From Psychroflexus longus (GTDB lineage: Bacteria > Bacteroidota > Bacteroidia > Flavobacteriales > Flavobacteriaceae): a DNA stretch of 64,000 nucleotides. The first letter of the stretch is position 1; every line of letters starts with the position of its first letter. This document shows, one piece after another, positions 1-64,000 of this stretch. Position numbers and translations under genes: made by a program. Under the pieces are notes generated by a model, which ran no database searches, had not been told where the DNA came from, and saw only the letters and a program-made list of their open reading frames with translations. The stretch covers positions 62,001 to 126,000 of the forward strand of contig NZ_JAIQZE010000006.1 of NCBI RefSeq assembly GCF_020164595.1. Direction: 5' to 3'.

Positions 1-288
1 GCACCACTTTCAAAAGACGATATAAAAGAAATTGTTCAACTACAAATCAATAATTTGAAAAAAATGTTGATGAAGCAGGGAATCACAATAGACGCTACTG
101 AAGAAGCTATCGGTTATTTAGCTAAAGTCGGATTTGATCCACAATACGGTGCAAGACCTGTAAAGAGAACCATTCAAAAAGAAGTGTTGAATATGCTTTC
201 AAAAGAAATTCTAGCCGAGAAAATAAAAACAGATAGCATTATCCTGCTGGATCAGTTTGACGGAAAACTTATTTTCAGAAATCAATAA
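1..288 (+). CDS. clpB: ATP-dependent chaperone ClpB, C-terminal end (5' truncated)
   Basis: The reading frame is open from base 1, so the gene begins before the window; 95 C-terminal residues are visible. They fit the small C-terminal subdomain of the second AAA+ module of ClpB/Hsp104 disaggregases: a helix rich in Leu/Ile, then the sensor-2 motif GARPVKR preceded by GFDPQY, then the closing helix and a short beta hairpin ending at the stop. ClpB is a hexameric ring that threads aggregated proteins with DnaK. ClpC-type ATPases share the GARP(L/V)KR motif, so ClpC is the alternative. The terminal segment after GARPVKR is short, as in ClpB. A hairpin terminator follows directly. Confidence 0.85.
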   Translation, partial: APLSKDDIKEIVQLQINNLKKMLMKQGITIDATEEAIGYLAKVGFDPQYGARPVKRTIQKEVLNMLSKEILAEKIKTDSIILLDQFDGKLIFRNQ

Positions 289-315
289 TTCAGCTACTTA
301 TTAGTTTTATAATCT

Positions 316-349
316 AAAAGCCCGTGTCATAATTCTAAAACGGGCTTTT
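316..349. terminator. Bidirectional hairpin terminator between clpB and the gamma-carbonic anhydrase gene
   Basis: Perfect 9-bp arms AAAAGCCCG and CGGGCTTTT around a 16-nt loop, with A/T runs on both flanks. It lies between two convergent genes and could serve both. Confidence 0.75.
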
Positions 350-371
350 ATGATTATATTCAATTAATAAA

Positions 372-881
372 CTAATCAATCCAAGTCTTATAGATAGTAT
401 AGTTTTCAGCAGTGCGTTTTATCATTTCTAAATTTTCTTCAGAAGTGGTTTTTAGTTTTTTGGCAGGTATACCTGCGTAAACTGAATTGGCTTCTACCCT
501 TTTGCCAGTGGTCACAATCGCTCCTGCTGCAATGATACTTCCACTTTCGATAACTGCATGATCCATCACAATTGCTCCCATTCCTATGAGAACATCATCA
601 TGAATAGTACAGCCATGAACTATAGCTTTATGACCAATGGATACTCTATTACCAATTTTGGTTGATGCTTTTTTATAAGTGCAGTGAATTACTGCCCCAT
701 CTTGAATATTCGTATCATGACCAATATCAATACTATTCACATCTCCTCGTATAACAGCATTATACCATACGCTGCAATTTTCACCCATATTAACTTCACC
801 TACAACTGTAGAATTATCTGCCAAAAAACAGGATGCGGGGATTTTAGGAGATTTACCTTTTATTGATTGTATTAAGGCCAT
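372..881 (-). CDS. Gamma-class carbonic anhydrase family protein (left-handed beta-helix)
   Basis: The 169-residue protein is built of hexapeptide repeats (for example IGNRVSIGHKAIVHG) and matches the YrdA/PaaY/CaiE branch of gamma-carbonic anhydrases. Three histidines are placed as the trimer's metal ligands: His66, His84 and His89, the last two in GHKAIVHGC. These proteins form trimers with a metal at each interface; many reversibly hydrate CO2 but several relatives have no proven activity. The start codon lies 1 bp beyond the carB stop on the same strand, so it is probably co-transcribed with carB. That pairing is suggestive, since CarB consumes bicarbonate, but a functional link is inference. 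Confidence 0.88.
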   Translation of the reverse strand: MALIQSIKGKSPKIPASCFLADNSTVVGEVNMGENCSVWYNAVIRGDVNSIDIGHDTNIQDGAVIHCTYKKASTKIGNRVSIGHKAIVHGCTIHDDVLIGMGAIVMDHAVIESGSIIAAGAIVTTGKRVEANSVYAGIPAKKLKTTSEENLEMIKRTAENYTIYKTWID

Positions 882-882
882 A

Positions 883-3735
883 TTATTTACTTAAATACAT
901 TTTTCGTCTTCCATAAAGTTCATAAAATGTATCATCTTTCAAACTATCGATGAATAAAATACTTTCTCCTGTACTTTTCATTTCAGGGCCAAGTTGCTTG
1001 TTGACATTGTGAAATTTATCAAAAGAAAATACCGGTTGTTTTATCGCATATCCCTCCAACTGTGGATCAAAATTAAAGTCACTTAATTTGTTATGTCCCA
1101 GCATGATTTTAGTAGCATAATTCACATAAGGCTCCTTGTAAGCTTTTGCGATGAAAGGAACTGTCCGCGACGCTCTAGGGTTGGCTTCTATGATGTATAC
1201 GTTATCGTCTTTGATCGCAAACTGGACGTTAAGTAATCCAACTGTATTGAGTGCCAAAGCAATTTTTCTGGTATGGTCTCTAATCTGTTCAAGAACCAAA
1301 TCTCCTAAGTTAAATGGTGGTAAAAGCGCATTGGAATCTCCAGAGTGGATGCCGCAAGGTTCTATATGCTCCATGATTCCAATAATATAAACATCTTCAC
1401 CATCACAAATCGCGTCGGCTTCTGCCTCTATTGCTCCATCCAGATAATGATCAAGAAGGAGTTTATTGTTAGGTGTTTTTCTCAATAAATCAACTACATG
1501 AGTTTCGAGCTCTTTCTTGTTAATAACTATTTTCATTCCTTGACCTCCTAGAACGTAAGAAGGTCTAACAAGAATTGGGAAGTCCAATTCTTCAGCAAGG
1601 GCTAAAGCTTCATCAGCAGTTTCTGCTACACCAAATTCTGGGTATGGAATATTATTCTCTTGTAATAATTTTGAAAAACTTCCTCGGTCTTCTGCTAGAT
1701 CAAGAGCTTCATAACTAGTTCCAAGAATTTTAACGCCGTATCGGCTCAGCTTTTCAGCAAGTTTTAAGGCAGTTTGGCCACCAAGCTGAACAATGACACC
1801 TTCAGGCTTTTCATGCTTTATGATATCATAAATATGCTCCCAAAAAACAGGCTCAAAATAAAGTTTATCCGCAGTATCAAAATCAGTTGAAACAGTTTCT
1901 GGATTACAGTTAATCATTATAGTCTCATAACCGCATTCTGCAGCTGCCATCACACCATGCACACAACAGTAATCGAACTCTATGCCCTGCCCTATTCTAT
2001 TTGGTCCAGAACCAAGGACAATGATTTTCTTTTTGCCTGTCACTATACTTTCATTAGTATTTACCTTCTCGCCTTCAGCAGTGATGACGTCTGCTTCAAA
2101 TGTGGAATAATAATAAGGCGTTTGAGCCTCAAATTCTGCAGCACAGGTATCTACAAGCTTATATATTCTATTAACGTCTAATTCTTCACGTTTACTGTAA
2201 ACTTCGCTCTCCAGACATTTCAACATGTGAGCAATTTGCCTATCTGCAAAACCTTTCTGTTTTGCCTCAAGCATCAATTCTCTTGTAATAGTTTTTATGG
2301 TATAATTTGAAATTTCTACTTCAAGGCTGTACAACTCTTCATATTGCTTAAGAAACCACATGTCAATTTTTGTGATTTCATGAATTCTACTTAATGGTAT
2401 TCCTAATTGTATGGCATCATAAATCACAAAAACCCTGTCCCAACTCGCATATTCCAATTTACTGAGGATTTGATTGTAATCAGTATAGCTTTTTCCATCA
2501 GCTCCTAGTCCATTTCTTTTGATTTCTAGAGATTGAGTTGCTTTATGTAAAGCTTCTTGAAATGAACGACCTATTCCCATAACTTCACCAACAGACTTCA
2601 TCTGCAAACCTAAAGTTCTATCAGAACCCTCAAATTTGTCAAAATTCCACCTTGGTATTTTGACTATCACATAATCAAGTGTTGGTTCAAAAAATGCCGA
2701 TGTCGTTTGTGTAATTTGGTTTTGAAGTTCATCTAGATGATATCCTATTGCTAATTTTGAAGCTACTTTGGCAATGGGGTATCCCGTTGCTTTTGAAGCT
2801 AATGCTGATGATCTTGAAACACGGGGATTAATTTCAATGGCTATAATATCTTCTTTTTCATCTGGACTTACTGCAAATTGAACATTACACCCTCCTGCGA
2901 AATCACCGATATTTCTCATCATCTTGATGGCCATATCCCTCATTTTTTGATAGGTCTTATCACTCAAGGTCATGGCTGGAGCTACAGTAATAGAATCTCC
3001 AGTATGGATTCCCATAGGATCCATATTTTCAATACTACATATGATAGTTACATTATCATTTCGATCTCTTAATAATTCCAGCTCAAACTCTTTCCAACCC
3101 AACAATGCCTTGTCAATAATTACTTCATGAATGGGAGAAGCTTCCAATCCTCTGGTAAGTAATTCTTCAAACTGCTCTTCTTTGTATACAATCGAGGCTC
3201 CACTTCCTCCAAGTGTAAAGGATGCTCTTATCACTAGTGGAAAACCAAACTCTTGTGCAACTTCTTTACCTTGTAGAAATGAGGTCACAGTTTTGGAAGG
3301 AGCAACTCCTACTCCTATATCCTGCATCAATTTTCTAAACTTTTCTCTGTCCTCTGTAATGTTAATCGCATCAATATCAACACCTGTTATTTTAACACCA
3401 AAATCTTCCCAAATGCCTTTGTCGTCAGCTTCAATGCAGAGATTTAACGCTGTTTGACCTCCCATAGTCGGCAGAACAGCATCAATTTCAGGATGATTTT
3501 TTAGGATTTCAATAATCGATTTTGTTGTGAGTGGTTTTAAATAGACATGATCTGCCATCGAAGGATCCGTCATGATTGTTGCAGGGTTGCTGTTTATCAA
3601 GATGGTTTTTATCCCTTCTTCCCGAAGAGATCTCAATGACTGTGAACCTGCATAGTCAAATTCACAAGCTTGGCCTATCACAATAGGGCCAGAACCTATT
3701 ATGAGCATTGTTTTGATGTTGTTGTTTTTTGGCAT
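883..3735 (-). CDS. carB: Carbamoyl-phosphate synthase large subunit, lacking the allosteric domain
   Basis: The large subunit makes carbamoyl phosphate from bicarbonate, glutamine-derived ammonia and two ATP, feeding pyrimidine and arginine synthesis. Two tandem biotin-carboxylase-like halves are clear: the N-terminal one opens with LIIGSGPIVIGQACEFDYAG and the second (near residue 555) with VLGSGPNRIGQGIEFDYC; both contain ATP-grasp regions (ADAICDGEDVYIIGIMEHIE in the second). The protein ends at YGRRKMYLSK, about 120 residues short of the usual 1,070, because the C-terminal MGS-like regulatory domain is missing. The stop is natural and the next gene starts 1 bp later, so this is not a frameshift. 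I recall the short form as usual in Flavobacteriaceae. carA is not in the window. Confidence 0.95.
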   Translation of the reverse strand: MPKNNNIKTMLIIGSGPIVIGQACEFDYAGSQSLRSLREEGIKTILINSNPATIMTDPSMADHVYLKPLTTKSIIEILKNHPEIDAVLPTMGGQTALNLCIEADDKGIWEDFGVKITGVDIDAINITEDREKFRKLMQDIGVGVAPSKTVTSFLQGKEVAQEFGFPLVIRASFTLGGSGASIVYKEEQFEELLTRGLEASPIHEVIIDKALLGWKEFELELLRDRNDNVTIICSIENMDPMGIHTGDSITVAPAMTLSDKTYQKMRDMAIKMMRNIGDFAGGCNVQFAVSPDEKEDIIAIEINPRVSRSSALASKATGYPIAKVASKLAIGYHLDELQNQITQTTSAFFEPTLDYVIVKIPRWNFDKFEGSDRTLGLQMKSVGEVMGIGRSFQEALHKATQSLEIKRNGLGADGKSYTDYNQILSKLEYASWDRVFVIYDAIQLGIPLSRIHEITKIDMWFLKQYEELYSLEVEISNYTIKTITRELMLEAKQKGFADRQIAHMLKCLESEVYSKREELDVNRIYKLVDTCAAEFEAQTPYYYSTFEADVITAEGEKVNTNESIVTGKKKIIVLGSGPNRIGQGIEFDYCCVHGVMAAAECGYETIMINCNPETVSTDFDTADKLYFEPVFWEHIYDIIKHEKPEGVIVQLGGQTALKLAEKLSRYGVKILGTSYEALDLAEDRGSFSKLLQENNIPYPEFGVAETADEALALAEELDFPILVRPSYVLGGQGMKIVINKKELETHVVDLLRKTPNNKLLLDHYLDGAIEAEADAICDGEDVYIIGIMEHIEPCGIHSGDSNALLPPFNLGDLVLEQIRDHTRKIALALNTVGLLNVQFAIKDDNVYIIEANPRASRTVPFIAKAYKEPYVNYATKIMLGHNKLSDFNFDPQLEGYAIKQPVFSFDKFHNVNKQLGPEMKSTGESILFIDSLKDDTFYELYGRRKMYLSK

Positions 3736-3770
3736 ATTAGAAGACTTTAATAATGAAACTATTGGATATA

Positions 3771-3800
3771 AAAAAAGGCGTTGCGAAAAGCAACACCTTT
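3771..3800 (-). terminator. Intrinsic terminator of rpmH
   Basis: Read on the minus strand: 11-bp arms AAAGGTGTTGC and GCAACGCCTTT (one G-T pair), 5-nt loop TTTTC, then a run of T. It lies 25 bp after the rpmH stop and before the carB start, separating the two genes. Confidence 0.85.
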
Positions 3801-3824
3801 ATAATGTGAAATTAATCAATCATT

Positions 3825-3986
3825 TTATCTCTTTCTTAAACTCATTTCTGAAGAAACACTTAATTTCTTTCTTCCTTTAGCTCTTCTCCTCTTTAGAACT
3901 TTACGACCATTTACAGACGACATTCTCTCTCTGAAACCGTGCTTGTTCTTTCTCTTTTTATTGGAAGGTTGAAAAGTTCTTTTCAT
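3825..3986 (-). CDS. rpmH: 50S ribosomal protein L34
   Basis: A 53-residue, strongly basic protein beginning [19 protein letters not shown], the hallmark start of L34, followed by [20 protein letters not shown]. The typical L34 is 44 to 53 residues; the short tail after the basic core ([13 protein letters not shown]) fits Bacteroidota versions. L34 is a small RNA-binding protein buried in 23S rRNA of the large subunit. The gene is a single-gene unit with a near-perfect Bacteroidota promoter 46 bp upstream and a strong terminator 25 bp downstream, as expected for a highly expressed ribosomal gene. Confidence 0.97.
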
Positions 3987-4032
3987 TATTTTATGACTTT
4001 AAAAGTATTATTTATTTTTTAAAAACTGCGTG

Positions 4033-4062
4033 CAAATATACGATTCATTTTTAGTTTTACAA
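4033..4062 (-). promoter_or_regulatory. Bacteroidota-type promoter of rpmH
   Basis: On the minus strand TTG (4062-4060), 19 bp, then TATATTTG (4040-4033), which matches the Bacteroidota consensus TTG-N17-20-TAnnTTTG recognised by their primary sigma factor. It lies 46 bp before the rpmH start. Confidence 0.8.
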
Positions 4063-4121
4063 GACTTGGAGTAAAGTTTTTTTCATTTGTTTTTGCTAGA
4101 TTTGCACCTAAATATAAAAAT

Positions 4122-4637
4122 ATGTTTAACAAGAACTTCAAACTCATAATAGCGGTATTAATTATTGCTTTTGGTGTATATCAAATTGTAGAAAGTAACA
4201 TTGGAAATGGAATAGCTCTCATTCTACTCTCTGGTATATTTATTTTCTTATACTTTAAAAATGAAATGATTTTATTAGCATTTTTAAGATTAAGGAAACA
4301 AGATTTTGAAGGTGCCCGTAAATGGTTGGATAAAATTAAAAATCCGGAATCAGCATTAACTCAAAAACAACAAGGTTACTTTAATTATATACACGGTTTG
4401 TTGCTTTCGCAAACCAATATGACTAAGGCTGAAAAATACTTCAAAAGAGCCATTAAACTTGGATTATCTATGAATCAGGATTTAGCAATTGCAAAACTGA
4501 ATCTCGCAGGCATTGCAATGACCAAGCGCAGAAAGCGTGAAGCACAACTTCTACTCAAGGAGGCAAAATCTCTTGATAAACATGGAATGCTCAATGAGCA
4601 GATTCAAATGATGAAAAAGCAGATGAAACGCTTTTAA
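4122..4637 (+). CDS. Membrane protein with TPR-like cytoplasmic domain
   Basis: The 171-residue protein starts with two closely spaced hydrophobic helices (about residues 7-22 and 30-48), then a soluble helical part. That part contains pairs of amphipathic helices with TPR spacing, for example MTKAEKYFKRAIKLG followed by DLAIAKLNLAGIAMTKRRKR, ending in a Lys/Met-rich helix. TPR repeats are protein-interaction scaffolds. No catalytic motif is visible and I do not recognise a named family. A TAGATTTG promoter-like element lies at 4097-4104, though without a good upstream TTG at the right spacing. Confidence 0.75.
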   Translation: MFNKNFKLIIAVLIIAFGVYQIVESNIGNGIALILLSGIFIFLYFKNEMILLAFLRLRKQDFEGARKWLDKIKNPESALTQKQQGYFNYIHGLLLSQTNMTKAEKYFKRAIKLGLSMNQDLAIAKLNLAGIAMTKRRKREAQLLLKEAKSLDKHGMLNEQIQMMKKQMKRF

Positions 4638-4645
4638 ATCTTGTA

Positions 4646-5386
4646 TTATCTACAGTACTTTTTTCTATAATTTGATGGTGATAATCCAGAATGCTTCACA
4701 AATGCATTCGTAAAGCTGGAATTGGATGTATAACCGAGGTCGAATGCTATTTCCTTCACTGTTTGATAAGTATTTGTCAGCTTAGACGATGCCAGCTTCA
4801 TTTTTTCGTCAAATATGTATTGATACGGGGTCATTCCTACTTCTTTGGCAAACTCTCTGATGAAATGGAATTTACTCCAACCGGAAACACGTATAAGTTC
4901 ATCAGTTTTGATCTCTTGATTGATATTGGTATCAATATATTCTAAAGCGCGTTTAATAGGTTTAGAATACTTGTGTTCTTCCGGTTGTTCGTCTGATTTT
5001 TTATGGTTGTCTAAACTCGCCTTTTTATTGTAAAGAGCAAGCTCTATATTATTGATGATATCTATTTCCCTGAAGGGTTTAGACAGGTAACCTACTGGTT
5101 TGGTAGTTTGTATTCGTTTCAAGGTCTCGACATCGGTATATCCAGTTATGTAAATGAAAGGAATATTTACTTTAGAATTCAAGTATGAACCTATTTGAAT
5201 ACCTTCATATTTCTTATGAAGATCGATGTCTAAAAGGATTAGCTCTGGCTTAAATGTGTCGAGATTTTTGATACAACAGGAGTAACTGTCACATATATCA
5301 ACATCAAATCCGTTGTTGTCTAAAATGGATTTAATTTCATAAGAAACGAGCTTATCGTCTTCTACTACTAGTACTTTTGTTTTCAT
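4646..5386 (-). CDS. Response regulator with AraC-type DNA-binding domain
   Basis: A 246-residue regulator. Residues 1-120 form a receiver domain with the acidic pair Glu9-Asp10, phospho-acceptor Asp53 in LILLDIDL and the conserved Lys in GYLSKPF. Residues about 145-245 form an AraC-type double helix-turn-helix (GWSKFHFIREFAKEVGMTPY, then DLGYTSNSSFTNAFVKHSG). The gene overlaps the upstream HisKA_2-like gene by 4 bp (ATGA arrangement), so the two are translationally coupled and very probably act as a pair. The output would be transcriptional control of unknown targets. REC-AraC fusions on one short chain are less common than OmpR- or LytTR-type outputs. Confidence 0.9.
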   Translation of the reverse strand: MKTKVLVVEDDKLVSYEIKSILDNNGFDVDICDSYSCCIKNLDTFKPELILLDIDLHKKYEGIQIGSYLNSKVNIPFIYITGYTDVETLKRIQTTKPVGYLSKPFREIDIINNIELALYNKKASLDNHKKSDEQPEEHKYSKPIKRALEYIDTNINQEIKTDELIRVSGWSKFHFIREFAKEVGMTPYQYIFDEKMKLASSKLTNTYQTVKEIAFDLGYTSNSSFTNAFVKHSGLSPSNYRKKYCR

Positions 5387-5985
5387 AGGATTGGGAATGA
5401 TAGTCTTACAAATTTCTTTTTATAATTGAATTTACCTTTAAGCTGCATAACCATAAGATCAAATATCTTGTATTGATCTTCAAATAATTCGTGGAAATTC
5501 TCATGATTATCTATACTTGAGAAAGAGAATTTAAAAAATACTTTATTGTCTTTATGTGAGATCTCAATTGTAAGAGTGTCATCTAGTTTTTTTCTAAAAT
5601 CATTGATCTCAACGAGTATATAACTCAAAAGCAACAAATTATCTACATCTACATCAACTTCTGAAATTTCAATTAAATCAAAATCAATTTTTGGGGTTGA
5701 AGTTTGGAGGTATTGAAAAAATTGGAGCATAAAAGATTGAAGAGATACTAAAGAATCCTCAGAAAGAGACTCTCCTTTGCTGCTTCTGTAATATAAATCA
5801 TAAACATGTGTAAGGGCAAAAACTCGATCTACAATTACCTTTTTATCATCAAAATAAGACCTGTTTGTCGAGGTCTGTATATTCATTAAACTAAGTTGAG
5901 TTTGTAAATTGTTTTTAAATCTGTGAAGTGTTTTATCAAGGACTTCCCTTAGTTTTTCATGATCTTCTTTGATTTCATTGGTCAT
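5383..5985 (-). CDS. HisKA_2-type histidine kinase-like protein with degenerate ATPase half
   Basis: The 200-residue cytoplasmic protein has no signal peptide, membrane segment or sensor domain. Near its N-terminus LDKTLHRFKNNLQTQLSLM matches the HisKA_2 dimerisation and phosphotransfer motif, with His21 as phospho-acceptor. The rest should be an HATPase domain, but the N-box is replaced by LVEINDFRKKLDDTL and no G1 (DxGxG) or G2 (GxGxG) box is visible; only the fold's final strands (LKGKFNYKKKFVRLSFPI) can be traced. It may therefore be a phosphotransfer or adaptor protein rather than a kinase. The 4-bp overlap with the downstream response regulator makes that its probable partner. Confidence 0.7.
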   Translation of the reverse strand: MTNEIKEDHEKLREVLDKTLHRFKNNLQTQLSLMNIQTSTNRSYFDDKKVIVDRVFALTHVYDLYYRSSKGESLSEDSLVSLQSFMLQFFQYLQTSTPKIDFDLIEISEVDVDVDNLLLLSYILVEINDFRKKLDDTLTIEISHKDNKVFFKFSFSSIDNHENFHELFEDQYKIFDLMVMQLKGKFNYKKKFVRLSFPIL

Positions 5986-6131
5986 AAGATGATATTCTAA
6001 AATTGGTTATAACAAATATAATATTTTAAAAATAATAAGTTCATAATTATTGCTATATAAGCTGAAAGATTGATTAAGTAAATGGTAATTAAATTACTTA
6101 AATTTAAAAATTAACAATAATTCATCTCATA

Positions 6132-6827
6132 TTGAAAAAAATTACGCTGATATTATTTTTTTCATTTTCGGTTTTCTCCCAAAATACTAAGGAAATCGAC
6201 AGCATTCTTTTTTCCGAAATGTTAGCTATTCATCATGAAGAATTCCAAAGAAAATCTTCTTTGGATTTTCACAGAGGCAATCATGAATCCTCTGAAGAAT
6301 ATTTCAATTCATTGGTAGACCTTAAATTGAAAGGAACTATTATGGACAATTTTAAAGTTTTAGATGTAGAACAAAAGATTAATCATATTCACGACATAAA
6401 GAAACCTTTCTATTTGATGAGCTATGCATCCTGGTGTGTTCCCAGCAATGGCGAATTAGAAGCTTTAAAGTTATTGGTTGAAGAGCATTCTGACTGGTTG
6501 GACTTTGCTCTCATCATGTGGGATAAAAAAGAAGATGCATTAAAATTTTCAAAGCAGTACCATCCTAAAATTAAAGTTTTTTATGTTGATGAATTAAGTA
6601 ATACTGAAACTAAAACCATTAAAATACTCAAACACAAACTTGGCCTTCCAATTTCATTAGCGGTTTGCAGTGACAAAACGATTTTAAATATCAGAAAAAA
6701 CACTCAAATTCATCCTTCAGTAGATAAAGACATCGCCGTAAAAAAATGCTTTGATGACATTTCTAAAGATATTGAACTTTTACAAAAACATGAAAGCTTT
6801 AAATTATTTTCCATCAGCCCATTCTAA
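6132..6827 (+). CDS. Secreted thioredoxin-fold protein with CxxS site
   Basis: A 231-residue protein with a signal peptide (KKITLILFFSFSVFSQ) and a thioredoxin/TlpA-like core. The redox site region reads YASWCVPSNGELEALK, which aligns with the usual W-C-x-x-C-x-x-E pattern, but the second cysteine is serine (CVPS). Downstream LGLPISLAVCSDKTILNI corresponds to the cis-proline strand. A single-cysteine site cannot carry out dithiol exchange alone but could trap mixed disulphides or act as an isomerase or chaperone. The start is TTG, the only initiation codon preceding the signal peptide in frame. It stands alone between divergent and convergent genes. Confidence 0.65.
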   Translation: MKKITLILFFSFSVFSQNTKEIDSILFSEMLAIHHEEFQRKSSLDFHRGNHESSEEYFNSLVDLKLKGTIMDNFKVLDVEQKINHIHDIKKPFYLMSYASWCVPSNGELEALKLLVEEHSDWLDFALIMWDKKEDALKFSKQYHPKIKVFYVDELSNTETKTIKILKHKLGLPISLAVCSDKTILNIRKNTQIHPSVDKDIAVKKCFDDISKDIELLQKHESFKLFSISPF

Positions 6828-7130
6828 AACTTTGGTTAGTCGAAAAAACTTAAACAAAGATTTTATAATACTTTTCAAATGCTCTACCAACACTGGAATA
6901 GGCCTAATGATTTTAAGAAAGTAAATTTCCTGACAAGTTTTTCGCCTAACGAATTTTTGTTAACGCAGTATTTAAGGTAAAACTTTCAGCTTGAATTTGT
7001 GATTTGCGCTCCGTTGCATGAATCCAAAACTTAAATAATTAGACAATTACAACTCCCAAGTCATAATTGAGAAAGCTAGAAAAGTATCCATCAATTATGA
7101 AATATTAGATAAATGAGTTTTTAGCGTATT
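6828..7130. other. 303-bp intergenic region without a recognisable gene
   Basis: No coding frame is convincing here. It lies between two convergent genes. It contains a perfect 10-bp inverted repeat (TCATAATTGA at 7061-7070 and TCAATTATGA at 7091-7100). It also has a short GCCTAAC...GTTAACGC stretch at 6944-6966. No T-run terminator is evident. Confidence 0.6.
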
Positions 7131-8066
7131 TTATTTTAAAACTTTAATGTTGTACTCTTTTTTAGAATAATTATCTAAGTGCTTATCTCGTAACCAAGGA
7201 TTATGAACTTTAAGTGTCTTATAATTCATGTCAAATTTTTCTGCAAACTTTACAAAATCAGTGACAGCTGTATCTATACTAACTTCCTTAATAGGTTCGA
7301 TGTCATAAAGATCTTTTTCTTCAAAGTGAAACCCAAATTCTCTGGCGTTAGATAATATATGCTTTAAGGCAATAATTCTAAAGACATATCTAGAAGTCTC
7401 TGGATTTAGCAAAAGGTCATAATAATCTTCAACTTCCTGACGCTTCAATTCTCTGGAGATACCTCTATTGCCCGCGTTGTAGGAAGCTGCCGCAAGCGTC
7501 CAGGTTCCAAAGCGTTCCTTGGAATTAATAAGATACTGGCAAGCGACTCTAGTGGCTTTTTCAATGTGGTATCTTTCATCAACATTGTTATTGACTTCGA
7601 GGCCATAGTCTGTAGCAGTCGATTTCATAATCTGCCAAAAACCGGTGGCTCCAGCCGGGGAAACCACATGTTCTAAACCACTTTCTGCTACAGCTAAATA
7701 TTTAAAATCGTCTGGCACACCATACTCCTCAAGAATAGGTTCGATGATGGGAAAATATTTGTTTGACCTCTTGATGAGTAGCAAAGCATTTGACTGCCAA
7801 TATGTATTTACAAGCAATTCTTTATCCAGACGTTCTCTTACATCTGGTATTTCTAAAGGTGTTCTTTCTCCGGCAAAATCAATCTGTTCGGGCAGATCGA
7901 TTGCAAATACATTATAATCATTTTTGAACGTCTTATCAGGACTATTGTTTTCCACTTTTTCTTCTTCAGAAGTTATAAAACTTGTTATTGCAAAATAAGT
8001 CCCAAAGGTCAGTGAGATGACTCCTAATGTAAATATTGACTTTTTAAAAAAAGTATTTAGTTTCAT
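7131..8066 (-). CDS. Membrane-associated lytic transglycosylase (MltD-like, SLT fold)
   Basis: A 311-residue protein with an N-terminal signal or anchor (about residues 9-30) and a family 1 SLT domain in the middle. Diagnostic motifs are LAVAESGLEHVVSPAGATG, with the catalytic Glu of the ES motif, GFWQIMKSTA, and AAASYNAGNRGI. Such enzymes cleave the MurNAc-GlcNAc bond of peptidoglycan to leave 1,6-anhydro-MurNAc. The C-terminus (NYKTLKVHNPWLR) resembles the start of a LysM-type or linker region but stops at once, so it is shorter than E. coli MltD, which carries LysM repeats. Its start overlaps the stop of the upstream hydrolase gene by 4 bp. Confidence 0.9.
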   Translation of the reverse strand: MKLNTFFKKSIFTLGVISLTFGTYFAITSFITSEEEKVENNSPDKTFKNDYNVFAIDLPEQIDFAGERTPLEIPDVRERLDKELLVNTYWQSNALLLIKRSNKYFPIIEPILEEYGVPDDFKYLAVAESGLEHVVSPAGATGFWQIMKSTATDYGLEVNNNVDERYHIEKATRVACQYLINSKERFGTWTLAAASYNAGNRGISRELKRQEVEDYYDLLLNPETSRYVFRIIALKHILSNAREFGFHFEEKDLYDIEPIKEVSIDTAVTDFVKFAEKFDMNYKTLKVHNPWLRDKHLDNYSKKEYNIKVLK

Positions 8067-8752
8067 ATATGTATAATTTTTTTTGAATTTATTTTTCCTT
8101 TCATTATCAATTCAGGTAAATGAGTATTAAACCATTTGAACTTCATAAGTATCATTATATGTGTTCCTTTGGGAATAACAATACAATCTTGGATATTTTT
8201 TATGGGAAACACTAAATCATCCTCTCCGTGAATATGAATTATTCCCTCGGGTGGCTTCTCTTGATTCCAACATAGCATTTCCTTAATAGCCCAATCCAAA
8301 TAGTTTTTATCATTGACTGATAAGTATTGTTGATAAAGTTTAAGTCTTTTCCTGACTAAATCACCCAAAGGCAACTTTTCAATTTGAGTTATATAGTTGA
8401 GAAGACTTGTTGGCAAAACTCTGTAAACACCGGTATCCCTTGCGAATTTCATTCGTTTAGGTAACTCATGCTTAGTTTTCACACTTGAAATAATAATGAG
8501 TCTTTTAACTTTTATAAACTTACTCATTTCTTGCACCAAAACGCCACCAAAAGACACACCAATCAAGACAACAGGTTCGTCTTTAACCACCTGTTCTGCC
8601 ATACGTTCGGCATAGTCTGATAATGATTCCTCATTTTCGGGGATTTTCCATGATAACCAAATGATTTTGAATTCATCGCTCGGTAAAACAATCCTTTCAA
8701 ATACCGATGGATTTGCCGCCATACCAGGCATCATGTACACCTTAATCACCAC
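8063..8752 (-). CDS. Alpha/beta-hydrolase fold protein
   Basis: A 229-residue cytoplasmic protein. The nucleophile elbow is GVSFGG (Ser in GxSxG), preceded by a hydrophobic strand (PVVLIGV). A charge-relay Asp is likely in HIHGEDDLVFP, and the catalytic His in GTHIMIL near the C-terminus. The N-terminus MPGMAANPSVFERI corresponds to the oxyanion-hole strand and loop. Substrate is unknown: esterase or thioesterase are both possible. It is translationally coupled to the lytic transglycosylase, so an envelope role is plausible but unproven. Confidence 0.75.
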   Translation of the reverse strand: MVIKVYMMPGMAANPSVFERIVLPSDEFKIIWLSWKIPENEESLSDYAERMAEQVVKDEPVVLIGVSFGGVLVQEMSKFIKVKRLIIISSVKTKHELPKRMKFARDTGVYRVLPTSLLNYITQIEKLPLGDLVRKRLKLYQQYLSVNDKNYLDWAIKEMLCWNQEKPPEGIIHIHGEDDLVFPIKNIQDCIVIPKGTHIMILMKFKWFNTHLPELIMKGKINSKKIIHI

Positions 8753-8889
8753 TTTTATATTTTAATATAATCAATTGCAAAAATAGGGTTTAAATTTATT
8801 GTTTACCTTTGTATCTCAATAAATTAATTAACATAGCCACAAGCTTTGTGAGGTAATTTTCTAAATTAAATTTTACAAATCTTTGAAAT

Positions 8890-9189
8890 ATGAATAAAGA
8901 CTTTGAAGTAACCAAAAACGAGTTTCAAAGGCAGTACGAAACAAAAATCGATGGTGAACTTTTAGCTGTTGAATTTTCTGAACATGACCGTAAAATTTTT
9001 TTAACAAAACTTACAATTCCTGAACAATTTATAGATTCAGAAATTCAAAATTTATTTTTTTCAAAAATCTTAGATAGTTTTATTGATACCCGCATCAAGG
9101 TAATGCCTACTTCTCCTGAAGTCGCAAAATTTTTCAGAAAAAACAGACTTAAATACAAAGATTTATTACCTGCAGGAATAACGATCTGA
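8890..9189 (+). CDS. Small GNAT-like protein (N-acetyltransferase CG family, degenerate)
   Basis: A 99-residue protein whose layout follows the small Acetyltransf_CG (YjdJ-like) family: a first beta hairpin (YETKIDGELLAVEFS), a central strand ending FLTKLTIPEQF, a helix, then a strand with IKVMPTSPEVAKFFRKN, where family members have a V-x-P-x-C/S-P-x-V-x-x-Y/F pattern. The acetyl-CoA pyrophosphate loop, normally R-G-x-G-x-G/A after the central strand, is replaced here by IDSEIQNLF. It may therefore not bind acetyl-CoA. The function is unknown. It precedes uvrA by 118 bp. Confidence 0.5.
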   Translation: MNKDFEVTKNEFQRQYETKIDGELLAVEFSEHDRKIFLTKLTIPEQFIDSEIQNLFFSKILDSFIDTRIKVMPTSPEVAKFFRKNRLKYKDLLPAGITI

Positions 9190-9307
9190 AGCTTTTAAAA
9201 ACACCTATTATATCCAATTAAATTGAGGCTTTCAACAATTTATAAGCAAATGGTATTATCCCTCCCAATATCATTTTGTTTACTTAAATTCGCGCGTTGA
9301 AATTGCT

Positions 9308-12145
9308 ATGAAGAAAAAAGAAGAATTTATTGAAGTCCTTGGGGCTAGAGTCCATAATTTAAAAGACATTGACGTTAACATACCTAGAAATAAACTTGTG
9401 GTCATCACAGGCTTATCTGGTTCTGGAAAATCGTCTCTTGCGTTCGACACCATCTATGCTGAAGGCCAGCGTAGATATATAGAGACCTTTTCTGCTTATG
9501 CCAGGCAGTTTTTAGGAGGTTTGGAACGGCCTGATGTCGACAAAATTGATGGTCTTTCTCCTGTTATTGCTATAGAACAAAAAACCACCTCCAAAAGTCC
9601 TCGAAGTACAGTTGGAACCATCACTGAAATCTACGATTTTTTAAGACTCCTTTTTGCCAGAGTAGGAACTGCGTATAGTTATAAAACTGGTGAGAAAATG
9701 GTAAGCTTTACAGATGAACAAATTCAGAATAAGATTGTTGAAGACTTTAAGGGTAAACGAGTAAATATTTTAGCACCAATCATTCGTTCAAGAAAAGGAC
9801 ACTACAGAGAACTTTTTGAACAGATTGCAAAACAAGGTTTCCTGAAGGTGAGAATTGATGGAGAAATAAAAGACATTGAAAAAGGAATGAAAGTGGATCG
9901 CTATAAGATCCACGATATTGAGGTGGTCGTAGATCGACTCAAAGTAGATGATGACATCAATACCCATAAACGATTAAGTGAGAGTATTGCCACAGCGATG
10001 AAGCAAGGCAATAATGTTATGATGATCCTCGAACATGGCAAGGAAGATCCAAAATTCTTCAGTCGTAACCTAATGTGTCCTACAACAGGTATCTCCTACC
10101 CTAATCCCGAACCAAATAATTTTTCTTTTAACTCTCCAAAAGGTGCTTGCCCTAATTGTAACGGACTCGGTGAAGTTTTTGAAATAAATCTAGACAGAAT
10201 TATTCCTGACCCTTCCCTATCCATAAAAGCAGGAGGGATTGAACCACATGGAAAGGAAAAGAAAAACAATTGGGTATTTAAACAGCTGCGTTCTATTGCA
10301 GAACATTTCAACTTTGAATTAACAGATCCAATTCAGGATATTCCCAAGGAGGCTTTAGATGTTATTCTTCACGGTGGTAAAGCCAGTTTTAAGAAATACA
10401 GCGAAACTTCAAAAGTGAGTAAAACCTTTAGTTATAATTTTGAAGGCGTTGCAAAATTCATTGAGGATACATTCAATCAAAAAGAATCTTCAGCATCTCT
10501 AAAGCGCTGGGCAAAAAAATACATGGATAAAAAACCATGTCAAACTTGCAATGGAAGCCGATTGAGGAAGGAATCTCTTTATTACAAGATAGACGAAAAA
10601 AATATGGCAGATATTGTCAATATGGATGTTGATGAACTAGTAGATTTTTTCAAAAATATCTTGGGAAGGTTTAGTGAAAGTGAACAAAAGATAGCTGAGG
10701 AGATCATCAAAGAAATCAAAACCAGGCTCTCATTTTTGGAAGACGTTGGACTGAATTATCTCAACTTAAACCGAGGATCTAAAACTTTATCTGGTGGAGA
10801 AGCTCAGCGAATCCGATTGGCAACCCAAATTGGTTCTCAATTGGTCGGAGTTTTATACATTCTCGATGAACCAAGTATTGGTCTTCATCAGCGCGACAAC
10901 GAAAAGCTTATCAATTCACTCGTTTCCTTACGGGATTTAGGGAATTCTATAATCGTCGTAGAACATGATAAAGACATGATAGAAAGAGCAGACCACGTTA
11001 TAGACATTGGTCCGCATGCTGGGAAAAATGGTGGAGAAATCATAAGTGAAGGTGACCCCAAAACCATTCTCACACATGATACACTAACTGCAGATTATCT
11101 TTCCGGAAAGAGAGAAATTCAAATTCCAGAAAAAAGAAGAAAGGGAAATGGAAAACACTTACACTTAATGAATGCGACAGGGAACAATCTGAAAGATGTT
11201 TCCATTAAAATTCCTCTGGGTAAACTTATTGTTGTGACAGGGGTTTCCGGAAGTGGAAAATCAACACTCATTAATGATACGCTTTACCCTGTGCTGAATA
11301 ATCATTTTTTCAATGGGAAAATGGAAGCTCTTCCACACAAAACAGTGAGAGGGCTCAAACATTTAGATAAGGTTATAGATATAAATCAATCACCAATTGG
11401 GAGAACTCCGCGTTCCAATCCAGCCACATATACTGGAGTTTTTGGTGAAATACGCAGTTTATTTGCAAAAACACCCGAAGCACTTATAAGAGGCTATAAG
11501 CCGGGAAGATTCAGTTTTAATGTGAAAGGTGGTCGCTGTGAAACTTGTGGTGGAGCGGGTGTAAAAGTCATCGAAATGAATTTTTTACCAGATGTTTACG
11601 TTGAATGTGAGACCTGCATGGGCAAGCGTTTTAACCGGGAAACTTTGGAAATTCGTTATAAAGGAAAATCAATAAGCGATGTTCTGCAAATGACTATTGA
11701 TGAAGCGACGACCTTCTTTGAACCCATACCTAAAATCTACAGGAAATTAAAAACAATAAAGGATGTTGGTTTAGGTTATATCACCCTTGGTCAGCAAAGT
11801 ACAACCTTATCTGGCGGTGAGGCACAGCGAATCAAACTCGCTACCGAGCTTTCAAAAATAAGTACCGGAAATACCTTTTATATTTTAGATGAACCTACAA
11901 CAGGACTTCATTTTGAAGATATACGAGTACTTATGGAGGTCCTCCAGAAATTGGTTGATAAAGGAAATTCCGTGTTGATCATTGAACATAATATGGATGT
12001 GATTAAACTTGCAGACTATATTTTTGATATTGGCTATGAAGGAGGAAAAAAAGGTGGAGAATTAGTAGCAAAAGGTACTCCAGAACAAATCGCTAAAAAC
12101 ACTAAAAGTTACACTGCTCAATTTCTAAAAAAAGAACTTAAATAA
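9308..12145 (+). CDS. uvrA: Excinuclease ABC subunit A
   Basis: UvrA is the damage-recognition ATPase of nucleotide excision repair; a dimer loads UvrB at lesions. At 945 residues it has the usual length. Two ABC modules are complete: Walker A TGLSGSGKSSL near residue 35 and TGVSGSGKSTL near residue 643; signature motifs LSGGEAQRIRLATQ and LSGGEAQRIKLATE; Walker B regions LYILDEPSIGL and FYILDEPTTGL. Zinc modules are visible as CPNCNG and CxTCNGSR in the first half and as CETCGGAG with CETCMGKRF in the second. The gene is followed after 6 bp by the LOG-family gene, suggesting co-transcription. Confidence 0.98.
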   Translation: MKKKEEFIEVLGARVHNLKDIDVNIPRNKLVVITGLSGSGKSSLAFDTIYAEGQRRYIETFSAYARQFLGGLERPDVDKIDGLSPVIAIEQKTTSKSPRSTVGTITEIYDFLRLLFARVGTAYSYKTGEKMVSFTDEQIQNKIVEDFKGKRVNILAPIIRSRKGHYRELFEQIAKQGFLKVRIDGEIKDIEKGMKVDRYKIHDIEVVVDRLKVDDDINTHKRLSESIATAMKQGNNVMMILEHGKEDPKFFSRNLMCPTTGISYPNPEPNNFSFNSPKGACPNCNGLGEVFEINLDRIIPDPSLSIKAGGIEPHGKEKKNNWVFKQLRSIAEHFNFELTDPIQDIPKEALDVILHGGKASFKKYSETSKVSKTFSYNFEGVAKFIEDTFNQKESSASLKRWAKKYMDKKPCQTCNGSRLRKESLYYKIDEKNMADIVNMDVDELVDFFKNILGRFSESEQKIAEEIIKEIKTRLSFLEDVGLNYLNLNRGSKTLSGGEAQRIRLATQIGSQLVGVLYILDEPSIGLHQRDNEKLINSLVSLRDLGNSIIVVEHDKDMIERADHVIDIGPHAGKNGGEIISEGDPKTILTHDTLTADYLSGKREIQIPEKRRKGNGKHLHLMNATGNNLKDVSIKIPLGKLIVVTGVSGSGKSTLINDTLYPVLNNHFFNGKMEALPHKTVRGLKHLDKVIDINQSPIGRTPRSNPATYTGVFGEIRSLFAKTPEALIRGYKPGRFSFNVKGGRCETCGGAGVKVIEMNFLPDVYVECETCMGKRFNRETLEIRYKGKSISDVLQMTIDEATTFFEPIPKIYRKLKTIKDVGLGYITLGQQSTTLSGGEAQRIKLATELSKISTGNTFYILDEPTTGLHFEDIRVLMEVLQKLVDKGNSVLIIEHNMDVIKLADYIFDIGYEGGKKGGELVAKGTPEQIAKNTKSYTAQFLKKELK

Positions 12146-12151
12146 AATAAT

Positions 12152-12838
12152 ATGGTCGATAAACATCCTAAAAACTGGAATGAAATAAAAACAAACGATA
12201 GCTGGGCTTTATTCAAAATTATGAGTGAATTCGTTTATGGTTATGAACGCTTAAGCGAAATTGGACCCTGTGTCTCTGTTTTTGGGTCTGCAAGAACCAA
12301 GCCTGGTGAAAAGTACTACGAACTGGCTGTAAAAGTAGCCAATAAAATAGTGGATCAGGGTTATGGTATCATCACCGGAGGCGGTCCAGGAATCATGGAA
12401 GCTGGTAATAAGGGAGCCAATTTAGGTGGCGGAACTTCTGTTGGACTCAATATCGACTTACCCTTTGAACAGCATGACAATCCTTATATTGATGCGAATA
12501 AAAACCTTGATTTTGATTACTTTTTTGTTAGAAAAGTGATGTTTGTCAAATATTCACAAGGCTTTGTGGTGATGCCTGGAGGTTTTGGGACTTTAGATGA
12601 ACTCTTTGAAGCTATTACTCTTATTCAAACAAAAAAAATAGACAAGTTTCCTATCATTCTCGTTGGAACTGAATTCTGGAGTGGATTGCTAGATTGGATA
12701 AAAACTACTTTGGCCGAAAAGCTTAATACTGTGAGTATTGAAGATCTAGATCTCATAGAGCTTGTTGATACTGAAGATGAAGTCGTAGAAATTCTTGATA
12801 AATTTTACAATCAGTATGATTTGAGTCCAAATTTTTAA
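12152..12838 (+). CDS. LOG family protein (TIGR00730), putative nucleotide phosphoribohydrolase
   Basis: A 228-residue Rossmann-fold protein of the LOG (Lonely Guy) family. The two signature motifs are present: ITGGGPGIMEAGNKGA and VMPGGFGTLDELFE (near residue 142), the latter carrying the catalytic Arg/Glu region of cytokinin riboside 5'-monophosphate phosphoribohydrolases. Family members release the free base from nucleoside monophosphates; bacterial ones may act on AMP rather than make cytokinins. It starts 6 bp after uvrA and is followed 3 bp later by a secreted EEP-family gene, so these lie in one transcript. Confidence 0.9.
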   Translation: MVDKHPKNWNEIKTNDSWALFKIMSEFVYGYERLSEIGPCVSVFGSARTKPGEKYYELAVKVANKIVDQGYGIITGGGPGIMEAGNKGANLGGGTSVGLNIDLPFEQHDNPYIDANKNLDFDYFFVRKVMFVKYSQGFVVMPGGFGTLDELFEAITLIQTKKIDKFPIILVGTEFWSGLLDWIKTTLAEKLNTVSIEDLDLIELVDTEDEVVEILDKFYNQYDLSPNF

Positions 12839-12841
12839 TTC

Positions 12842-14065
12842 ATGAAAAAAATAGTGTTTTTATTTTTTGCTCTTCTTTTCACCCAGTTGAGTTTTGGGCA
12901 ATCAGAAATAAAGGCCATGTTTTATAATTTATTAGATTTTTCAAGTGCTCCACCAACCAATAGAGCAGAAATTCTGAATTCTATATTAAGTACTTATCAC
13001 CCCGATTTATTTATGGTCTGCGAAGTTGAATCGCAAAACGATGCACAAAAGATTTTAAATGAATCATTTCTTTATACTTCTGAAGAAATAGCTCAATCGC
13101 CTTTTCTATTTAACTCCTCGGGAGCTTCTTTGATTCATCAATTGGTTTATTACAATTCTGAAAAGTTTACTTTGAAGTATACCGATCAAATAGAAACTAA
13201 CGTTAGAAGTATAAATCACTATAGTTTTGTATTGAATACAAATTATAAAATAGAACTTGAGGTGTTTGTAGCTCATTTTAAAGCTTCTATAGGTTCTGAA
13301 AATGAACGTCTTTTTGAAGCGCAGCAATTCGTAGATTACATTCAGAATTTTCCAGAAGAAGCAAACATTCTTCTAGCAGGCGATTTTAATATGTATTCAT
13401 CTTCTGAACCTGGATATCAGGTTTTATTGAATGGAACAAACGCTTTCAATATGATAGATCCTATAGATGAATCTGGAGATTGGAATAATAATGTCTCTTT
13501 TGCTGGAATCCATACCCAAAGTACACGCATAAGCAATGAAGAATTTGAAGGCTTTGGTGCTGGTGGGGGTTTAGATGACAGATTTGATATCATGTTGATT
13601 TCAGAAGTTATGAGTTCAAAAGCAAACACTATTTCTTATGTTGAAGATAGCTACAAAGCTTGGGGAAATAATTCCAATTGTTACAATAATAATATCAATA
13701 ATAGTGATTGTGATGGAGAGTTTGGTTTAGAATTAAGAGAACTTCTTTATCAGATGAGCGACCACTTACCTGTTGTGATGAATCTGGCGATAAGTGATGA
13801 ATTTCTTTCTAAACCATCATATAATATTGCAAATTCGGTAACATTTATTTCTGGTAATATTGTTTCACAAAATTTGAATCTGAAATTCAGTCCGGAATTA
13901 TTGTTTTCAAGAAGTAAGATTTACAATATTTTAGGACAAGAAGTTTTTAATTTTACCGTTTCTAATACAAATGAATCGATCGATACTTCAACCCTATCAA
14001 GTGGTTTGTATTACTTAAAAATAGAGCAATTACCAACGACACAAAAATTTTACGTAAGCCATTGA
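12842..14065 (+). CDS. Secreted endonuclease/exonuclease/phosphatase-family protein with T9SS sorting domain
   Basis: A 407-residue protein with a signal peptide (KIVFLFFALLFTQLSFGQ), an EEP (DNase I-like) domain to about residue 320, and a C-terminal type IX secretion sorting domain. Metal and catalytic motifs of the fold are visible: CEVESQ near residue 60, AGDFNMYSS near 180 and SDHLPVVM near 310. The tail has the T9SS type A layout (KIYNILGQEVFNFT, then LSSGLYYLKIE), so the protein should cross the outer membrane and be released or attached. It could be an extracellular nuclease or phosphodiesterase. It overlaps the next gene by 4 bp. Confidence 0.88.
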   Translation: MKKIVFLFFALLFTQLSFGQSEIKAMFYNLLDFSSAPPTNRAEILNSILSTYHPDLFMVCEVESQNDAQKILNESFLYTSEEIAQSPFLFNSSGASLIHQLVYYNSEKFTLKYTDQIETNVRSINHYSFVLNTNYKIELEVFVAHFKASIGSENERLFEAQQFVDYIQNFPEEANILLAGDFNMYSSSEPGYQVLLNGTNAFNMIDPIDESGDWNNNVSFAGIHTQSTRISNEEFEGFGAGGGLDDRFDIMLISEVMSSKANTISYVEDSYKAWGNNSNCYNNNINNSDCDGEFGLELRELLYQMSDHLPVVMNLAISDEFLSKPSYNIANSVTFISGNIVSQNLNLKFSPELLFSRSKIYNILGQEVFNFTVSNTNESIDTSTLSSGLYYLKIEQLPTTQKFYVSH

Positions 14066-16878
14066 GAAATAGATATTTATTATACGCTTTATTTTTATTC
14101 ACTTTATTTTCTGTCTCTGCTAGAGCACAAAATATAGTGAAAGCGGAAATTATTACGTCTGAAAACCTCAAAACACTTACGATATTACAAACCATTACTT
14201 TTAAGAATACTAGCGATAAGCCTTTAAGTTCTATTTATTTATACAACTGGCAGAATGCCTTTTCAGATAAAAATAGTCCTCTTGCCAAACGTTACGCGCA
14301 GGAATTTGTAAGACGGTTTCACTTTGCCTCAGATTATGAAAGAGGAGGAACCACCATACATTCTCTGTCTGCATCAAATACCAGTTCTGATTGGAGATTT
14401 GTCGAAGGTCAAGTTGATTTGATTCAGATTGATATAAACAAAAAACTTCCTCCTGGTGAGTCTATCGACATCAATCTTAACTACTCGCTTATTGTGCCAG
14501 ATCAAAAATTCACAGGATTTGGATGGAATGATCGTGAACTGAATTTAAAAGATTGGCTGATACTTCCCGCAATTCTTGAAGAGGACTGGATTTTGTATAG
14601 TCATAAAGATTTAAACGATTTCCCTTTACAAAAATTAGATTATGATTTAAGTTTTGAATATCCGAACACATATTCTATAAAAACAATCTTCAATTCTAAA
14701 AAAGAAGAAAGTATTCTTACAGGTTATCAAAAAGTGAACCTGACTGGAAAAGCTTTAGTGGGGACAACTCTTTTCGTAAAACGAATTGATAATTTTGAAT
14801 CTATTCAAACTGACCACGTTAAAATTCATACTAATCTTAAAGACAGTTCATTACGTCCGGAAATTGAAGCTTTAATTCTAGACAGAATTGTATACTTTAT
14901 AGAAGATCAATTTGGTGAATTTGGATTTGAGACCATGATGGTGACCGAAGAAGATTATAACCTTTCCCCTGTTTATGGACTCAACCAACTACCTAGTTTT
15001 ATAAGACCGTTTCCTGATGGCTTTCAGTACGACATCAAAGTTTTAAAAACTATAACCGATCAGTATCTAAGACGTTCTCTTTTAATAGACACCAGAGAGA
15101 ATCAATGGTTTTTGGATGCCATCCTGGTAAAAGTTATGATGGATTACGTTGATACCTACTATCCAGATGTGAAATTGCTAGGTACATTTTCAAATTTTAT
15201 CGGTGTTAAGTGGTTTCATGCTTCAGATCTTATGTTTAATGACAGATACAATTTTATTCATCAAACAACAATCCGACAAAACCTTGGACAACCTGTCGAT
15301 TTTCCTCAAGACAGTCTTTTAAAATTCAATCAAAAACTATCCAATCCATACAAAGGAGGGCTAGGTTTTAAATATTTGGAAGACTACTTAGGGGAAGATA
15401 TTGTTGACACAAGCTTAAAAATTTACTTTAATGAAAATAGTTTAAATCGCTCAAATCCAGTAGATTATTTTAAAATAGTTTCTTCTCTTACTGATAAAGA
15501 TATCAATTGGTTTCAATCCAATTATTTAGGCAGTTCAAAGGACATTGATTTTAAAATTAAAAAGGTCAAAAAAATATCGGATTCGCTTGAAATTGAAATT
15601 CTAAATAAGACCAGAAATTCAATGCCAGTTGCTGTTTATCAATTGAAAGATGACCGCATCATTTCCAAAGATTGGGTAGGTGCGTTTAGAAACGATACTC
15701 TCATTTATCTAAGGGATCTGGGAAGCGATCAGGTTGCTGTCAATTACGAAGGAATCATCCCTGAATTCAATCCTAGAAACAATTTCAAAAGCCGAGGAAA
15801 ATTACTGAATAAACCATTTCAATTCAGGTTATTGGAAGATATTGATGATCCTAAATACAATCAACTGTTTATCACACCTGAGTTTACATACAATCTTTAT
15901 GATGGACTTTCTTTAGGGCCTAAATTATATAATACTTCACTTCTCCCAAAACAATTAAGTTTCAAAATCAATCCTAAATATGGATTAACTAGTAATGCTG
16001 TTGTTGGTGGTGCTTCAATAGATTATACTCATTTTTTGAAAGGCGAAGATCTCTTTAGTGTGAGGTACGGGCTAACTGGTTCCCGGTTTTCATATAATCA
16101 GGATTTATTTTACAGACGATACTCTGGGTATATCAGCATGACTTATCGACCTGAAGATTTACGAGATAATGCCAGGCATAATTTATCTGTAAGAACGGTG
16201 AATGTTGATCAAGACGAGAATGAATTTGTAGAAACTGAAGAACCCAACTACAATATTTTCAATATACGCTATAACTTTTCTGATAAAAATCTTGATCGGT
16301 TTTTTACAACTTCTGTCGATTATCAAATCGCACAAAAATTCAGCAAATTGTCTTCTACTTTCAGTTTTAGAAAGTTATACAATAACAATAGACAGATCAA
16401 CTTGCGCTTTTATGGCGGCTTGTTTTTATACAACGACACCCAAGATTCTAATTTTTTCAGTTTTGCCTTAGACAGGCCAACTGACTACTTGTTTGATTAC
16501 AATTATTACGGGAGGAGCGAAGAGAGCGGTTTGTTCAGTCAGCAGTTTATTATGGCGGAAGGAGGATTCAAATCTCAATTTGATCAAAGATTTGTAAATC
16601 AATGGATTACTTCTGCTAATGTAAGTACGACCATATGGAACTGGATTTTCGCTTACGCTGATGCAGGTTTTTACAAGAATAGGTTTGCGAATCCCCAATT
16701 TGTCTATGATTCAGGAATTCGTTTGAGTTTTGTTGAAGATTATTTTGAATTGTATCTGCCTGTATATTCTAGCAATGGTTGGGAAATGGGAGAAGACAAT
16801 TACGACCAAAGAATTAGATTCATTGTATCACTTGATTTAGGTACACTTTTCAAATTATTTACAAGAAAGTGGTACTAA
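14062..16878 (+). CDS. M1-peptidase-like protein without HExxH, fused to a C-terminal beta-barrel-like region
   Basis: A 938-residue protein with a signal peptide (RYLLYALFLFTLFSVSARAQ), starting at a TTG that overlaps the previous stop. Residues about 25-240 resemble the N-terminal beta domain of M1 aminopeptidases (LKTLTILQTITFKNTSDKPL, PPGESIDINLNYSLIVPD). Where the zinc site HExxH...E belongs (about 325-370) it reads TITDQYLRRSLLIDTRENQW then FLDAILVKVMMDYVD, so no zinc ligands remain. From about residue 600 there are alternating aromatic beta-strands (YRRYSGYISMTYRPEDLRDN and others) ending in LFTRKWY, typical of an outer-membrane barrel. It is probably a surface protein with a non-catalytic peptidase-like periplasmic part. 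Substrate unknown. Confidence 0.7.
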   Translation: MRNRYLLYALFLFTLFSVSARAQNIVKAEIITSENLKTLTILQTITFKNTSDKPLSSIYLYNWQNAFSDKNSPLAKRYAQEFVRRFHFASDYERGGTTIHSLSASNTSSDWRFVEGQVDLIQIDINKKLPPGESIDINLNYSLIVPDQKFTGFGWNDRELNLKDWLILPAILEEDWILYSHKDLNDFPLQKLDYDLSFEYPNTYSIKTIFNSKKEESILTGYQKVNLTGKALVGTTLFVKRIDNFESIQTDHVKIHTNLKDSSLRPEIEALILDRIVYFIEDQFGEFGFETMMVTEEDYNLSPVYGLNQLPSFIRPFPDGFQYDIKVLKTITDQYLRRSLLIDTRENQWFLDAILVKVMMDYVDTYYPDVKLLGTFSNFIGVKWFHASDLMFNDRYNFIHQTTIRQNLGQPVDFPQDSLLKFNQKLSNPYKGGLGFKYLEDYLGEDIVDTSLKIYFNENSLNRSNPVDYFKIVSSLTDKDINWFQSNYLGSSKDIDFKIKKVKKISDSLEIEILNKTRNSMPVAVYQLKDDRIISKDWVGAFRNDTLIYLRDLGSDQVAVNYEGIIPEFNPRNNFKSRGKLLNKPFQFRLLEDIDDPKYNQLFITPEFTYNLYDGLSLGPKLYNTSLLPKQLSFKINPKYGLTSNAVVGGASIDYTHFLKGEDLFSVRYGLTGSRFSYNQDLFYRRYSGYISMTYRPEDLRDNARHNLSVRTVNVDQDENEFVETEEPNYNIFNIRYNFSDKNLDRFFTTSVDYQIAQKFSKLSSTFSFRKLYNNNRQINLRFYGGLFLYNDTQDSNFFSFALDRPTDYLFDYNYYGRSEESGLFSQQFIMAEGGFKSQFDQRFVNQWITSANVSTTIWNWIFAYADAGFYKNRFANPQFVYDSGIRLSFVEDYFELYLPVYSSNGWEMGEDNYDQRIRFIVSLDLGTLFKLFTRKWY

Positions 16879-16907
16879 ATTAATTTGTTGAAATTCCATT
16901 TTTACTT

Positions 16908-16948
16908 AAAACAGAAAACCTTGAATTCAATTCGAGGTTTTCTGTTTT
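16908..16948. terminator. Strong bidirectional terminator between convergent genes
   Basis: Thirteen-bp arms AAAACAGAAAACC and GGTTTTCTGTTTT enclose a loop of about 15 nt that is itself partly self-complementary (GAATTC). It lies between the stop of the barrel protein gene and folE, which converge. Confidence 0.85.
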
Positions 16949-16968
16949 AAGATGGATATACACTTATG

Positions 16969-17553
16969 TTAACCTATCAACTTTAAAAATTCATTTCTGG
17001 TCTCCTGATTTTTGAATTCACCCCTAAATCCTGAAGTTGTTGTCGCAGAATTCTGCTTTTGAACACCTCTCATCATCATACACATGTGTTGGGCTTCAAT
17101 AACTACAGCAACGCCCTTAGGCTGTAAGGTGTTATTGATACATTCTAAAATATCATGCGTTAATCGCTCCTGTACTTGTAATCGTCTTGCAAAGACATCC
17201 ACAATTCTTGGAATCTTACTTAGACCTACGATTTTTCCATTAGGAATATATGCAACGTGAACTTTACCAAAAAATGGAAGCATATGATGCTCGCAAAGCG
17301 AATACAATTCTATGTCTTTAATCAAAACCATGTCATCATAATCCTCTTCAAACATGGCCCCTAGCAATATTTTCTGAGGATCCATTTCATAACCCTGAGT
17401 AAGGAATTGCATGGCTTTCGCAGCGCGCTCTGGTGTTTTCAATATTCCATTTCTGGATGGGTCTTCACCAATATTTTCAATTATGGAAAGGTAGTTTGAC
17501 TTTATTTCGTCAACAAAAGGTTGAGTATATTCTTCGTAGGTTTTGTAAGACAT
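16969..17553 (-). CDS. folE: GTP cyclohydrolase I
   Basis: The enzyme opens GTP to 7,8-dihydroneopterin triphosphate, the first step of folate (and queuosine) synthesis. At 194 residues it has the usual length. Zinc ligands are in [19 protein letters not shown] and [14 protein letters not shown]; the second motif also holds the substrate-binding region. [15 protein letters not shown] near the N-terminus is the conserved family signature. The gene starts 3 bp after the msrA stop on the same strand, so both are likely one transcript ending at the hairpin downstream. Confidence 0.97.
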
Positions 17554-17556
17554 GAT

Positions 17557-18102
17557 TTAGGATTTAAGCTGGTGACTAAACTTTTTTCTTAACGTGGCAA
17601 GCTTGGGTTCTATGATTAATTGACAATATCTGTTTTCAGTGAAATTATTATAAAAATTTTGATGCTCTTCTTCTGCTGTGTAAAAATCAGATGCTTCTGA
17701 AAGTTGAGTGACAATTTTATCTTCAAAAGTATTTTCAGCTTCTAGTTCATTAATTACTGACTTTGCGATTTCTTTTTGAGAAGCTGCATGATAAAATATT
17801 TCACTCCTGTACTGTTCTCCTACATCATAGCCTTGTCTATTTAATGTTGTTGGATCATGAGTTGAAAAAAACACGTAAAGCAATGTTTTATAATCCACAA
17901 TCTCTGGATTATATTTTATTTGGATAGCTTCAGCATGGCCCGTTCTTCCCATGACTACTTCTCTGTACGGAGGATTTTTTATATTACCTCCAGTAAAACC
18001 GGACTTAACCTCTACTACTCCTTGAAGACGTTGAAAAACAGCTTCTGTACACCAAAAACAACCATTGGCGAAAGTTGCTAATTCAAATTTTTGATCTGAC
18101 AT
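17557..18102 (-). CDS. msrA: Peptide methionine-S-sulfoxide reductase
   Basis: MsrA reduces the S epimer of methionine sulfoxide in oxidised proteins. The catalytic GCFWC motif lies at residues 14-18 with Cys15 as nucleophile. Other family marks are GYTGG-like SGFTGGNIKNPPYREVV, GHAEAIQIKYNPE and FFSTHDPTTLNRQGYDVGEQY, followed by AEEEHQNFY. It has no signal peptide, so it is cytoplasmic. At 181 residues it is single-domain, without an MsrB fusion. Confidence 0.97.
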   Translation of the reverse strand: MSDQKFELATFANGCFWCTEAVFQRLQGVVEVKSGFTGGNIKNPPYREVVMGRTGHAEAIQIKYNPEIVDYKTLLYVFFSTHDPTTLNRQGYDVGEQYRSEIFYHAASQKEIAKSVINELEAENTFEDKIVTQLSEASDFYTAEEEHQNFYNNFTENRYCQLIIEPKLATLRKKFSHQLKS

Positions 18103-18358
18103 AAATTATATTTTGTTCAACAAATTTACATATATATTAAACACGGTTTTTTCATTTAAGGAAATATTAGTAGCTAGAAAAAATCTTTTATCAAATTGTT
18201 TACGACAAGTAAAAATCGGATGTTAATGAAATCGCCACCCATGCTTATCTTACTAATTGTAATATGTCCTAAGTCAAATTGGTTTTAAACTAATTGCTAA
18301 GGCTTTAGCTTTTTTTAATTCAGATTTTATTCTGACTTTTGAATTTCAATTATAATTC

Positions 18359-19018
18359 ATGATAAAGGCCAAACACATCAGCAAACATTACGGTGAGCTG
18401 AAAGTTCTTGATAGTATAAATTTAGAAATACAACAAAAGGAAATTATTTCCATTGTGGGACCTTCTGGTGTTGGAAAAACGACATTGCTTCAAATATTGG
18501 GTACATTGGAACTACCTGATCAAAACAAAAATTCTTTTCTCGAAATAAATGGTCAGCAAATAAATGGGCTCAAGAAAAAAGCCCTCGCCAGGTTTAGAAA
18601 TGAAAACATTGGTTTTATCTTTCAGTTTCATCAACTTTTACCAGAATTTTCGGCTATAGAAAATATTTGTATTCCTGCATTTATAAAAAATACTTCTAGA
18701 GGAGCTGCCGAGAAAAGGGCTATGGAGTTGCTTGGTTATTTGGACCTTAAACACAGAGCGGACCATAAACCTAATGAGTTGAGTGGTGGTGAACAACAAC
18801 GAGTAGCTGTTGCGAGAGCGCTCATCAACCAGCCAAAAGTTATTTTTGCTGATGAACCTTCAGGAAATCTTGACTCAGCTTCTGCCAACAAACTGCACCA
18901 ATTATTTCTAAAATTAAGAGATGAATTTGATCAAACTTTTGTCATCGTTACTCATAATGAAGAATTAGCGGATATGGCAGACCGAAAACTAGAAATGAAA
19001 GATGGCCAATTTGTCTAA
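18359..19018 (+). CDS. ABC transporter ATP-binding protein (LolD/MacB-like)
   Basis: A 219-residue stand-alone ATPase. Motifs: Walker [12 protein letters not shown]-loop [11 protein letters not shown], signature [15 protein letters not shown], Walker [13 protein letters not shown], and the switch His in VIVTHNEEL. The [15 protein letters not shown] region and the SGNLDSASA sequence place it with the LolD/FtsE/MacB group, which works with FtsX-like permeases in lipoprotein release or envelope tasks. No permease gene is adjacent; in this phylum the LolCE partner is often elsewhere. The 3' end overlaps the next gene by 17 bp. Confidence 0.9.
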
Positions 19019-19778
19019 AATTGAAAATTTAAAACCTTTCCTGGACGAAAAAGCTCAGTTGTACAACCAATTTAAATTCATTGCAACCGATCCAATTTCA
19101 ATCCCTCACAAATTCGAGAAAAAAGAAGATATTGAAATTGTAGGATTTTTGATTGCCACCATAGCATGGGGAAATAGAAAAAGCATTCTTAATAACGGAG
19201 AAAAACTCTGTAAAATCCTAAAGTTTGAACCCTATGATTTCATTTTGAATCACACTGATGCTGACCTTGATAAATGCATTGGATTTGTTCATAGAACTTT
19301 CAATGCTCATGACTTAAAATATTTCATAAAAGCTTTAAAATATATTTACACCAATCATCAGGGTCTAGAATCTGTGTTTTATAAACATCAGACCAAAGAA
19401 TCCCTTCAACCAGCGATACATGAGTTCAAATCTCTTTTTTTTCAGCTTGAACATGAGCAAAGAACAGAAAAACACGTTAGCGATCCTAAAAAAAATTCAG
19501 CTGGCAAACGTATAAATATGTTTCTCCGCTGGATGATAAGAAAAGATACAAATGGAGTGGATTTCGGTATTTGGAACAGTATTTCCCCATCAATCTTGTC
19601 CTGTCCACTCGATGTACATTCTGGAAGAATCGCTCGAGAACTAGGTCTTTTAAATAGAAAAAAAAACGACGCTAAAGCAGTGAAAGAATTGGATATGAAT
19701 TTACGCCAACTAGATCCAATGGACCCAGTGAAATACGATTTTGCACTTTTCGGACTCGGTGCTTTTGAAAACTTTTAA
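19002..19778 (+). CDS. TIGR02757 family protein (DUF2400)
   Basis: A 258-residue soluble protein matching the TIGR02757/DUF2400 family: [13 protein letters not shown] near the N-terminus, [30 protein letters not shown] and [15 protein letters not shown] near residue 180, then [17 protein letters not shown] and [16 protein letters not shown] at the C-terminus. The last two blocks resemble the helix-hairpin-helix glycosylase layout, so a relation to DNA-binding enzymes has been proposed for the family, but no function is established. It overlaps the LolD-like gene by 17 bp and is followed by a terminator hairpin. Confidence 0.88.
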
Positions 19779-19802
19779 AATAGGTGCAAAACCCTATTTT
19801 TT
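19777..19802 (+). terminator. Intrinsic terminator after the TIGR02757 gene
   Basis: Eight-bp arms AAAATAGG and CCTATTTT around an 8-nt loop, followed by TT; it starts right at the stop codon and ends the LolD-TIGR02757 transcript. Confidence 0.65.
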
Positions 19803-19850
19803 GTATATTGCGTTTTATAGATATTTAGAATTAGTTTATATAAAGTTTAG

Positions 19851-21071
19851 ATGAAAACCAATCCAAAAAATGAATCCAAAAGGATCGATGCACTTAGATC
19901 CTTAGATATCTTAGATACATTACCCGAGCAAGAATATGACCAGATCACAAAACTTGTTGCTTCCATATGTGATACTCCTGTGGCTCTCATTTCCTTAATT
20001 GATGAAGATCGGCAGTGGTTTAAATCAAAAATTGGCATTGATTCGTGTGGAACCCGGAAAGAATATTCGTTCTGCAATTTTGCCATCCAATCTGATGATG
20101 AAATCATGGAAGTATCCGATGCAAGAGAAGATGAAAGGTTTCAAAAAAATCCTCTTGTCAGCGGAGATAACCAAGTTATTTTTTATGCTGGTGCTCCTTT
20201 GAGGGATAAAGATGGCAATGCGCTTGGTACGCTTTGCGTGATAGATCATCAACCTAGAACTTTATCCGAAAAACAAAAAGAAGGCCTATTGTTTTTAGCC
20301 AATCAGGTCATCAAACTATTTGAGCTTCACTCTATCAATAAGGGACTTAAGAAAACTCAAAAATTACTCAAGGAAAAAAATAATCAATTAAGAAATTTTG
20401 CTGGAGTGGTCTCTCATGATATGAAAATGCCACTTGCCAATATGATTGTTACCATTGATATCCTGAAGGCAAAATATAAAAGTATTCTTGATGATTCTGG
20501 GGTAGATTACCTAGATAATCTAAAGAAGTCATCATTTCAATTGAGTGACTACATTACCAATATTCTAACGCACTACGAAAGTGATAACATCACAAGTAAT
20601 GAAGATTCATTAGAAGTTTTTGATGTACACACTTTGGTAGAAGATATAGTAGAAATGCTTGATATAGGTGATGATTGCGACATTTCGTTTCCCGAAGAAA
20701 GCATAGATATATTTACCAACCGTGTAGCTCTGGAACAGATTTTACTTAATCTGATAGGTAATAGCCTCAAGTACAATGATAAGTCCAAAATTGAAATTGA
20801 TATCGATTTCAAAAAAGAACCAGATTTTTATAGATTTTTTGTGAAAGATAATGGCATTGGAATTCCGAAAGACAAGCAAAAGGAAATCTTTAATTTGTTT
20901 TCTATTGTTGCAGAAAATGACAGAAAAGGCAACAAAGGAAATGGAATTGGACTCTCTACAGTCAAAAAAATGATTCACAACCTGGGGGGGGAAATCAAAG
21001 TAAGCTCTGTTGAAGGCAAAGGAACTACTTTCGAATTTACCATTGAAAGAACCAAAAAGCTTGAGGATTGA
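19851..21071 (+). CDS. GAF-domain histidine kinase
   Basis: A 406-residue cytoplasmic kinase. Residues about 25-160 are a GAF sensor domain (ICDTPVALISLIDEDRQWFK, FYAGAPLRDKDGNALGTLCV), then a short coiled linker and a HisKA helix with the phospho-acceptor near residue 190 (VVSHDMKMPLANM). The ATPase domain is complete: N-box LLNLIGNSLKYN, G1 VKDNGIGIPKD, G2 GNGIGLSTVKKM. It lacks membrane segments, so it senses an internal signal or redox state. There is no response regulator next to it. A run of eight G (20984-20991) lies in the coding sequence after G2. It overlaps the next gene by 4 bp. Confidence 0.92.
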   Translation: MKTNPKNESKRIDALRSLDILDTLPEQEYDQITKLVASICDTPVALISLIDEDRQWFKSKIGIDSCGTRKEYSFCNFAIQSDDEIMEVSDAREDERFQKNPLVSGDNQVIFYAGAPLRDKDGNALGTLCVIDHQPRTLSEKQKEGLLFLANQVIKLFELHSINKGLKKTQKLLKEKNNQLRNFAGVVSHDMKMPLANMIVTIDILKAKYKSILDDSGVDYLDNLKKSSFQLSDYITNILTHYESDNITSNEDSLEVFDVHTLVEDIVEMLDIGDDCDISFPEESIDIFTNRVALEQILLNLIGNSLKYNDKSKIEIDIDFKKEPDFYRFFVKDNGIGIPKDKQKEIFNLFSIVAENDRKGNKGNGIGLSTVKKMIHNLGGEIKVSSVEGKGTTFEFTIERTKKLED

Positions 21072-22987
21072 TGATTTTTGAAAAGCCAGATGTACTCTAC
21101 TTTCTCTTTCTACTCATCATTCCCATATTAGTTCACTTATTTCAGCTTAGAAAATTTAAAACCACCAAATTCAGTAATGTTGCGCTATTAGAGCGTATCC
21201 AATTACAATCCAGAAAAAGTTCAACCATAAAAAAATGGTTAATACTAGCCACTCGACTTTTAGGCTTAATTTTTCTGATTTTAGCTTTTGCAAAGCCCTT
21301 CATTCCTAAATCAGAGACTGCGCTTCAGATGGATGAAATTGTCATCTATCTAGACAATTCATTTTCCATGGAATTGCCAGCAAAACAATTGACTTTACTT
21401 GAAGATTCCAAGCAAAATTTATGGGAACAACTCAATCAAAACGAGCGTTTTTCACTTTTTACAAATGATAAAGTTTGGAAAAATGTCACCAAAAACGATA
21501 TCAAAGCAGATTTCTTTTCTATTAAATTCACTCCCGTTCACCTCAGTTTTGAGAACATATTGCTTAAAGCTGAGTCTATGTTTGAAGACCGGATGTCTGG
21601 CCATAATTTATTTTTAATTACCGATGGACTTAACTTTGAAGATAAAGTTCGCCTGAAGTCTAAAAATGCAACAGACCTTAACTTAATCCTTAAGTCACCC
21701 TCAACGCTAGAAAACTTCAGCATTGCATCCGCTCAACTGGAAACAACCAATACTTCAAAAAAAATTCAGGCCGAAATTCGATCTTACAACGCATCAAACA
21801 AAGATGTAACAGTATCATTGATGGATAACGATGAACTCGTAGCCAAAACCAAAGCTAACTTTGAAGAGGCTACATCTACAGTTATAAAATTCGATTTATC
21901 AAATAGAGATTTTAAAAAAGGGATCTTGGAGATTGAACCAGATGGCATGTCCTACGATAACAAGTTGTTTTTCAGTTTAAGTGAAGAAAAGAAAATTAAT
22001 ATAGTAGCCATTAACTCTAATGGTCAAAAATCTTTTTTAGCATCGCTCTATGACATCAATAAATTCAACTTTCAAGAATTTCAACTCACAGAATTCGATT
22101 ACTCCAAAATTTCAGATGCAGATCTTTTTATTCTGAATGAGATCGATGATATCAATCCCATACTCCTCAGTAGAATCAAAGAATTTCGAGAAAATGGTGG
22201 AACTTTAGTAATCATTCCCAATAAAAATACAACTCCAGTCACGTTCAAAGGACTTTTCAATACTTCAAACATTTATAAAAGTAAAACTTCAGAGCAAAGA
22301 GAAATTACCAGCATTAACTTTGATCACCTGCTTTTTAAGAACGTTTTTTCAGAACAAATTCAAAATTTTGATTATCCATCCACTCAAATGTTTTTAGAAA
22401 TTAATCCTAGCTTCTCGCCTATTCTGCAATACAGCAACGGACAATCCTTCCTAGCTGAAAAAGATAGAATTTATAGTTTCTCATCAGCACTAAACACGGA
22501 CTTATCAAACTTCACAAATTCTCCACTCGTTGTTCCTGTTTTCTATAATATCGCACTGGAAAGTAATGTAAGACCAGAATTGTACTCAATTATAGGTCAA
22601 GAAAATAAAATTGATATAAAAACAAATCTAAAGAAGGACGAAATACTAAAACTTGTTAATAAAAGTCAGCAAGTTATCCCGCAACAAACAAAGCTTGGAA
22701 ATATTGTTCAGATCAACACACAATATCAGCCAAAGTCCAGAGGACACTACCAATTAAAACAAAAGGATTCAGTTCTGCTCAATTTAAGTTTCAACTATGA
22801 TCGATTTGAGAGCGACTTTAATCCTTTGGATCTAAGCACAGTGGAGGCCAAAACATTTTCATCAATACCTGAAGCCTTTAATTCTTTTACAGAAGAGAGG
22901 AAAATCCTTGAGCTTTGGATTTGGATGCTTATTTTTGCAATTGGTTTCTTTCTTACAGAGCTTTTAATCTTGAGATTTTTAAAATAA
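21068..22987 (+). CDS. BatA-domain membrane protein with VWA-like region
   Basis: A 639-residue membrane protein. The N-terminus is the BatA/Aerotolerance signature: PDVLYFLFLLIIPILVHLFQ, then RKFKTTKFSNVALLERI and a second helix at about residues 58-78. A von Willebrand A-like segment follows with a DxSxS metal site (YLDNSFSMELP). The large middle region is extracytoplasmic and has a glutamine amidotransferase-like or DUF4159-type feel (LFILNEIDDINPILLSRIKE) but no clear catalytic residues. A final helix (residues about 615-637) anchors the C-terminus. Such proteins are widespread in Bacteroidota; their role is unknown beyond the link to Bat aerotolerance operons. Confidence 0.82.
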   Translation: MMIFEKPDVLYFLFLLIIPILVHLFQLRKFKTTKFSNVALLERIQLQSRKSSTIKKWLILATRLLGLIFLILAFAKPFIPKSETALQMDEIVIYLDNSFSMELPAKQLTLLEDSKQNLWEQLNQNERFSLFTNDKVWKNVTKNDIKADFFSIKFTPVHLSFENILLKAESMFEDRMSGHNLFLITDGLNFEDKVRLKSKNATDLNLILKSPSTLENFSIASAQLETTNTSKKIQAEIRSYNASNKDVTVSLMDNDELVAKTKANFEEATSTVIKFDLSNRDFKKGILEIEPDGMSYDNKLFFSLSEEKKINIVAINSNGQKSFLASLYDINKFNFQEFQLTEFDYSKISDADLFILNEIDDINPILLSRIKEFRENGGTLVIIPNKNTTPVTFKGLFNTSNIYKSKTSEQREITSINFDHLLFKNVFSEQIQNFDYPSTQMFLEINPSFSPILQYSNGQSFLAEKDRIYSFSSALNTDLSNFTNSPLVVPVFYNIALESNVRPELYSIIGQENKIDIKTNLKKDEILKLVNKSQQVIPQQTKLGNIVQINTQYQPKSRGHYQLKQKDSVLLNLSFNYDRFESDFNPLDLSTVEAKTFSSIPEAFNSFTEERKILELWIWMLIFAIGFFLTELLILRFLK

Positions 22988-22992
22988 CGCCT

Positions 22993-24243
22993 ATGCCTTC
23001 CATACTTTTAAAATCTGCGAAAATTCTGGATACAGAAAGTTCTTATCATTTAAAAACTAAAGATATACTCATTGAAAACGGAGTTATATCTCAAATTGAG
23101 GATTCTATAAATGCTGGAGATAAGATTATAGCACATGAAAATCTTCATGTTTCTAATGGCTTTTTTGACAGTTCAGTATCTTTCGGTGAACCCGGTTACG
23201 AGGAAAGAGAAACGCTTGCAAATGGTGTAACCACAGCGAGACGATCTGGCTTTACTGGTTTCCTTCTCAACCCAAATTTAAATCCCGTTACTGATTCTTA
23301 TTCTGCTGTCAAATTTCTTCAGCAACAAATCGATACTCAACTTATCCAAATTAAACCTATTGGGGCTCTTACCAGAAGTTTTGATGGTAAAAATCTAGCT
23401 GAACTATATGATATGCAAATGGCTGGTGCTATAGGCTTCTACGATTTCAAAACCTCAGTAAAGGATGCTAATTTATTTAAAATAGCTCTTCAGTATGTAA
23501 AAGGTTTTGATGGATTGATTTTTTCTTATCCTCAGGATCAATCCATTGCTGGTAAAGCTCAAGTCAACGAAGATAAATTTACAACCTATATTGGCCTTAA
23601 AGGAATTCCTAGCCTGGCTGAAGAATTACAAATTGCGAGAGATCTTTACATATTAGAATATACAGGTGGAAAATTGCATATTCCCAATGTTTCTACCAAA
23701 GCTTCAATTCAGTTGATTAAGGAAGCTAAAGTAAAAGGTTTGCAAGCGACTTCGAGCGTTGCTTTACCTCATTTATTCTTTTCGAGTAATCAACTTGAAG
23801 CTTTCGATAGTAAGTATAAAATTCTTCCACCCTTAAGAACTGAAGAGGATTGTATAGCGTTAAAACAAGCGGTATTAGATGGCACTATAGACATGGTAAC
23901 ATGCGATCACGAGCCTATGGACGAAGAACACAAGGAGCTGGAATTTGAAAATGCAAGCTATGGAAGCATCGGCCTGGAGTCGGCATTTTCAGTTCTAAAC
24001 AACTTGTTTGGTGTCGAAAAAGCTTCAGAATTATTATCCAAAACCAAGTTGTGTTTTGGACTGGAGACTTCACAAATTGAAGTTAATCAACGTGCAGATT
24101 TAAGCCTATTTGAACCAAATTTAGAATATAAATTTCAAAAAAAACATATATTCTCTAAATCTAAAAACAGCATTTTCCTTGGAGAAAATCTTAAGGGAAA
24201 AGTTCTGGGGAGTATTTACAATAATTCGTTTTATGAAAATTAA
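22993..24243 (+). CDS. Dihydroorotase homologue lacking metal ligands
   Basis: A 416-residue amidohydrolase-fold protein of the dihydroorotase family. I start it at ATG 22993 (MPSILLKSAKILD) because the longer frame runs into the BatA gene and adds out-of-family residues. In active enzymes the first strand carries HxHxREPG; here it reads FFDSSVSFGEPGYEERE, so both histidines are missing. The mid-domain His position reads HIPNVSTKAS (Asn in place of the usual His before STxxS), while the Asp region CDHEPMDEEHKELEFENA is retained. It is therefore probably inactive as dihydroorotase, like the PyrC' partners of some aspartate transcarbamoylases. Annotation as pyrC would be misleading. Confidence 0.82.
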   Translation: MPSILLKSAKILDTESSYHLKTKDILIENGVISQIEDSINAGDKIIAHENLHVSNGFFDSSVSFGEPGYEERETLANGVTTARRSGFTGFLLNPNLNPVTDSYSAVKFLQQQIDTQLIQIKPIGALTRSFDGKNLAELYDMQMAGAIGFYDFKTSVKDANLFKIALQYVKGFDGLIFSYPQDQSIAGKAQVNEDKFTTYIGLKGIPSLAEELQIARDLYILEYTGGKLHIPNVSTKASIQLIKEAKVKGLQATSSVALPHLFFSSNQLEAFDSKYKILPPLRTEEDCIALKQAVLDGTIDMVTCDHEPMDEEHKELEFENASYGSIGLESAFSVLNNLFGVEKASELLSKTKLCFGLETSQIEVNQRADLSLFEPNLEYKFQKKHIFSKSKNSIFLGENLKGKVLGSIYNNSFYEN

Positions 24244-24586
24244 AAAAGAGAGGAGCGGTAAAACCGCTGCTATAGTAGCTTATTTTACAATTTTTGGTAG
24301 CATTCTCGCCCTTTTGCTAAACTCAGCTGAAAATAAGCACGAGTTTGCAAGTTTTCATATAAGACAAGCTTTAGGGGTCAATTTTTTGGTGATTTTCATA
24401 AGTATAATAGTGAGCGGAATTCCCGAGACTGTAAGTAATCTTCAAGAAATAATGATCAGTACTCCACTTTACTTAGGTTATACTATCCTTTGGCTTTTTG
24501 GATTTATTGGTGCTGTTTCTGGAAAACAAAATAAAGTTCCATTAATTGGAAACTTGTGTCAAACTGTATTTAAAAAACTTACTTAA
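24233..24586 (+). CDS. Tic20/DUF4870-like small membrane protein
   Basis: A 117-residue protein with three predicted membrane helices (about residues 12-28, 48-65 and 80-100). It has the DUF4870/Tic20-like pattern: a first helix ending in LLLNSAENKHEFASFHIRQA, where family members have K-x-x-F-x-x-F-H-x-x-Q-A, and a C-terminal GAVSGKQNKVPLIGNLCQ. The start is ATG 24233, overlapping the previous gene by 11 bp; the longer frame lacks family similarity. Function unknown. It is probably translationally coupled to its neighbours; the next gene starts immediately after its stop. Confidence 0.8.
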   Translation: MKIKKERSGKTAAIVAYFTIFGSILALLLNSAENKHEFASFHIRQALGVNFLVIFISIIVSGIPETVSNLQEIMISTPLYLGYTILWLFGFIGAVSGKQNKVPLIGNLCQTVFKKLT

Positions 24587-25243
24587 ATGACTACTAAAAA
24601 TTTATCACTTACACACCTTATACGGCCTTCCAGTTTATCAGGAAAAGCTCCTCTTATACTTATGTTACATGGCTATGGCAGTGACGAAAACGACTTGTTT
24701 TCGTTTGCTAGTGAATTGCCAGAGAAGTACATGATCATCTCTTTAAAAGCTCCTCATTCACTCCAACCTATGGGGAATGCCTGGTATGCTATCAATTTTG
24801 ATGCACAACAAGGAAAGTTTAGCGACATAGAACAAGCTATAGAATCCAGAGAATTGGTAAAGAAATTCATAGAAGAAGCCCTTGAAGAGTATCCCATCGA
24901 TTCTGACAATGTTACCTTACTTGGGTTTAGCCAAGGTACAATACTAAGTTTTGCATTAGGTCTCTCCTACCCTCATTTAGTAAAAAATATAATTGGCTTA
25001 TCTGGATACGTTGATCCTAATATGATAAAAGCAGGTTATGAATCGAAAGACTTTAGCCATCTTAAAGTGTATAATTCTCATGGAAGTTCAGACCAGGTAA
25101 TCCCTGTAGAATGGGCAAGAAACAATAAGCCATTTTTGGAAAAATTGGCTATTGATTTAACCTATGAAGAATATCCTGTGGGCCACGGTATCAATCCACA
25201 AAATTTCAAAAGCTTCAAAAGCTGGATGGAAAAGAATAATTAA
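24587..25243 (+). CDS. Phospholipase/carboxylesterase family serine hydrolase
   Basis: A 218-residue alpha/beta hydrolase of the Abhydrolase_2 (carboxylesterase YpfH/EstB) family. The oxyanion strand LILMLHGYGSDENDLFSFA is followed by the nucleophile elbow LLGFSQGT (Ser), then a likely Asp in NSHGSSDQVIPVEWA and His in YPVGHGINPQNF. It has no signal peptide. Substrates in the family are short-chain esters or lysophospholipids; the physiological one is unknown. The gene directly abuts the preceding Tic20-like gene and its end lies 19 bp before uridine kinase. Confidence 0.9.
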   Translation: MTTKNLSLTHLIRPSSLSGKAPLILMLHGYGSDENDLFSFASELPEKYMIISLKAPHSLQPMGNAWYAINFDAQQGKFSDIEQAIESRELVKKFIEEALEEYPIDSDNVTLLGFSQGTILSFALGLSYPHLVKNIIGLSGYVDPNMIKAGYESKDFSHLKVYNSHGSSDQVIPVEWARNNKPFLEKLAIDLTYEEYPVGHGINPQNFKSFKSWMEKNN

Positions 25244-25262
25244 TTTTTTACACGTATTTATT

Positions 25263-25871
25263 ATGCTCATTATTGGCATTGCCGGGGGAACTGGAAGTGG
25301 TAAAACCACTGTGGTGAACCAAATTATAAACGAACTGCAACACGACGAAGTTGATGTGATTTATCAGGATTCTTACTATAAAGATTTGTCGCATCTTCCC
25401 AAGGAAGAAAGAAAACGTATCAATTTTGATCATCCTAAATCTATAGATTTTGATCTTTTAGTAGAGCACTTAAAGATTTTGAAGTCTGGTAAATCAGTTG
25501 AACAGCCTGTCTACTCTTTCAAAGAACACAATAGAACCGAGGAAACCATTACCACCAAACCAAGAAAAGTCATGATTGTGGAGGGTATTCTTATTTTCAC
25601 TCACCCTGATATAAGAGAGATGTTTGATATCAAGATTTTTGTGCACGCGGACAGCGATGAACGTTTAATGAGACGTCTTAAACGAGATATCACCGAGCGC
25701 GGTAGAGATCTGGATGAAGTATTGAACCGATATAAAACTACTTTGAAGCCCATGCATCAGCAATTTATTGATCCCACTAAAGAATATGCTGATATCATTA
25801 TACCCAACAACCGATTTAATACGGTGGCTATTGATATTGTTCAAACTATTATTAAGGAAAGACTCCTCTAA
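25263..25871 (+). CDS. udk: Uridine kinase
   Basis: Uridine/cytidine kinase phosphorylates nucleosides in pyrimidine salvage. From ATG 25263 the protein has 202 residues and starts MLIIGIAGGTGSGKTTVVNQ with the P-loop at residues 7-15. Other family motifs: YQDSYYKDLSHLP, NFDHPKSIDFDLL, PVYSFKEHNRTEE, VMIVEGILIF and the lid RRLKRDITERGRDLDEVL. I reject the longer frame from 25164, which only reads through the end of the esterase gene. It is followed 18 bp later by the FtsB-like gene. Confidence 0.96.
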   Translation: MLIIGIAGGTGSGKTTVVNQIINELQHDEVDVIYQDSYYKDLSHLPKEERKRINFDHPKSIDFDLLVEHLKILKSGKSVEQPVYSFKEHNRTEETITTKPRKVMIVEGILIFTHPDIREMFDIKIFVHADSDERLMRRLKRDITERGRDLDEVLNRYKTTLKPMHQQFIDPTKEYADIIIPNNRFNTVAIDIVQTIIKERLL

Positions 25872-25889
25872 TTTTAGTATATTACAATC

Positions 25890-26222
25890 ATGAAGTACAA
25901 AGACTTAAAACAAAAGCCTTGGTTCAAATTTATGAGCAACAAGTACGTTCTTGTGCTCACGGTCTTTGTCGTATGGATGCTATTTTTAGATAGTAATTCA
26001 TGGCTCATTCACAGAGAATTAAATCAAGAAATTGATGAAATAAAAGCTAACAAATTTTATTATCAGACCGAAATACAAAAAGACAAACAAATTCTTAATG
26101 AACTTAAAGATAGCATTGAAATAGAACGTTTTGCCAGGGAAACCTACTTTATGAAACGTCCCAATGAAGATGTTTATATAATTGAATACGAAGACAGTTT
26201 AAAAACTGATAAAGATGAGTAA
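25890..26222 (+). CDS. FtsB/DivIC-type septum formation protein
   Basis: A 110-residue bitopic protein: short cytoplasmic N-terminus, one membrane helix (about residues 17-37, YVLVLTVFVVWMLFLDSNSW), then a periplasmic coiled coil (LNQEIDEIKANKFYYQTEIQ) and the FtsB-like tail LNELKDSIEIERFARETYFM, where the family has a conserved E-R-x-A-R-E. FtsB/DivIC proteins join FtsL and FtsQ in the divisome. It overlaps the next gene by 8 bp, so division and methylmalonyl-CoA mutase genes share a transcript here. Udk-ftsB-mutA order is one I recall from other Flavobacteriaceae. Confidence 0.88.
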   Translation: MKYKDLKQKPWFKFMSNKYVLVLTVFVVWMLFLDSNSWLIHRELNQEIDEIKANKFYYQTEIQKDKQILNELKDSIEIERFARETYFMKRPNEDVYIIEYEDSLKTDKDE

Positions 26223-27618
26223 AAAATTATTTAATGAATTCGATTCTGTGTCAGCAAAAGCATGGAAACAAAAAATCCAAGTGGACCTGAAAGGTGCAGA
26301 TTACAACGAAACTTTGGTTACTTCTACTGATGAAGGTATCGATATAAAACCTTTTTATCATGCAGATGATCATGATTATAATTTTTCGCTTCCAAAGTCA
26401 CCTGCCTGGCATGTTACCGAAAAACTGTATCTGGAAAATGTAGAAATTACCATCGAAAATGCACTGGATGTTATAGAACGTGGTGCAGAAAGTTTATGGA
26501 TTATTGTTCCAGAAGCTGATGATAAAAAATTAAAATTCTTTGAAGCTCTAAGCGATCTTAAAACTCCACTTTATATTGAAGTTTTATTCCAAGATCTTGA
26601 TTTTTTTGAAAAGCTAAATTCTCTACTGGTTAAACAGAATAAGACTGTTTTATTTGGATATGATCCTGTTCATCAATTAGCTTCTTCAGGTAATTGGTTT
26701 AACAACCAAAAAGAGGATTTTGATGCTTTTTTAAAAACAACCCAGTTGTCAAGCTTCAAAAATCATATCAACGTTGATGCTAGACTGTACCAAAACGCTG
26801 GTGGTCTCATCACACAACAACTTGCTTATGGGTTAGCGCATCTCAATGAATATCTTAATATTCTTGAACTATCCGACAACAGATTAAAATCGATCAGCTT
26901 CAATTTTATTATTTCTCAAGGCTCCAATTACTTTTTTGAAATCGCTAAGCTCAAAGCTTTTCGACTTCTCGTGAATAGTTTGGCTAAGGAATTTGATACT
27001 GAAATTGATCTCACTATAATAGCTGAACCTAGCAAGCGCAATCATACTATTTACGATTACAATATGAATATGCTACGCACCACAACAGAATGTATGAGTG
27101 CGATTTTGGGTGGCGCCAATTGGGTTAATAATTTAGCTTACGATGAAGTTTTCCATAAGAGAAATGAATTTGGAGAACGAATTTCTCGAAATCAATTACT
27201 GATTTTAAAGCAAGAAAGCTATTTTGATAAAGTTTTGAATCCAGTAGATGGAACTTACTATATAGAAAATATCACCATAGAATTAGCTGAAAAAGCTTTA
27301 AGTATTTTTAAAACAATTGAAGCTGGTAAAGGTTTTATTCATCAATTGTTTGAGGGGAAAATTCAGAAAAAGATAAAAGAAAGTGCTGAAAAAGAACAAG
27401 CTAAAGTAAAAACTGGAGATTTCATTCTTGTTGGTTTAAATAAATATGAAAATCTAGAAGACAAGATGTCACAAGACTTAGAGCTTTTTCCATTTTTGAA
27501 ACAACAACAGCGTAAAACGCTTATAGAACCTATTTTAGAGAAAAGATTAGCAGAGCCAATTGAAAAAGATCGATTAGAACAAGAGAAAAAAAATCCATCT
27601 TCAAAACCAACTGAATAG
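26215..27618 (+). CDS. mutA: Methylmalonyl-CoA mutase small subunit
   Basis: The beta subunit of adenosylcobalamin-dependent methylmalonyl-CoA mutase, which interconverts methylmalonyl- and succinyl-CoA. The 467-residue protein follows the TIM-barrel half of the family ([78 protein letters not shown]) but ends without the B12-binding domain, including no DxHxxG motif. It is thus shorter than the subunit of Propionibacterium and serves as a structural partner of the large subunit encoded 1 bp downstream. Its C-terminal 70 residues are charged and probably flexible. Confidence 0.93.
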
Positions 27619-27619
27619 T

Positions 27620-29746
27620 ATGGAAAGAAAAAATATACAACAGATGAATTTGATCTCAGCTTCCCGAAAAGAGGAAGAAGAGATTTCAAAGTTCAAAACT
27701 GCAGAACAGATAAAAATAAAGACTAAGTACTCCAAAGAAGATCTAGATAAAATAGAACATCGAGATTTTGTAGCTGGACTTGCGCCACACCTGCGAGGAC
27801 CTTATTCAACCATGTACGTGAGAAGACCTTGGACGATCAGGCAATATGCTGGATTTTCTACCGCAGAAGAAAGCAATGCCTTTTACAGAAGAAATCTTGC
27901 TGCTGGGCAAAAAGGACTTTCGGTGGCCTTTGATCTGCCAACGCATAGAGGTTACGATAGTGATCATGAGCGTGTAGTTGGTGATGTTGGAAAAGCTGGA
28001 GTTGCCATAGATACCGTGGAAGATATGAAAGTCTTATTTGATCAGATTCCATTAGACAAAATGTCTGTTTCAATGACCATGAATGGAGCTGTTTTGCCGA
28101 TCATGGCTTTTTACATTGCGGCTGCAGAAGAAACAGGTGTGAAACAGGAACAACTTTCAGGAACCATCCAAAATGACATTCTGAAAGAATTTATGGTTAG
28201 AAATACTTACATCTATCCACCAACTCCTTCAATGAAAATAATTTCAGATATTTTTGAATTTACTTCTCAAAATATGCCGAAATTTAATAGCATCAGTATT
28301 TCCGGTTATCATATGCAGGAAGCTGGGGCTACTGCAGATATTGAATTGGCTTATACACTGGCAGATGGTTTGGAATACATCAAAAAAGGTTTGGAGGCAG
28401 GAATGGATATCGACACTTTTGCCCCGAGACTTTCATTTTTCTGGGGAATTGGCATGAATCATTTTATGGAAATTGCCAAAATGAGAGCTGCAAGAATGCT
28501 TTGGGCAAAAATGGTAAAAGATTTCAATCCTAAAAATCCAAAATCTTTAGCCTTAAGAACACACTCACAGACTAGCGGCTGGACGTTAACAGAACAAGAC
28601 CCGTTTAACAACGTTGCCAGAACGTGTATTGAAGCAACAGCTGCGGCTTTTGGCGGAACTCAAAGTTTACATACAAATGCATTAGATGAAGCTATTGCTT
28701 TACCAACAGATTTCTCCGCAAGGATAGCACGAAATACACAAATTTACCTTCAGGAAGAAACAGGAATTACCAAAACTGTTGATCCTTGGGCAGGAAGTTA
28801 TTATGTTGAAAAATTAACACACGATATTGCTCAACAAGCCTGGAAGCATATTGAAGAAGTCAAAGAACTTGGCGGTATGACTAAAGCCATTGAGGCTGGA
28901 ATTCCAAAATTAAGAATAGAACAAGCAGCGGCGAAGAAACAGGCTAGAATTGATAGCGGAACCGATAAGATCATTGGAATCAACGCCTACAGATTGAAAC
29001 AAGAAGATCCTATAGTTACTCTGGAAGTAGATAACCAAACTGTAAGAAGACAACAGTTGGAGAAGCTTTCGAAGATAAAAGCAGAGCGCAATGATGAAAA
29101 AGTAAAGAAAAGCTTAAAGGATCTCACCCGCATTGCTAAAGAAGAAAATGGTAATCTACTTAAAGCTGCTGTAATCGCAGCTAGAGAAAGAGCTACACTT
29201 GGTGAAATAAGTAACGCTCTGGAGGAAGTATATGGAAGACACCAAGCCAAAATTCAATCGTTTAGTGGAGTATACAGCAAAGAAATGAAAACAGATAAAT
29301 CCTTTAGCAAAGCTCAGGCTCTAGCCGATGAATTTGCAGAAAAAGAAGGTCGCCGTCCGCGAATAATGATTGCCAAAATGGGACAGGATGGTCACGATAG
29401 AGGAGCAAAAGTAGTTGCTACAGGGTATGCCGACGTTGGTTTTGATGTGGATATTGGTCCGTTATTTCAAACGCCACAGGAAGCTGCCCGACAAGCTGTG
29501 GAAAACGATGTGCATATACTGGGAGTGTCTTCTCTGGCAGCAGGCCATAAAACGCTTGTACCTGAAGTTATTGCTGAACTCAAAAAACTTGGACGAGAAG
29601 ATATTATGGTGATTGTAGGTGGAGTAATTCCGTCTGCTGATTATAAATTTTTGTTTGATGCAGGTGCAGTTGCAGTTTTTGGACCTGGAAGCAGAATAAG
29701 TGATGCGGCGATTCAAATTTTAGAAATTTTAAACGATAGCTTTTAA
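27620..29746 (+). CDS. scpA: Methylmalonyl-CoA mutase large subunit
   Basis: The 708-residue catalytic subunit. The substrate-binding TIM barrel is in the first 550 residues ([60 protein letters not shown]). The C-terminal cobalamin-binding domain is intact: [20 protein letters not shown] holds the DxHxxG ligand motif, followed by [16 protein letters not shown] and [12 protein letters not shown]. With the preceding small subunit it forms the heterodimer used in propionate metabolism or in making propionyl-CoA. No MeaB-type chaperone or epimerase gene is in the window. Alternative symbol: mutB. Confidence 0.97.
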
Positions 29747-29840
29747 AATCAGTTTAAAACTATAAAACTTAGGAATAGGTTTTGCACAGATGTAAACCAT
29801 TCAAACACAATGACAAGATCAAGTCATTCAAAAAGTAATC

Positions 29841-31367
29841 ATGGCTATTATTGGAAATATTATAAAAGGCGTTATCAATCTCAGAAACTCTATTTCTCTT
29901 GAAACTGACCACATTAAAAATCAAAAAGAGACTTTGAATTTTTTGCTGGAAAAAGCAAAAAAAACAGAATTTGGAAATCATTTTGAATTTTTAAAAGTTT
30001 TAAACTCAGTGGATCCCTACAAAAATTTCAAGTCGAATATCCCTTACTTCGATTATGACAAAATGCATAACGATTGGTGGCATAAGCTTCATGAGGGTGT
30101 GAGTAATGTTACATGGCCGGGGAATCCAGATTATTTTGCCTTGAGCTCTGGAACTACAGGAAAAACCAGCAAGCGAATTCCAGTGACGGATGACATGATA
30201 GAAGCTATTAAGAACGCGGGAATCAAACAAATATTAGCAATTGAAAACTATGATTTACCTTCCGATTTTTTTGAAAAGGAAATAATGATGTTGGGAAGTT
30301 CAACTGAACTTCAGGAAAATAATGACCACTTAGAAGGTGAGATCAGTGGAATTAGTGCCAGTAAAATACCATTTTGGTTTCGAGGATTCTATAAACCAGG
30401 AGAAGAAATTTCCAAAATTGACGATTGGGATGAACGCGTTCAGAAAATTGCTGAAAATGCTAAAACCTGGGATATTGGAGCCTTAAGTGGTATTCCATCC
30501 TGGATGGAATTGATGATGGAAAAAGTCATCGAGTATCATAAGGTGGATAACATTCACGACATATGGCCAAACTTAAAGGTCTATACAACAGGTGGCGTGG
30601 CATTTGGTCCTTATGAAAAAAGCTTCAAACGCTTGACAGGGAAACATGTTCATGTGATTGATACCTATTTAGCTTCAGAAGGGTTTATTGCCTTGCAAAC
30701 TCGTCCTGAGACAGATGCTATGCAACTGTTGACCGATAATGGAATTTTTTTCGAATTTATACCATTCAAACCGGAATACATAAACCAGGATGGTTCACTA
30801 AAAGCCGACTCTCCGAGTATATCTATCGAGGATGTGAAACTTGATCAAGATTATGTATTGGTCATAAGTACGGTGAGTGGTGCTTGGCGGTATAGTATTG
30901 GAGATACCATCCAATTTACGGATGTTGAAAAAGCAGAAATAAGAATAACGGGGAGAACAAAATTCTTTTTAAATACCGTAGGTTCTCAACTTTCTGTCAA
31001 CAAAATGGATGCAGCCATGAAGGAATTGGGAAATCAATTTGATATGGAAGTTTCAGAATATACCATTTGCGCCAAACGTGCAGATGATAATGAGTTTTAT
31101 CATTTTTGGTACTTAGGAACTTCAGATACAAGTTTAGATTCCTCTGAAGTCGCTGAAGCGCTTGATAAGGCTTTGAAATCTGCTAACAAAAATTACGAAG
31201 TGGCCAGAACTAAAGCGCTAAAAGGGGTCAAAGTCAATCTAGTAAAACCAGATGTGTTTTATGACTGGAATGCAAGAAATAAGAAAAAAGGTGGGCAGGT
31301 AAAAATGGAACGGGTGATGAACGAGGAAAAATTCAGTGAATGGGAAAATTTTGTACAAAAGCACTAA
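29841..31367 (+). CDS. GH3-like acyl-adenylating enzyme
   Basis: A 508-residue protein of the GH3 family, named for plant auxin-amido synthetases of the acyl-adenylate superfamily. The nucleotide-binding motif ALSSGTTGKTSKRIPVT corresponds to SSGTT-x-G of GH3 enzymes; later motifs are VYTTGGVAFGPYEKSF, YLASEGFIALQ and SGAWRYSIGDTIQF, the last matching the Y-R-x-G-D motif of adenylating enzymes. The C-terminal domain ends with VMNEEKFSEWENFV. Bacterial members are widespread in Bacteroidota, but their acid and amine substrates are unknown. The final stop abuts the convergent metallopeptidase gene. Confidence 0.9.
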   Translation: MAIIGNIIKGVINLRNSISLETDHIKNQKETLNFLLEKAKKTEFGNHFEFLKVLNSVDPYKNFKSNIPYFDYDKMHNDWWHKLHEGVSNVTWPGNPDYFALSSGTTGKTSKRIPVTDDMIEAIKNAGIKQILAIENYDLPSDFFEKEIMMLGSSTELQENNDHLEGEISGISASKIPFWFRGFYKPGEEISKIDDWDERVQKIAENAKTWDIGALSGIPSWMELMMEKVIEYHKVDNIHDIWPNLKVYTTGGVAFGPYEKSFKRLTGKHVHVIDTYLASEGFIALQTRPETDAMQLLTDNGIFFEFIPFKPEYINQDGSLKADSPSISIEDVKLDQDYVLVISTVSGAWRYSIGDTIQFTDVEKAEIRITGRTKFFLNTVGSQLSVNKMDAAMKELGNQFDMEVSEYTICAKRADDNEFYHFWYLGTSDTSLDSSEVAEALDKALKSANKNYEVARTKALKGVKVNLVKPDVFYDWNARNKKKGGQVKMERVMNEEKFSEWENFVQKH

Positions 31368-31988
31368 CTAGCGCTCCTGTACAATTTCCATAATTTCCTC
31401 TGGTGATAAATAATAACGCTTTATTCTTTCCTTATATTTTTTATCAATATCAGCATGATCGAGTATGAAATTTTTAGTCTTCAGGATATAATCTTCCATA
31501 CCTTGGTTTACAGCAAAAGTATCTGCTGCTCTCTCGGCCTCAACAATATGTTTTTCCAGATATAAATATTTGATACCAAACCAAATCATATTGAATTTAC
31601 CACGATGCTGATAATCCAGAATATGACCTAATTCGTGGCCAAGCCAACCTATTAAGACTTCTGTAGGCACATTTATAGTTCGAAATTCCTGACCAGATAT
31701 TTTAAATTTTTCACTTATAAAAATAAAGTATTTACGCTTAGCCCTTGGTTTTAATAAACTTTTGAAGTCTGGCTGAGCTTGCATTGTAGATTTTTTTATA
31801 TCCGATTTAAATTTAAACGTAATTGACGTCTCCTTTAATTGAGGATAATAGCTTAAAGCCTGTTTGACCTCATTTTCTATAGATTCAGGATAAATATGAG
31901 GATTTTGAGCTTTCATATTGTCAATTATTAAAAATTTGAAGTGAAATGCAAGTATAATAAAAAGATTAATGCTTTGTTTTGGGCTCAT
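31368..31988 (-). CDS. Putative zinc metallopeptidase (HELGH) with N-terminal hydrophobic segment
   Basis: A 206-residue protein. The motif LGHELGHILDYQHR is a classic HExxH zinc site, followed about 35 residues on by HIVEAERAADTFAV, which supplies the third ligand Glu and an ExxAD motif as in M48-like and other gluzincins. The first 22 residues (INLFIILAFHFKFLII) look like a signal or anchor; an internal Met at residue 25 is an alternative start. It overlaps the upstream barrel gene by 23 bp. I do not recognise a named family. It may process or degrade envelope proteins. Confidence 0.72.
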   Translation of the reverse strand: MSPKQSINLFIILAFHFKFLIIDNMKAQNPHIYPESIENEVKQALSYYPQLKETSITFKFKSDIKKSTMQAQPDFKSLLKPRAKRKYFIFISEKFKISGQEFRTINVPTEVLIGWLGHELGHILDYQHRGKFNMIWFGIKYLYLEKHIVEAERAADTFAVNQGMEDYILKTKNFILDHADIDKKYKERIKRYYLSPEEIMEIVQER

Positions 31989-32841
31989 ATATTAATCTAA
32001 AAAATGTGCTAAACCGATCATTATTTGCTTCAATAGGGATTCCAGTAACAATGCCTATCATTAAATGATCTGAAATTCCTAAACGCATCTGCGGTCTTAG
32101 GGTGGTTTCTAATTTCCCATCAACGATAATTTTATTGATTTCGAGACCTATAAAGTTACGAGTTCCTGTAATCATGTAATGAAAACTGGTATGTATTTGA
32201 TAGAAGAATTCATTTTCGAAACCACTGAATCCTCTTTCCCAAACAGGACCCGAGTAAACTAGGGAATGAAAGTTGGATCCCAGACGTTTGGCAACAACCA
32301 AAAATGGACTCATCTTATTACCTGTAAACAAGCGACCAGAATCGTATCTGTTGAAAGCATTCATGGTAAAGCTATGTAAATATCCACCGGCCATAGATAA
32401 GTTGTATTTTGGGCTTACAAGAAATGAGTACTGAGCAGCAAATTGCAAACCTTCTAACCTGCTCTGAGGAAGTGGATCAGCATTAGAAGACTCTCGCCTG
32501 TCATAATAAAACTGAAAAGGAAGTTCTATTTCTAATCCTAAACGGTCTACAGGCGCCCACTCATACTCAATTAAGGCTTCATACTCTTCATAATCGTTAT
32601 TGTCGTTAACACCAAATCCTACGTTCCATTCACGCTCACCTTTTCTAGCTCCAAGATCTCTTATAAGATCAATATAGAGTGGTTCTGCGTGAAGTACTTT
32701 GGGTGACAAACCTTTTTGATCTTCTGTTTCTGATATATAAATGCTATCTCTTTCCTGTTTGGTAACTTGACCAAATATTGAGATTGAACATAACACTAGT
32801 GTTGAGAATAAAACTATTCTCAATGAATATTTTAATGACAT
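31966..32841 (-). CDS. Outer-membrane beta-barrel-like protein of the HAEPLY family
   Basis: A 291-residue protein with a signal peptide (RIVLFSTLVLCSISIFGQ). After it comes VLHAEPLYIDLIRDLGARKG followed by EREWNVGFG, a block I recall as strongly conserved in an uncharacterised Bacteroidota family. The rest alternates short beta-strands with aromatic ends (LGLEIELPFQFYYD, PKYNLSMAGGYLHSFTMNAF, NFIGLEINKIIVDGKLETTL, RFSTFFRLIYEPKTKH), consistent with a small barrel of about 12 strands. Substrate and role unknown. The gene lies between a small anchored protein and a putative metallopeptidase, all on one strand. Confidence 0.7.
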   Translation of the reverse strand: MSLKYSLRIVLFSTLVLCSISIFGQVTKQERDSIYISETEDQKGLSPKVLHAEPLYIDLIRDLGARKGEREWNVGFGVNDNNDYEEYEALIEYEWAPVDRLGLEIELPFQFYYDRRESSNADPLPQSRLEGLQFAAQYSFLVSPKYNLSMAGGYLHSFTMNAFNRYDSGRLFTGNKMSPFLVVAKRLGSNFHSLVYSGPVWERGFSGFENEFFYQIHTSFHYMITGTRNFIGLEINKIIVDGKLETTLRPQMRLGISDHLMIGIVTGIPIEANNDRFSTFFRLIYEPKTKH

Positions 32842-32885
32842 AATAAATGAATTTGAGTTAAAATTAATTTTGATTAAAATGAATT

Positions 32886-33272
32886 TTAAGCTTCAAATTC
32901 TGGTGGTGGAATAATGATTTTAGAATGATCCTGAGAGTTGATCAAGGCCACATAATTCATGATGGAATTACATTCCAAATAAAGATTTAATAAAGCGAGA
33001 TTTTCAAATAGATTGGTTCTGAAAAGATCAACATGATTTTTTTTGGATGCTGATTTTTCTGGCAACTCATGGTCATGGTTTTGCTCACTGAAAGCATCTT
33101 CAATACCAATTCCCTTCTCAATGATCAATTCAATGAGTGTTTCCTGCTCGTTGTAATTTATCCTTTTTAAAAATATATCTGGAGCGTCTATACTCAAGTT
33201 GATAAACACTAGTATAAGAAATACCAAAATGTGTCTACCTAACCAACCTTCTCTTATTTCCCTTAAAATCAT
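32886..33272 (-). CDS. Small membrane-anchored periplasmic protein, unknown function
   Basis: A 128-residue protein with one hydrophobic helix near the N-terminus (residues about 13-29, HILVFLILVFINLSIDAPD) and an exported-looking remainder. It contains an acidic and His-rich patch (SEQNHDHELPEKSASKKNH), a hydrophobic helix (NLALLNLYLECNSIMNYVAL) and the C-terminal signature IIPPPEFEA. I do not recognise a named family, and I cannot assign a role. It is the first gene of the three-gene cluster 33272-31368 and sits 44 bp before the barrel gene. The AsmA gene lies upstream, 19 bp away. Confidence 0.65.
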   Translation of the reverse strand: MILREIREGWLGRHILVFLILVFINLSIDAPDIFLKRINYNEQETLIELIIEKGIGIEDAFSEQNHDHELPEKSASKKNHVDLFRTNLFENLALLNLYLECNSIMNYVALINSQDHSKIIIPPPEFEA

Positions 33273-33291
33273 TTACATTAAAAATGTAATA

Positions 33292-35907
33292 TTAATTATT
33301 CTTTTTCTTTTTAAAAAGCCCTTCCAATGTGTTTTTGACTTTATCCTTCACTTCTTCTGTTGAAGTGTCTGTAGAATCCTTAGATGTTTTATTCCCTCCT
33401 AGCAGATTATTAATTTCATTTCCAATTTTATCTTTGACTTGGTCTGTTGCTTTTTCTTTCTGCGCCTGGATAATTTGACTTGTCAGACTTGTAATAGCTT
33501 TATCCATGTTTAAATTAATTTTTGGACTGGTAAATGAACCAGACAGATTCACTGGCACATCTACATTGAATTTACTGACATCAATATTACTCAGCTTAGC
33601 AAGTTGACCTCCTATTTCATCTCCAAAATATTTAGCAGGAACATTAAATTTTAGATTATAGTTCATGGTATTGTCAAACGAATGACTTCCAGAAACGTCG
33701 ACTTTGACATCATCAAGTTTAAAATCAAAATTATCTGCATTGATAGCTCCGTTTTTAAAATTCAATTTTGCAACTAAGTCTTTTATTTTGTACTTATCAA
33801 AATTTAAAAGTTGAAATTGTTTATTAAGATTGGATACTAAAGTCATATTTTCTTGTTCGATATCTGCGCTGATAATTTTAGCCAAAAGATCTCCGGCAAG
33901 ACTGGTATAAATCGGCATCAAATCTTTAGTCAAGTCTCCTTTTAGATTTATACTGGTTGTTGCGACACCATTGAGCACTTGAGCAATCGGTGCCAGACCT
34001 TTTATCAATTCCATCTGCTGTACAGCTTCTATGATTTTGATGGTATTCAAACTCATTTTCATATCAAAATTTGGAGTCGTCTCTTTAGTAGAAACATTCC
34101 CGTCCAATTTGATATTTCCACCAAAAATATCAGCATTAATATTATTTAAAACTGCGCTCTCATTCTGCAAAGCCATGCTTCCCGTAACATTCTTAAGGTT
34201 CAGGTTATCGTAAATGACATTTTCAGCTCTAAAGTTTAAAACGATATCCAAAAAATCAGGAATTTTAATTTCCTCCGTCGTCTCAGCTGTTTTATCAGAA
34301 TTTGAATTTTCAGAAGCTGCTACTTCAGTATCACTTTCTACCATAAAATCAGCAACATTGAAGGTTTTGGAAGCTGCATCAAAAGTTCCTTTCAAAGGTT
34401 TATCGGCGAAAGCAAAACCCATCAAATTATTTAAGTTTCCATTCATTTTTAAGTCAGTCGAACCCGCTGACATCTCAAATTTGTTCAATTGAATTGCATT
34501 AGTCGTAAAATTGACAGTAGCTACTTCAATATGTATAGGCTTAGCTAAATCTGGAGAGTCGTAATCAAATTTTGAAAGCTGAAGTAAGCCTTTTGCATTT
34601 ACATTATCGTAAGCTTCCTGTTCTATAGAATTCATATCAAAATTGGTCACCAAATCAACGTCTAAAAAACCACTTAAATCTTGTTCTAAATCTATAGGAT
34701 AAGCTTTTTTAAGATTTGCTAAATTCAATCTTCCTTTAGCCTGAAGATCAACCAGCATATTGGTAGTTAGATTTTTCACAGAACCACTTCCAGCAAAACG
34801 ATCCTGGTCTATTCTGAATTTGACATCGTTAAAATTGATGTATGTATCTTCGACTAGTCCGCTTTCGTTTTTGAGCTCAATATTCAGGGAGATATCATCA
34901 ACTTTTTTGGGTAAGTCGGTGTATTGAAAAGAAGCATTGGAACTTGAAGCTGAAATATCTAAAGTTGGGATATATGTCTCATCTACTTTACCTTTAATGA
35001 CTCCGTTCAATTTAAAATCACCTGTTGTAGTCACTCCATCAAGGTTGGAGGCATAAGCTTCGGGAATCAAAGCCAAAAAGTTTTTAAAATCTGAAGAAGG
35101 CGTAGAAAATTGGATATCTATATCATTATAATTTTCAAATAACTGAACGTAACCTTCAAACTGAAGTGGCAACTGATTCACTAAAGCTTCATTATCTAAA
35201 AAAGTAAACTTCATATTTTCAAGATCCATTTCAAGGTCTGCATCCAATACTATAGAATTATCTTTTAAGTAATTGGTTCCATCAAAATCAAAAGATATTT
35301 TAGAATCGGTAAGTGTTTTAAGGGTGAAAACAGACTCGGCAAAATCTCCATCACCACTATGATTGAATTCCTTAAGTTTAAGAAAGATATTTCCACTTTC
35401 ATCCAAATAATTGATGGTGGATGAATTGATTTCGTAATGATTTAAATTGAGTTGAAAGGGTTTTTCAGCCTTTTTTGTTTCAGTCGTTTCTGAAATTTCT
35501 GAGGCTTCAGCGGTTTTAGCAATATCATAATTGGAGTTACCAAGAGAATCCACTTTCACATTGATCAAGGCATCATTTAAATATATTTGGTCGATTTTCA
35601 AGCCTTCATCTTTAAAAAGCTGCATTACACCCATCGCTATATTGAAGTTTTTAACATAAACTAAAGTATCTCCCTCAAATGGCGCTTTGTTAATTACGCT
35701 CACCTCTTCAAGACTCAAACTTGCGTTAGGAAAATTTCTAAACAAACTTAAATCTAAGGAAGCCCATTCTATTTGAGCATTTACATTATCATTAGCTGCC
35801 TTTTTAACCATTTTTTCTATACTCCCTTTGAATAATATTGGGGTAAGAAATAAAGCAATGATGAGTATTAAGAAAACAACACCGATAATCTTAAAAGCCT
35901 TTTTCAT
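33292..35907 (-). CDS. AsmA-like family protein
   Basis: An 871-residue protein with one N-terminal membrane helix (residues about 5-24, FKIIGVVFLILIIALFLTPI) and a very long periplasmic part. The N-terminal segment KMVKKAANDNVNAQIEWASLDLSLFRNFPNASLSLEEVSV is typical of AsmA; the C-terminal region with repeated amphipathic strands (NLNHYEINSSTINYLDESGN, LNIELKNESGLVEDTYINF) fits the AsmA-like C-terminal region, which forms a long lipid-conducting groove in bridge-like transport proteins. It probably helps move phospholipid between membranes or maintains the outer membrane. Low-complexity, Lys- and Thr-rich C-terminus. The start is 90 bp from the transporter gene upstream. Confidence 0.88.
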   Translation of the reverse strand: MKKAFKIIGVVFLILIIALFLTPILFKGSIEKMVKKAANDNVNAQIEWASLDLSLFRNFPNASLSLEEVSVINKAPFEGDTLVYVKNFNIAMGVMQLFKDEGLKIDQIYLNDALINVKVDSLGNSNYDIAKTAEASEISETTETKKAEKPFQLNLNHYEINSSTINYLDESGNIFLKLKEFNHSGDGDFAESVFTLKTLTDSKISFDFDGTNYLKDNSIVLDADLEMDLENMKFTFLDNEALVNQLPLQFEGYVQLFENYNDIDIQFSTPSSDFKNFLALIPEAYASNLDGVTTTGDFKLNGVIKGKVDETYIPTLDISASSSNASFQYTDLPKKVDDISLNIELKNESGLVEDTYINFNDVKFRIDQDRFAGSGSVKNLTTNMLVDLQAKGRLNLANLKKAYPIDLEQDLSGFLDVDLVTNFDMNSIEQEAYDNVNAKGLLQLSKFDYDSPDLAKPIHIEVATVNFTTNAIQLNKFEMSAGSTDLKMNGNLNNLMGFAFADKPLKGTFDAASKTFNVADFMVESDTEVAASENSNSDKTAETTEEIKIPDFLDIVLNFRAENVIYDNLNLKNVTGSMALQNESAVLNNINADIFGGNIKLDGNVSTKETTPNFDMKMSLNTIKIIEAVQQMELIKGLAPIAQVLNGVATTSINLKGDLTKDLMPIYTSLAGDLLAKIISADIEQENMTLVSNLNKQFQLLNFDKYKIKDLVAKLNFKNGAINADNFDFKLDDVKVDVSGSHSFDNTMNYNLKFNVPAKYFGDEIGGQLAKLSNIDVSKFNVDVPVNLSGSFTSPKINLNMDKAITSLTSQIIQAQKEKATDQVKDKIGNEINNLLGGNKTSKDSTDTSTEEVKDKVKNTLEGLFKKKKNN

Positions 35908-35996
35908 AAGTAATAATTTGAACCTAAAATTACGTAATGGCTTCTCGTTTATACCAAAAAAAGAATTAAAATTTAGAATTGTTCAACTTCAGGAAA

Positions 35997-36686
35997 TTAG
36001 GATTCTTGAATCTCTTCGCCTTGCTTAAGATTAAATTTTTTTCGAAACAAAAACACTACCAGATATAAGAGAGGCGTATCGAAAAGAGCAATAAGGGCCT
36101 TAAAGAGAAAACCACTCAAGAGCAGTCCTCCAAAAAGATCCCATTCCAATTCTCCAAAAACTGAAAGAAGAAAAACTACAGCAAACGTATCCACAAATTG
36201 TGATGAGAATGTTGAGAAGTTGTTCCTTAACCAGAGGTATTTCCCTTTGGTCAATTTTTTCCAAAAATGGTATACATAGATATCAACGTATTGAGCAAGA
36301 AGATAGGCCATCATCGAAGCCGCGACGGCGATGGTTGTAGCCCCAAAAACATTATTAAAAACTTCATCCCCCACTGGAGACCATGATGTGGCTGGAACCG
36401 CATTTGCCACCAAAATGATAAGGAGTGAAAAAACGGAAGCAAAAATTCCAATAGTTACAACTTGGTTCGCTTTCTTTTTACCGTAAATCTCACTTATGGA
36501 ATCTGTGATTAAAAACGTGATGGGATACGGTAACACGCCCACTGAAATTTCAAATCTATACAGCCCAAAAAAATCCCAGTAGAAAAACTTTTGAAAAATT
36601 AAATTGGAAACGACCAAGGATGTTATGAATAATGCAGCAAGTATTAAGTAAATGCGATCTGCAGAAATTTTTTGTAGTGCCGTCAA
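35997..36686 (-). CDS. yhhQ: Queuosine precursor transporter (VUT family)
   Basis: A 229-residue inner-membrane protein with about six hydrophobic helices. The family hallmark LPYPITFLITDSISEIYGKKKANQVV is present (here GVLPYPITFLITDSISEIYG), followed by VAASMMAYLLAQYVDIYVYHF and WLRNNFSTFSSQFVDTFAVV. YhhQ imports preQ0 or queuine-type precursors for tRNA modification. No preQ1 riboswitch could be recognised upstream. It is divergent from the folK fusion gene, with a 112-bp shared intergenic region. Confidence 0.92.
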   Translation of the reverse strand: MTALQKISADRIYLILAALFITSLVVSNLIFQKFFYWDFFGLYRFEISVGVLPYPITFLITDSISEIYGKKKANQVVTIGIFASVFSLLIILVANAVPATSWSPVGDEVFNNVFGATTIAVAASMMAYLLAQYVDIYVYHFWKKLTKGKYLWLRNNFSTFSSQFVDTFAVVFLLSVFGELEWDLFGGLLLSGFLFKALIALFDTPLLYLVVFLFRKKFNLKQGEEIQES

Positions 36687-36758
36687 CTATAATTGAATTT
36701 GATATTTACCTTTGCGGCAAATCTAAGCTGTAATTTTTAAACTCAATACATTTTGCAG

Positions 36759-36773
36759 TTGATTGTAAATCAA
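36759..36773. repeat. Perfect inverted repeat in the yhhQ/folK intergenic region
   Basis: TTGATT-GTA-AATCAA, perfect 6-bp arms with a 3-bp spacer, 26 bp before the TTG start of the folK fusion gene. It could be an operator; no regulator is known. Confidence 0.4.
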
Positions 36774-36798
36774 TATTCATTAAAATTTTCTTAACAAA

Positions 36799-37941
36799 TT
36801 GAATACGACCATCACTACGTATATAGCTTTAGGAAGTAACCAAGGCGACAAATTTCATTGGCTTAGAGAATCCATTGATGCAGTTTACAACACAGTAGGT
36901 GATGTCACGCGAGTTTCAAAACTATATAAAACACCATCTTGGGGGTTTGAAGGTGAAGATTTCTTAAATGCTGTCATAGAGGTCCAAACCAGATTTTCTG
37001 CTGAAGTTACTTTAGAAAAACTTTTGAAAATTGAACTCAATCTTGGTAGAGTAAGAACATCCAAAACAGGTTACCAAGCCAGAACCATTGATCTTGATAT
37101 TTTGTTCTATGGAAATTCAGTTATTGAAACCAGTGAACTCACGGTTCCTCACCCTAAACTTACCGAGCGAAATTTTGTTTTATATCCTTTGTCTGATTTA
37201 GCTCCGGATATGATTCATCCTACATTGAATCAACCGATTTCTGTTTTAGTAGAAAATAGTGAAGATGATTCCCACATTGAAGCGGTTGGAGAGGAACTAA
37301 AACCTAGAATCGCTGAGTTTAGACAAGTAAACTATCTTACTATTGAAGGAAATATAGGGTCTGGAAAAACAAGCTTGGTTGAAATGATTGCTGAAGATTT
37401 TAATGGTAAATTGATTTTGGAACGTTTCAAAGACAATCCATTTTTGCCCAAGTTTTATGAAGATCAGACGAGATTTGCATTCCCCCTGGAAATGTCATTT
37501 CTAGCAGATCGTCATCAGCAATTAATGGATGATATCTCACAATTGGACTTGTTTACAGACTTTGCTATTTCCGACTACAATCCCAATAAATCGCTAATTT
37601 TTTCGAAAGTAACTCTTCAAGAAGATGAATATGCTTTATATAAGAAGATATTCAACATCATGTACAGCGATGTTCCAAAACCGGATGTTTACGTTTATCT
37701 CTATCAAAATATAGATCGCTTGTTAAGCAACATCAAAAAAAGAGGTCGTGATTATGAGCAAAATATATCGCCAGACTATCTTAAAAACATACATGAAGGC
37801 TATTTGAATTTTTTCAATTCTCAGAATAAGATCGATGTAAAAATAATAGACATTACAGATCTGGATTTTGTCAACAATCGCGAGGATTACTTATACCTTT
37901 TAGAAAAAATTTCTGAAATCAATAAAAAAGCATCACCCTAA
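36799..37941 (+). CDS. folK: Bifunctional HPPK (FolK) / deoxynucleoside kinase fusion
   Basis: A 380-residue fusion protein starting at a TTG. Residues 1-160 are 6-hydroxymethyl-7,8-dihydropterin pyrophosphokinase: TYIALGSNQGDKFHWL, YKTPSWGFEGEDFLNAVIEV and RTIDLDILFYG are the family motifs. Residues about 175-380 form a deoxynucleoside kinase: P-loop LTIEGNIGSGKTSLVEM, ERFKDNPFLPKFYED, the DRH motif in FLADRHQQL, and the LID RGRDYEQNI. It thus joins folate synthesis and deoxynucleotide salvage in one chain; both serve thymidylate supply. The combination is known in Bacteroidota. It converges on the amine oxidase gene, overlapping its end by 9 bp. Confidence 0.92.
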   Translation: MNTTITTYIALGSNQGDKFHWLRESIDAVYNTVGDVTRVSKLYKTPSWGFEGEDFLNAVIEVQTRFSAEVTLEKLLKIELNLGRVRTSKTGYQARTIDLDILFYGNSVIETSELTVPHPKLTERNFVLYPLSDLAPDMIHPTLNQPISVLVENSEDDSHIEAVGEELKPRIAEFRQVNYLTIEGNIGSGKTSLVEMIAEDFNGKLILERFKDNPFLPKFYEDQTRFAFPLEMSFLADRHQQLMDDISQLDLFTDFAISDYNPNKSLIFSKVTLQEDEYALYKKIFNIMYSDVPKPDVYVYLYQNIDRLLSNIKKRGRDYEQNISPDYLKNIHEGYLNFFNSQNKIDVKIIDITDLDFVNNREDYLYLLEKISEINKKASP

Positions 37942-38982
37942 CTTTTTTAAAAGTAGTTCTGCTACTTCCATTCCGCGATGTACAGCTCCATCCATATAAC
38001 CTGGAGTTTGTCCAGCAGTCTCCGATGCTGAAAAATAGAGGCAATTCTCAAAGAACCCTTCTCTTAACTTAGGATTCCCATTGTTTTGATGAGGAATAAG
38101 GGCTTTTGCCTGCTTATGGATTATAAAGGCTTCGTTTCTCCAGTTGACATCTGCATAAGCTTTTATATCAAATGCCTTTTGATTGAAAGTGTCTCTTAAT
38201 TGATTGGAAAGTCTTTCTTTTCTATTTTCTTCTGAAAGTTCAGAATACCCTGCATTTAAGAAACCAACAAGTGCATTCTGTTCCCGGTCCTTATCACTAT
38301 GGTCATACATTTCTTGTACGATCTGCTGAGCACTCATCAATGTTCCTATGTATCTATCGTTTTTCCAAAAATCTGAATTAAAAGCCACTGAAAATTTTAT
38401 GGAATCTGACATCCAGGTATGTGTATTTGAAAGCAAGTTTTGAAATGACTGCGGTAATCCCGGTTCAAATTCAATAGTATCCGCAATCAGTTGCAAGGGA
38501 ATAGTGAGTATAAGGTAATCAGCCTCAAACTGATTTTGTTCCGTTTCAACAGTAAAAGTGTCTGAATAACTAATTGATTTTACAATTTCATTAAAATGAA
38601 CTTTTCCGGTTTGTTTTTGGAATAAAGTATTTATAAGAGATGAAGATCCTGATTTAAATTTGAATGTAGATGATCCCTGATTAGGGATTTGAAAGCGTTC
38701 TAAGTTGCCTTTAGGTCTGAAATCATAAATGGCCTCACTCCCATTTTCTTGGGTTTTAAATGGAATTTCCAATTGATTAATAAGAGCCATAAGACTTGTG
38801 TGTTGAGGACCAAACCAGGTTGCTCCTAATTCTAGCTGGCAAGAGTTGACTTCTTTTGTAAAAATGCGACCACCTAGTCTTGGTCTGGCTTCTAAAATTT
38901 CTACCTCATACTCAGAATCCTTTAAAGCGAATGCTGAGGTTAAACCACTTAAACCTGCTCCTATAATTAAAACTTTTGGCAT
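37933..38982 (-). CDS. FAD-dependent amine oxidase family protein
   Basis: A 349-residue flavoprotein. The N-terminal dinucleotide-binding motif is VLIIGAGLSGLTSAFAL followed by VEILEARPRLGGRIFT, the standard FAD fingerprint of monoamine oxidases. ELGATWFGPQHTSL is the next conserved block, and the C-terminal FAD-contact segment is FSASETAGQTPGYMDGAV. No signal peptide. At 349 residues it is compact for the family (usually 430-500), so the substrate-domain insertions are small. The amine substrate is unknown. Confidence 0.88.
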   Translation of the reverse strand: MPKVLIIGAGLSGLTSAFALKDSEYEVEILEARPRLGGRIFTKEVNSCQLELGATWFGPQHTSLMALINQLEIPFKTQENGSEAIYDFRPKGNLERFQIPNQGSSTFKFKSGSSSLINTLFQKQTGKVHFNEIVKSISYSDTFTVETEQNQFEADYLILTIPLQLIADTIEFEPGLPQSFQNLLSNTHTWMSDSIKFSVAFNSDFWKNDRYIGTLMSAQQIVQEMYDHSDKDREQNALVGFLNAGYSELSEENRKERLSNQLRDTFNQKAFDIKAYADVNWRNEAFIIHKQAKALIPHQNNGNPKLREGFFENCLYFSASETAGQTPGYMDGAVHRGMEVAELLLKKLG

Positions 38983-39144
38983 CTTTTTTTATGCAAATAT
39001 CACTTTTAATCTTTCGATCACTTCTTCAGAAATTGTAAAGTAAGTTTAAAATTAAGAACTGAAAGTCATTCTTAGCGATTGAACTCTTACTTTCACAAAT
39101 TAAAACAATTTTGAAATAAGTTCTATATTGTTTAAATATGTATT

Positions 39145-39942
39145 ATGGTAACCACAATCAAGCAAAATATCATTAAAGAGATAGAAGTTGAGAAAGCTAA
39201 GGTTTCTAACTTATATCGAATCAAAAGCGAGACAAAAAAATTCACGGATCAACTTTTTTTGACGCTATTTGATAAGGAGACCGATGTTACAACTGGCATG
39301 GATGAATTGGAAAAGCAATTCAAAAATCTGGCAGATTTAGTTTGTTTCAAGGAAGAAGATCCTTGCCGGGAAATTTGGACAGATTTCATGAAAAAGCTTC
39401 CGGATATTCTTCGGAAACTCAATAAAGATGCCTGTTTTATTAAAGATAATGACCCTGCGGCAAATTCGATTGACGAAGTATATTTAGCCTATCCGGGCTT
39501 TTATGCAATAGCTATTTACCGATTAAGCAATGCCTTATTGGAGTTTGGATTACCTATCGTACCACGATTGATGTCAGAATGTGCACATACTTCAACAGGC
39601 ACTGATATAAATCCCGGGGCAAAAATTGGAAACCCTTTCTTTATAGATCATGCTACAGGAGTGGTTATTGGTGAGACCTGTGAAATTGAAGATCGCGTAA
39701 AAATTTATCAGGGAGTTACTCTTGGAGCCTTGCTAGTTGATAAAAATCTTAGAAATGTTAAGCGTCATCCCACAATCAAAAGTGATGTCACCATCTACGC
39801 AAATGCGACAATACTTGGTGGAAAAACAATTATTGGAGAAGGTTCAACGATTGGTGGTAATGTTTGGTTAACAAAGTCTGTTGACAGTAAGTCTACCGTA
39901 ACACATAAAATGATGGTGAAAATTAATGAAAATAACGAATAA
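39145..39942 (+). CDS. cysE: Serine O-acetyltransferase
   Basis: The enzyme makes O-acetylserine from serine and acetyl-CoA, the first step of cysteine synthesis. The 265-residue protein has an N-terminal helical domain and a C-terminal left-handed beta-helix: HTSTGTDINPGAKIGNPFFI, DHATGVVIGETCEIEDRVKI, YQGVTLGAL, then RHPTIKSDVTIYANATILGG. DINPGAKIG and DHATGVVIGET carry the catalytic Asp/His pair. The N-terminal extension fits the EpsC/SrpH type rather than E. coli CysE. It overlaps the cysM start by 1 bp (TAATG). Confidence 0.95.
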   Translation: MVTTIKQNIIKEIEVEKAKVSNLYRIKSETKKFTDQLFLTLFDKETDVTTGMDELEKQFKNLADLVCFKEEDPCREIWTDFMKKLPDILRKLNKDACFIKDNDPAANSIDEVYLAYPGFYAIAIYRLSNALLEFGLPIVPRLMSECAHTSTGTDINPGAKIGNPFFIDHATGVVIGETCEIEDRVKIYQGVTLGALLVDKNLRNVKRHPTIKSDVTIYANATILGGKTIIGEGSTIGGNVWLTKSVDSKSTVTHKMMVKINENNE

Positions 39943-40829
39943 TGAGTAGAAGTATATTAGACCTTATAGGCAATACACCCATAGTGGAAGCAAAAACCCT
40001 GGTGAAAAATCCTAACGTAAAACTTTTTCTTAAACTCGAAGGCCAAAATCCAGGCGGCAGCGTAAAAGATAGAGCCGCATACAATATGATCAAATCTGCT
40101 CTTGAGCGTGGGGATATTGACCAAAACACAAAGCTTATTGAACCGACAAGTGGAAATACAGGCATTGCACTAGCGATGGTTGCTGGAATTTTTGGATTGG
40201 ATATAGAACTTGTGATGCCTGATAATGCTACTGTAGAACGTGTTCAAACCATGAAAGCTTATGGTGCAAAAGTCACATTGACGGAAGGAGAAAAAGGGAT
40301 TATGTATTCCAGAGATTATGCTGAGGAAAAAATGAAAACTGGCAATTACTACATGTTCAATCAATTTGCTAACGAAGACAACTGGAAAGCACATTACAAA
40401 ACTACAGGTCCTGAAGTTTGGAGAGATACAGATCATAAAGTGACACATTTCGTTTCTTCAATGGGAACGACCGGAACAATTATGGGAACTTCCAGGTTTC
40501 TAAAAGAAAAAAATAAAGACATTCAACTTGTTGGAGTACATCCTGCTGAAGGAACGAAAATCCCAGGAATCCGAAAATGGCCTGAAGAATATTTGCCTAA
40601 AATTTATGATCCAGCTCGAGTCGATCATATTTACGAGGTTAATCAGGAAGAAGCTACCAAGATGGCTAGGTATTTGGCCGAAAAGGAAGGAATATTTTCA
40701 GGTATGAGCTCTGGAGGTGCAACCGCAGCCGCTGTGAAGCTTTGTGAAGGTTTAGATCACGGTGTTGTGGTAAGTATTATCTGTGACAGAGGTGACCGTT
40801 ACTTATCTTCTGAGTTATTTCAATTCTAA
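39942..40829 (+). CDS. cysM: Cysteine synthase B (O-acetylserine sulfhydrylase)
   Basis: A PLP enzyme that converts O-acetylserine and sulphide to cysteine. The 295-residue protein has PLP Lys in NPGGSVKDRAAYNM, the Asn-binding loop PTSGNTGIALAMVAG and the phosphate-binding glycine loop SSMGTTGTIMGTSRF. EGIFSGMSSGGATAAAV is the C-terminal conserved block. Sequence features such as KLEGQNPGGSVKDRA favour CysM over CysK. Coupled to cysE by overlap, so acetylserine made by the upstream enzyme is used by this one. Confidence 0.95.
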   Translation: MSRSILDLIGNTPIVEAKTLVKNPNVKLFLKLEGQNPGGSVKDRAAYNMIKSALERGDIDQNTKLIEPTSGNTGIALAMVAGIFGLDIELVMPDNATVERVQTMKAYGAKVTLTEGEKGIMYSRDYAEEKMKTGNYYMFNQFANEDNWKAHYKTTGPEVWRDTDHKVTHFVSSMGTTGTIMGTSRFLKEKNKDIQLVGVHPAEGTKIPGIRKWPEEYLPKIYDPARVDHIYEVNQEEATKMARYLAEKEGIFSGMSSGGATAAAVKLCEGLDHGVVVSIICDRGDRYLSSELFQF

Positions 40830-40934
40830 AATTCAATCGGGATAAATGTTAAAATTCAAAGACTTGCAAGCGATTCATTCTTAAAATTCATTTAAAAACT
40901 TAAATTTCGGCTTTTAACATTCAAATATCAGTGT

Positions 40935-41906
40935 ATGCCTAATGTTTTTATAAGCGGAACTGGAGCTTATGTACCGCCTAAAATAGTTCCGAATTCTTTC
41001 TTTGAGAAAGTAGGTTCTTCAGATGAATGGATTTATAACAAGCTTGGAATCAAAGAGCGACGTATCGCCGAAGACGAAGCCACCAGCGATTTGGCTTACA
41101 AAGCCGGATTGGATGCTGTAGAAAACGCAAAATTGAAAGTCGAGGATATCGATCTTATCATCGTGGCAACTACAACTCCAGATCGACAAGCACCATCCTG
41201 CGCCTGTTTCGTTCAGGAAAAAATGAAAGCTTTCAATGCCGTTGCTTTTGATGTCGCTGCAGTTTGTTCAGGAGCTTTGTTTACTATTTCTGTAGGCTAC
41301 CAATTTGTAAAAAATGGAGTCTATAACAATGTTTTGGTTATCGGTGCCGATACATTTTCGAACATCATAGACTGGGAACGAAGAGATTCAGTGTTTTTCG
41401 GAGACGGGGCTGGAGCTTTAGTTTTAAGTAAAACTGAAGAAGACAAAGGTTTTATCGATTTCAATCTGCATTCTGATGGACGAGGAAAAGAACATTTCAC
41501 CATTCCCGGTGGGGGTTCTGAAACTCCGGCTTCTGAAGAAACATTAAAAAACAGAATGCACTACTTCCAAATGAATGGAAAGGAAGTTTTTGATACAGCA
41601 ACTAAGGTCGTACCTGAATCAATTCAAGAACTTCTTGATAAAACTAAAACATCTATAGACGATGTCAGCTTTTTGATTCCACACCAACCTAGCATCGGTA
41701 TTTTGAAATCTATTGCAAAACAAATCGACATGCCATTTGAAAAGGTCATGACCAATATGGATCGTTATGCCAATACTTCGGGCGCAACTATCCCTCTGGT
41801 GCTTGACGAAGTTCATAAAGCTGATAAATTTAAAAAAGACGACTTATTGCTTTTTGCAGCTGTTGGCGCTGGATGGACTTGGGGAACTGCACTTTACAAA
41901 TGGTAA
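40935..41906 (+). CDS. fabH: 3-oxoacyl-ACP synthase III (FabH)
   Basis: The condensing enzyme that starts fatty-acid synthesis from acyl-CoA and malonyl-ACP. The 323-residue protein has the Cys-His-Asn triad: Cys near residue 111 in AAVCSGALFTISVGY, His in LIPHQPSIGILKSIAK and Asn in NMDRYANTSGATIPLV. GTGAYVPPKIVPNSFF at the N-terminus and GAGWTWGTALYKW at the C-terminus are standard. A branched-chain primer preference is common in Bacteroidota and cannot be judged here. It is followed 17 bp on by fabI. Confidence 0.94.
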   Translation: MPNVFISGTGAYVPPKIVPNSFFEKVGSSDEWIYNKLGIKERRIAEDEATSDLAYKAGLDAVENAKLKVEDIDLIIVATTTPDRQAPSCACFVQEKMKAFNAVAFDVAAVCSGALFTISVGYQFVKNGVYNNVLVIGADTFSNIIDWERRDSVFFGDGAGALVLSKTEEDKGFIDFNLHSDGRGKEHFTIPGGGSETPASEETLKNRMHYFQMNGKEVFDTATKVVPESIQELLDKTKTSIDDVSFLIPHQPSIGILKSIAKQIDMPFEKVMTNMDRYANTSGATIPLVLDEVHKADKFKKDDLLLFAAVGAGWTWGTALYKW

Positions 41907-41923
41907 TTTAAAAAGAAAGACTT

Positions 41924-42748
41924 ATGCTTAAAGGAAAAACATATCTCATCACAGGAATTGCTGATGAACATTCGTTGGCCATGTACGTAGCCAAAAAAAT
42001 TAAAGAACACGGTGGTCAAGTCATTTGTACTGGCCTTGGTGTAAGTAAGTTTCATGAAAATTTATCTGAGAAGGCTAAAGCATTTTTAGATCAAAATTTT
42101 AAGGACTTTCAGGAGAGCGTCCACAAAGAACTTGGAAAAGATACAGCAACAGAAATCCTTGATGTTTCTCAGGAAGAGAGCGTCGCAGACTTTTGTGAAA
42201 ATTTAAAAACAAAACAAATAAAAGTTGATGGTTTTCTTCACGCCATTGCTATGGATAAAACCATCAGAAATAAAGTTGTGAAGCCTTTATTGGATGTCAC
42301 TTTCAAAGAATTTTGCGATACAATGGAAGTATCTGCTTTTTCTTTGATCAGTCTTACCAGCCATTTATTTAAAAACAACCTTTTGAATGCTGATGCATCT
42401 ATTTGCTCCCTAAGCTATATTGCTGCATCAAAAGTTACTTTTCACCCCTACAGAAACATAAGTATTGCAAAGGCTGCATTGGAAAGAATTACCGTTGAAC
42501 TTGCAGATGAAATGGGACGAAAAAATGGGACGAGAGTCAATTGTATTCGGTTCTCCCCTTACATGGGAAGTAAAGCTGGGAATGCAACTTTGAACGAAAA
42601 AGATGTGGAATTTGCTCATCAAAAAAGTCCGCTTGGCAATGCTTTGCCAGAGGACCTTGCTTATGAAGTTCTCAATTTATTGAGACCTAACGGTAGAACC
42701 ACAGGAGAGATAAGACATGTAGACGGTGGTTATAACATTATGGGATAA
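41924..42748 (+). CDS. fabI: Enoyl-ACP reductase (FabI)
   Basis: NADH-dependent enoyl-ACP reductase, last step of the elongation cycle and the triclosan target. The 274-residue SDR protein starts with GKTYLITGIADEHSLAMYVA, the divergent FabI nucleotide-binding motif, and has the Y-x6-K catalytic pair in HPYRNISIAKAALERITVEL. The C-terminus (RHVDGGYNIMG) is the usual FabI ending. It is shorter-looped than some homologues but otherwise complete. Together with fabH upstream it forms a small fatty-acid synthesis pair. Confidence 0.9.
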   Translation: MLKGKTYLITGIADEHSLAMYVAKKIKEHGGQVICTGLGVSKFHENLSEKAKAFLDQNFKDFQESVHKELGKDTATEILDVSQEESVADFCENLKTKQIKVDGFLHAIAMDKTIRNKVVKPLLDVTFKEFCDTMEVSAFSLISLTSHLFKNNLLNADASICSLSYIAASKVTFHPYRNISIAKAALERITVELADEMGRKNGTRVNCIRFSPYMGSKAGNATLNEKDVEFAHQKSPLGNALPEDLAYEVLNLLRPNGRTTGEIRHVDGGYNIMG

Positions 42749-42782
42749 ACACTAACAATGATTCCTTATTTAAAATTTCATT

Positions 42783-44651
42783 TTGAACAAAACGCTGCTG
42801 CTTTATTTAATTTTTGGTTTCGGTGTTCATACAACATCACAAGCTCAATTAGGGTTTTGTCAAGGGAATAGCGGCGATGCCATTTTTGAAGAAAATTTTG
42901 GTCAAGGGACTACAAATGGTCCTCCATTACCGACCAATGTGACATCGTATGAGTTCGTAAATCAGGCTCCATTGGATGGTCAATACACGGTTTCTTCTAA
43001 TTTGATGCAACTAGGAAGTTTTCATAACACTACAGACCACACTGGCAATGCCAACGGAAAAGCTTTAATTGTAAATGCAGCGTTTGATTCAGGTTTATTT
43101 TACCAAATTCCTATAGGAGGTCTGTGCATTAATAACTCATACGAATTTTCTGCATTTTTGATGAATGTCTACGATACAAGATCGGATGTTTGCACTTCTA
43201 ATGAAATTCCAGTCAATGTGAAATTTGAAATCTTTGATGAAACAAACTCTATATCTCTTGCTGAAGGTGATACTGGTAATATTTTTGGTACAAGTTCTCC
43301 AATTTGGAGACCATTTGCATTGACCTTTACAACATTACCTGGACAAGACTCGGTAATTCTGAAAATATCAAACAATGGCGTAGGCGGCTGTGGAAATGAT
43401 TTAGCTATAGATGACATCGTATTCAAATCTTGTGGTGATTTAACTGAAATCGTAAATGAAAGCGGAGAAAACAACCTTCAGTTTTGCGAAAATGAATCTG
43501 TGACTGATTTAAAATTGAAAGCCAATACAGAATTCAGTATTTATAACTCTCCGAATTACCAATGGCAGAACAGCCAGGATGGTGAAAACTGGTCCAATAT
43601 TCCGGGGGAAACTTCAGATGAATTAATAATTCCTGAAGTGAGCACTAATCAATTTTATAGAACACTTGTTGCTGAAAATATTTCTAATTTAAATAATACG
43701 GCTTGCAATAGTATATCTTCTGTCTTTGAGGTTAATTTGGTCGAATTTATTGACCCTGTAAGTCTTGGAGATGTTACAAGTTGCGGTGGGGAAATAACAA
43801 GTATTGCGGTACAAAGCAATCCAAATATAAGTGTGGATTGGTACGATAGTCCCACGGGAGGAGTTTTTTTAGAAGAAAACAGTTTTATCTATAGTCCGGA
43901 AAGCAATGGAACTTATTTTGCAGTAGCAACAACTACTGGTGGAAATTGTTCAAATCCAAATCGTGTAGCCATTCAATATACTGATTTTGATACTCCAAAT
44001 CTTATTGATGAAACAATTACAATTTGTGAAAATGAAAATGTGACTTTAAGTGAGAATTTACCGGATGTGCAATACCTATGGAGCAATGGAGAAACCGGTA
44101 ATTTTATCACTGTAGACAGTCCTGGAGCTTATAATCTTGAATTGACCACTGTAGATGGTTGCACGGTTTCCAAAACCTATTTTATTGAAAATTATACAAA
44201 CCCTGTAATTTCAAATATCATTCAAGTTGATAGTTCTTTAATTATTGAATTGTCTACGGAAGGTGATTTTAGTTATTCTATAGATGGTATAACTTTTCAA
44301 AATCAACCTGTTTTTGAAAAGTTAACTGGAGGTTTATACACCATATACGTCCGTGAAAACAATGGCTGTAAGATAGTCACGGAAGACTTTGTATTAATTG
44401 TAATTCCAGAATTTTTCACTCCTAATGGAGATAACATCAATGATGTATTTCAGATCGGTGGCGATACCAATTTTGATGACTTTGAAGTTATTATATTCGA
44501 TAGATTTGGAAAAGTATTGATCAAAAGTAATCAAGCGCCTTTCCAATGGAATGGCACTTACAATGGGAGAAATATGCCTTTAGATGATTACTGGTATCGC
44601 ATCAAGATCAATGATAAAATTTACAGCGGAAATATTTCTTTGATCCGGTAA
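42783..44651 (+). CDS. Secreted protein with gliding-motility-associated (T9SS type B) C-terminal domain
   Basis: A 622-residue protein starting at TTG with a signal peptide (KTLLLYLIFGFGVHTTSQAQ). The N-terminal ~220 residues resemble a carbohydrate- or cell-surface-binding beta-sandwich (ENFGQGTTNGPPLPTNVTSY, NNSYEFSAFLMNVYDTRSDV, CGNDLAIDDIVFKSCG). Repeated Ig-like modules follow, with cysteines (QFCENESVTDLKL, TICENENVTLSENL). The last ~85 residues are the gliding-motility-associated C-terminal domain (EFFTPNGDNINDVFQIGGD then FDRFGKVLIKS and DDYWYRIKIND), a type B sorting signal for the type IX secretion system. Likely a surface adhesin. Confidence 0.88.
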   Translation: MNKTLLLYLIFGFGVHTTSQAQLGFCQGNSGDAIFEENFGQGTTNGPPLPTNVTSYEFVNQAPLDGQYTVSSNLMQLGSFHNTTDHTGNANGKALIVNAAFDSGLFYQIPIGGLCINNSYEFSAFLMNVYDTRSDVCTSNEIPVNVKFEIFDETNSISLAEGDTGNIFGTSSPIWRPFALTFTTLPGQDSVILKISNNGVGGCGNDLAIDDIVFKSCGDLTEIVNESGENNLQFCENESVTDLKLKANTEFSIYNSPNYQWQNSQDGENWSNIPGETSDELIIPEVSTNQFYRTLVAENISNLNNTACNSISSVFEVNLVEFIDPVSLGDVTSCGGEITSIAVQSNPNISVDWYDSPTGGVFLEENSFIYSPESNGTYFAVATTTGGNCSNPNRVAIQYTDFDTPNLIDETITICENENVTLSENLPDVQYLWSNGETGNFITVDSPGAYNLELTTVDGCTVSKTYFIENYTNPVISNIIQVDSSLIIELSTEGDFSYSIDGITFQNQPVFEKLTGGLYTIYVRENNGCKIVTEDFVLIVIPEFFTPNGDNINDVFQIGGDTNFDDFEVIIFDRFGKVLIKSNQAPFQWNGTYNGRNMPLDDYWYRIKINDKIYSGNISLIR

Positions 44652-44739
44652 ACTTCATTCGTCAATAATCTTTCGTTAATTTAACTTCATTGTAGCGATA
44701 AAATCGATTATGGAATTGAATATTGCATTTAAAAAAATT

Positions 44740-44916
44740 ATGTTTGGATTATTCAAAAAGAAAACAGAGTTAGAAAAGCTACAGGATACGTATAAAAAAC
44801 TTCAGAAAGAAGCTTTTGACCTATCAAAAAGCAATCGCCAAAAGTCTGATGCTAAACTTAAAGAAGCGGATGATATCAGTAAAAAAATAGATGAATTGAG
44901 AGCTAAAGAAGATTAG
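44740..44916 (+). CDS. Lacal_2735-type small coiled-coil protein
   Basis: A 58-residue protein from ATG 44740: MFGLFKKKTELEKLQDTYKK, then a charged helix (LQKEAFDLSKSNRQKSDAKL) and KEADDISKKIDELRAKED. I recall a Bacteroidota family of this length and pattern (FGLFKKK start, heptad-rich helix, N-R-x-x-S-D). The earlier ATG at 44710 adds ten residues of no family character, so I prefer 44740. A soluble coiled coil; function unknown. Its stop overlaps the holA stop by 4 bp on the opposite strand. Confidence 0.75.
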   Translation: MFGLFKKKTELEKLQDTYKKLQKEAFDLSKSNRQKSDAKLKEADDISKKIDELRAKED

Positions 44917-45920
44917 CGCATCAATTTTACAAGTAATTCCTTCAATAAGTCACCGTTAGAAATTTGAGAAGCTTTCACACCTTTGCTCTTCATATCAACT
45001 TCACGAATAAGTGCAATGGCTTGACTCGCCTTTTTCATTGAATATTTCTGAGCAGCAAAACTATAATCTTTTACAAAAAAAGGATTTACACCCAATGCTC
45101 TTCCTGCTGCGTTTTGAGATTTATCTTTTAAAGCATGATAACGTAAGAGTTTATTGAAAAATGAATTGAGTTGCGCCGTTGTGAGCACTACAGGATGGTT
45201 CTTTGAGTTTTGAGCAAAATACGCCACGATTTGTTGAGCTTTCACTTCGTCCTTAACTCCTATGGCTTTCGTCAATTCAAAATTGTTGAAATCTTTACTT
45301 ATTCCAATATTTTCTTCAATAAGTTCGGGTGTGATTTTTGAACCTTTTGGAAGAACATGCTGGAGTTTCTCAAGCTCTTTGTAGATATGAGAAAGATTGT
45401 TTCCCAAAAACTCAACAAGCATTTCTGATGCTTTAGGAGCTATTGAATATCCGGAAGCATGAAGTGTTTCAGAAATCCATTGTGGTACCTGATTGTCGTA
45501 AAGTGGTTTAGTCTCAAAATAAACAACTTCTTTTTTTAGCAATTTTGTAATCTTAGAGCGCCCATCCATTTTTTTGTACTTGACACAAAACACCAAAACG
45601 GTACTTTGCTGTGGTTGTTCCACATAAGATTTTAAACTGTCTAAGTTTTTTAGCAAGGACTGAGCTTCCCTAACGATTATGACCCGATGGGCCGCCATCA
45701 TGGGATATTGTTTAGCTTGACCTACAATGTCTTCAATAGTAACGTCTTTTCCGTATAAAATACTTTGGTTAAAAGCTTTTTCATCTTCAGTAAATACAGT
45801 TTCTTCAATTTTATCAGCAATGAGGTCTACAAAAAAAGTCTCCCTCTCTCCTACTAGAAAGTAGATTGGAGAAAATTTACGCTGATCGAGATCAGAAAGT
45901 ATAGATTTAAAATCGTTCAT
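44913..45920 (-). CDS. holA: DNA polymerase III subunit delta
   Basis: The delta subunit opens the beta clamp within the clamp loader. The 335-residue protein follows the family pattern: FSPIYFLVGERETFFVDLIA with the sensor-like N-terminal region, YPMMAAHRVIIVREAQSLLK (strand of the AAA-like fold), SKITKLLKKEVVYFETKPLY, then GNNLSHIYKELEKLQHVLPK and the collar domain (NNFELTKAIGVKDEVKAQQI). No Walker A is expected in delta. With the dnaX gene at the end of the window this gives two clamp-loader subunits in one window, 17 kb apart. Confidence 0.92.
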   Translation of the reverse strand: MNDFKSILSDLDQRKFSPIYFLVGERETFFVDLIADKIEETVFTEDEKAFNQSILYGKDVTIEDIVGQAKQYPMMAAHRVIIVREAQSLLKNLDSLKSYVEQPQQSTVLVFCVKYKKMDGRSKITKLLKKEVVYFETKPLYDNQVPQWISETLHASGYSIAPKASEMLVEFLGNNLSHIYKELEKLQHVLPKGSKITPELIEENIGISKDFNNFELTKAIGVKDEVKAQQIVAYFAQNSKNHPVVLTTAQLNSFFNKLLRYHALKDKSQNAAGRALGVNPFFVKDYSFAAQKYSMKKASQAIALIREVDMKSKGVKASQISNGDLLKELLVKLMR

Positions 45921-45961
45921 AAGTTAAGCTTCAACTAATTTCAATTTCGTTTCTTTGAATT

Positions 45962-46402
45962 ATGCAAAAATTGAATTTTCCAGAGTATTCATTCAAATTC
46001 AAAAGTAAAGAAAATAAGCCTGCTATATTTTCAATTTTACGTAAAAAATATTTGATACTTACTCCGGAAGAATGGGTCAGACAGCACTGCGTTCACTTTT
46101 TGATTTCAGAAAAAAATTACTCAAAAAATTTACTGAATGAAGAACGTCAAATTCAAGTCAACGGCATCCTAAAACGCTATGATATCGTTTCGTTTTCTTC
46201 GAATGGAACAATCGAGCTCATTGTAGAATGTAAAGCGCCAAGTGTAGATATTACACAGGAAACTTTCGATCAAATCGCCAGGTACAATATGGCACTAAAA
46301 GCAGATTATTTAATGATTACCAATGGAATCAATCATTACTTTTGCCAAATGGATTACGAAAATGAAACTTACATTTTTTTAGAAACTTTGCCCTCGCATT
46401 AA
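45962..46402 (+). CDS. Orphan HsdR N-terminal-like nuclease domain protein
   Basis: A 146-residue protein covering only the type I restriction enzyme R N-terminal fold (PD-(D/E)xK nuclease). The catalytic core strands read SFSSNGTIELIVECKAPSVD, with the E-x-K motif in VECK; the preceding Asp would be in KRYDIVSFSSNG. No helicase part and no hsdM or hsdS nearby, so it is not a restriction system here. It lies next to holA (divergent) and 4 bp before a glycosyltransferase gene, an arrangement I recall as conserved in Bacteroidota. A role in DNA metabolism is possible; untested. Confidence 0.75.
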   Translation: MQKLNFPEYSFKFKSKENKPAIFSILRKKYLILTPEEWVRQHCVHFLISEKNYSKNLLNEERQIQVNGILKRYDIVSFSSNGTIELIVECKAPSVDITQETFDQIARYNMALKADYLMITNGINHYFCQMDYENETYIFLETLPSH

Positions 46403-46406
46403 TTAT

Positions 46407-47411
46407 ATGGAAGTAGCTGTAGTTATATTAAACTGGAATGGAAAACATCTTTTGGAGAGGTATTTAACATCGGTGGTTACATATTCTGAACAAGCAAAAA
46501 TCTATGTTGCAGACAATGCTTCTTCAGACGATTCCTTGGAATACTTAGCAGAAGAATTTCCGGAAATAATCATTCTGAAAAACACTGAAAATTTTGGTTT
46601 TGCAGGCGGATACAATGAAGCTTTGAAATATGTGGAAGAAGACATCTATGTACTCTTGAACAATGATGTAGAAGTAACTCAAGGATGGCTAACTGGCATA
46701 TTATCTTTATTTGAAACTTACGATAATATAGCGGCGGTTCAGCCTAAAATAAAATCGATTCAAAACCCCACTAGATTTGATTACGCGGGAGCTGCAGGGG
46801 GGTTTATAGACGCCTTAGGTTATCCGTATTGCAGAGGTCGTATTTTTGATCACATTGAAGAAGACCACGGTCAATACGATACAGATATTGAGATTTTCTG
46901 GGCTAGTGGAGCATGTTTTGCTATAAGAAAAGATCATTTCAGAGAAATTGAAGGTTTTGATGAAAGTTATTTTGCTCATCAGGAAGAAATCGACCTCTGC
47001 TGGAGACTCAGAAACAAAGGCTATTCCATCTGGTGCGCTTCTCAAAGCGAAGTTTATCACCAAGGTGGCGGAACTTTAGCAAGCTCTAAGCCGCAAAAAA
47101 CATTTCTAAACTTTCGAAATTCTTTGAGCTCACTTTTAAAAAATTCGAAAAGAAATCCAGTCCCGATTATCCTACTGAGGATGATTTTAGATGGTTTAGC
47201 GGCTTTACGCTTTATCTTTAAAGGTCAGCTTTTACATTTTTTCGCTATATTTAAGGCTCATATAAGCTTTTATGGATTTATTCCAGAGATGACAACCAAA
47301 AGGAAACAATTGACAAAGAAAAATCAGAACTTCCCTGTTAAAAGTATAGTGTGGGAAAGCTTTGTTTTGAAAACTAAAAAATATAGTGAATTAAATAAGT
47401 ACGAAAAATAA
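46407..47411 (+). CDS. Family 2 glycosyltransferase
   Basis: A 334-residue GT-A type enzyme. The N-terminus VAVVILNWNGKHLLERYLTS with VADNASSDDSLEYLAEEF is the nucleotide-sugar binding pattern; VLLNNDVEVTQGWL holds the DxD-like motif (N-N-D-V). GACFAIRKDHFREIEGFDES and HQEEIDLCWRLRNKGYSIWC are later GT2 motifs, with the catalytic Asp probably in EEIDLCWR. The C-terminal part has one or two hydrophobic stretches (PVPIILLRMILDGLAALRFI) suggesting membrane attachment. It probably adds a sugar (rhamnosyl-type transferases are similar) to a surface polysaccharide. Confidence 0.88.
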   Translation: MEVAVVILNWNGKHLLERYLTSVVTYSEQAKIYVADNASSDDSLEYLAEEFPEIIILKNTENFGFAGGYNEALKYVEEDIYVLLNNDVEVTQGWLTGILSLFETYDNIAAVQPKIKSIQNPTRFDYAGAAGGFIDALGYPYCRGRIFDHIEEDHGQYDTDIEIFWASGACFAIRKDHFREIEGFDESYFAHQEEIDLCWRLRNKGYSIWCASQSEVYHQGGGTLASSKPQKTFLNFRNSLSSLLKNSKRNPVPIILLRMILDGLAALRFIFKGQLLHFFAIFKAHISFYGFIPEMTTKRKQLTKKNQNFPVKSIVWESFVLKTKKYSELNKYEK

Positions 47412-47423
47412 TTGTTAAGTCCC

Positions 47424-47453
47424 TTTTTTATTAACTAATAGACAGTAAATTTG
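47424..47453 (+). promoter_or_regulatory. Probable promoter of the OmpA-family gene
   Basis: TAAATTTG at 47446-47453 fits the Bacteroidota -7 box TAnnTTTG, 23 bp before the gene start. The -33 region is only T-rich (TTTTTTA at 47424-47430) and lacks TTG. Confidence 0.5.
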
Positions 47454-47476
47454 CCTAATAAAATTAAATCAAAATC

Positions 47477-48319
47477 ATGAAAAAATTATTTGCAATTGCA
47501 ATTACAGGTCTTTTGATGACATCTTGTGTTTCTAACAAGAAGTTTGCAGAGATGGAAGGAAAGTATCAATCCACTCAAGATCAATTGAAAACAGCTGAAA
47601 TGAAATTATCAGCCTGTGAAGATGAGAAAAGTTCTTTAAGAGCTTCTTATGAAAATCAGATCAAAACCCTACAGAATACAAATGCCGCACTACTTGACAC
47701 TCAAGGCGACATTGTAACCATTTCTAAGAAAGGTGCTGAAAATCTAGAACGTTCTTTGGAAAGTATGAAAGAAAAAGATCTTCAAATTAAAACTATGCGT
47801 GACGCTATCAATAAGAAAGACAGCGTAACTTTAGCATTGGTTACTAGTTTGAAAGGTGCTTTAGGCAACATCAATGATGAGGATATCCAAATTAATGTTG
47901 AAAAAGGTGTTGTGTTTGTTTCCATTTCAGATAAATTATTGTTTGGAAGTGGACAATATAAAGTAACAAATGAAGCTAAGAGAGTTCTTGGTAAAGTTGC
48001 TACTGTTGTAAACGATAAAAAAGATTTTGAATTTATGGTTGAAGGTCATACTGACACGGATCCTATTTCAAGAACTAACATTGAAGACAACTGGGACTTA
48101 AGTACTAAGAGAGCTACAGCAGTTGTTAGGATTCTACAAGATGAATACAACGTAGATCCAGCTAGAATGACTGCAGCTGGACGTGGTGAATATATTCCAG
48201 TAGCGAGTAACGATACAGCAGCTGGTAAAGCTAAGAACAGAAGAACTAGAATAGTTGTTCTTCCTAAACTTGATCAATTCTTCGGAATGATTGAAGACGG
48301 AATGAAAGAAGCTAAATAG
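47477..48319 (+). CDS. OmpA-family lipoprotein
   Basis: A 280-residue outer-membrane lipoprotein with a lipobox near residue 17 (LLMTSC then VSNKKFAEMEGKYQ), a coiled-coil stretch (residues about 25-110) and a C-terminal OmpA domain (about 140-270). The peptidoglycan-binding motif is EFMVEGHTDTDPISRTNIED and NWDLSTKRATAVVRILQD, then AGRGEYIPVASND. Such proteins tether the outer membrane to peptidoglycan. A probable promoter lies just upstream and a good hairpin terminator downstream, so it is probably transcribed alone and strongly. Confidence 0.92.
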   Translation: MKKLFAIAITGLLMTSCVSNKKFAEMEGKYQSTQDQLKTAEMKLSACEDEKSSLRASYENQIKTLQNTNAALLDTQGDIVTISKKGAENLERSLESMKEKDLQIKTMRDAINKKDSVTLALVTSLKGALGNINDEDIQINVEKGVVFVSISDKLLFGSGQYKVTNEAKRVLGKVATVVNDKKDFEFMVEGHTDTDPISRTNIEDNWDLSTKRATAVVRILQDEYNVDPARMTAAGRGEYIPVASNDTAAGKAKNRRTRIVVLPKLDQFFGMIEDGMKEAK

Positions 48320-48344
48320 TTATATTTCACAATTTCTGAATATG

Positions 48345-48370
48345 AAAGCCTCAGTAATTTGAGGCTTTTT
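48345..48370 (+). terminator. Intrinsic terminator of the OmpA-family gene
   Basis: Nine-bp arms AAAGCCTCA and TGAGGCTTT, 6-nt loop, then TT and an A/T tail; 25 bp after the stop. Confidence 0.85.
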
Positions 48371-48395
48371 TATTTGATTTATTTAATGATTTTAG

Positions 48396-48425
48396 TTGTG
48401 TAAAAGAAGAATAGTTATATATTTG
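48396..48425 (+). promoter_or_regulatory. Bacteroidota-type promoter of tRNA-Arg
   Basis: TTG at 48396-48398, 19 bp, then TATATTTG at 48418-48425: the same spacing and -7 box as the rpmH promoter. The tRNA starts 15 bp downstream. Confidence 0.75.
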
Positions 48426-48439
48426 CACTCGCAAAAAAA

Positions 48440-48513
48440 GGTCGCGTAGCTCAGTTGGATAGAGCATCTGCCTTCTAAGCAGACGGTCACAGGTTCGAAT
48501 CCTGTCGCGATCA
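48440..48513 (+). tRNA. tRNA-Arg (anticodon TCT)
   Basis: A 74-nt cloverleaf without an encoded CCA. Acceptor stem GGTCGCG with CGCGATC (one G-T pair), D arm GCTC...GAGC, anticodon stem TCTGC/GCAGA with loop CTTCTAA, so anticodon TCT reading AGA/AGG, and T arm ACAGG-TTCGAAT-CCTGT. Discriminator base A. Its own promoter lies upstream and a terminator downstream. Confidence 0.96.
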
Positions 48514-48524
48514 CTTTAAGACAG

Positions 48525-48554
48525 AAAACCACATCTATATGATGTGGTTTTTTT
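48525..48554 (+). terminator. Intrinsic terminator of tRNA-Arg
   Basis: Eleven-bp arms AAAACCACATC and GATGTGGTTTT, loop TATAT, then a run of T; begins 12 nt after the tRNA. Confidence 0.9.
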
Positions 48555-48724
48555 GTTTTAAAAATATTTAAAATACCTTCGAGATTTTAAATTGAGTTCT
48601 TTTTCTATAAAGTACACCTAAGGTGGTTTAATTGAAGTTAAATAATTCAAAGTAGTTTTAATCTTAAATCAATTTCTAGTTTTAAATATTACATTTATTA
48701 ATCATCAATTAAATTTAAAATATC

Positions 48725-49144
48725 ATGAAAAAGTTAATTTTTAGTTTTTTGCTATTTTCGTTAGGTTTCGGAATTAATGCACAAGAACATAGTCTTAAAG
48801 TGATTGTCGAAGGCGTAGAAGAACAAAAAGGAACCATATACCTATCATTACATGACAATGAAGAAAGCTTTCCAAGCGACAACGATAAGGCTGTTAACAC
48901 AGGACAAATAACAGGATTTAATTCTACTGCGGAATATACTTTTAAAAACTTAAAAAAAGGTGTTTATGCCGTTTCGATTTTTCAAGATTTGAATGGCAAT
49001 AAAGAAATGGATACCAATTTTATTGGCATACCCAAAGAACCTGTAGGTGCGTCAAATTTGACGTCATTTGGAAGGCCTAAATTTTCCAAATGTAAATTCG
49101 ACTTAGATGGAGATTTAACAATACGAATTGAGTACATCAATTAA
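48725..49144 (+). CDS. Secreted DUF2141-family protein
   Basis: A 139-residue protein with a signal peptide (KLIFSFLLFSLGFGINAQ) and a beta-sandwich of the DUF2141 type: LKVIVEGVEEQKGTIYLSLH, YTFKNLKKGVYAVSIFQDLN and GNKEMDTNFIGIPKEPVGAS are the usual landmarks (the last a D-x-N-x-N-x-x-x-D-T-N loop). DUF2141 proteins are small exported proteins of unknown function. No sorting domain. It lies alone, 211 bp after the tRNA. Confidence 0.9.
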   Translation: MKKLIFSFLLFSLGFGINAQEHSLKVIVEGVEEQKGTIYLSLHDNEESFPSDNDKAVNTGQITGFNSTAEYTFKNLKKGVYAVSIFQDLNGNKEMDTNFIGIPKEPVGASNLTSFGRPKFSKCKFDLDGDLTIRIEYIN

Positions 49145-49219
49145 CATACTCATAGATTTAGAATGCGTTCAAAACAGCATGTCTAAACTTCCTAAACTGA
49201 AAATATTAAATACCAACTT

Positions 49220-50251
49220 TCAATATAAGTTTCGTCTGTTTTTTTTGAATTCGATATTATATTCGCTTTTGTTAGCCACCTCCACTATACTTCTGGTAAT
49301 TTGATCTAGTTCATTTGCAGCTTCTTTCAAAAATGAAATAGTTTTATAATTAGTTTCGCTTTGCAAATTTTCAATATTCAATAAATTTGATAATCCAAGA
49401 ATATTAGCAACAGGTTTTCTGAGTTCATGAGAATGCTTCCATGCTATTTTTTTAAAAGCATTATTTTGATTAACAATTGTATCTTGATTTTGTTTAGCTA
49501 ATGTCAAGTCTTCCAGAATAACAATAACATTTAGATTATCGTTATCGTAAAAACTATTTAAACTTATTCCTACAACTACATTTTCATCTTTCTTATTTAC
49601 AAAATTCAAAAAGTGATTCACTCTCATTTTTTTAGCACTATCATCAATATATTGGCTGAAAAGTTTATTGTAATCCTTCTTTTTTTCTTTCTGAAAAAGA
49701 ATTTCTAACTTTTCACATGAGATTTCACTAGCCGAGTATCCAAATATATTTTCAAATTCATTATTTACATATCTTATGTAACTTTCTTCACATAAGATAA
49801 GTAATGGATGGGGAATTGCCTCAATAGTCTTTGTCAGTTTAGTTTGAGACTCCTTAAATTTCATGTTATTATGTTGAGGACCTGTAATATCAAATCCAAC
49901 ACACAATATACCAATGGGCTGAAGGTTTTCATCACTCAATATGGAAGATTCCCATTGCGTCCAGTTATATCCTTTTCCATCTTTCAATGGTTTTCTAATC
50001 TCAATTGGAAAACATTCGGTAGGATATTCGAAACATTTATGGACTAGTTCTTGCATTTTAGCCCCCTCCTCTGGATGCATTGTTATTGATGAAGGTTTTC
50101 CAATGAAATCATCTGTTATGAAGGAAAATCTATTTCTAAAAGTTTCATTAACATAGGTGTAATTTCCTTCGAGGTCGGTAACTACTACATCATAGATTTT
50201 CGAGTTTTTAAGGGAATGAGGAATTTTATGGATAAGAATATCATCTTGCAT
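49220..50251 (-). CDS. PAS-PAS-HisKA protein without ATPase domain
   Basis: A 343-residue cytoplasmic protein. I start it at ATG 50251 (MQDDILIHKIPH) because the longer frame begins with residues of no signalling-family character. Two PAS domains: about residues 20-125 (YDVVVTDLEGNYTYVNETFR ... ILCVGFDITGP) and about 140-255 (IRYVNNEFENIFGYSASEIS). Then a HisKA-type helix with His275 in KHSHELRKPVANILGLSNLL. The chain stops 68 residues later, without N, G1 or G2 boxes. It could act as a sensor that is phosphorylated by, or dimerises with, another kinase. No response regulator is adjacent. Confidence 0.8.
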   Translation of the reverse strand: MQDDILIHKIPHSLKNSKIYDVVVTDLEGNYTYVNETFRNRFSFITDDFIGKPSSITMHPEEGAKMQELVHKCFEYPTECFPIEIRKPLKDGKGYNWTQWESSILSDENLQPIGILCVGFDITGPQHNNMKFKESQTKLTKTIEAIPHPLLILCEESYIRYVNNEFENIFGYSASEISCEKLEILFQKEKKKDYNKLFSQYIDDSAKKMRVNHFLNFVNKKDENVVVGISLNSFYDNDNLNVIVILEDLTLAKQNQDTIVNQNNAFKKIAWKHSHELRKPVANILGLSNLLNIENLQSETNYKTISFLKEAANELDQITRSIVEVANKSEYNIEFKKNRRNLY

Positions 50252-50403
50252 ATATTTTTTTGTCTTGATAAGTGACCGCTCACTAAATGTTAAATAAATA
50301 TAAATAAATACGAAATTGTGGCAATCAAAGACAACAAAGATTTGTGATATCAAAATCTTACATAATGAAATATGAGTATAAAAAAAGAAAGTTTAATTCA
50401 ATT

Positions 50404-51153
50404 TTACTTATAATTTTTCAAAAATTCAGTTGGATATGCTTCTGAATATGAAGACCAAATTTCATAAATCAGCTGACCTTTGGAACTTTGACCTCTGTGA
50501 TGCCATCTGCCATCGATAACTTCATATTCAAAGTCAAGTTCATCTCCTACTCTGATCTTATCTTTAGAAAAGAAGCCTATGTCTTCTATATAAATACCCT
50601 CTTCTGCTGAATAGTTACCTCCTCCAGTGGCATTAAAAGTTTTTGTAGCCGAATTGAAAGCTACCCACTGAAAACGATTCCCATTCAAGATTTTGATAGT
50701 TCGACGATCACCAGGGGTCATTGTATTCATTTTATCCCCTCTTTTTCTTCCTGTAATTACCCAGTTTCCAGTTAATTCATCTTCTTCATCAGATAGTCTT
50801 TTCCATATTTTTATATGTTCAGCATCAGATATTTCAACCTTATCATCACTGAGCCAGGAGAGCTTGTATTCTCTTTCCTCATTAATTTTGGAATTATCGT
50901 AGGTGTCATAATCTCTTTTTTCTATGAGAGTATTTCCATCAATTTTGTATTCGCCACCAGCTGCTCCAAGAAATGAATTGTCTTCTAGCTTCTTAGATCC
51001 TAACGAGAAATAGCCATCTACCACAATTTTTACAACTTCCCTGTTGGTAATTTCTTCATCGTTTAGACTAATAAGTTGCCATGAACCTTCAAATGATTGC
51101 GCTAAACTTAAGTTGACTACTAAAATTATAAAAGAAAATAGGATTGTTTTCAT
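50404..51153 (-). CDS. Secreted protein with two lipocalin-like repeats, unknown function
   Basis: A 249-residue protein with a signal peptide (KTILFSFIILVVNLSLAQ). It contains two related modules of about 115 residues, each opening with a G-x-W motif: FEGSWQLISLNDEEITN at about 21 and LTGNWVITGRKRGDKMN at about 128. Each continues to a GGxY block (AAGGEYKIDGN and ATGGGNYSAEEGIYIEDIGF). This resembles lipocalin-like proteins of Bacteroidota that may bind small hydrophobic ligands. Ligand unknown. Confidence 0.65.
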   Translation of the reverse strand: MKTILFSFIILVVNLSLAQSFEGSWQLISLNDEEITNREVVKIVVDGYFSLGSKKLEDNSFLGAAGGEYKIDGNTLIEKRDYDTYDNSKINEEREYKLSWLSDDKVEISDAEHIKIWKRLSDEEDELTGNWVITGRKRGDKMNTMTPGDRRTIKILNGNRFQWVAFNSATKTFNATGGGNYSAEEGIYIEDIGFFSKDKIRVGDELDFEYEVIDGRWHHRGQSSKGQLIYEIWSSYSEAYPTEFLKNYK

Positions 51154-51348
51154 TTTGACTGATTTTGAGTTTATATAGTTGACTATTCATGAAATTTTGA
51201 TTAAAAATAATCTTTTTATTTCAGATAAGTTTCTAAATTGGATTTCGCTTATTTATTCAGTTTAGTCTACACCTCCAAACGTTATCATAATTATTATCTT
51301 GATATTTAAGCTTAGTATCTAAAATCAAAAACTCTAATTGTATCAAAT

Positions 51349-52710
51349 TCAGAAATAAAAATTGGTCACAAAATTAAGTTGATGGAAGTTACTTCTGTTA
51401 AAGAAAAGCTCAGGCTGTTTCTCATTCTTGTTTTCTCTGTAAACCCATAACAGTTCAAAATTTAATCCTTTAAAAATTCCCTTTGGGCTATAGGTGATTT
51501 GAGTATTGAATTGTCGGGTACTGTCTATGTTATACTTATTCAAATGGAAATCTCCGACTTCTACGCCACTCAAGTCTTGGTAGTTAAAGCCTATTTTCAT
51601 ATTCGGAGTGAGGCGGTGATAATCTATTTTGAAAGTAAAAACATCAATTCCACCAAGGCCTTCCAATCTTGATCTTGGTATGGATGTGTAGAAGTTATCT
51701 CTGCCTATTTCTTTTGGAAATAAAAACCTACCTGTATCCATGGCATGGGTATAAGCTACACCAATTTTCAAATTTGAATTGAACCAGGTCAATTCTGAAC
51801 TTATAATATTGGCTTGCTCATCTGGCTGTAAATATCTATTTACATACTCGAGTTGATTACCATAATCTAAAGGTCTGGAATGTGAATACTGAATTCCGAT
51901 TTTGAAGGATTGATAGGCAAAGTCTGCCTCAAACCATGAAATGTTACTGATTTTGTCGAAAAGAAAATTATAAAAATGAAAGTTTAAATTGTTGCCTACA
52001 AACCCGTAATTGACAACTGCGATGCCTTTACTTGGGTAGAAATTCCTGTAATTTGCATCCTCACCGTTTGGTTGAAATCCTTGATTCACTAGACCAAAAG
52101 CATCCTGAAAATTAAACCAGTCGTATGACGACCTGAGCGAAACTCTATTTAACCATCCCATATCCAAACTGTGAGGAGAATCAAAATTGAGATGCATCCA
52201 GGCACCAGCATGTGCAAATCTGTTCATCCGGCCATCACTTTCATTTATAATCCTGGTATATTCTGTTTTAATTTTTCCATAGGATACGTAATAATTTCCT
52301 GCCTGATATTTTAGATAAAGCTCATCCAACCTAACTAAATTGTTGAATTGACCTTTATTAAATACATCGTAAAGTTCAAACTCCCATTTATCCCCTCGTC
52401 CAACAACAGGGTCAACACTTTTAAGGTCGTCCCCGATAGTCTTATAAGTAAAACTCGCCTGAATCCCAGCTTGAAATCCTTTGAATGGGAGTGTTTTAAA
52501 ATTGATAGCACCTCCAGTTGCATTGGTAGAATAATCCGTAAGACTACCACGGTTATAGGTAGCCATAGTGAAATTTCTTATTCTACCGTTTATAACAGCA
52601 TTTTTGAAATAACTTTTAAGCTGAGATTGAGTTTTTTGATCACTTTCACTTTGCGCATTGCCTAAGTCAACAACTGTAATAAAAAGGATTAAAAATGCAA
52701 TTGTTTTCAA
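51349..52710 (-). CDS. OprD-like outer-membrane porin
   Basis: A 453-residue protein with a signal peptide (KTIAFLILFITVVDLGNAQ) and beta-barrel strands throughout. It fits the OprD/chitoporin family: LKSYFKNAVINGRIRNFTMA after the signal, GGAINFKTLPFKGFQAGIQA, RLDELYLKYQAGNYYVSYGK, INESDGRMNRFAHAG. The C-terminus ends in aromatic residues (LNFVTNFYF), the usual barrel-assembly signal. Likely a channel for small hydrophilic solutes; substrate unknown. The regulator and transporter partners are not adjacent. Confidence 0.82.
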   Translation of the reverse strand: MKTIAFLILFITVVDLGNAQSESDQKTQSQLKSYFKNAVINGRIRNFTMATYNRGSLTDYSTNATGGAINFKTLPFKGFQAGIQASFTYKTIGDDLKSVDPVVGRGDKWEFELYDVFNKGQFNNLVRLDELYLKYQAGNYYVSYGKIKTEYTRIINESDGRMNRFAHAGAWMHLNFDSPHSLDMGWLNRVSLRSSYDWFNFQDAFGLVNQGFQPNGEDANYRNFYPSKGIAVVNYGFVGNNLNFHFYNFLFDKISNISWFEADFAYQSFKIGIQYSHSRPLDYGNQLEYVNRYLQPDEQANIISSELTWFNSNLKIGVAYTHAMDTGRFLFPKEIGRDNFYTSIPRSRLEGLGGIDVFTFKIDYHRLTPNMKIGFNYQDLSGVEVGDFHLNKYNIDSTRQFNTQITYSPKGIFKGLNFELLWVYRENKNEKQPELFFNRSNFHQLNFVTNFYF

Positions 52711-52812
52711 TTTTAAAAAGTAATTTTAATTAACAAAATTACAATTCTAACATAGTCCTAAGTGTAACGCGTGTTACTCTAAATTTTGAAAACTAAAAAC
52801 TTTAAACCTTGT

Positions 52813-54174
52813 CTATAGTGTTCTATTCAGCCATTCTTTGATATATTCCAAAACTTGTGGAGACATCGTCTGTTCTATAATTCCATATTCTGTACTATCT
52901 CCAGTTTCACTTTCCTGAAATAGATGATTTAAGCCTTCAAACTCTTTGGTCTCTATATTTGTATTTCCTCCCTTTTTAATTTCCAACTCAATCGCTGCAA
53001 GGTTTTCTTTAGAAGAAACTTGAAAATCCTTATCGCCGTTGATAGCCAATACCGGGCAATCAATTTGGCTTAAATAATTTGATGGTTTGTTTTTAAGAAG
53101 AATCAAAGTCTCTTTAGAAGTTAATTGTTCAACCATCACCATTAATTCTTTCTCCATCATGACTTCGGCATAATTGGCTGCTAAGAAATCAGTAAGTTCC
53201 TTTTTGAACTCATCATCTTCTGAATCTGTTGAAAGTATAAATTCATAAGTTTTGACAAAAATGTCGTTTGATTTTTCAATTTGAGCGTCGTTTAGGCCTC
53301 TTAGTTTAAGAAAATCTGCTCTTTGCTTTAGCAGTAATTTATCTCCTTCAATTGCTGGAGCCGCCAATAAAACCATAAAAGCAATGTCTTCCTGAACAGC
53401 AACCTGAGGTGCTATTATTCCTCCTATACTGTGTCCTAGAAGACCTATCTTTTCTTTATCTACTTCTGTTCTAGTTTTCAAAAAATCCAAAGCAGATGTT
53501 ACATCACCAATGAAGTTAGATAGTTCAGCATCTTGAAATCTTCCTTCAGATTCTCCTACTCCCCGTTCATCAAATCTTAAAACCCCTACCCCACTTTTCG
53601 TAAGTTCGTCTGCTAATAGTAAAAAGGGTTTATGCCCTAAGATGAAGCTATTTCTATCCTGAGGACCGCTACCACTGAGGAGAACCACAACTGGAAATTG
53701 ACCTTGTTTTTTTGGAAGTGTCAATGTACCTGCCAAATTAATACTATCTTTTTCGTTTCTAAAAACTACATCTTCTTCATAATAATCAAATGGTGGTAGT
53801 GGCTCTTGTGGTCGTTTCAATTTAGTATCGCCACGGGTCAGGTTTAGTTTTAATGACATTCCATTTTGAACAAAGTTTCCGGCAATAGTATCTGTTGCTG
53901 TCAACTTTCCCTGGTATTTTGCCCTCAAAGGATTTATCTCTATCGTCAACAAGGAATCGACAAAAGAAGTGGAAGTCGTTTTTAAATCATTAAGATTCTG
54001 AGCTGGAGAGCTAATCATAGACTTATATCCCCCTTCATCTTTATAAATTCTGAAGTTCAGATCCAGTGAAGTTCCGCCAAATTTCAATTGGCCAGTCCAT
54101 TGACCTGAAAGGTCCTGAGCATTACTAGCGAAAGGGAGTAACAAAGAAATTAAAATAATGTAAAAAGATTTCAT
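52813..54174 (-). CDS. Exported alpha/beta-hydrolase (serine aminopeptidase-like)
   Basis: A 453-residue protein with a signal peptide (IILISLLLPFASNAQ), an N-terminal beta domain of about 120 residues (LSGQWTGQLKFGGTSLDLNF), and a C-terminal alpha/beta hydrolase. The catalytic Ser is in GLLGHSIGGIIAP; LLSGSGPQDRNSFILGHKPF is the oxyanion region, VLAINGDKDFQVSSKE the Asp loop and FEGLNHLFQ the His. This domain layout is common in Bacteroidota and is annotated as esterase or peptidase. Substrate unknown. It is 29 bp downstream of the MBL-fold gene on the same strand. Confidence 0.88.
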   Translation of the reverse strand: MKSFYIILISLLLPFASNAQDLSGQWTGQLKFGGTSLDLNFRIYKDEGGYKSMISSPAQNLNDLKTTSTSFVDSLLTIEINPLRAKYQGKLTATDTIAGNFVQNGMSLKLNLTRGDTKLKRPQEPLPPFDYYEEDVVFRNEKDSINLAGTLTLPKKQGQFPVVVLLSGSGPQDRNSFILGHKPFLLLADELTKSGVGVLRFDERGVGESEGRFQDAELSNFIGDVTSALDFLKTRTEVDKEKIGLLGHSIGGIIAPQVAVQEDIAFMVLLAAPAIEGDKLLLKQRADFLKLRGLNDAQIEKSNDIFVKTYEFILSTDSEDDEFKKELTDFLAANYAEVMMEKELMVMVEQLTSKETLILLKNKPSNYLSQIDCPVLAINGDKDFQVSSKENLAAIELEIKKGGNTNIETKEFEGLNHLFQESETGDSTEYGIIEQTMSPQVLEYIKEWLNRTL

Positions 54175-54203
54175 AGTATATAATAGATTGATGAATAATG
54201 CAT

Positions 54204-54965
54204 TTAAAAATCTTTAGATTCTCCATCATTGGGAATCCAGGTTTTGTGATACAGTTTTTGCTCTTTAAATTTTGATTTTAGTTCTGCACGTTTTGTGGGA
54301 CAATGGTTTAAAGCTTCAAGATGATTGCAAATGGTCATTCCAAAATTCAAATTGACAAATCTTACAATATCTTCCATAGTCATAAGGATAGGTTCATATT
54401 GATCCAATTGTGCAGAACCGCATGGGATTACAGAGATGTCAGGCGTATAATCCACCAATACTTTGGCAACCTCATCTGTAAAAATCGTATCCGAAGACCA
54501 ATATAAACTGGGCTCATTCGGCAACTCTATATAAAACCCCATCACATTTCCCATCAACTCTGCAACTTCTCCATAACCATGCTGAGCAGGAATTCCTTCT
54601 ATGGTTCCTCCTAAAAAAGCTTCCCGCATATTATAATCCAACTCCTGAATGACTCTGAGTCCTTTATCTTTCAAATTCTTAGCATCCAAAACACTGCAAG
54701 TAACTGGAAGTTGTTTTTCGTTCAAAAAGTCAATTCCTGCTTCATCCAGATGGTCTGCATGCTGATGAGAAATCAAAACATGGGTAATTTTTTCCATCAA
54801 AGAGTTAGCATTTGGCAACTCAACCAGAGGATTAAGTTTTGGAAGAAAACGCTCTTTAGTAAAGGCTTCAATAGTCCCCACATCTCCAAGCATGGGATCC
54901 ACTAAAATAAGATCAGTTGGTGTCTCAATGATCGCAGTAGCATTTCTAAGATGGTGAAAAATCAT
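54204..54965 (-). CDS. MBL-fold metallo-hydrolase (UlaG/YcbX-like)
   Basis: A 253-residue cytoplasmic protein. The metal-binding motif HxHxDH is present in VLISHQHADHLDEAG near residue 73, with further ligands in AQHGYGEVAELM and probably YWSSDTIFT (the Asp). The N-terminus IFHHLRNATAIIETPTDLIL followed by VDPMLGD resembles the L-ascorbate lactonase/UlaG branch of the beta-lactamase-fold hydrolases. Substrate unknown. Shares a transcript with the alpha/beta hydrolase gene downstream. Confidence 0.85.
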   Translation of the reverse strand: MIFHHLRNATAIIETPTDLILVDPMLGDVGTIEAFTKERFLPKLNPLVELPNANSLMEKITHVLISHQHADHLDEAGIDFLNEKQLPVTCSVLDAKNLKDKGLRVIQELDYNMREAFLGGTIEGIPAQHGYGEVAELMGNVMGFYIELPNEPSLYWSSDTIFTDEVAKVLVDYTPDISVIPCGSAQLDQYEPILMTMEDIVRFVNLNFGMTICNHLEALNHCPTKRAELKSKFKEQKLYHKTWIPNDGESKDF

Positions 54966-55070
54966 TTCTTCGGATTTTGATATAAATTAGCTTGAATTTC
55001 AAAGATAATTCAACTTTAATTATAAAGTTAAGTTGAATGAGATTGCTTTTATTTGCAAAAAAATTGAACG

Positions 55071-55589
55071 ATGCCGATAAGAATAAATCCAGTAAGTTCC
55101 TCTGAAGTTGAATCTCTGGCAAAACTCAGTAAAACCACATTTATTGAATCCCATGGACATAGCGCCGAAGCTTCAGATATTGAAAATTATGTGGACTTTA
55201 ATTTCAACATAAAGGAACTATCAAAAGCACTTAAGGATTCTAATATTCAATTCAATAAAATATATTTTAACGACCACCTGGCAGGATATTCCAAACTTAT
55301 TTTAAATCAGCCTCATCCGCTTACGGATATCTCTCCTATTGCCAAATTTGAAAGGCTGTATCTCTTAAAAGATTTCTATGGTCTAGGTTTAGGAGAGGAA
55401 CTTTTGAAACACAACATTGAAATTGCCAGAGCGCATCAACAAAAAGCCTTTTGGCTATTTGTCTGGACAGAAAATGAAAAAGGCCTTAAATTTTACAGAA
55501 AGAACAATTTTGAAAGTATTGGAGAACATAATTTTAAGATTAGTGAAGATCACTCCAATCCTAATTATGTGATGCTGAAGAAATTGTAA
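55071..55589 (+). CDS. GNAT family N-acetyltransferase
   Basis: A 172-residue acetyltransferase. The acetyl-CoA pyrophosphate loop reads LKDFYGLGLGEELLKHNIEI, matching R/Q-x-x-G-x-G/A. N-terminal strand INPVSSSEVESLAKLSKTTF and the C-terminal ENEKGLKFYRKNNFESIG are the usual family ends. Substrate unknown; the family acylates small amines, aminoglycosides, protein N-termini or spermidine. It is transcribed away from the MBL-fold gene. Confidence 0.88.
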   Translation: MPIRINPVSSSEVESLAKLSKTTFIESHGHSAEASDIENYVDFNFNIKELSKALKDSNIQFNKIYFNDHLAGYSKLILNQPHPLTDISPIAKFERLYLLKDFYGLGLGEELLKHNIEIARAHQQKAFWLFVWTENEKGLKFYRKNNFESIGEHNFKISEDHSNPNYVMLKKL

Positions 55590-55709
55590 CTCAACCAATT
55601 TGAAAATCTACAATGAAATTTAATGGTTTTGAATGTCATGGCTCAAAATTTATGATAGAATAGACTAGCCAATATTTATTTTTAAAGGTTAACTTTAAAA
55701 ATAACACTC

Positions 55710-56012
55710 ATGAAATCAATTGCTCTTATATGTTTAACGTTTTTTTTGCTGGGTTGTATTTCACAAAATAATAACCAAACTACACGCAATATGTCGGAAT
55801 ATACAGGATCGTTACAGAAACGAGGAATAACCAATTATCAATATGGAACTCATACCCTCGAAACAGAAGATTCATTTTATGCTTTAAAAAGTGGGACTAT
55901 AGATTTAGACGCTTACGCAGGAGAAAGAGTAACATTAATCGCAGAAATCATAGAAGGTTATCCAGTCGATAACGGACCCGTCTATTTAAACGTCACTAAA
56001 ATAAAGCCATAA
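55710..56012 (+). CDS. Small lipoprotein, unknown function
   Basis: A 100-residue lipoprotein: signal peptide MKSIALICLTFFLLGC with a clear lipobox LLGC, then a short Asn/Thr linker and a small beta-rich domain (YQYGTHTLETEDSFYALKSG, GERVTLIAEIIEGYPVDNG, VYLNVTKI) that has the feel of an OB-fold. Role unknown. It is followed at once by a strong terminator. Confidence 0.78.
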   Translation: MKSIALICLTFFLLGCISQNNNQTTRNMSEYTGSLQKRGITNYQYGTHTLETEDSFYALKSGTIDLDAYAGERVTLIAEIIEGYPVDNGPVYLNVTKIKP

Positions 56013-56013
56013 T

Positions 56014-56040
56014 AAAAGAGCCGAATGATACGGCTCTTTT
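56014..56040. terminator. Bidirectional hairpin terminator
   Basis: Perfect 10-bp arms AAAAGAGCCG and CGGCTCTTTT with a 7-nt loop, between the lipoprotein gene and the convergent subtilisin gene. Confidence 0.88.
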
Positions 56041-56062
56041 ATAATTGTTATAAATTCTTTAT

Positions 56063-57340
56063 TTAGTGTGTTATGATAGGATCAGGTGTGCCATCAGGAT
56101 CACCATTTACAGTTCCACTTGTACTCGGGCTTCCTAATAATAAAACACCAGCAGCATGAGGGGTTGCCATAGATGTACCGCTAATAGTATTATAACCTCC
56201 ACCTTTCCAAGTTGATTTAACTGAAACACCTGGTGCACAAAAATCTACAGGAGGGTTTCCAAAGTTTGAGAAGCTAGCCCAATTGTCGCCTTCGCTCATA
56301 GCAGAGATAGTATAAATATTGTTACCATTTACACGAGCAGGAGAAACATTATTAGCATCCTGTGCCTCATTTCCTGCAGCTAGCATAAAGTTGATTCCGT
56401 TTTGAGCCGCTGCCTTAATAGCATCTTCAAGTGCAACAGAAACTGGACCACCTAAACTCATATTAGCAACATCACCACTTGTTCCATTTGCAGCAACGTG
56501 ATCTACACCAGCAATAACTCCAGAATAAGATCCGGATCCTCTTGAGTCTAATACTTTAACAGGTATAACGCTAGCACCTGGAGCAACTCCAATAACACCT
56601 ATAGAATTATTTAAAGCAGCTATAGTTCCTGCAACGTGTGAACCGTGACCATTACCGTCATCTAAAGATTTCCCATCTCTACCTGAAGTAAATGCATTAA
56701 ATCCACGGGACCCATCAACATTTAAATCTGGATGATCTAAGTCTATACCAGAATCCAAAATCCACGCAACATTAGTTCCTGTATATGAAGATACTCCATT
56801 TACACGCGGTATTCCCCAAGGTGTTTCCTGAGTAGATGATCCATCGCCACCACCATCATCAACTGGGTCAGTTGGATCGCCTGGCTCATCACAGGGTCCT
56901 CCATTCGGCGTACCACAAGGAGGTGCAAATTGAACAATTCGATCTTGTTCAATGTATTTTACACGCTTGTCATTTCTTAAAAGATCTGCCTCAGTTTCTG
57001 ACAACTTTAATGTAGCTCCTGCAATTGATTTTGCATACACTTTTAAAGGCTCTATAGATGACATTTTACTTTCAGAAAGTATAGATTCTAAAACGTTTAA
57101 AACATTTGTGCGTGCATCTACATAGCTTTTTGAAGTGTTATCTTCAGTTAATCCTCCATTAAGAACAACAATGTATTGATCCGGAATAAGGCTTGATTCA
57201 CCTACAGCGTTTGCAGAGTCAAAGCTATTTAATTCCTGAATGGTTTGCAAGTCATCTGTTTCCCTATCGTCTGAACAGGAAAAAATCGTCACTACAAAAG
57301 CAGCTACTAATAAAAGTTTGAAATTGAAATAATTTTTCAT
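56063..57340 (-). CDS. Subtilisin-like (S8) serine protease, lipoprotein
   Basis: A 425-residue protease. The N-terminus has a lipobox (VVTIFSC then SDDRETDD), followed by an inhibitor I9-type propeptide (SLIPDQYIVVLNGGLTED ... RVKYIEQDRIVQF), then the peptidase domain. The triad is visible: Asp near 193 in VAWILDSGIDLDHPDLN, His near 233 in DDGNGHGSHVAGTIA and Ser near 387 in ISGTSMATPHAAGVLLLG; oxyanion Asn in LAAGNEAQDANN. A Cys-containing linker (FAPPCGTPNGGPCDEPGDPT) joins propeptide and peptidase. There is no T9SS sorting domain, so it is probably attached to the envelope by its lipid. Confidence 0.93.
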   Translation of the reverse strand: MKNYFNFKLLLVAAFVVTIFSCSDDRETDDLQTIQELNSFDSANAVGESSLIPDQYIVVLNGGLTEDNTSKSYVDARTNVLNVLESILSESKMSSIEPLKVYAKSIAGATLKLSETEADLLRNDKRVKYIEQDRIVQFAPPCGTPNGGPCDEPGDPTDPVDDGGGDGSSTQETPWGIPRVNGVSSYTGTNVAWILDSGIDLDHPDLNVDGSRGFNAFTSGRDGKSLDDGNGHGSHVAGTIAALNNSIGVIGVAPGASVIPVKVLDSRGSGSYSGVIAGVDHVAANGTSGDVANMSLGGPVSVALEDAIKAAAQNGINFMLAAGNEAQDANNVSPARVNGNNIYTISAMSEGDNWASFSNFGNPPVDFCAPGVSVKSTWKGGGYNTISGTSMATPHAAGVLLLGSPSTSGTVNGDPDGTPDPIITH

Positions 57341-57561
57341 TTGTTAAATTTTATGTTAGTAATATGATAAAACTAACATTTTATTAAGAACCAAAAATTT
57401 TTAGCAAAAAAAGTAGATTAGTAACAACTATTAAATTCAACTATCTGAGAAACAAATCTTAAGAGTCAAAAATATTATGATTTAATTTTTCCAAATCTAT
57501 TTTTAATAGAGGATAATATATTATCGGAAGAACTATTTAAGGCTATCTTATTGATAAAGAA

Positions 57562-57590
57562 AAGAGCCGATACAATATCGGCTGTTTTAA
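57562..57590 (-). terminator. Intrinsic terminator of the tricorn-like protease gene
   Basis: Read on the minus strand: arms AGCCGATA and TATCGGCT (8 bp), loop TTG, followed by CTTTTC. It lies 22 bp after the stop. Confidence 0.75.
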
Positions 57591-57606
57591 ATTCTAGACA
57601 TAGTTT

Positions 57607-60600
57607 TTACTTCTTATCATAACCCTTAGGTCGTTTCCATCTCACAGGCGCATCTGGTTCAGGCTTCATTTTAAATTCTTCTGTTTTCAACAATTCCAAA
57701 GCTTCTTTTACAGCGCGTTCCAATTGAGCATCTCTGCCTTCAAGTGATACTTTTGGCTCATCAATAACTTCAATATCAGGAGCCACCCCTTCACCTTCAA
57801 CAGCCCATTCGCCATCAGTATCGTAAAAACCACCTCTTGGGGCTACCATTCTACCGCCATCAATAAATCTTGGTGTATCCCAAGTTCCTACAAGTCCACC
57901 CCATGTTCGAGTTCCCACTAAAGGTCCAATATCTTTCTTCTTAAACATATAGGGTAATAAATCACCGCCAGATCCTGCCCTTTCATTGATGATCATCACT
58001 TTTGGCCCCCAAATTCCTGCCAAAGGGGATGTCCAGGGACGATTATTTCCTGCTTTACTATTGAAGTAACCTATTGGTTCACGAGTCATAATATCAATCA
58101 TGTAATCAGCAGCTGAACCTCCTCCATTATTTCGTTCGTCCAAAATAACTCCTTTTTTATTCTGTTGTGAGAAATAATATCGGTTAAAGCTTGTGAAGCC
58201 TGGCTGACTTGTATTTGGTATATAGACATAGGCCAACTTTCCATCAGACATCTCATTCACTTTTCTTCGGTTGCTTTCTACCCAGTCTATGTATCTAAGT
58301 CCGTTTTCACTGCTCACAGGCTTTACATAAACTCGTCTTGCACCAACATCTGAAGCTTTATCGTTCACCAATACAGATACCGTTCTTCCGGCAGTCTGTG
58401 CAAAATGTTCGTAAATATTATCTTCCGAGGTGATTTTCCTTCCATTCACTTCCAGAATATAATCTCCCACTGAAATATTTTGCCCTGTAAGTCCGAGGGG
58501 CGCATCCAAATCTGGATTCCATTTCTCTCCATTATAAATCTTATTAATTTTATAACGACCCTTATCAATTTCATAATCGGCTCCAAGTAGACCAACAGGC
58601 ACCCTATCTACATCAGGCATATCACCACCAGATACATAAGAGTGACCTATAGCTACTTCACCACTTAATATGTCAACCAGATAATTCAAATCTGTTCTGT
58701 GCTGTACATGCTTTACCCATGGATGATACCAGCTGTACACTTTATCCCAAGGTGCGCCATGAACATTGTCCACATATAGAAAATCACGCATAAATCTCCA
58801 GCCTTCTTTAAATATTTGAGCATATTCCTTCTCAGGAATAACATTCATTTTTGCAGAAACTGAGATTTTATCTTCTGGTTTTGGTGAAGTTTTAGTATCA
58901 GAAATACTCCAGCTACCTTTTTTTTGTAAAAGCGTAAAATTTCCATTTTTAGAAAGCACCATTTGGCTTATACCCTCTTCAAAATCTTCGGCTTTTTCTT
59001 TTTTGACATCATAAGTATGAACTTTCAATCCCTCCAAATTCGGAATCGATTCAGCAATGAATAATTTATGAGCTTCAGAACTTCTTATGAATTGATAATT
59101 TCTGGCTGGTAATTTTAAAGAAACCAAACGATCTTGAATGTTATCAAAATCAATTTTTACAGTAACAGTCTCCTCTTTTTTATTTTTCTTGCCTTTACTT
59201 TTTTTGTCATTATCTTCTTCTTCTTCTTTCTTGGCTTCTTCTTCGTCGCTTATGGGTAAATTTGGTGCTTTGCCATCTGCACTTAAGACCACTGCGTATA
59301 AACTTCTAGTTACTGATGGATCATAAGAACTCATGTCTAGCCAACCTGTATTTAAGCCATAATCTGTACTTGCCAGAAAGTATAGATATTCCCCGGATTG
59401 GTCCCATTGAGGTGAAGTTGAATCGGCTAAAGGATCTGAAACCTGATGAGTTTTACCGGATTGTGTATCATAAATAAATATGGCTTTGAAGTGGCTATTT
59501 TGTTGTTTTTCGTAAGTAATATAACGGCTATCTGGTGACCAAATTGGATTCATCGTCCTGTTGGGGTGAGCAAAACCATCTGTATCTACTTTTTTAACTT
59601 TTCCATTTTCTAAACTGATGTACCAAAGATTGTAATCTGTATCGGTATAACTAATTAGTTTACCATCAGGTGACCAGTCTGGTGTGAAATAAAAGGTCGG
59701 ATTTTCTAAAGCAAAAGATTTTTGATTTTCTCCAAATTGATCAGCAACAACCAACTGGTATTCTCCACTTGCATCCGAAAACCAGGCTATTTTATCTCCC
59801 TGAGGCGACCAAATAGGAAATCTATCGGCGACTCCACTACTCTGCGTAATGTTTCTCCAGCTTCCTTCCTCTTTTGGGAATGTAAAAATATCGCCTCTAT
59901 GTTCAAAAACAGCTCTTTTCCCGCTTGGTGAAAGGTTGGGATAACTCACATTACTGGAGCTTACATCCTCCCATCTTTCTCTGCTAAAATTTAAATCTCC
60001 AGCAACATTAATCTCTAATTGCTGAATTGATTTATTCTGAGTATTTAAAGTATGTAAATAACCACCCTGTTCGTAAACAATTTGATCTCCAAAAGCATCT
60101 AAGCTCTTAACATCAAATTTCTTATGAAAGGTAATTTGTTCTTCTTTCTGAGATTTTAGATCATAACTCCAGATGTTACTCACATAATCTCTTTCGGATA
60201 AGTAATAAACTTTCTCTCCAACCCAGACAGGGTCAAGGTGTCTTTCCTTATCAAGTTGTGGAGTTCTAGTTAATTCCTGAGTATTCAAATTCAGAATCCA
60301 AATGGGCATGGCTTGTCCTCCACGGTAGTTTCTCCACTCTGGATCCCAGGAAGTGATTGGCGTGTAAGCCAAGTAATTTCCATCTTCGGAAACCTCTCCA
60401 TAAGCTGCTCTAATATCTACTAATGGTTTAGGAAAACTACCTTCAGTTGAAACGGTATAAAGTTGAGAAGTTTTGGTCGGATGAGATGTTCTTCCTGTTC
60501 TAAATAGAATTTCACCAGAAGGCGTCCATCCTTGTACAAAGTCACCAGCAGGGTGATAAGTCAAACGTTTGGGTGTTCCTCCTGCAGCAGGGATCACATA

Positions 60601-60861
60601 AACATCTATGTTACCGTCATACTGTGCTGTAAATGCTATCCAATCTCCATCATTAGAAAAATGAGGTGAAGATTCGTAACCTTCATAAGTCGTTAAACGT
60701 TCAGCATCACCTCCAGACAATGGAACTTTCCACAAATCATTGGCGTAAACAAAAACAACGCTCTCCTCAGATAATGTTGGTTGCCTCAACAGCATTGTTC
60801 CTTGAGCAAAAGTACTTGCTACAGAAAATATCAATAATAAACAAAAATAGGTCTTTTTCAT
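57607..60861 (-). CDS. Tricorn-type protease (S41) with N-terminal beta-propellers
   Basis: A 1084-residue exported protein with a signal peptide (KTYFCLLLIFSVASTFAQ). The first ~680 residues are PD40/WD40-like propeller blades (PHFSNDGDWIAFTAQYDGN, FPIWSPQGDKIAWFSDASGE, PIWSPDSRYITYEKQ). A Lys/Glu-rich linker (residues about 535-570) follows, then a tricorn core region, a PDZ domain (GDYILEVNGRKITSEDN) and an S41 peptidase with Ser in NERAGSGGDLLPYMF and conserved LDERNNGGGSAADYMID. The layout is that of Bacteroidota tricorn homologues, which degrade peptides in the periplasm or at the surface. Confidence 0.9.
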   Translation of the reverse strand: MKKTYFCLLLIFSVASTFAQGTMLLRQPTLSEESVVFVYANDLWKVPLSGGDAERLTTYEGYESSPHFSNDGDWIAFTAQYDGNIDVYVIPAAGGTPKRLTYHPAGDFVQGWTPSGEILFRTGRTSHPTKTSQLYTVSTEGSFPKPLVDIRAAYGEVSEDGNYLAYTPITSWDPEWRNYRGGQAMPIWILNLNTQELTRTPQLDKERHLDPVWVGEKVYYLSERDYVSNIWSYDLKSQKEEQITFHKKFDVKSLDAFGDQIVYEQGGYLHTLNTQNKSIQQLEINVAGDLNFSRERWEDVSSSNVSYPNLSPSGKRAVFEHRGDIFTFPKEEGSWRNITQSSGVADRFPIWSPQGDKIAWFSDASGEYQLVVADQFGENQKSFALENPTFYFTPDWSPDGKLISYTDTDYNLWYISLENGKVKKVDTDGFAHPNRTMNPIWSPDSRYITYEKQQNSHFKAIFIYDTQSGKTHQVSDPLADSTSPQWDQSGEYLYFLASTDYGLNTGWLDMSSYDPSVTRSLYAVVLSADGKAPNLPISDEEEAKKEEEEDNDKKSKGKKNKKEETVTVKIDFDNIQDRLVSLKLPARNYQFIRSSEAHKLFIAESIPNLEGLKVHTYDVKKEKAEDFEEGISQMVLSKNGNFTLLQKKGSWSISDTKTSPKPEDKISVSAKMNVIPEKEYAQIFKEGWRFMRDFLYVDNVHGAPWDKVYSWYHPWVKHVQHRTDLNYLVDILSGEVAIGHSYVSGGDMPDVDRVPVGLLGADYEIDKGRYKINKIYNGEKWNPDLDAPLGLTGQNISVGDYILEVNGRKITSEDNIYEHFAQTAGRTVSVLVNDKASDVGARRVYVKPVSSENGLRYIDWVESNRRKVNEMSDGKLAYVYIPNTSQPGFTSFNRYYFSQQNKKGVILDERNNGGGSAADYMIDIMTREPIGYFNSKAGNNRPWTSPLAGIWGPKVMIINERAGSGGDLLPYMFKKKDIGPLVGTRTWGGLVGTWDTPRFIDGGRMVAPRGGFYDTDGEWAVEGEGVAPDIEVIDEPKVSLEGRDAQLERAVKEALELLKTEEFKMKPEPDAPVRWKRPKGYDKK

Positions 60862-61008
60862 GAGTTCTAATCATTTTAAAATTTTGCAGAAAGTTAAACA
60901 AAACAGATTATTTGAAGTTAACACAACTGAACTATGAGTCAAATAAAAAATTCATAAATATGAATTACTAACTTGTGACTTTATAAATCTTTTCTTACAA
61001 AATTAATT

Positions 61009-61173
61009 ATGAGTATACTTAGAATCTTATTTGCCATCATTTTACCACCACTTGGAGTATTTCTTACAGTTGGGATACGCGGAGCTTTCTGGCTTAATAT
61101 TTTGCTTACTCTTTTAGGTTTTGTCCCTGGCATAGTACATGCCATCTGGATCATTGCCAAAAACGACAACTAG
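61009..61173 (+). CDS. Pmp3/YqaE-family small membrane protein
   Basis: A 54-residue peptide from ATG 61009 with two membrane helices. It reads MSILRILFAIILPPLGVFLT, then a GAFWLNILLTLLGFVPGIVH segment, and ends HAIWIIAKNDN. The PPLGVFL loop and the G-x-x-P-G-x-x-H-A pattern are hallmarks of Pmp3/YqaE, small membrane proteins tied to salt and cold stress in plants, yeast and bacteria. It lies 3 bp before the broken EEP gene and 147 bp after the start of the divergent protease gene. Confidence 0.92.
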   Translation: MSILRILFAIILPPLGVFLTVGIRGAFWLNILLTLLGFVPGIVHAIWIIAKNDN

Positions 61174-61175
61174 TA

Positions 61176-62252
61176 ATGATTACTTTAATTGTTATTTATC
61201 AGGTCCTGATGTTTTTGTTTTCATTTGTGACTTTATTTCCAGTAAACCATTGGTTAGTTAGAGGTTTTGATTTTCCCAAAGTTCAATTATTGGTTTTGAG
61301 CTTCATGGGTTTATTTTTCGGTTTGTTTTTCTTCAAATTTGTAATTGTTTCTGAATGGATTGGAATCATATGCGTTTCGCTGGCTATTTTATTTCATTGT
61401 ACCAGAATCATTCTTTACAGTGTTCTCCATAAAAAGGAGGTTATTAAAACCATTCCCAAACATACTTCGACCTGCATAAGTATTTTGGTAAGTAATGTTC
61501 TAATTTCCAATAAAAATTATCAAAAATTACTGGACAGAATCAGAACTCACGATCCTGACCTTTTTCTTACTTTAGAAAGTGATACAAAATGGGAGAAGGA
61601 ACTTCTACCCCTTGAAAAGATCTATCCTTTTAACGTCAAAATTTCACAAAATAATTTCTACGGAATGCATTAATACTCTAAACATCATCTGGAAGACATA
61701 AAAATCAATCACTTTTTGAAAGAAAGCATTCCCTCAATCGAAGCTAATGTAAAGCTGAATGAAAATTGTAACATCAATTTGTACGCCTTGCACCCGGAAC
61801 CACCAAGTCCAACCGAAGCTGAAACTTCTACCAACAGGGATGCTGAATTGCTAATTGTTGCTAAACGTGTGAAAGAACTCGACGAACCCGTCATTGTATT
61901 TGGGGTTCTCAATGATGTCGCCTGGTCTAGAAGCACGAGATTATTTAGAAAAATAAGTGGACTTCTCGACCCCAGAATAGGACGTGGAAGATTCAGCACG
62001 TTTCATGCACAATACAACTTATTAAGATGGCCGCTTGACCATCTGTTCCATAGTAGTGATTTTAGTTTAAATGAAATTAAGGTGCTTCCCGATATAGGAT
62101 CTGATCACTTCCCTATCTATGCAAAGCTGGAGATCAATGCCTTTGCAAAAGAAATTCAACAAGAAAACGAAGCAACGTCTAAGGAAAAAGTAATGGCAGA
62201 TGAAAACATAGAGAAGGCATTCCAAAAGACATTTGTAAAAATTCCTATATAA
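61176..62252 (+). pseudogene. Broken endonuclease/exonuclease/phosphatase-family membrane gene (in-frame stop)
   Basis: The coding frame runs from 61176 to 62252 but is interrupted by TAA at 61671-61673. The upstream part (165 residues) has two or three N-terminal helices (IYQVLMFLFSFVTLF, VQLLVLSFMGLFFGLFFFKF) and the start of an EEP domain (ILVSNVLISNKNYQKLLDRI, DLFLTLESDTKWEKELLPLE). The downstream part continues in the same frame (YSKHHLEDIK... HPEPPSPTEAETSTNRDAEL, SGLLDPRIGRGRFSTFHAQY, LPDIGSDHFPIYAKL). In intact relatives the stop position is Leu in the sequence GMH-L-YSKH, one base away from TAA. The catalytic Asp of the GDxNDVAW motif is Val here (FGVLNDVAWS). It is probably a decaying gene, unless the stop is a sequencing error or is read through. 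Confidence 0.8.
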
Positions 62253-62300
62253 AAGTGAACTGGCATTGCAGTATAATTTACATAAAACTATATTTGTAAT

Positions 62301-64000
62301 ATGGAACATTTTGTTGTCTCTGCCAGAAAATACAGACCCGAAACTTTTGAAGACGTTGTTGGCCAAAAAGCCATCACCAATACTTTGCTCAATGCCATAG
62401 ACAACGATCATTTGGCTCAGGCTCTTTTGTTTACAGGACCTCGTGGGGTTGGCAAAACCTCTTGTGCTCGAATTCTAGCTAAGAAAATCAACCAGCAAGC
62501 CACCGATGACGAGACTACAGATTTTGCTTTCAATATTTTTGAGCTGGATGCAGCTTCCAACAATTCTGTTGATGACATCAGAAGTCTTACCGACCAGGTA
62601 AGGATTCCTCCTCAAACAGGAAAATATAAGGTTTATATTATCGATGAGGTCCATATGCTTTCCCAGGCGGCCTTCAATGCATTTTTGAAGACTCTTGAAG
62701 AACCCCCCAAACATGCTATTTTTATATTAGCAACTACCGAAAAGCACAAAATCATTCCTACGATTTTATCGCGATGTCAAATATTTGATTTTAAACGAAT
62801 CACCGTTGGCGACATTAAAGAACATCTGGCTAAAATAGCTGAAAAAGAGGGAGTCAATACAGATGAAGATGCATTGCACATCATAGCGCAGAAGGCTGAT
62901 GGAGCCATGCGTGATGCTTTATCAACTTACGACAGAGTAGTTAGCTTTAGTGGGAACAATTTGACCAGAGAGGCTGTTACTGAAAACCTAAACGTCTTAG
63001 ATTACGATACCTTTTTCAGAACGACAGATTTGTTGCTTGAAAATAACATCCCAGAAGCTTTAATTTATTTTAATGAAATCCTAGCTAAAGGATTTGATGG
63101 TCAGCATTTTATCGCCGGTTTAGCTTCTCACTTTAGAGACTTGATGGTTTCCAAAAATCAGCAGACGATTACTTTGCTTGAAGTTGGTGAGCGTACCAAA
63201 ACCAAATATTTTGAGCAATCGAAAGCGACTTCATATACATTTTTACAGGAAGGAATTGATTTGGCCAATTCCTGTGACTTCAACTACAAATTGAGTCAGA
63301 ATCAACGTTTACACGTCGAGCTTTGTTTGATGAAACTGGCTTCACTTACTGATCCAAATTCACCAGAAAAAAAAAAGACTAAACACCACATCTTAAGTCC
63401 GAAAGAAGTCAAAGAAGCTTCTACCGGCTTTTCCAACCCCTCTGTTAAAGAGGAAACTTCAGAAAAATATACTGAAAAAGCATCAGATGAACGCAAAGTT
63501 GAACCTGAAGAAAAAACTTTAGATTCTTCTCCAACTGAGGACGCAGACATGAAATCAACTGAAGCTGAAAGCTCACCAACTGAAACCATTAAACCAACGG
63601 AGGCAAAATCAGTAGAAAAAAAAATAGCTGAAGAACCTCGGGAAAAAATAAAACCTTCGCTTACCAACCTACCAAAAAAGGTAAATGGTCTGTCCATAAA
63701 AAGCATTCAGGAAAAAAAACGACTTAAGGAACAGCAGACTAAAGATAAGCCCGAAGAGGAACAATTGACGGCAGAATTTACTGAAGAGGATATGCTTAAC
63801 GCTTGGAACGATTATATGCAGGTGTTGAGTGGTAATGGAAGTAAAATTGTGGCGTCTGTGATGGGAACCTCAAAGCCAAAACTCGATGGACATGTTATAA
63901 AATTGGAGCTTCCAAATGAATCTATGAAATTGAATTTGATTCAAGATCAGGGTGAACTGATGAGGTTTTTGAAAGACAAATTGCAAAATACATCTATAAG
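62301..64000 (+). CDS. dnaX: DNA polymerase III subunit gamma/tau (3' truncated by the window)
   Basis: The clamp-loader ATPase; 566 residues are visible and the gene continues past base 64000. Walker A GPRGVGKTSCARIL, Walker B YIIDEVHMLSQAAFNAFLKT, sensor 1 LATTEKHKIIPTILSRCQIF and the DGAMRDALSTYDRV sensor-2 region are intact. The Zn-finger cysteines found between Walker A and B in most DnaX proteins are absent: only one Cys follows the P-loop. The collar domain ends at about residue 350 (NQRLHVELCLMKLASL), then a Lys/Glu-rich linker begins directly with EKKKTK encoded by a run of ten A. The C-terminal tau domain starts near residue 495 (TAEFTEEDMLNAWNDYMQVL). Confidence 0.97.
   Translation, partial: MEHFVVSARKYRPETFEDVVGQKAITNTLLNAIDNDHLAQALLFTGPRGVGKTSCARILAKKINQQATDDETTDFAFNIFELDAASNNSVDDIRSLTDQVRIPPQTGKYKVYIIDEVHMLSQAAFNAFLKTLEEPPKHAIFILATTEKHKIIPTILSRCQIFDFKRITVGDIKEHLAKIAEKEGVNTDEDALHIIAQKADGAMRDALSTYDRVVSFSGNNLTREAVTENLNVLDYDTFFRTTDLLLENNIPEALIYFNEILAKGFDGQHFIAGLASHFRDLMVSKNQQTITLLEVGERTKTKYFEQSKATSYTFLQEGIDLANSCDFNYKLSQNQRLHVELCLMKLASLTDPNSPEKKKTKHHILSPKEVKEASTGFSNPSVKEETSEKYTEKASDERKVEPEEKTLDSSPTEDADMKSTEAESSPTETIKPTEAKSVEKKIAEEPREKIKPSLTNLPKKVNGLSIKSIQEKKRLKEQQTKDKPEEEQLTAEFTEEDMLNAWNDYMQVLSGNGSKIVASVMGTSKPKLDGHVIKLELPNESMKLNLIQDQGELMRFLKDKLQNTSI
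63367..63382 (+). promoter_or_regulatory. Candidate programmed slippage site in dnaX
   Basis: Ten A (63367-63376) followed by G contain the heptamer A-AAA-AAG in the dnaX frame (63371-63377). A -1 shift gives GAC then TAA (63380-63382), ending at 360 residues. Gain of one A in the transcript gives the same stop; loss of one gives a stop after a few more codons. Confidence 0.65.

Follow-up and report, generated by a model that had tools for sequence, protein, structure and literature searches.

A conserved ten-adenine run at the gamma/tau boundary of dnaX in Psychroflexus longus and its relatives: a candidate site of programmed transcriptional slippage

The last gene in a 64,000-nucleotide stretch of Psychroflexus longus DNA (the window in what follows) is dnaX, and it carries a run of ten adenines directly past the collar domain. 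The question raised by this locus is whether one gene gives both a long tau and a short gamma product at this run, and whether the RNA polymerase or the ribosome would be responsible. Worked-out programmed transcriptional slippage in cellular genes amounts to few cases, with Thermus dnaX as the model; in Thermus thermophilus it was reportedly described by Larsen et al. in 2000.

From the sequence and its relatives, we consider it very probable that the A10 run is a programmed RNA polymerase slippage site through which dnaX would yield both tau and gamma. The polymerase would add or drop adenines at the run, giving dnaX mRNAs in all three frames. Transcripts with ten adenines, or with ten plus a multiple of three, would be translated into tau, and the remaining transcripts would stop 3 or 17 nt past the run and give a gamma of about 360 residues that ends just after the collar domain. 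The corresponding rule in related genes would be two frames closed and one open; since a slipping polymerase takes no account of codons, any of the genomic frames may be the one left open for tau.

The dnaX locus of the window

The dnaX product of the whole contig is a protein of 609 aa, and the gene of the window is not split, tau lying in this one frame. The product matches TIGR02397 (dnaX_nterm) with 386.7 bits against a cut-off of 250, and the truncated DnaX protein of the window, used as query, matches PRK14971 with 682.7 bits against a cut-off of 685. The features of the locus are as follows.

62301..63998, + strand: dnaX (DNA polymerase III gamma/tau), the last gene of the window, continuing beyond its end
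62964..63374, + strand: collar domain PF12169 (Pfam match, residues 222-358), the last folded domain of the gamma product
63367..63376, + strand: A10 run, slippage site predicted from the sequence, conserved in relatives
63371..63377, + strand: zero-frame heptamer A_AAA_AAG, possible ribosomal -1 site, last base varying among relatives
63380..63382, + strand: TAA closing the -1 frame (equivalent to transcripts with one extra A), predicted gamma of 360 aa
63394..63396, + strand: TAA closing the +1 frame (equivalent to transcripts one A shorter or two longer)
63395..63430, + strand: predicted stem 3' of the run, probably incidental, common only to the nearest sister species
63616..63624, + strand: a further A run, A9, within the tau linker, a length not kept in the genus

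Within the ORF that starts at 62301, the frame at 63363-63383 reads CCA GAA AAA AAA AAG ACT AAA, codons 356-359 being GAA AAA AAA AAG with ACT AAA behind them. With residue 358 as the last of the collar domain match, the run sits at the gamma/tau boundary. Read in the -1 frame, the run is followed by GAC (63377-79) and then TAA (63380-82), 3 nt from its end; with one A fewer the reading is K-K-R-L-N-T-T-S and then TAA (63394-96), the +1 frame thus closing 17 nt from the run. A preliminary description of this DNA had named the A10 run, the zero-frame A_AAA_AAG, the -1 stop, the 360-residue product and the place after the collar, all of which agree with the sequence and the Pfam match, and rereading the sequence returned the same minus-one-A product, KKRLNTTS before its TAA.

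Long A runs are scarce in this DNA. On both strands of the window, A9 occurs in 4 overlapping matches compared with 21.2 expected from shuffles, and the 2.95-Mb genome holds 13 distinct runs of ten or more (16 overlapping matches). Avoidance of A runs appears at length nine in a large share of genomes (PMC1088944).

Several other runs were encountered. The second dnaX run (63616-63624) reads GTA GAA AAA AAA ATA GCT, and the other frames stop within 0 and 4 nt of it. Among the 26 genus loci it reaches A9 only in the species of the window, with A8 in L010 and L017. It was considered as a conserved slippage site and treated as incidental, closing both frames yet being unique in the genus as an A9; a second, longer truncated DnaX form could nevertheless be made from it in Psychroflexus longus. 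Another A9 lies at 19658-19666 within a 258-aa ORF (19002-19778, + strand; AAT AGA AAA AAA AAC GAC). Elsewhere in the same genome, one A10 falls close to the 3' end of the frame for a TrkH-type cation transporter (L148, 1501-1510) and another within a family 2 glycosyltransferase frame (L152, 1501-1510), both of which are possible further slippage sites.

Conservation of the run across the phylum

A total of 294 dnaX loci were collected across the phylum, the window's own included. They comprise a genus sample of 26 loci (26 of 27 genomes searched matched), a named set of 80 loci among the matches listed, a family sample of 28 plus 31 loci (243 of 249 genomes matched), a class sample of 80 loci (147 of 149) and an other-class sample of 40 loci (146 of 148), and nine loci picked mostly for a short-looking listed frame (L273-L281) are counted with them. 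The family sample was drawn from the best-scoring matches and favours unsplit genes; a set with one locus per family offers the fairest count. Class and phylum are search codes here, the names Bacteroidia and Bacteroidota being deduced from the named relatives.

Around residue 350, 254 of the 294 loci have a longest A run of nine or more, as do 245 of 285 when the nine picked loci are left aside. The run is A10 in 209 loci, A9 in 27, A11 in 15, A12 in 2 and A13 in 1; A8 does not occur, and 40 loci have A7 or less. When each family is represented by a single locus, 51 of 62 families of the class and 9 of 23 from other classes have a run of at least nine. All 26 genus loci, the window's among them, and all 59 sampled family loci have it. 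In the named set, by NCBI ranks and among the matches listed, the run is present in 37/37 Flavobacteriales, 7/7 Sphingobacteriales, 6/6 Cytophagales and 10/19 Bacteroidales, and it is absent from the set's single Bacteroides locus and from its single Prevotellaceae locus. Even among loci above 55% GC, the run persists in 14 of 23.

The run occupies the three codon phases in 21, 187 and 46 loci, and its length mode is 10 in every phase; in 165 of the 254 it is an A10 in phase 1, which holds just two complete AAA codons. The final heptamer is AAAAAAG in 90 of these loci, AAAAAAA in 74, AAAAAAT in 53 and AAAAAAC in 37. With this variation in the base that follows, conservation attaches to the run of nucleotides itself rather than to the lysines or to the heptamer of E. 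coli. An alignment of dnaX had been proposed as a check, and in it A10 is kept in relatives while the last codon is AAG, AAT, AAC or AAA; lysine codons interrupted by AAG, named beforehand as the refuting pattern, were sought at the site and occur in 0 of 85 genus and family loci. As judged from these alignments, the conserved features are the A run and two nearby out-of-frame stops, and not the A_AAA_AAG heptamer.

This observation bears on ribosomal -1 frameshifting at A_AAA_AAG, which would make gamma from a uniform mRNA in the manner of E. coli dnaX and to which we assign a low probability. The window provides what such a shift would use, a zero-frame heptamer with a -1 stop one codon on; against it, E. 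coli has only an A6, whereas the lengths here are 9 to 13 and never 8 whatever the phase, and only 90 of the 254 loci have a heptamer that ends in G.

A DNA-level hypermutable tract (phase variation), or a plain conserved lysine-rich linker, would account for the run with no programmed product at all. The run does always encode lysines, and L017 and L042 have A9 where close relatives have A10, so that indels in the run may occur. AAA is not needed for lysine, however, as AAG makes up 2404 of 8317 lysine codons outside the site in the tau-in-frame genes. When the codons of the zone are shuffled, A9 or more arises in 11.2 of 186 genes compared with 186 observed, these genes having been chosen for the run. 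Moreover, neither the stops in both other frames nor the keeping of A10 through the frame switches described below is explained by a tract or a linker, and we regard this explanation as very improbable. Sequence comparison thus indicates that the A run at this place in dnaX is not due to chance.

A few loci outside the general pattern are of interest in themselves. L198 has A7 where L197, from another family and 64% identical over the first 350 residues, has A10, and in each of them the two other frames stop at 9 and 5 nt past the run; L198 may represent a loss of the run in progress. In family f75, outside the class, the four sampled loci (L244, L267, L268, L271) carry A9 instead of A10, in phase 2, and run length may accordingly be tuned by clade. 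L104, named as one of the Bacteroidales, has no A run, and its dnaX frame ends about 20 codons past residue 350, which could reflect a broken gene, an assembly error or another mechanism.

Closed frames and changing layouts

Of the 186 genes whose genomic frame encodes tau, 156 close the two remaining frames within 18 nt of the run. Other A runs in the same genes served as a control, and both frames are closed within that distance at 60 of 423 A6, 14 of 153 A7 and 9 of 66 A8-A9 runs. The class set, with 45 such genes, was also compared with codon shuffles: 39 have a -1 stop no more than 9 nt from the run (shuffle mean 13.4, maximum 21), 38 have a +1 stop no more than 18 nt from it (mean 13.2, maximum 20), and 37 have the two together inside 18 nt (mean 5.2, sd 2.1, maximum 12). 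Of 11 tau-in-frame genes from other classes, 10 have a -1 stop inside 9 nt (shuffle mean 3.0). The +1 signal is weaker there, with a stop within 18 nt in 7 (mean 2.3) and within 9 nt in 0 of 11 (mean 1.2).

That the -1 stop is the nearest and most consistent of the two, as the 39 of 45 in the class set illustrate, is in line with a ribosomal -1 shift. The closing of the +1 frame as well is not, since E. coli dnaX, which depends on such a shift, has its -1 stop at +3 nt and its +1 stop only at +35. An earlier study describes truncating slippage as hard to assess by comparison (PMC1088944); two-frame closure is a way to assess such cases.

Four loci carrying a run of at least nine did not extend far enough for a layout to be assigned, and the layout counts cover 250 loci instead of 254. 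Tau lies in the genomic frame in 186 of the 250, in the -1 frame in 58 and in the +1 frame in 6, so that 64 of 250 genes are split, the genomic frame giving gamma and tau lying outside it; without the nine picked loci the counts are 185, 51 and 5. The position of tau in the -1 frame in 58 of the 64 split genes again suits a -1 shift. In 57 of these 58 genes the genomic frame ends within 18 nt. The third frame closes within 30 nt in 55 of them (shuffle mean 35.7, maximum 45), and in 39 it already does so within 9 nt (mean 15.5, maximum 26); in the class subset of 17 split genes it is closed within 30 nt in 16 (mean 10.6, maximum 15), and the excess within 9 nt is weaker (8; mean 4.6, maximum 11). 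A simple -1 shift never visits the third frame, so a stop there is useless to it and would be useful to slippage into all frames.

Layouts have changed repeatedly. At least 40 changes were counted on a FastTree tree of about 350 N-terminal residues of this one protein (20 label shuffles gave 52-63), and at least 37 when only single-ORF and split forms are distinguished, misplaced rows in such a tree inflating the count. Among the 16 nearest pairs, two routes were seen. Along one the run itself changes (L017 with A9 vs L010 with A10; L042 with A9 vs L043 with A10), and the A9 in L017 and L042 could be sequencing errors. Along the other, indels occur beside an unchanged A10 (L039 vs L029, L274 vs L296, L273 vs L297).

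Closure of both frames would equally be favoured if it were the ribosome that slid along the A run, over several positions and in both directions. E. coli ribosomes slide on A runs until they meet an out-of-frame stop, and three AAA lysines are already enough to give some truncated product (PMC4363877). The same source reports robust truncation at A11, compared with a mode of 10 here; the phase-1 A10 that prevails at 165 of the 254 loci offers only two full AAA codons, and a dependence on codon phase would be expected, yet the length mode is independent of phase. We therefore hold ribosome sliding to be unlikely, somewhat more so than the -1 shift. Polymerase slippage is favoured by the minimum length of nine, by the indifference to phase and to the last codon, by the closing of both frames and by the occurrence of tau in any frame. 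Slippage at the run, its transcriptional nature, a ratio of the two products and any role for gamma are what we would infer from these observations.

Ribosomal signals and known systems

Downstream of the run, a stem is predicted at 63395-63430 (MFE -10.7, z -2.6 over 60 nt), starting about 19 nt after the run, and it is a point in favour of a ribosomal -1 shift in the window. Its z-score depends on the length of sequence folded, being +0.1 over 40 nt, -2.5 over 50 and -3.3 over 80. Aligned with its nearest sister, the window has a consensus energy of -11.6; the value is -1.9 for 4 genus rows and 0.0 for sets of 9 and 25, and three identical rows, used as a control, keep the stem. Over 89 relatives the mean fold z is -0.35 downstream of the run and -0.48 upstream. 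The known stem of E. coli, folded as a control, has a z of -0.17 despite an MFE of -19.7, indicating that the fold z-score is insensitive. Conserved RNA structure was rejected as a shared feature on the mean z-scores and on the missing consensus in 9 or 25 genus rows, subject to the caveat that by z the E. coli control is likewise non-significant. The preliminary description saw no strong downstream stem-loop; this needs amending for the window itself, where a stem is predicted at about 63395-63430; the nearest sister species has it too, and the alignments of 4, 9 and 25 genus rows do not keep it.

A shift of the E. coli type would call for a Shine-Dalgarno-like stimulator some 10 nt upstream and a stem-loop a few nt downstream. 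No Shine-Dalgarno-like motif is found in the 30 nt upstream of the run in the window, and SD-like 4-mers occur upstream in 8 of 89 relatives vs 2 of 89 at a control place, which speaks against a -1 shift of the E. coli kind, as does the missing consensus stem, with the stated insensitivity of fold z-scores. E. coli-like potential stimulators are said to exist in one Chlorobium (PMC5009743), a point on the side of such a shift.

The search for tRNAs in the genome gave 34 matches; 30 loci were scanned and include two tRNA-Lys, both UUU. The other 4 matches measure 82-90 nt, two of them being seen in neighbouring loci (Tyr, Leu) and two being unassigned. A second tRNA-Lys was sought with the two-tRNA argument against ribosomal shifting in mind, as made for Thermus, and the argument was dropped when only UUU was found. 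The single tRNA-Lys type, as in E. coli, leaves room for ribosomal shifting. So does a bias in the base behind the run: among phase-1 A10 genes, G follows in 25 of 29 split genes vs 55 of 132 with tau in frame (Fisher p 1e-5), and tree-independent pairs show no trend for it, in 6 pairs only.

Counting against polymerase slippage, then, are the single tRNA-Lys(UUU), ribosome sliding on A runs, the G bias in split phase-1 genes, the weaker third-frame excess in the split genes of the class, the lack of +1 stops within 9 nt in the 11 tau-in-frame genes of other classes, the 40 of 294 loci without a run and the stem in the window. The earlier view that the site has features of both systems holds for the zero-frame heptamer, which is present; beyond this it is weaker, AAAAAAG being just one variant among four in the relatives, and neither a Shine-Dalgarno of the E. 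coli type nor a stem close by was found. Its reading of a programmed gamma, and its lean towards transcriptional slippage, gain strong comparative support from run conservation, two-frame closure and the varying last codon.

Compared with E. coli dnaX, the gene of the window shares the zero-frame A_AAA_AAG, the -1 stop one codon later and the one tRNA-Lys type; it differs in its longer run, in the closing of the +1 frame too and in the variation of the heptamer among relatives, and neither an SD stimulator nor a close conserved stem was found here. With Thermus dnaX, as portrayed in PMC1088944 and PMC5009743, it has in common a coding-strand A run of at least nine, a genomic frame that encodes tau, stops soon after the run in the two remaining frames and a truncated gamma. 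The Thermus type is further marked by mRNA whose A runs vary in length and by a gamma to tau ratio of about 1:1. The differences are that the Thermus run is an A9, against A10 here, and lies seven-eighths along the gene, against codon 356 of 609 directly past the collar domain, and that the two-tRNA argument was made for Thermus (PMC5009743), against one tRNA-Lys type in the genome of the window. Slippage in the window dnaX, unlike that in Thermus, is predicted from the sequence. Taken together, the comparison marks the window dnaX as a gene of Thermus layout with an unusually clear evolutionary picture.

The GeneTack survey lists split dnaX in 17 genes of 12 genera, nine of them with A10, and suggests transcriptional slippage for them (PMC3711429). 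Those genes resemble the present ones in the A10 and in having gamma in the genomic frame, as in the relatives Flavobacterium and Chryseobacterium; the window gene differs from them as a single ORF, a form that a survey looking for frame transitions would presumably miss by its design. Among the open-access PMC papers listed in searches, no account was found of a phylum-wide run, of the single-ORF form in the phylum, of two-frame closure or of switching. Split A10 dnaX genes themselves had already been described in the GeneTack survey (PMC3711429).

For the wider group we lean, by a modest preference, towards the following reading of the sequences. In most families of the class and in some sister classes, the polymerase would scramble the dnaX frame at a run tuned to ten adenines, and selection would see only that two frames are closed and one is open. 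The frame of tau would then be nearly neutral, single-ORF and split forms having switched at least 37 times, and dnaX genes with an apparent break at the run would be functional members of one and the same system. A large set of dnaX genes in three interchangeable frame layouts represents a natural experiment on the efficiency of slippage and on why the run numbers ten, and loci without the run, such as those of one Bacteroides and one Prevotellaceae, bear on whether cells need gamma. Where a dnaX frame breaks at the run, as in Flavobacterium and Chryseobacterium, a test is called for before the gene is put down as a pseudogene or the break as a sequencing error.
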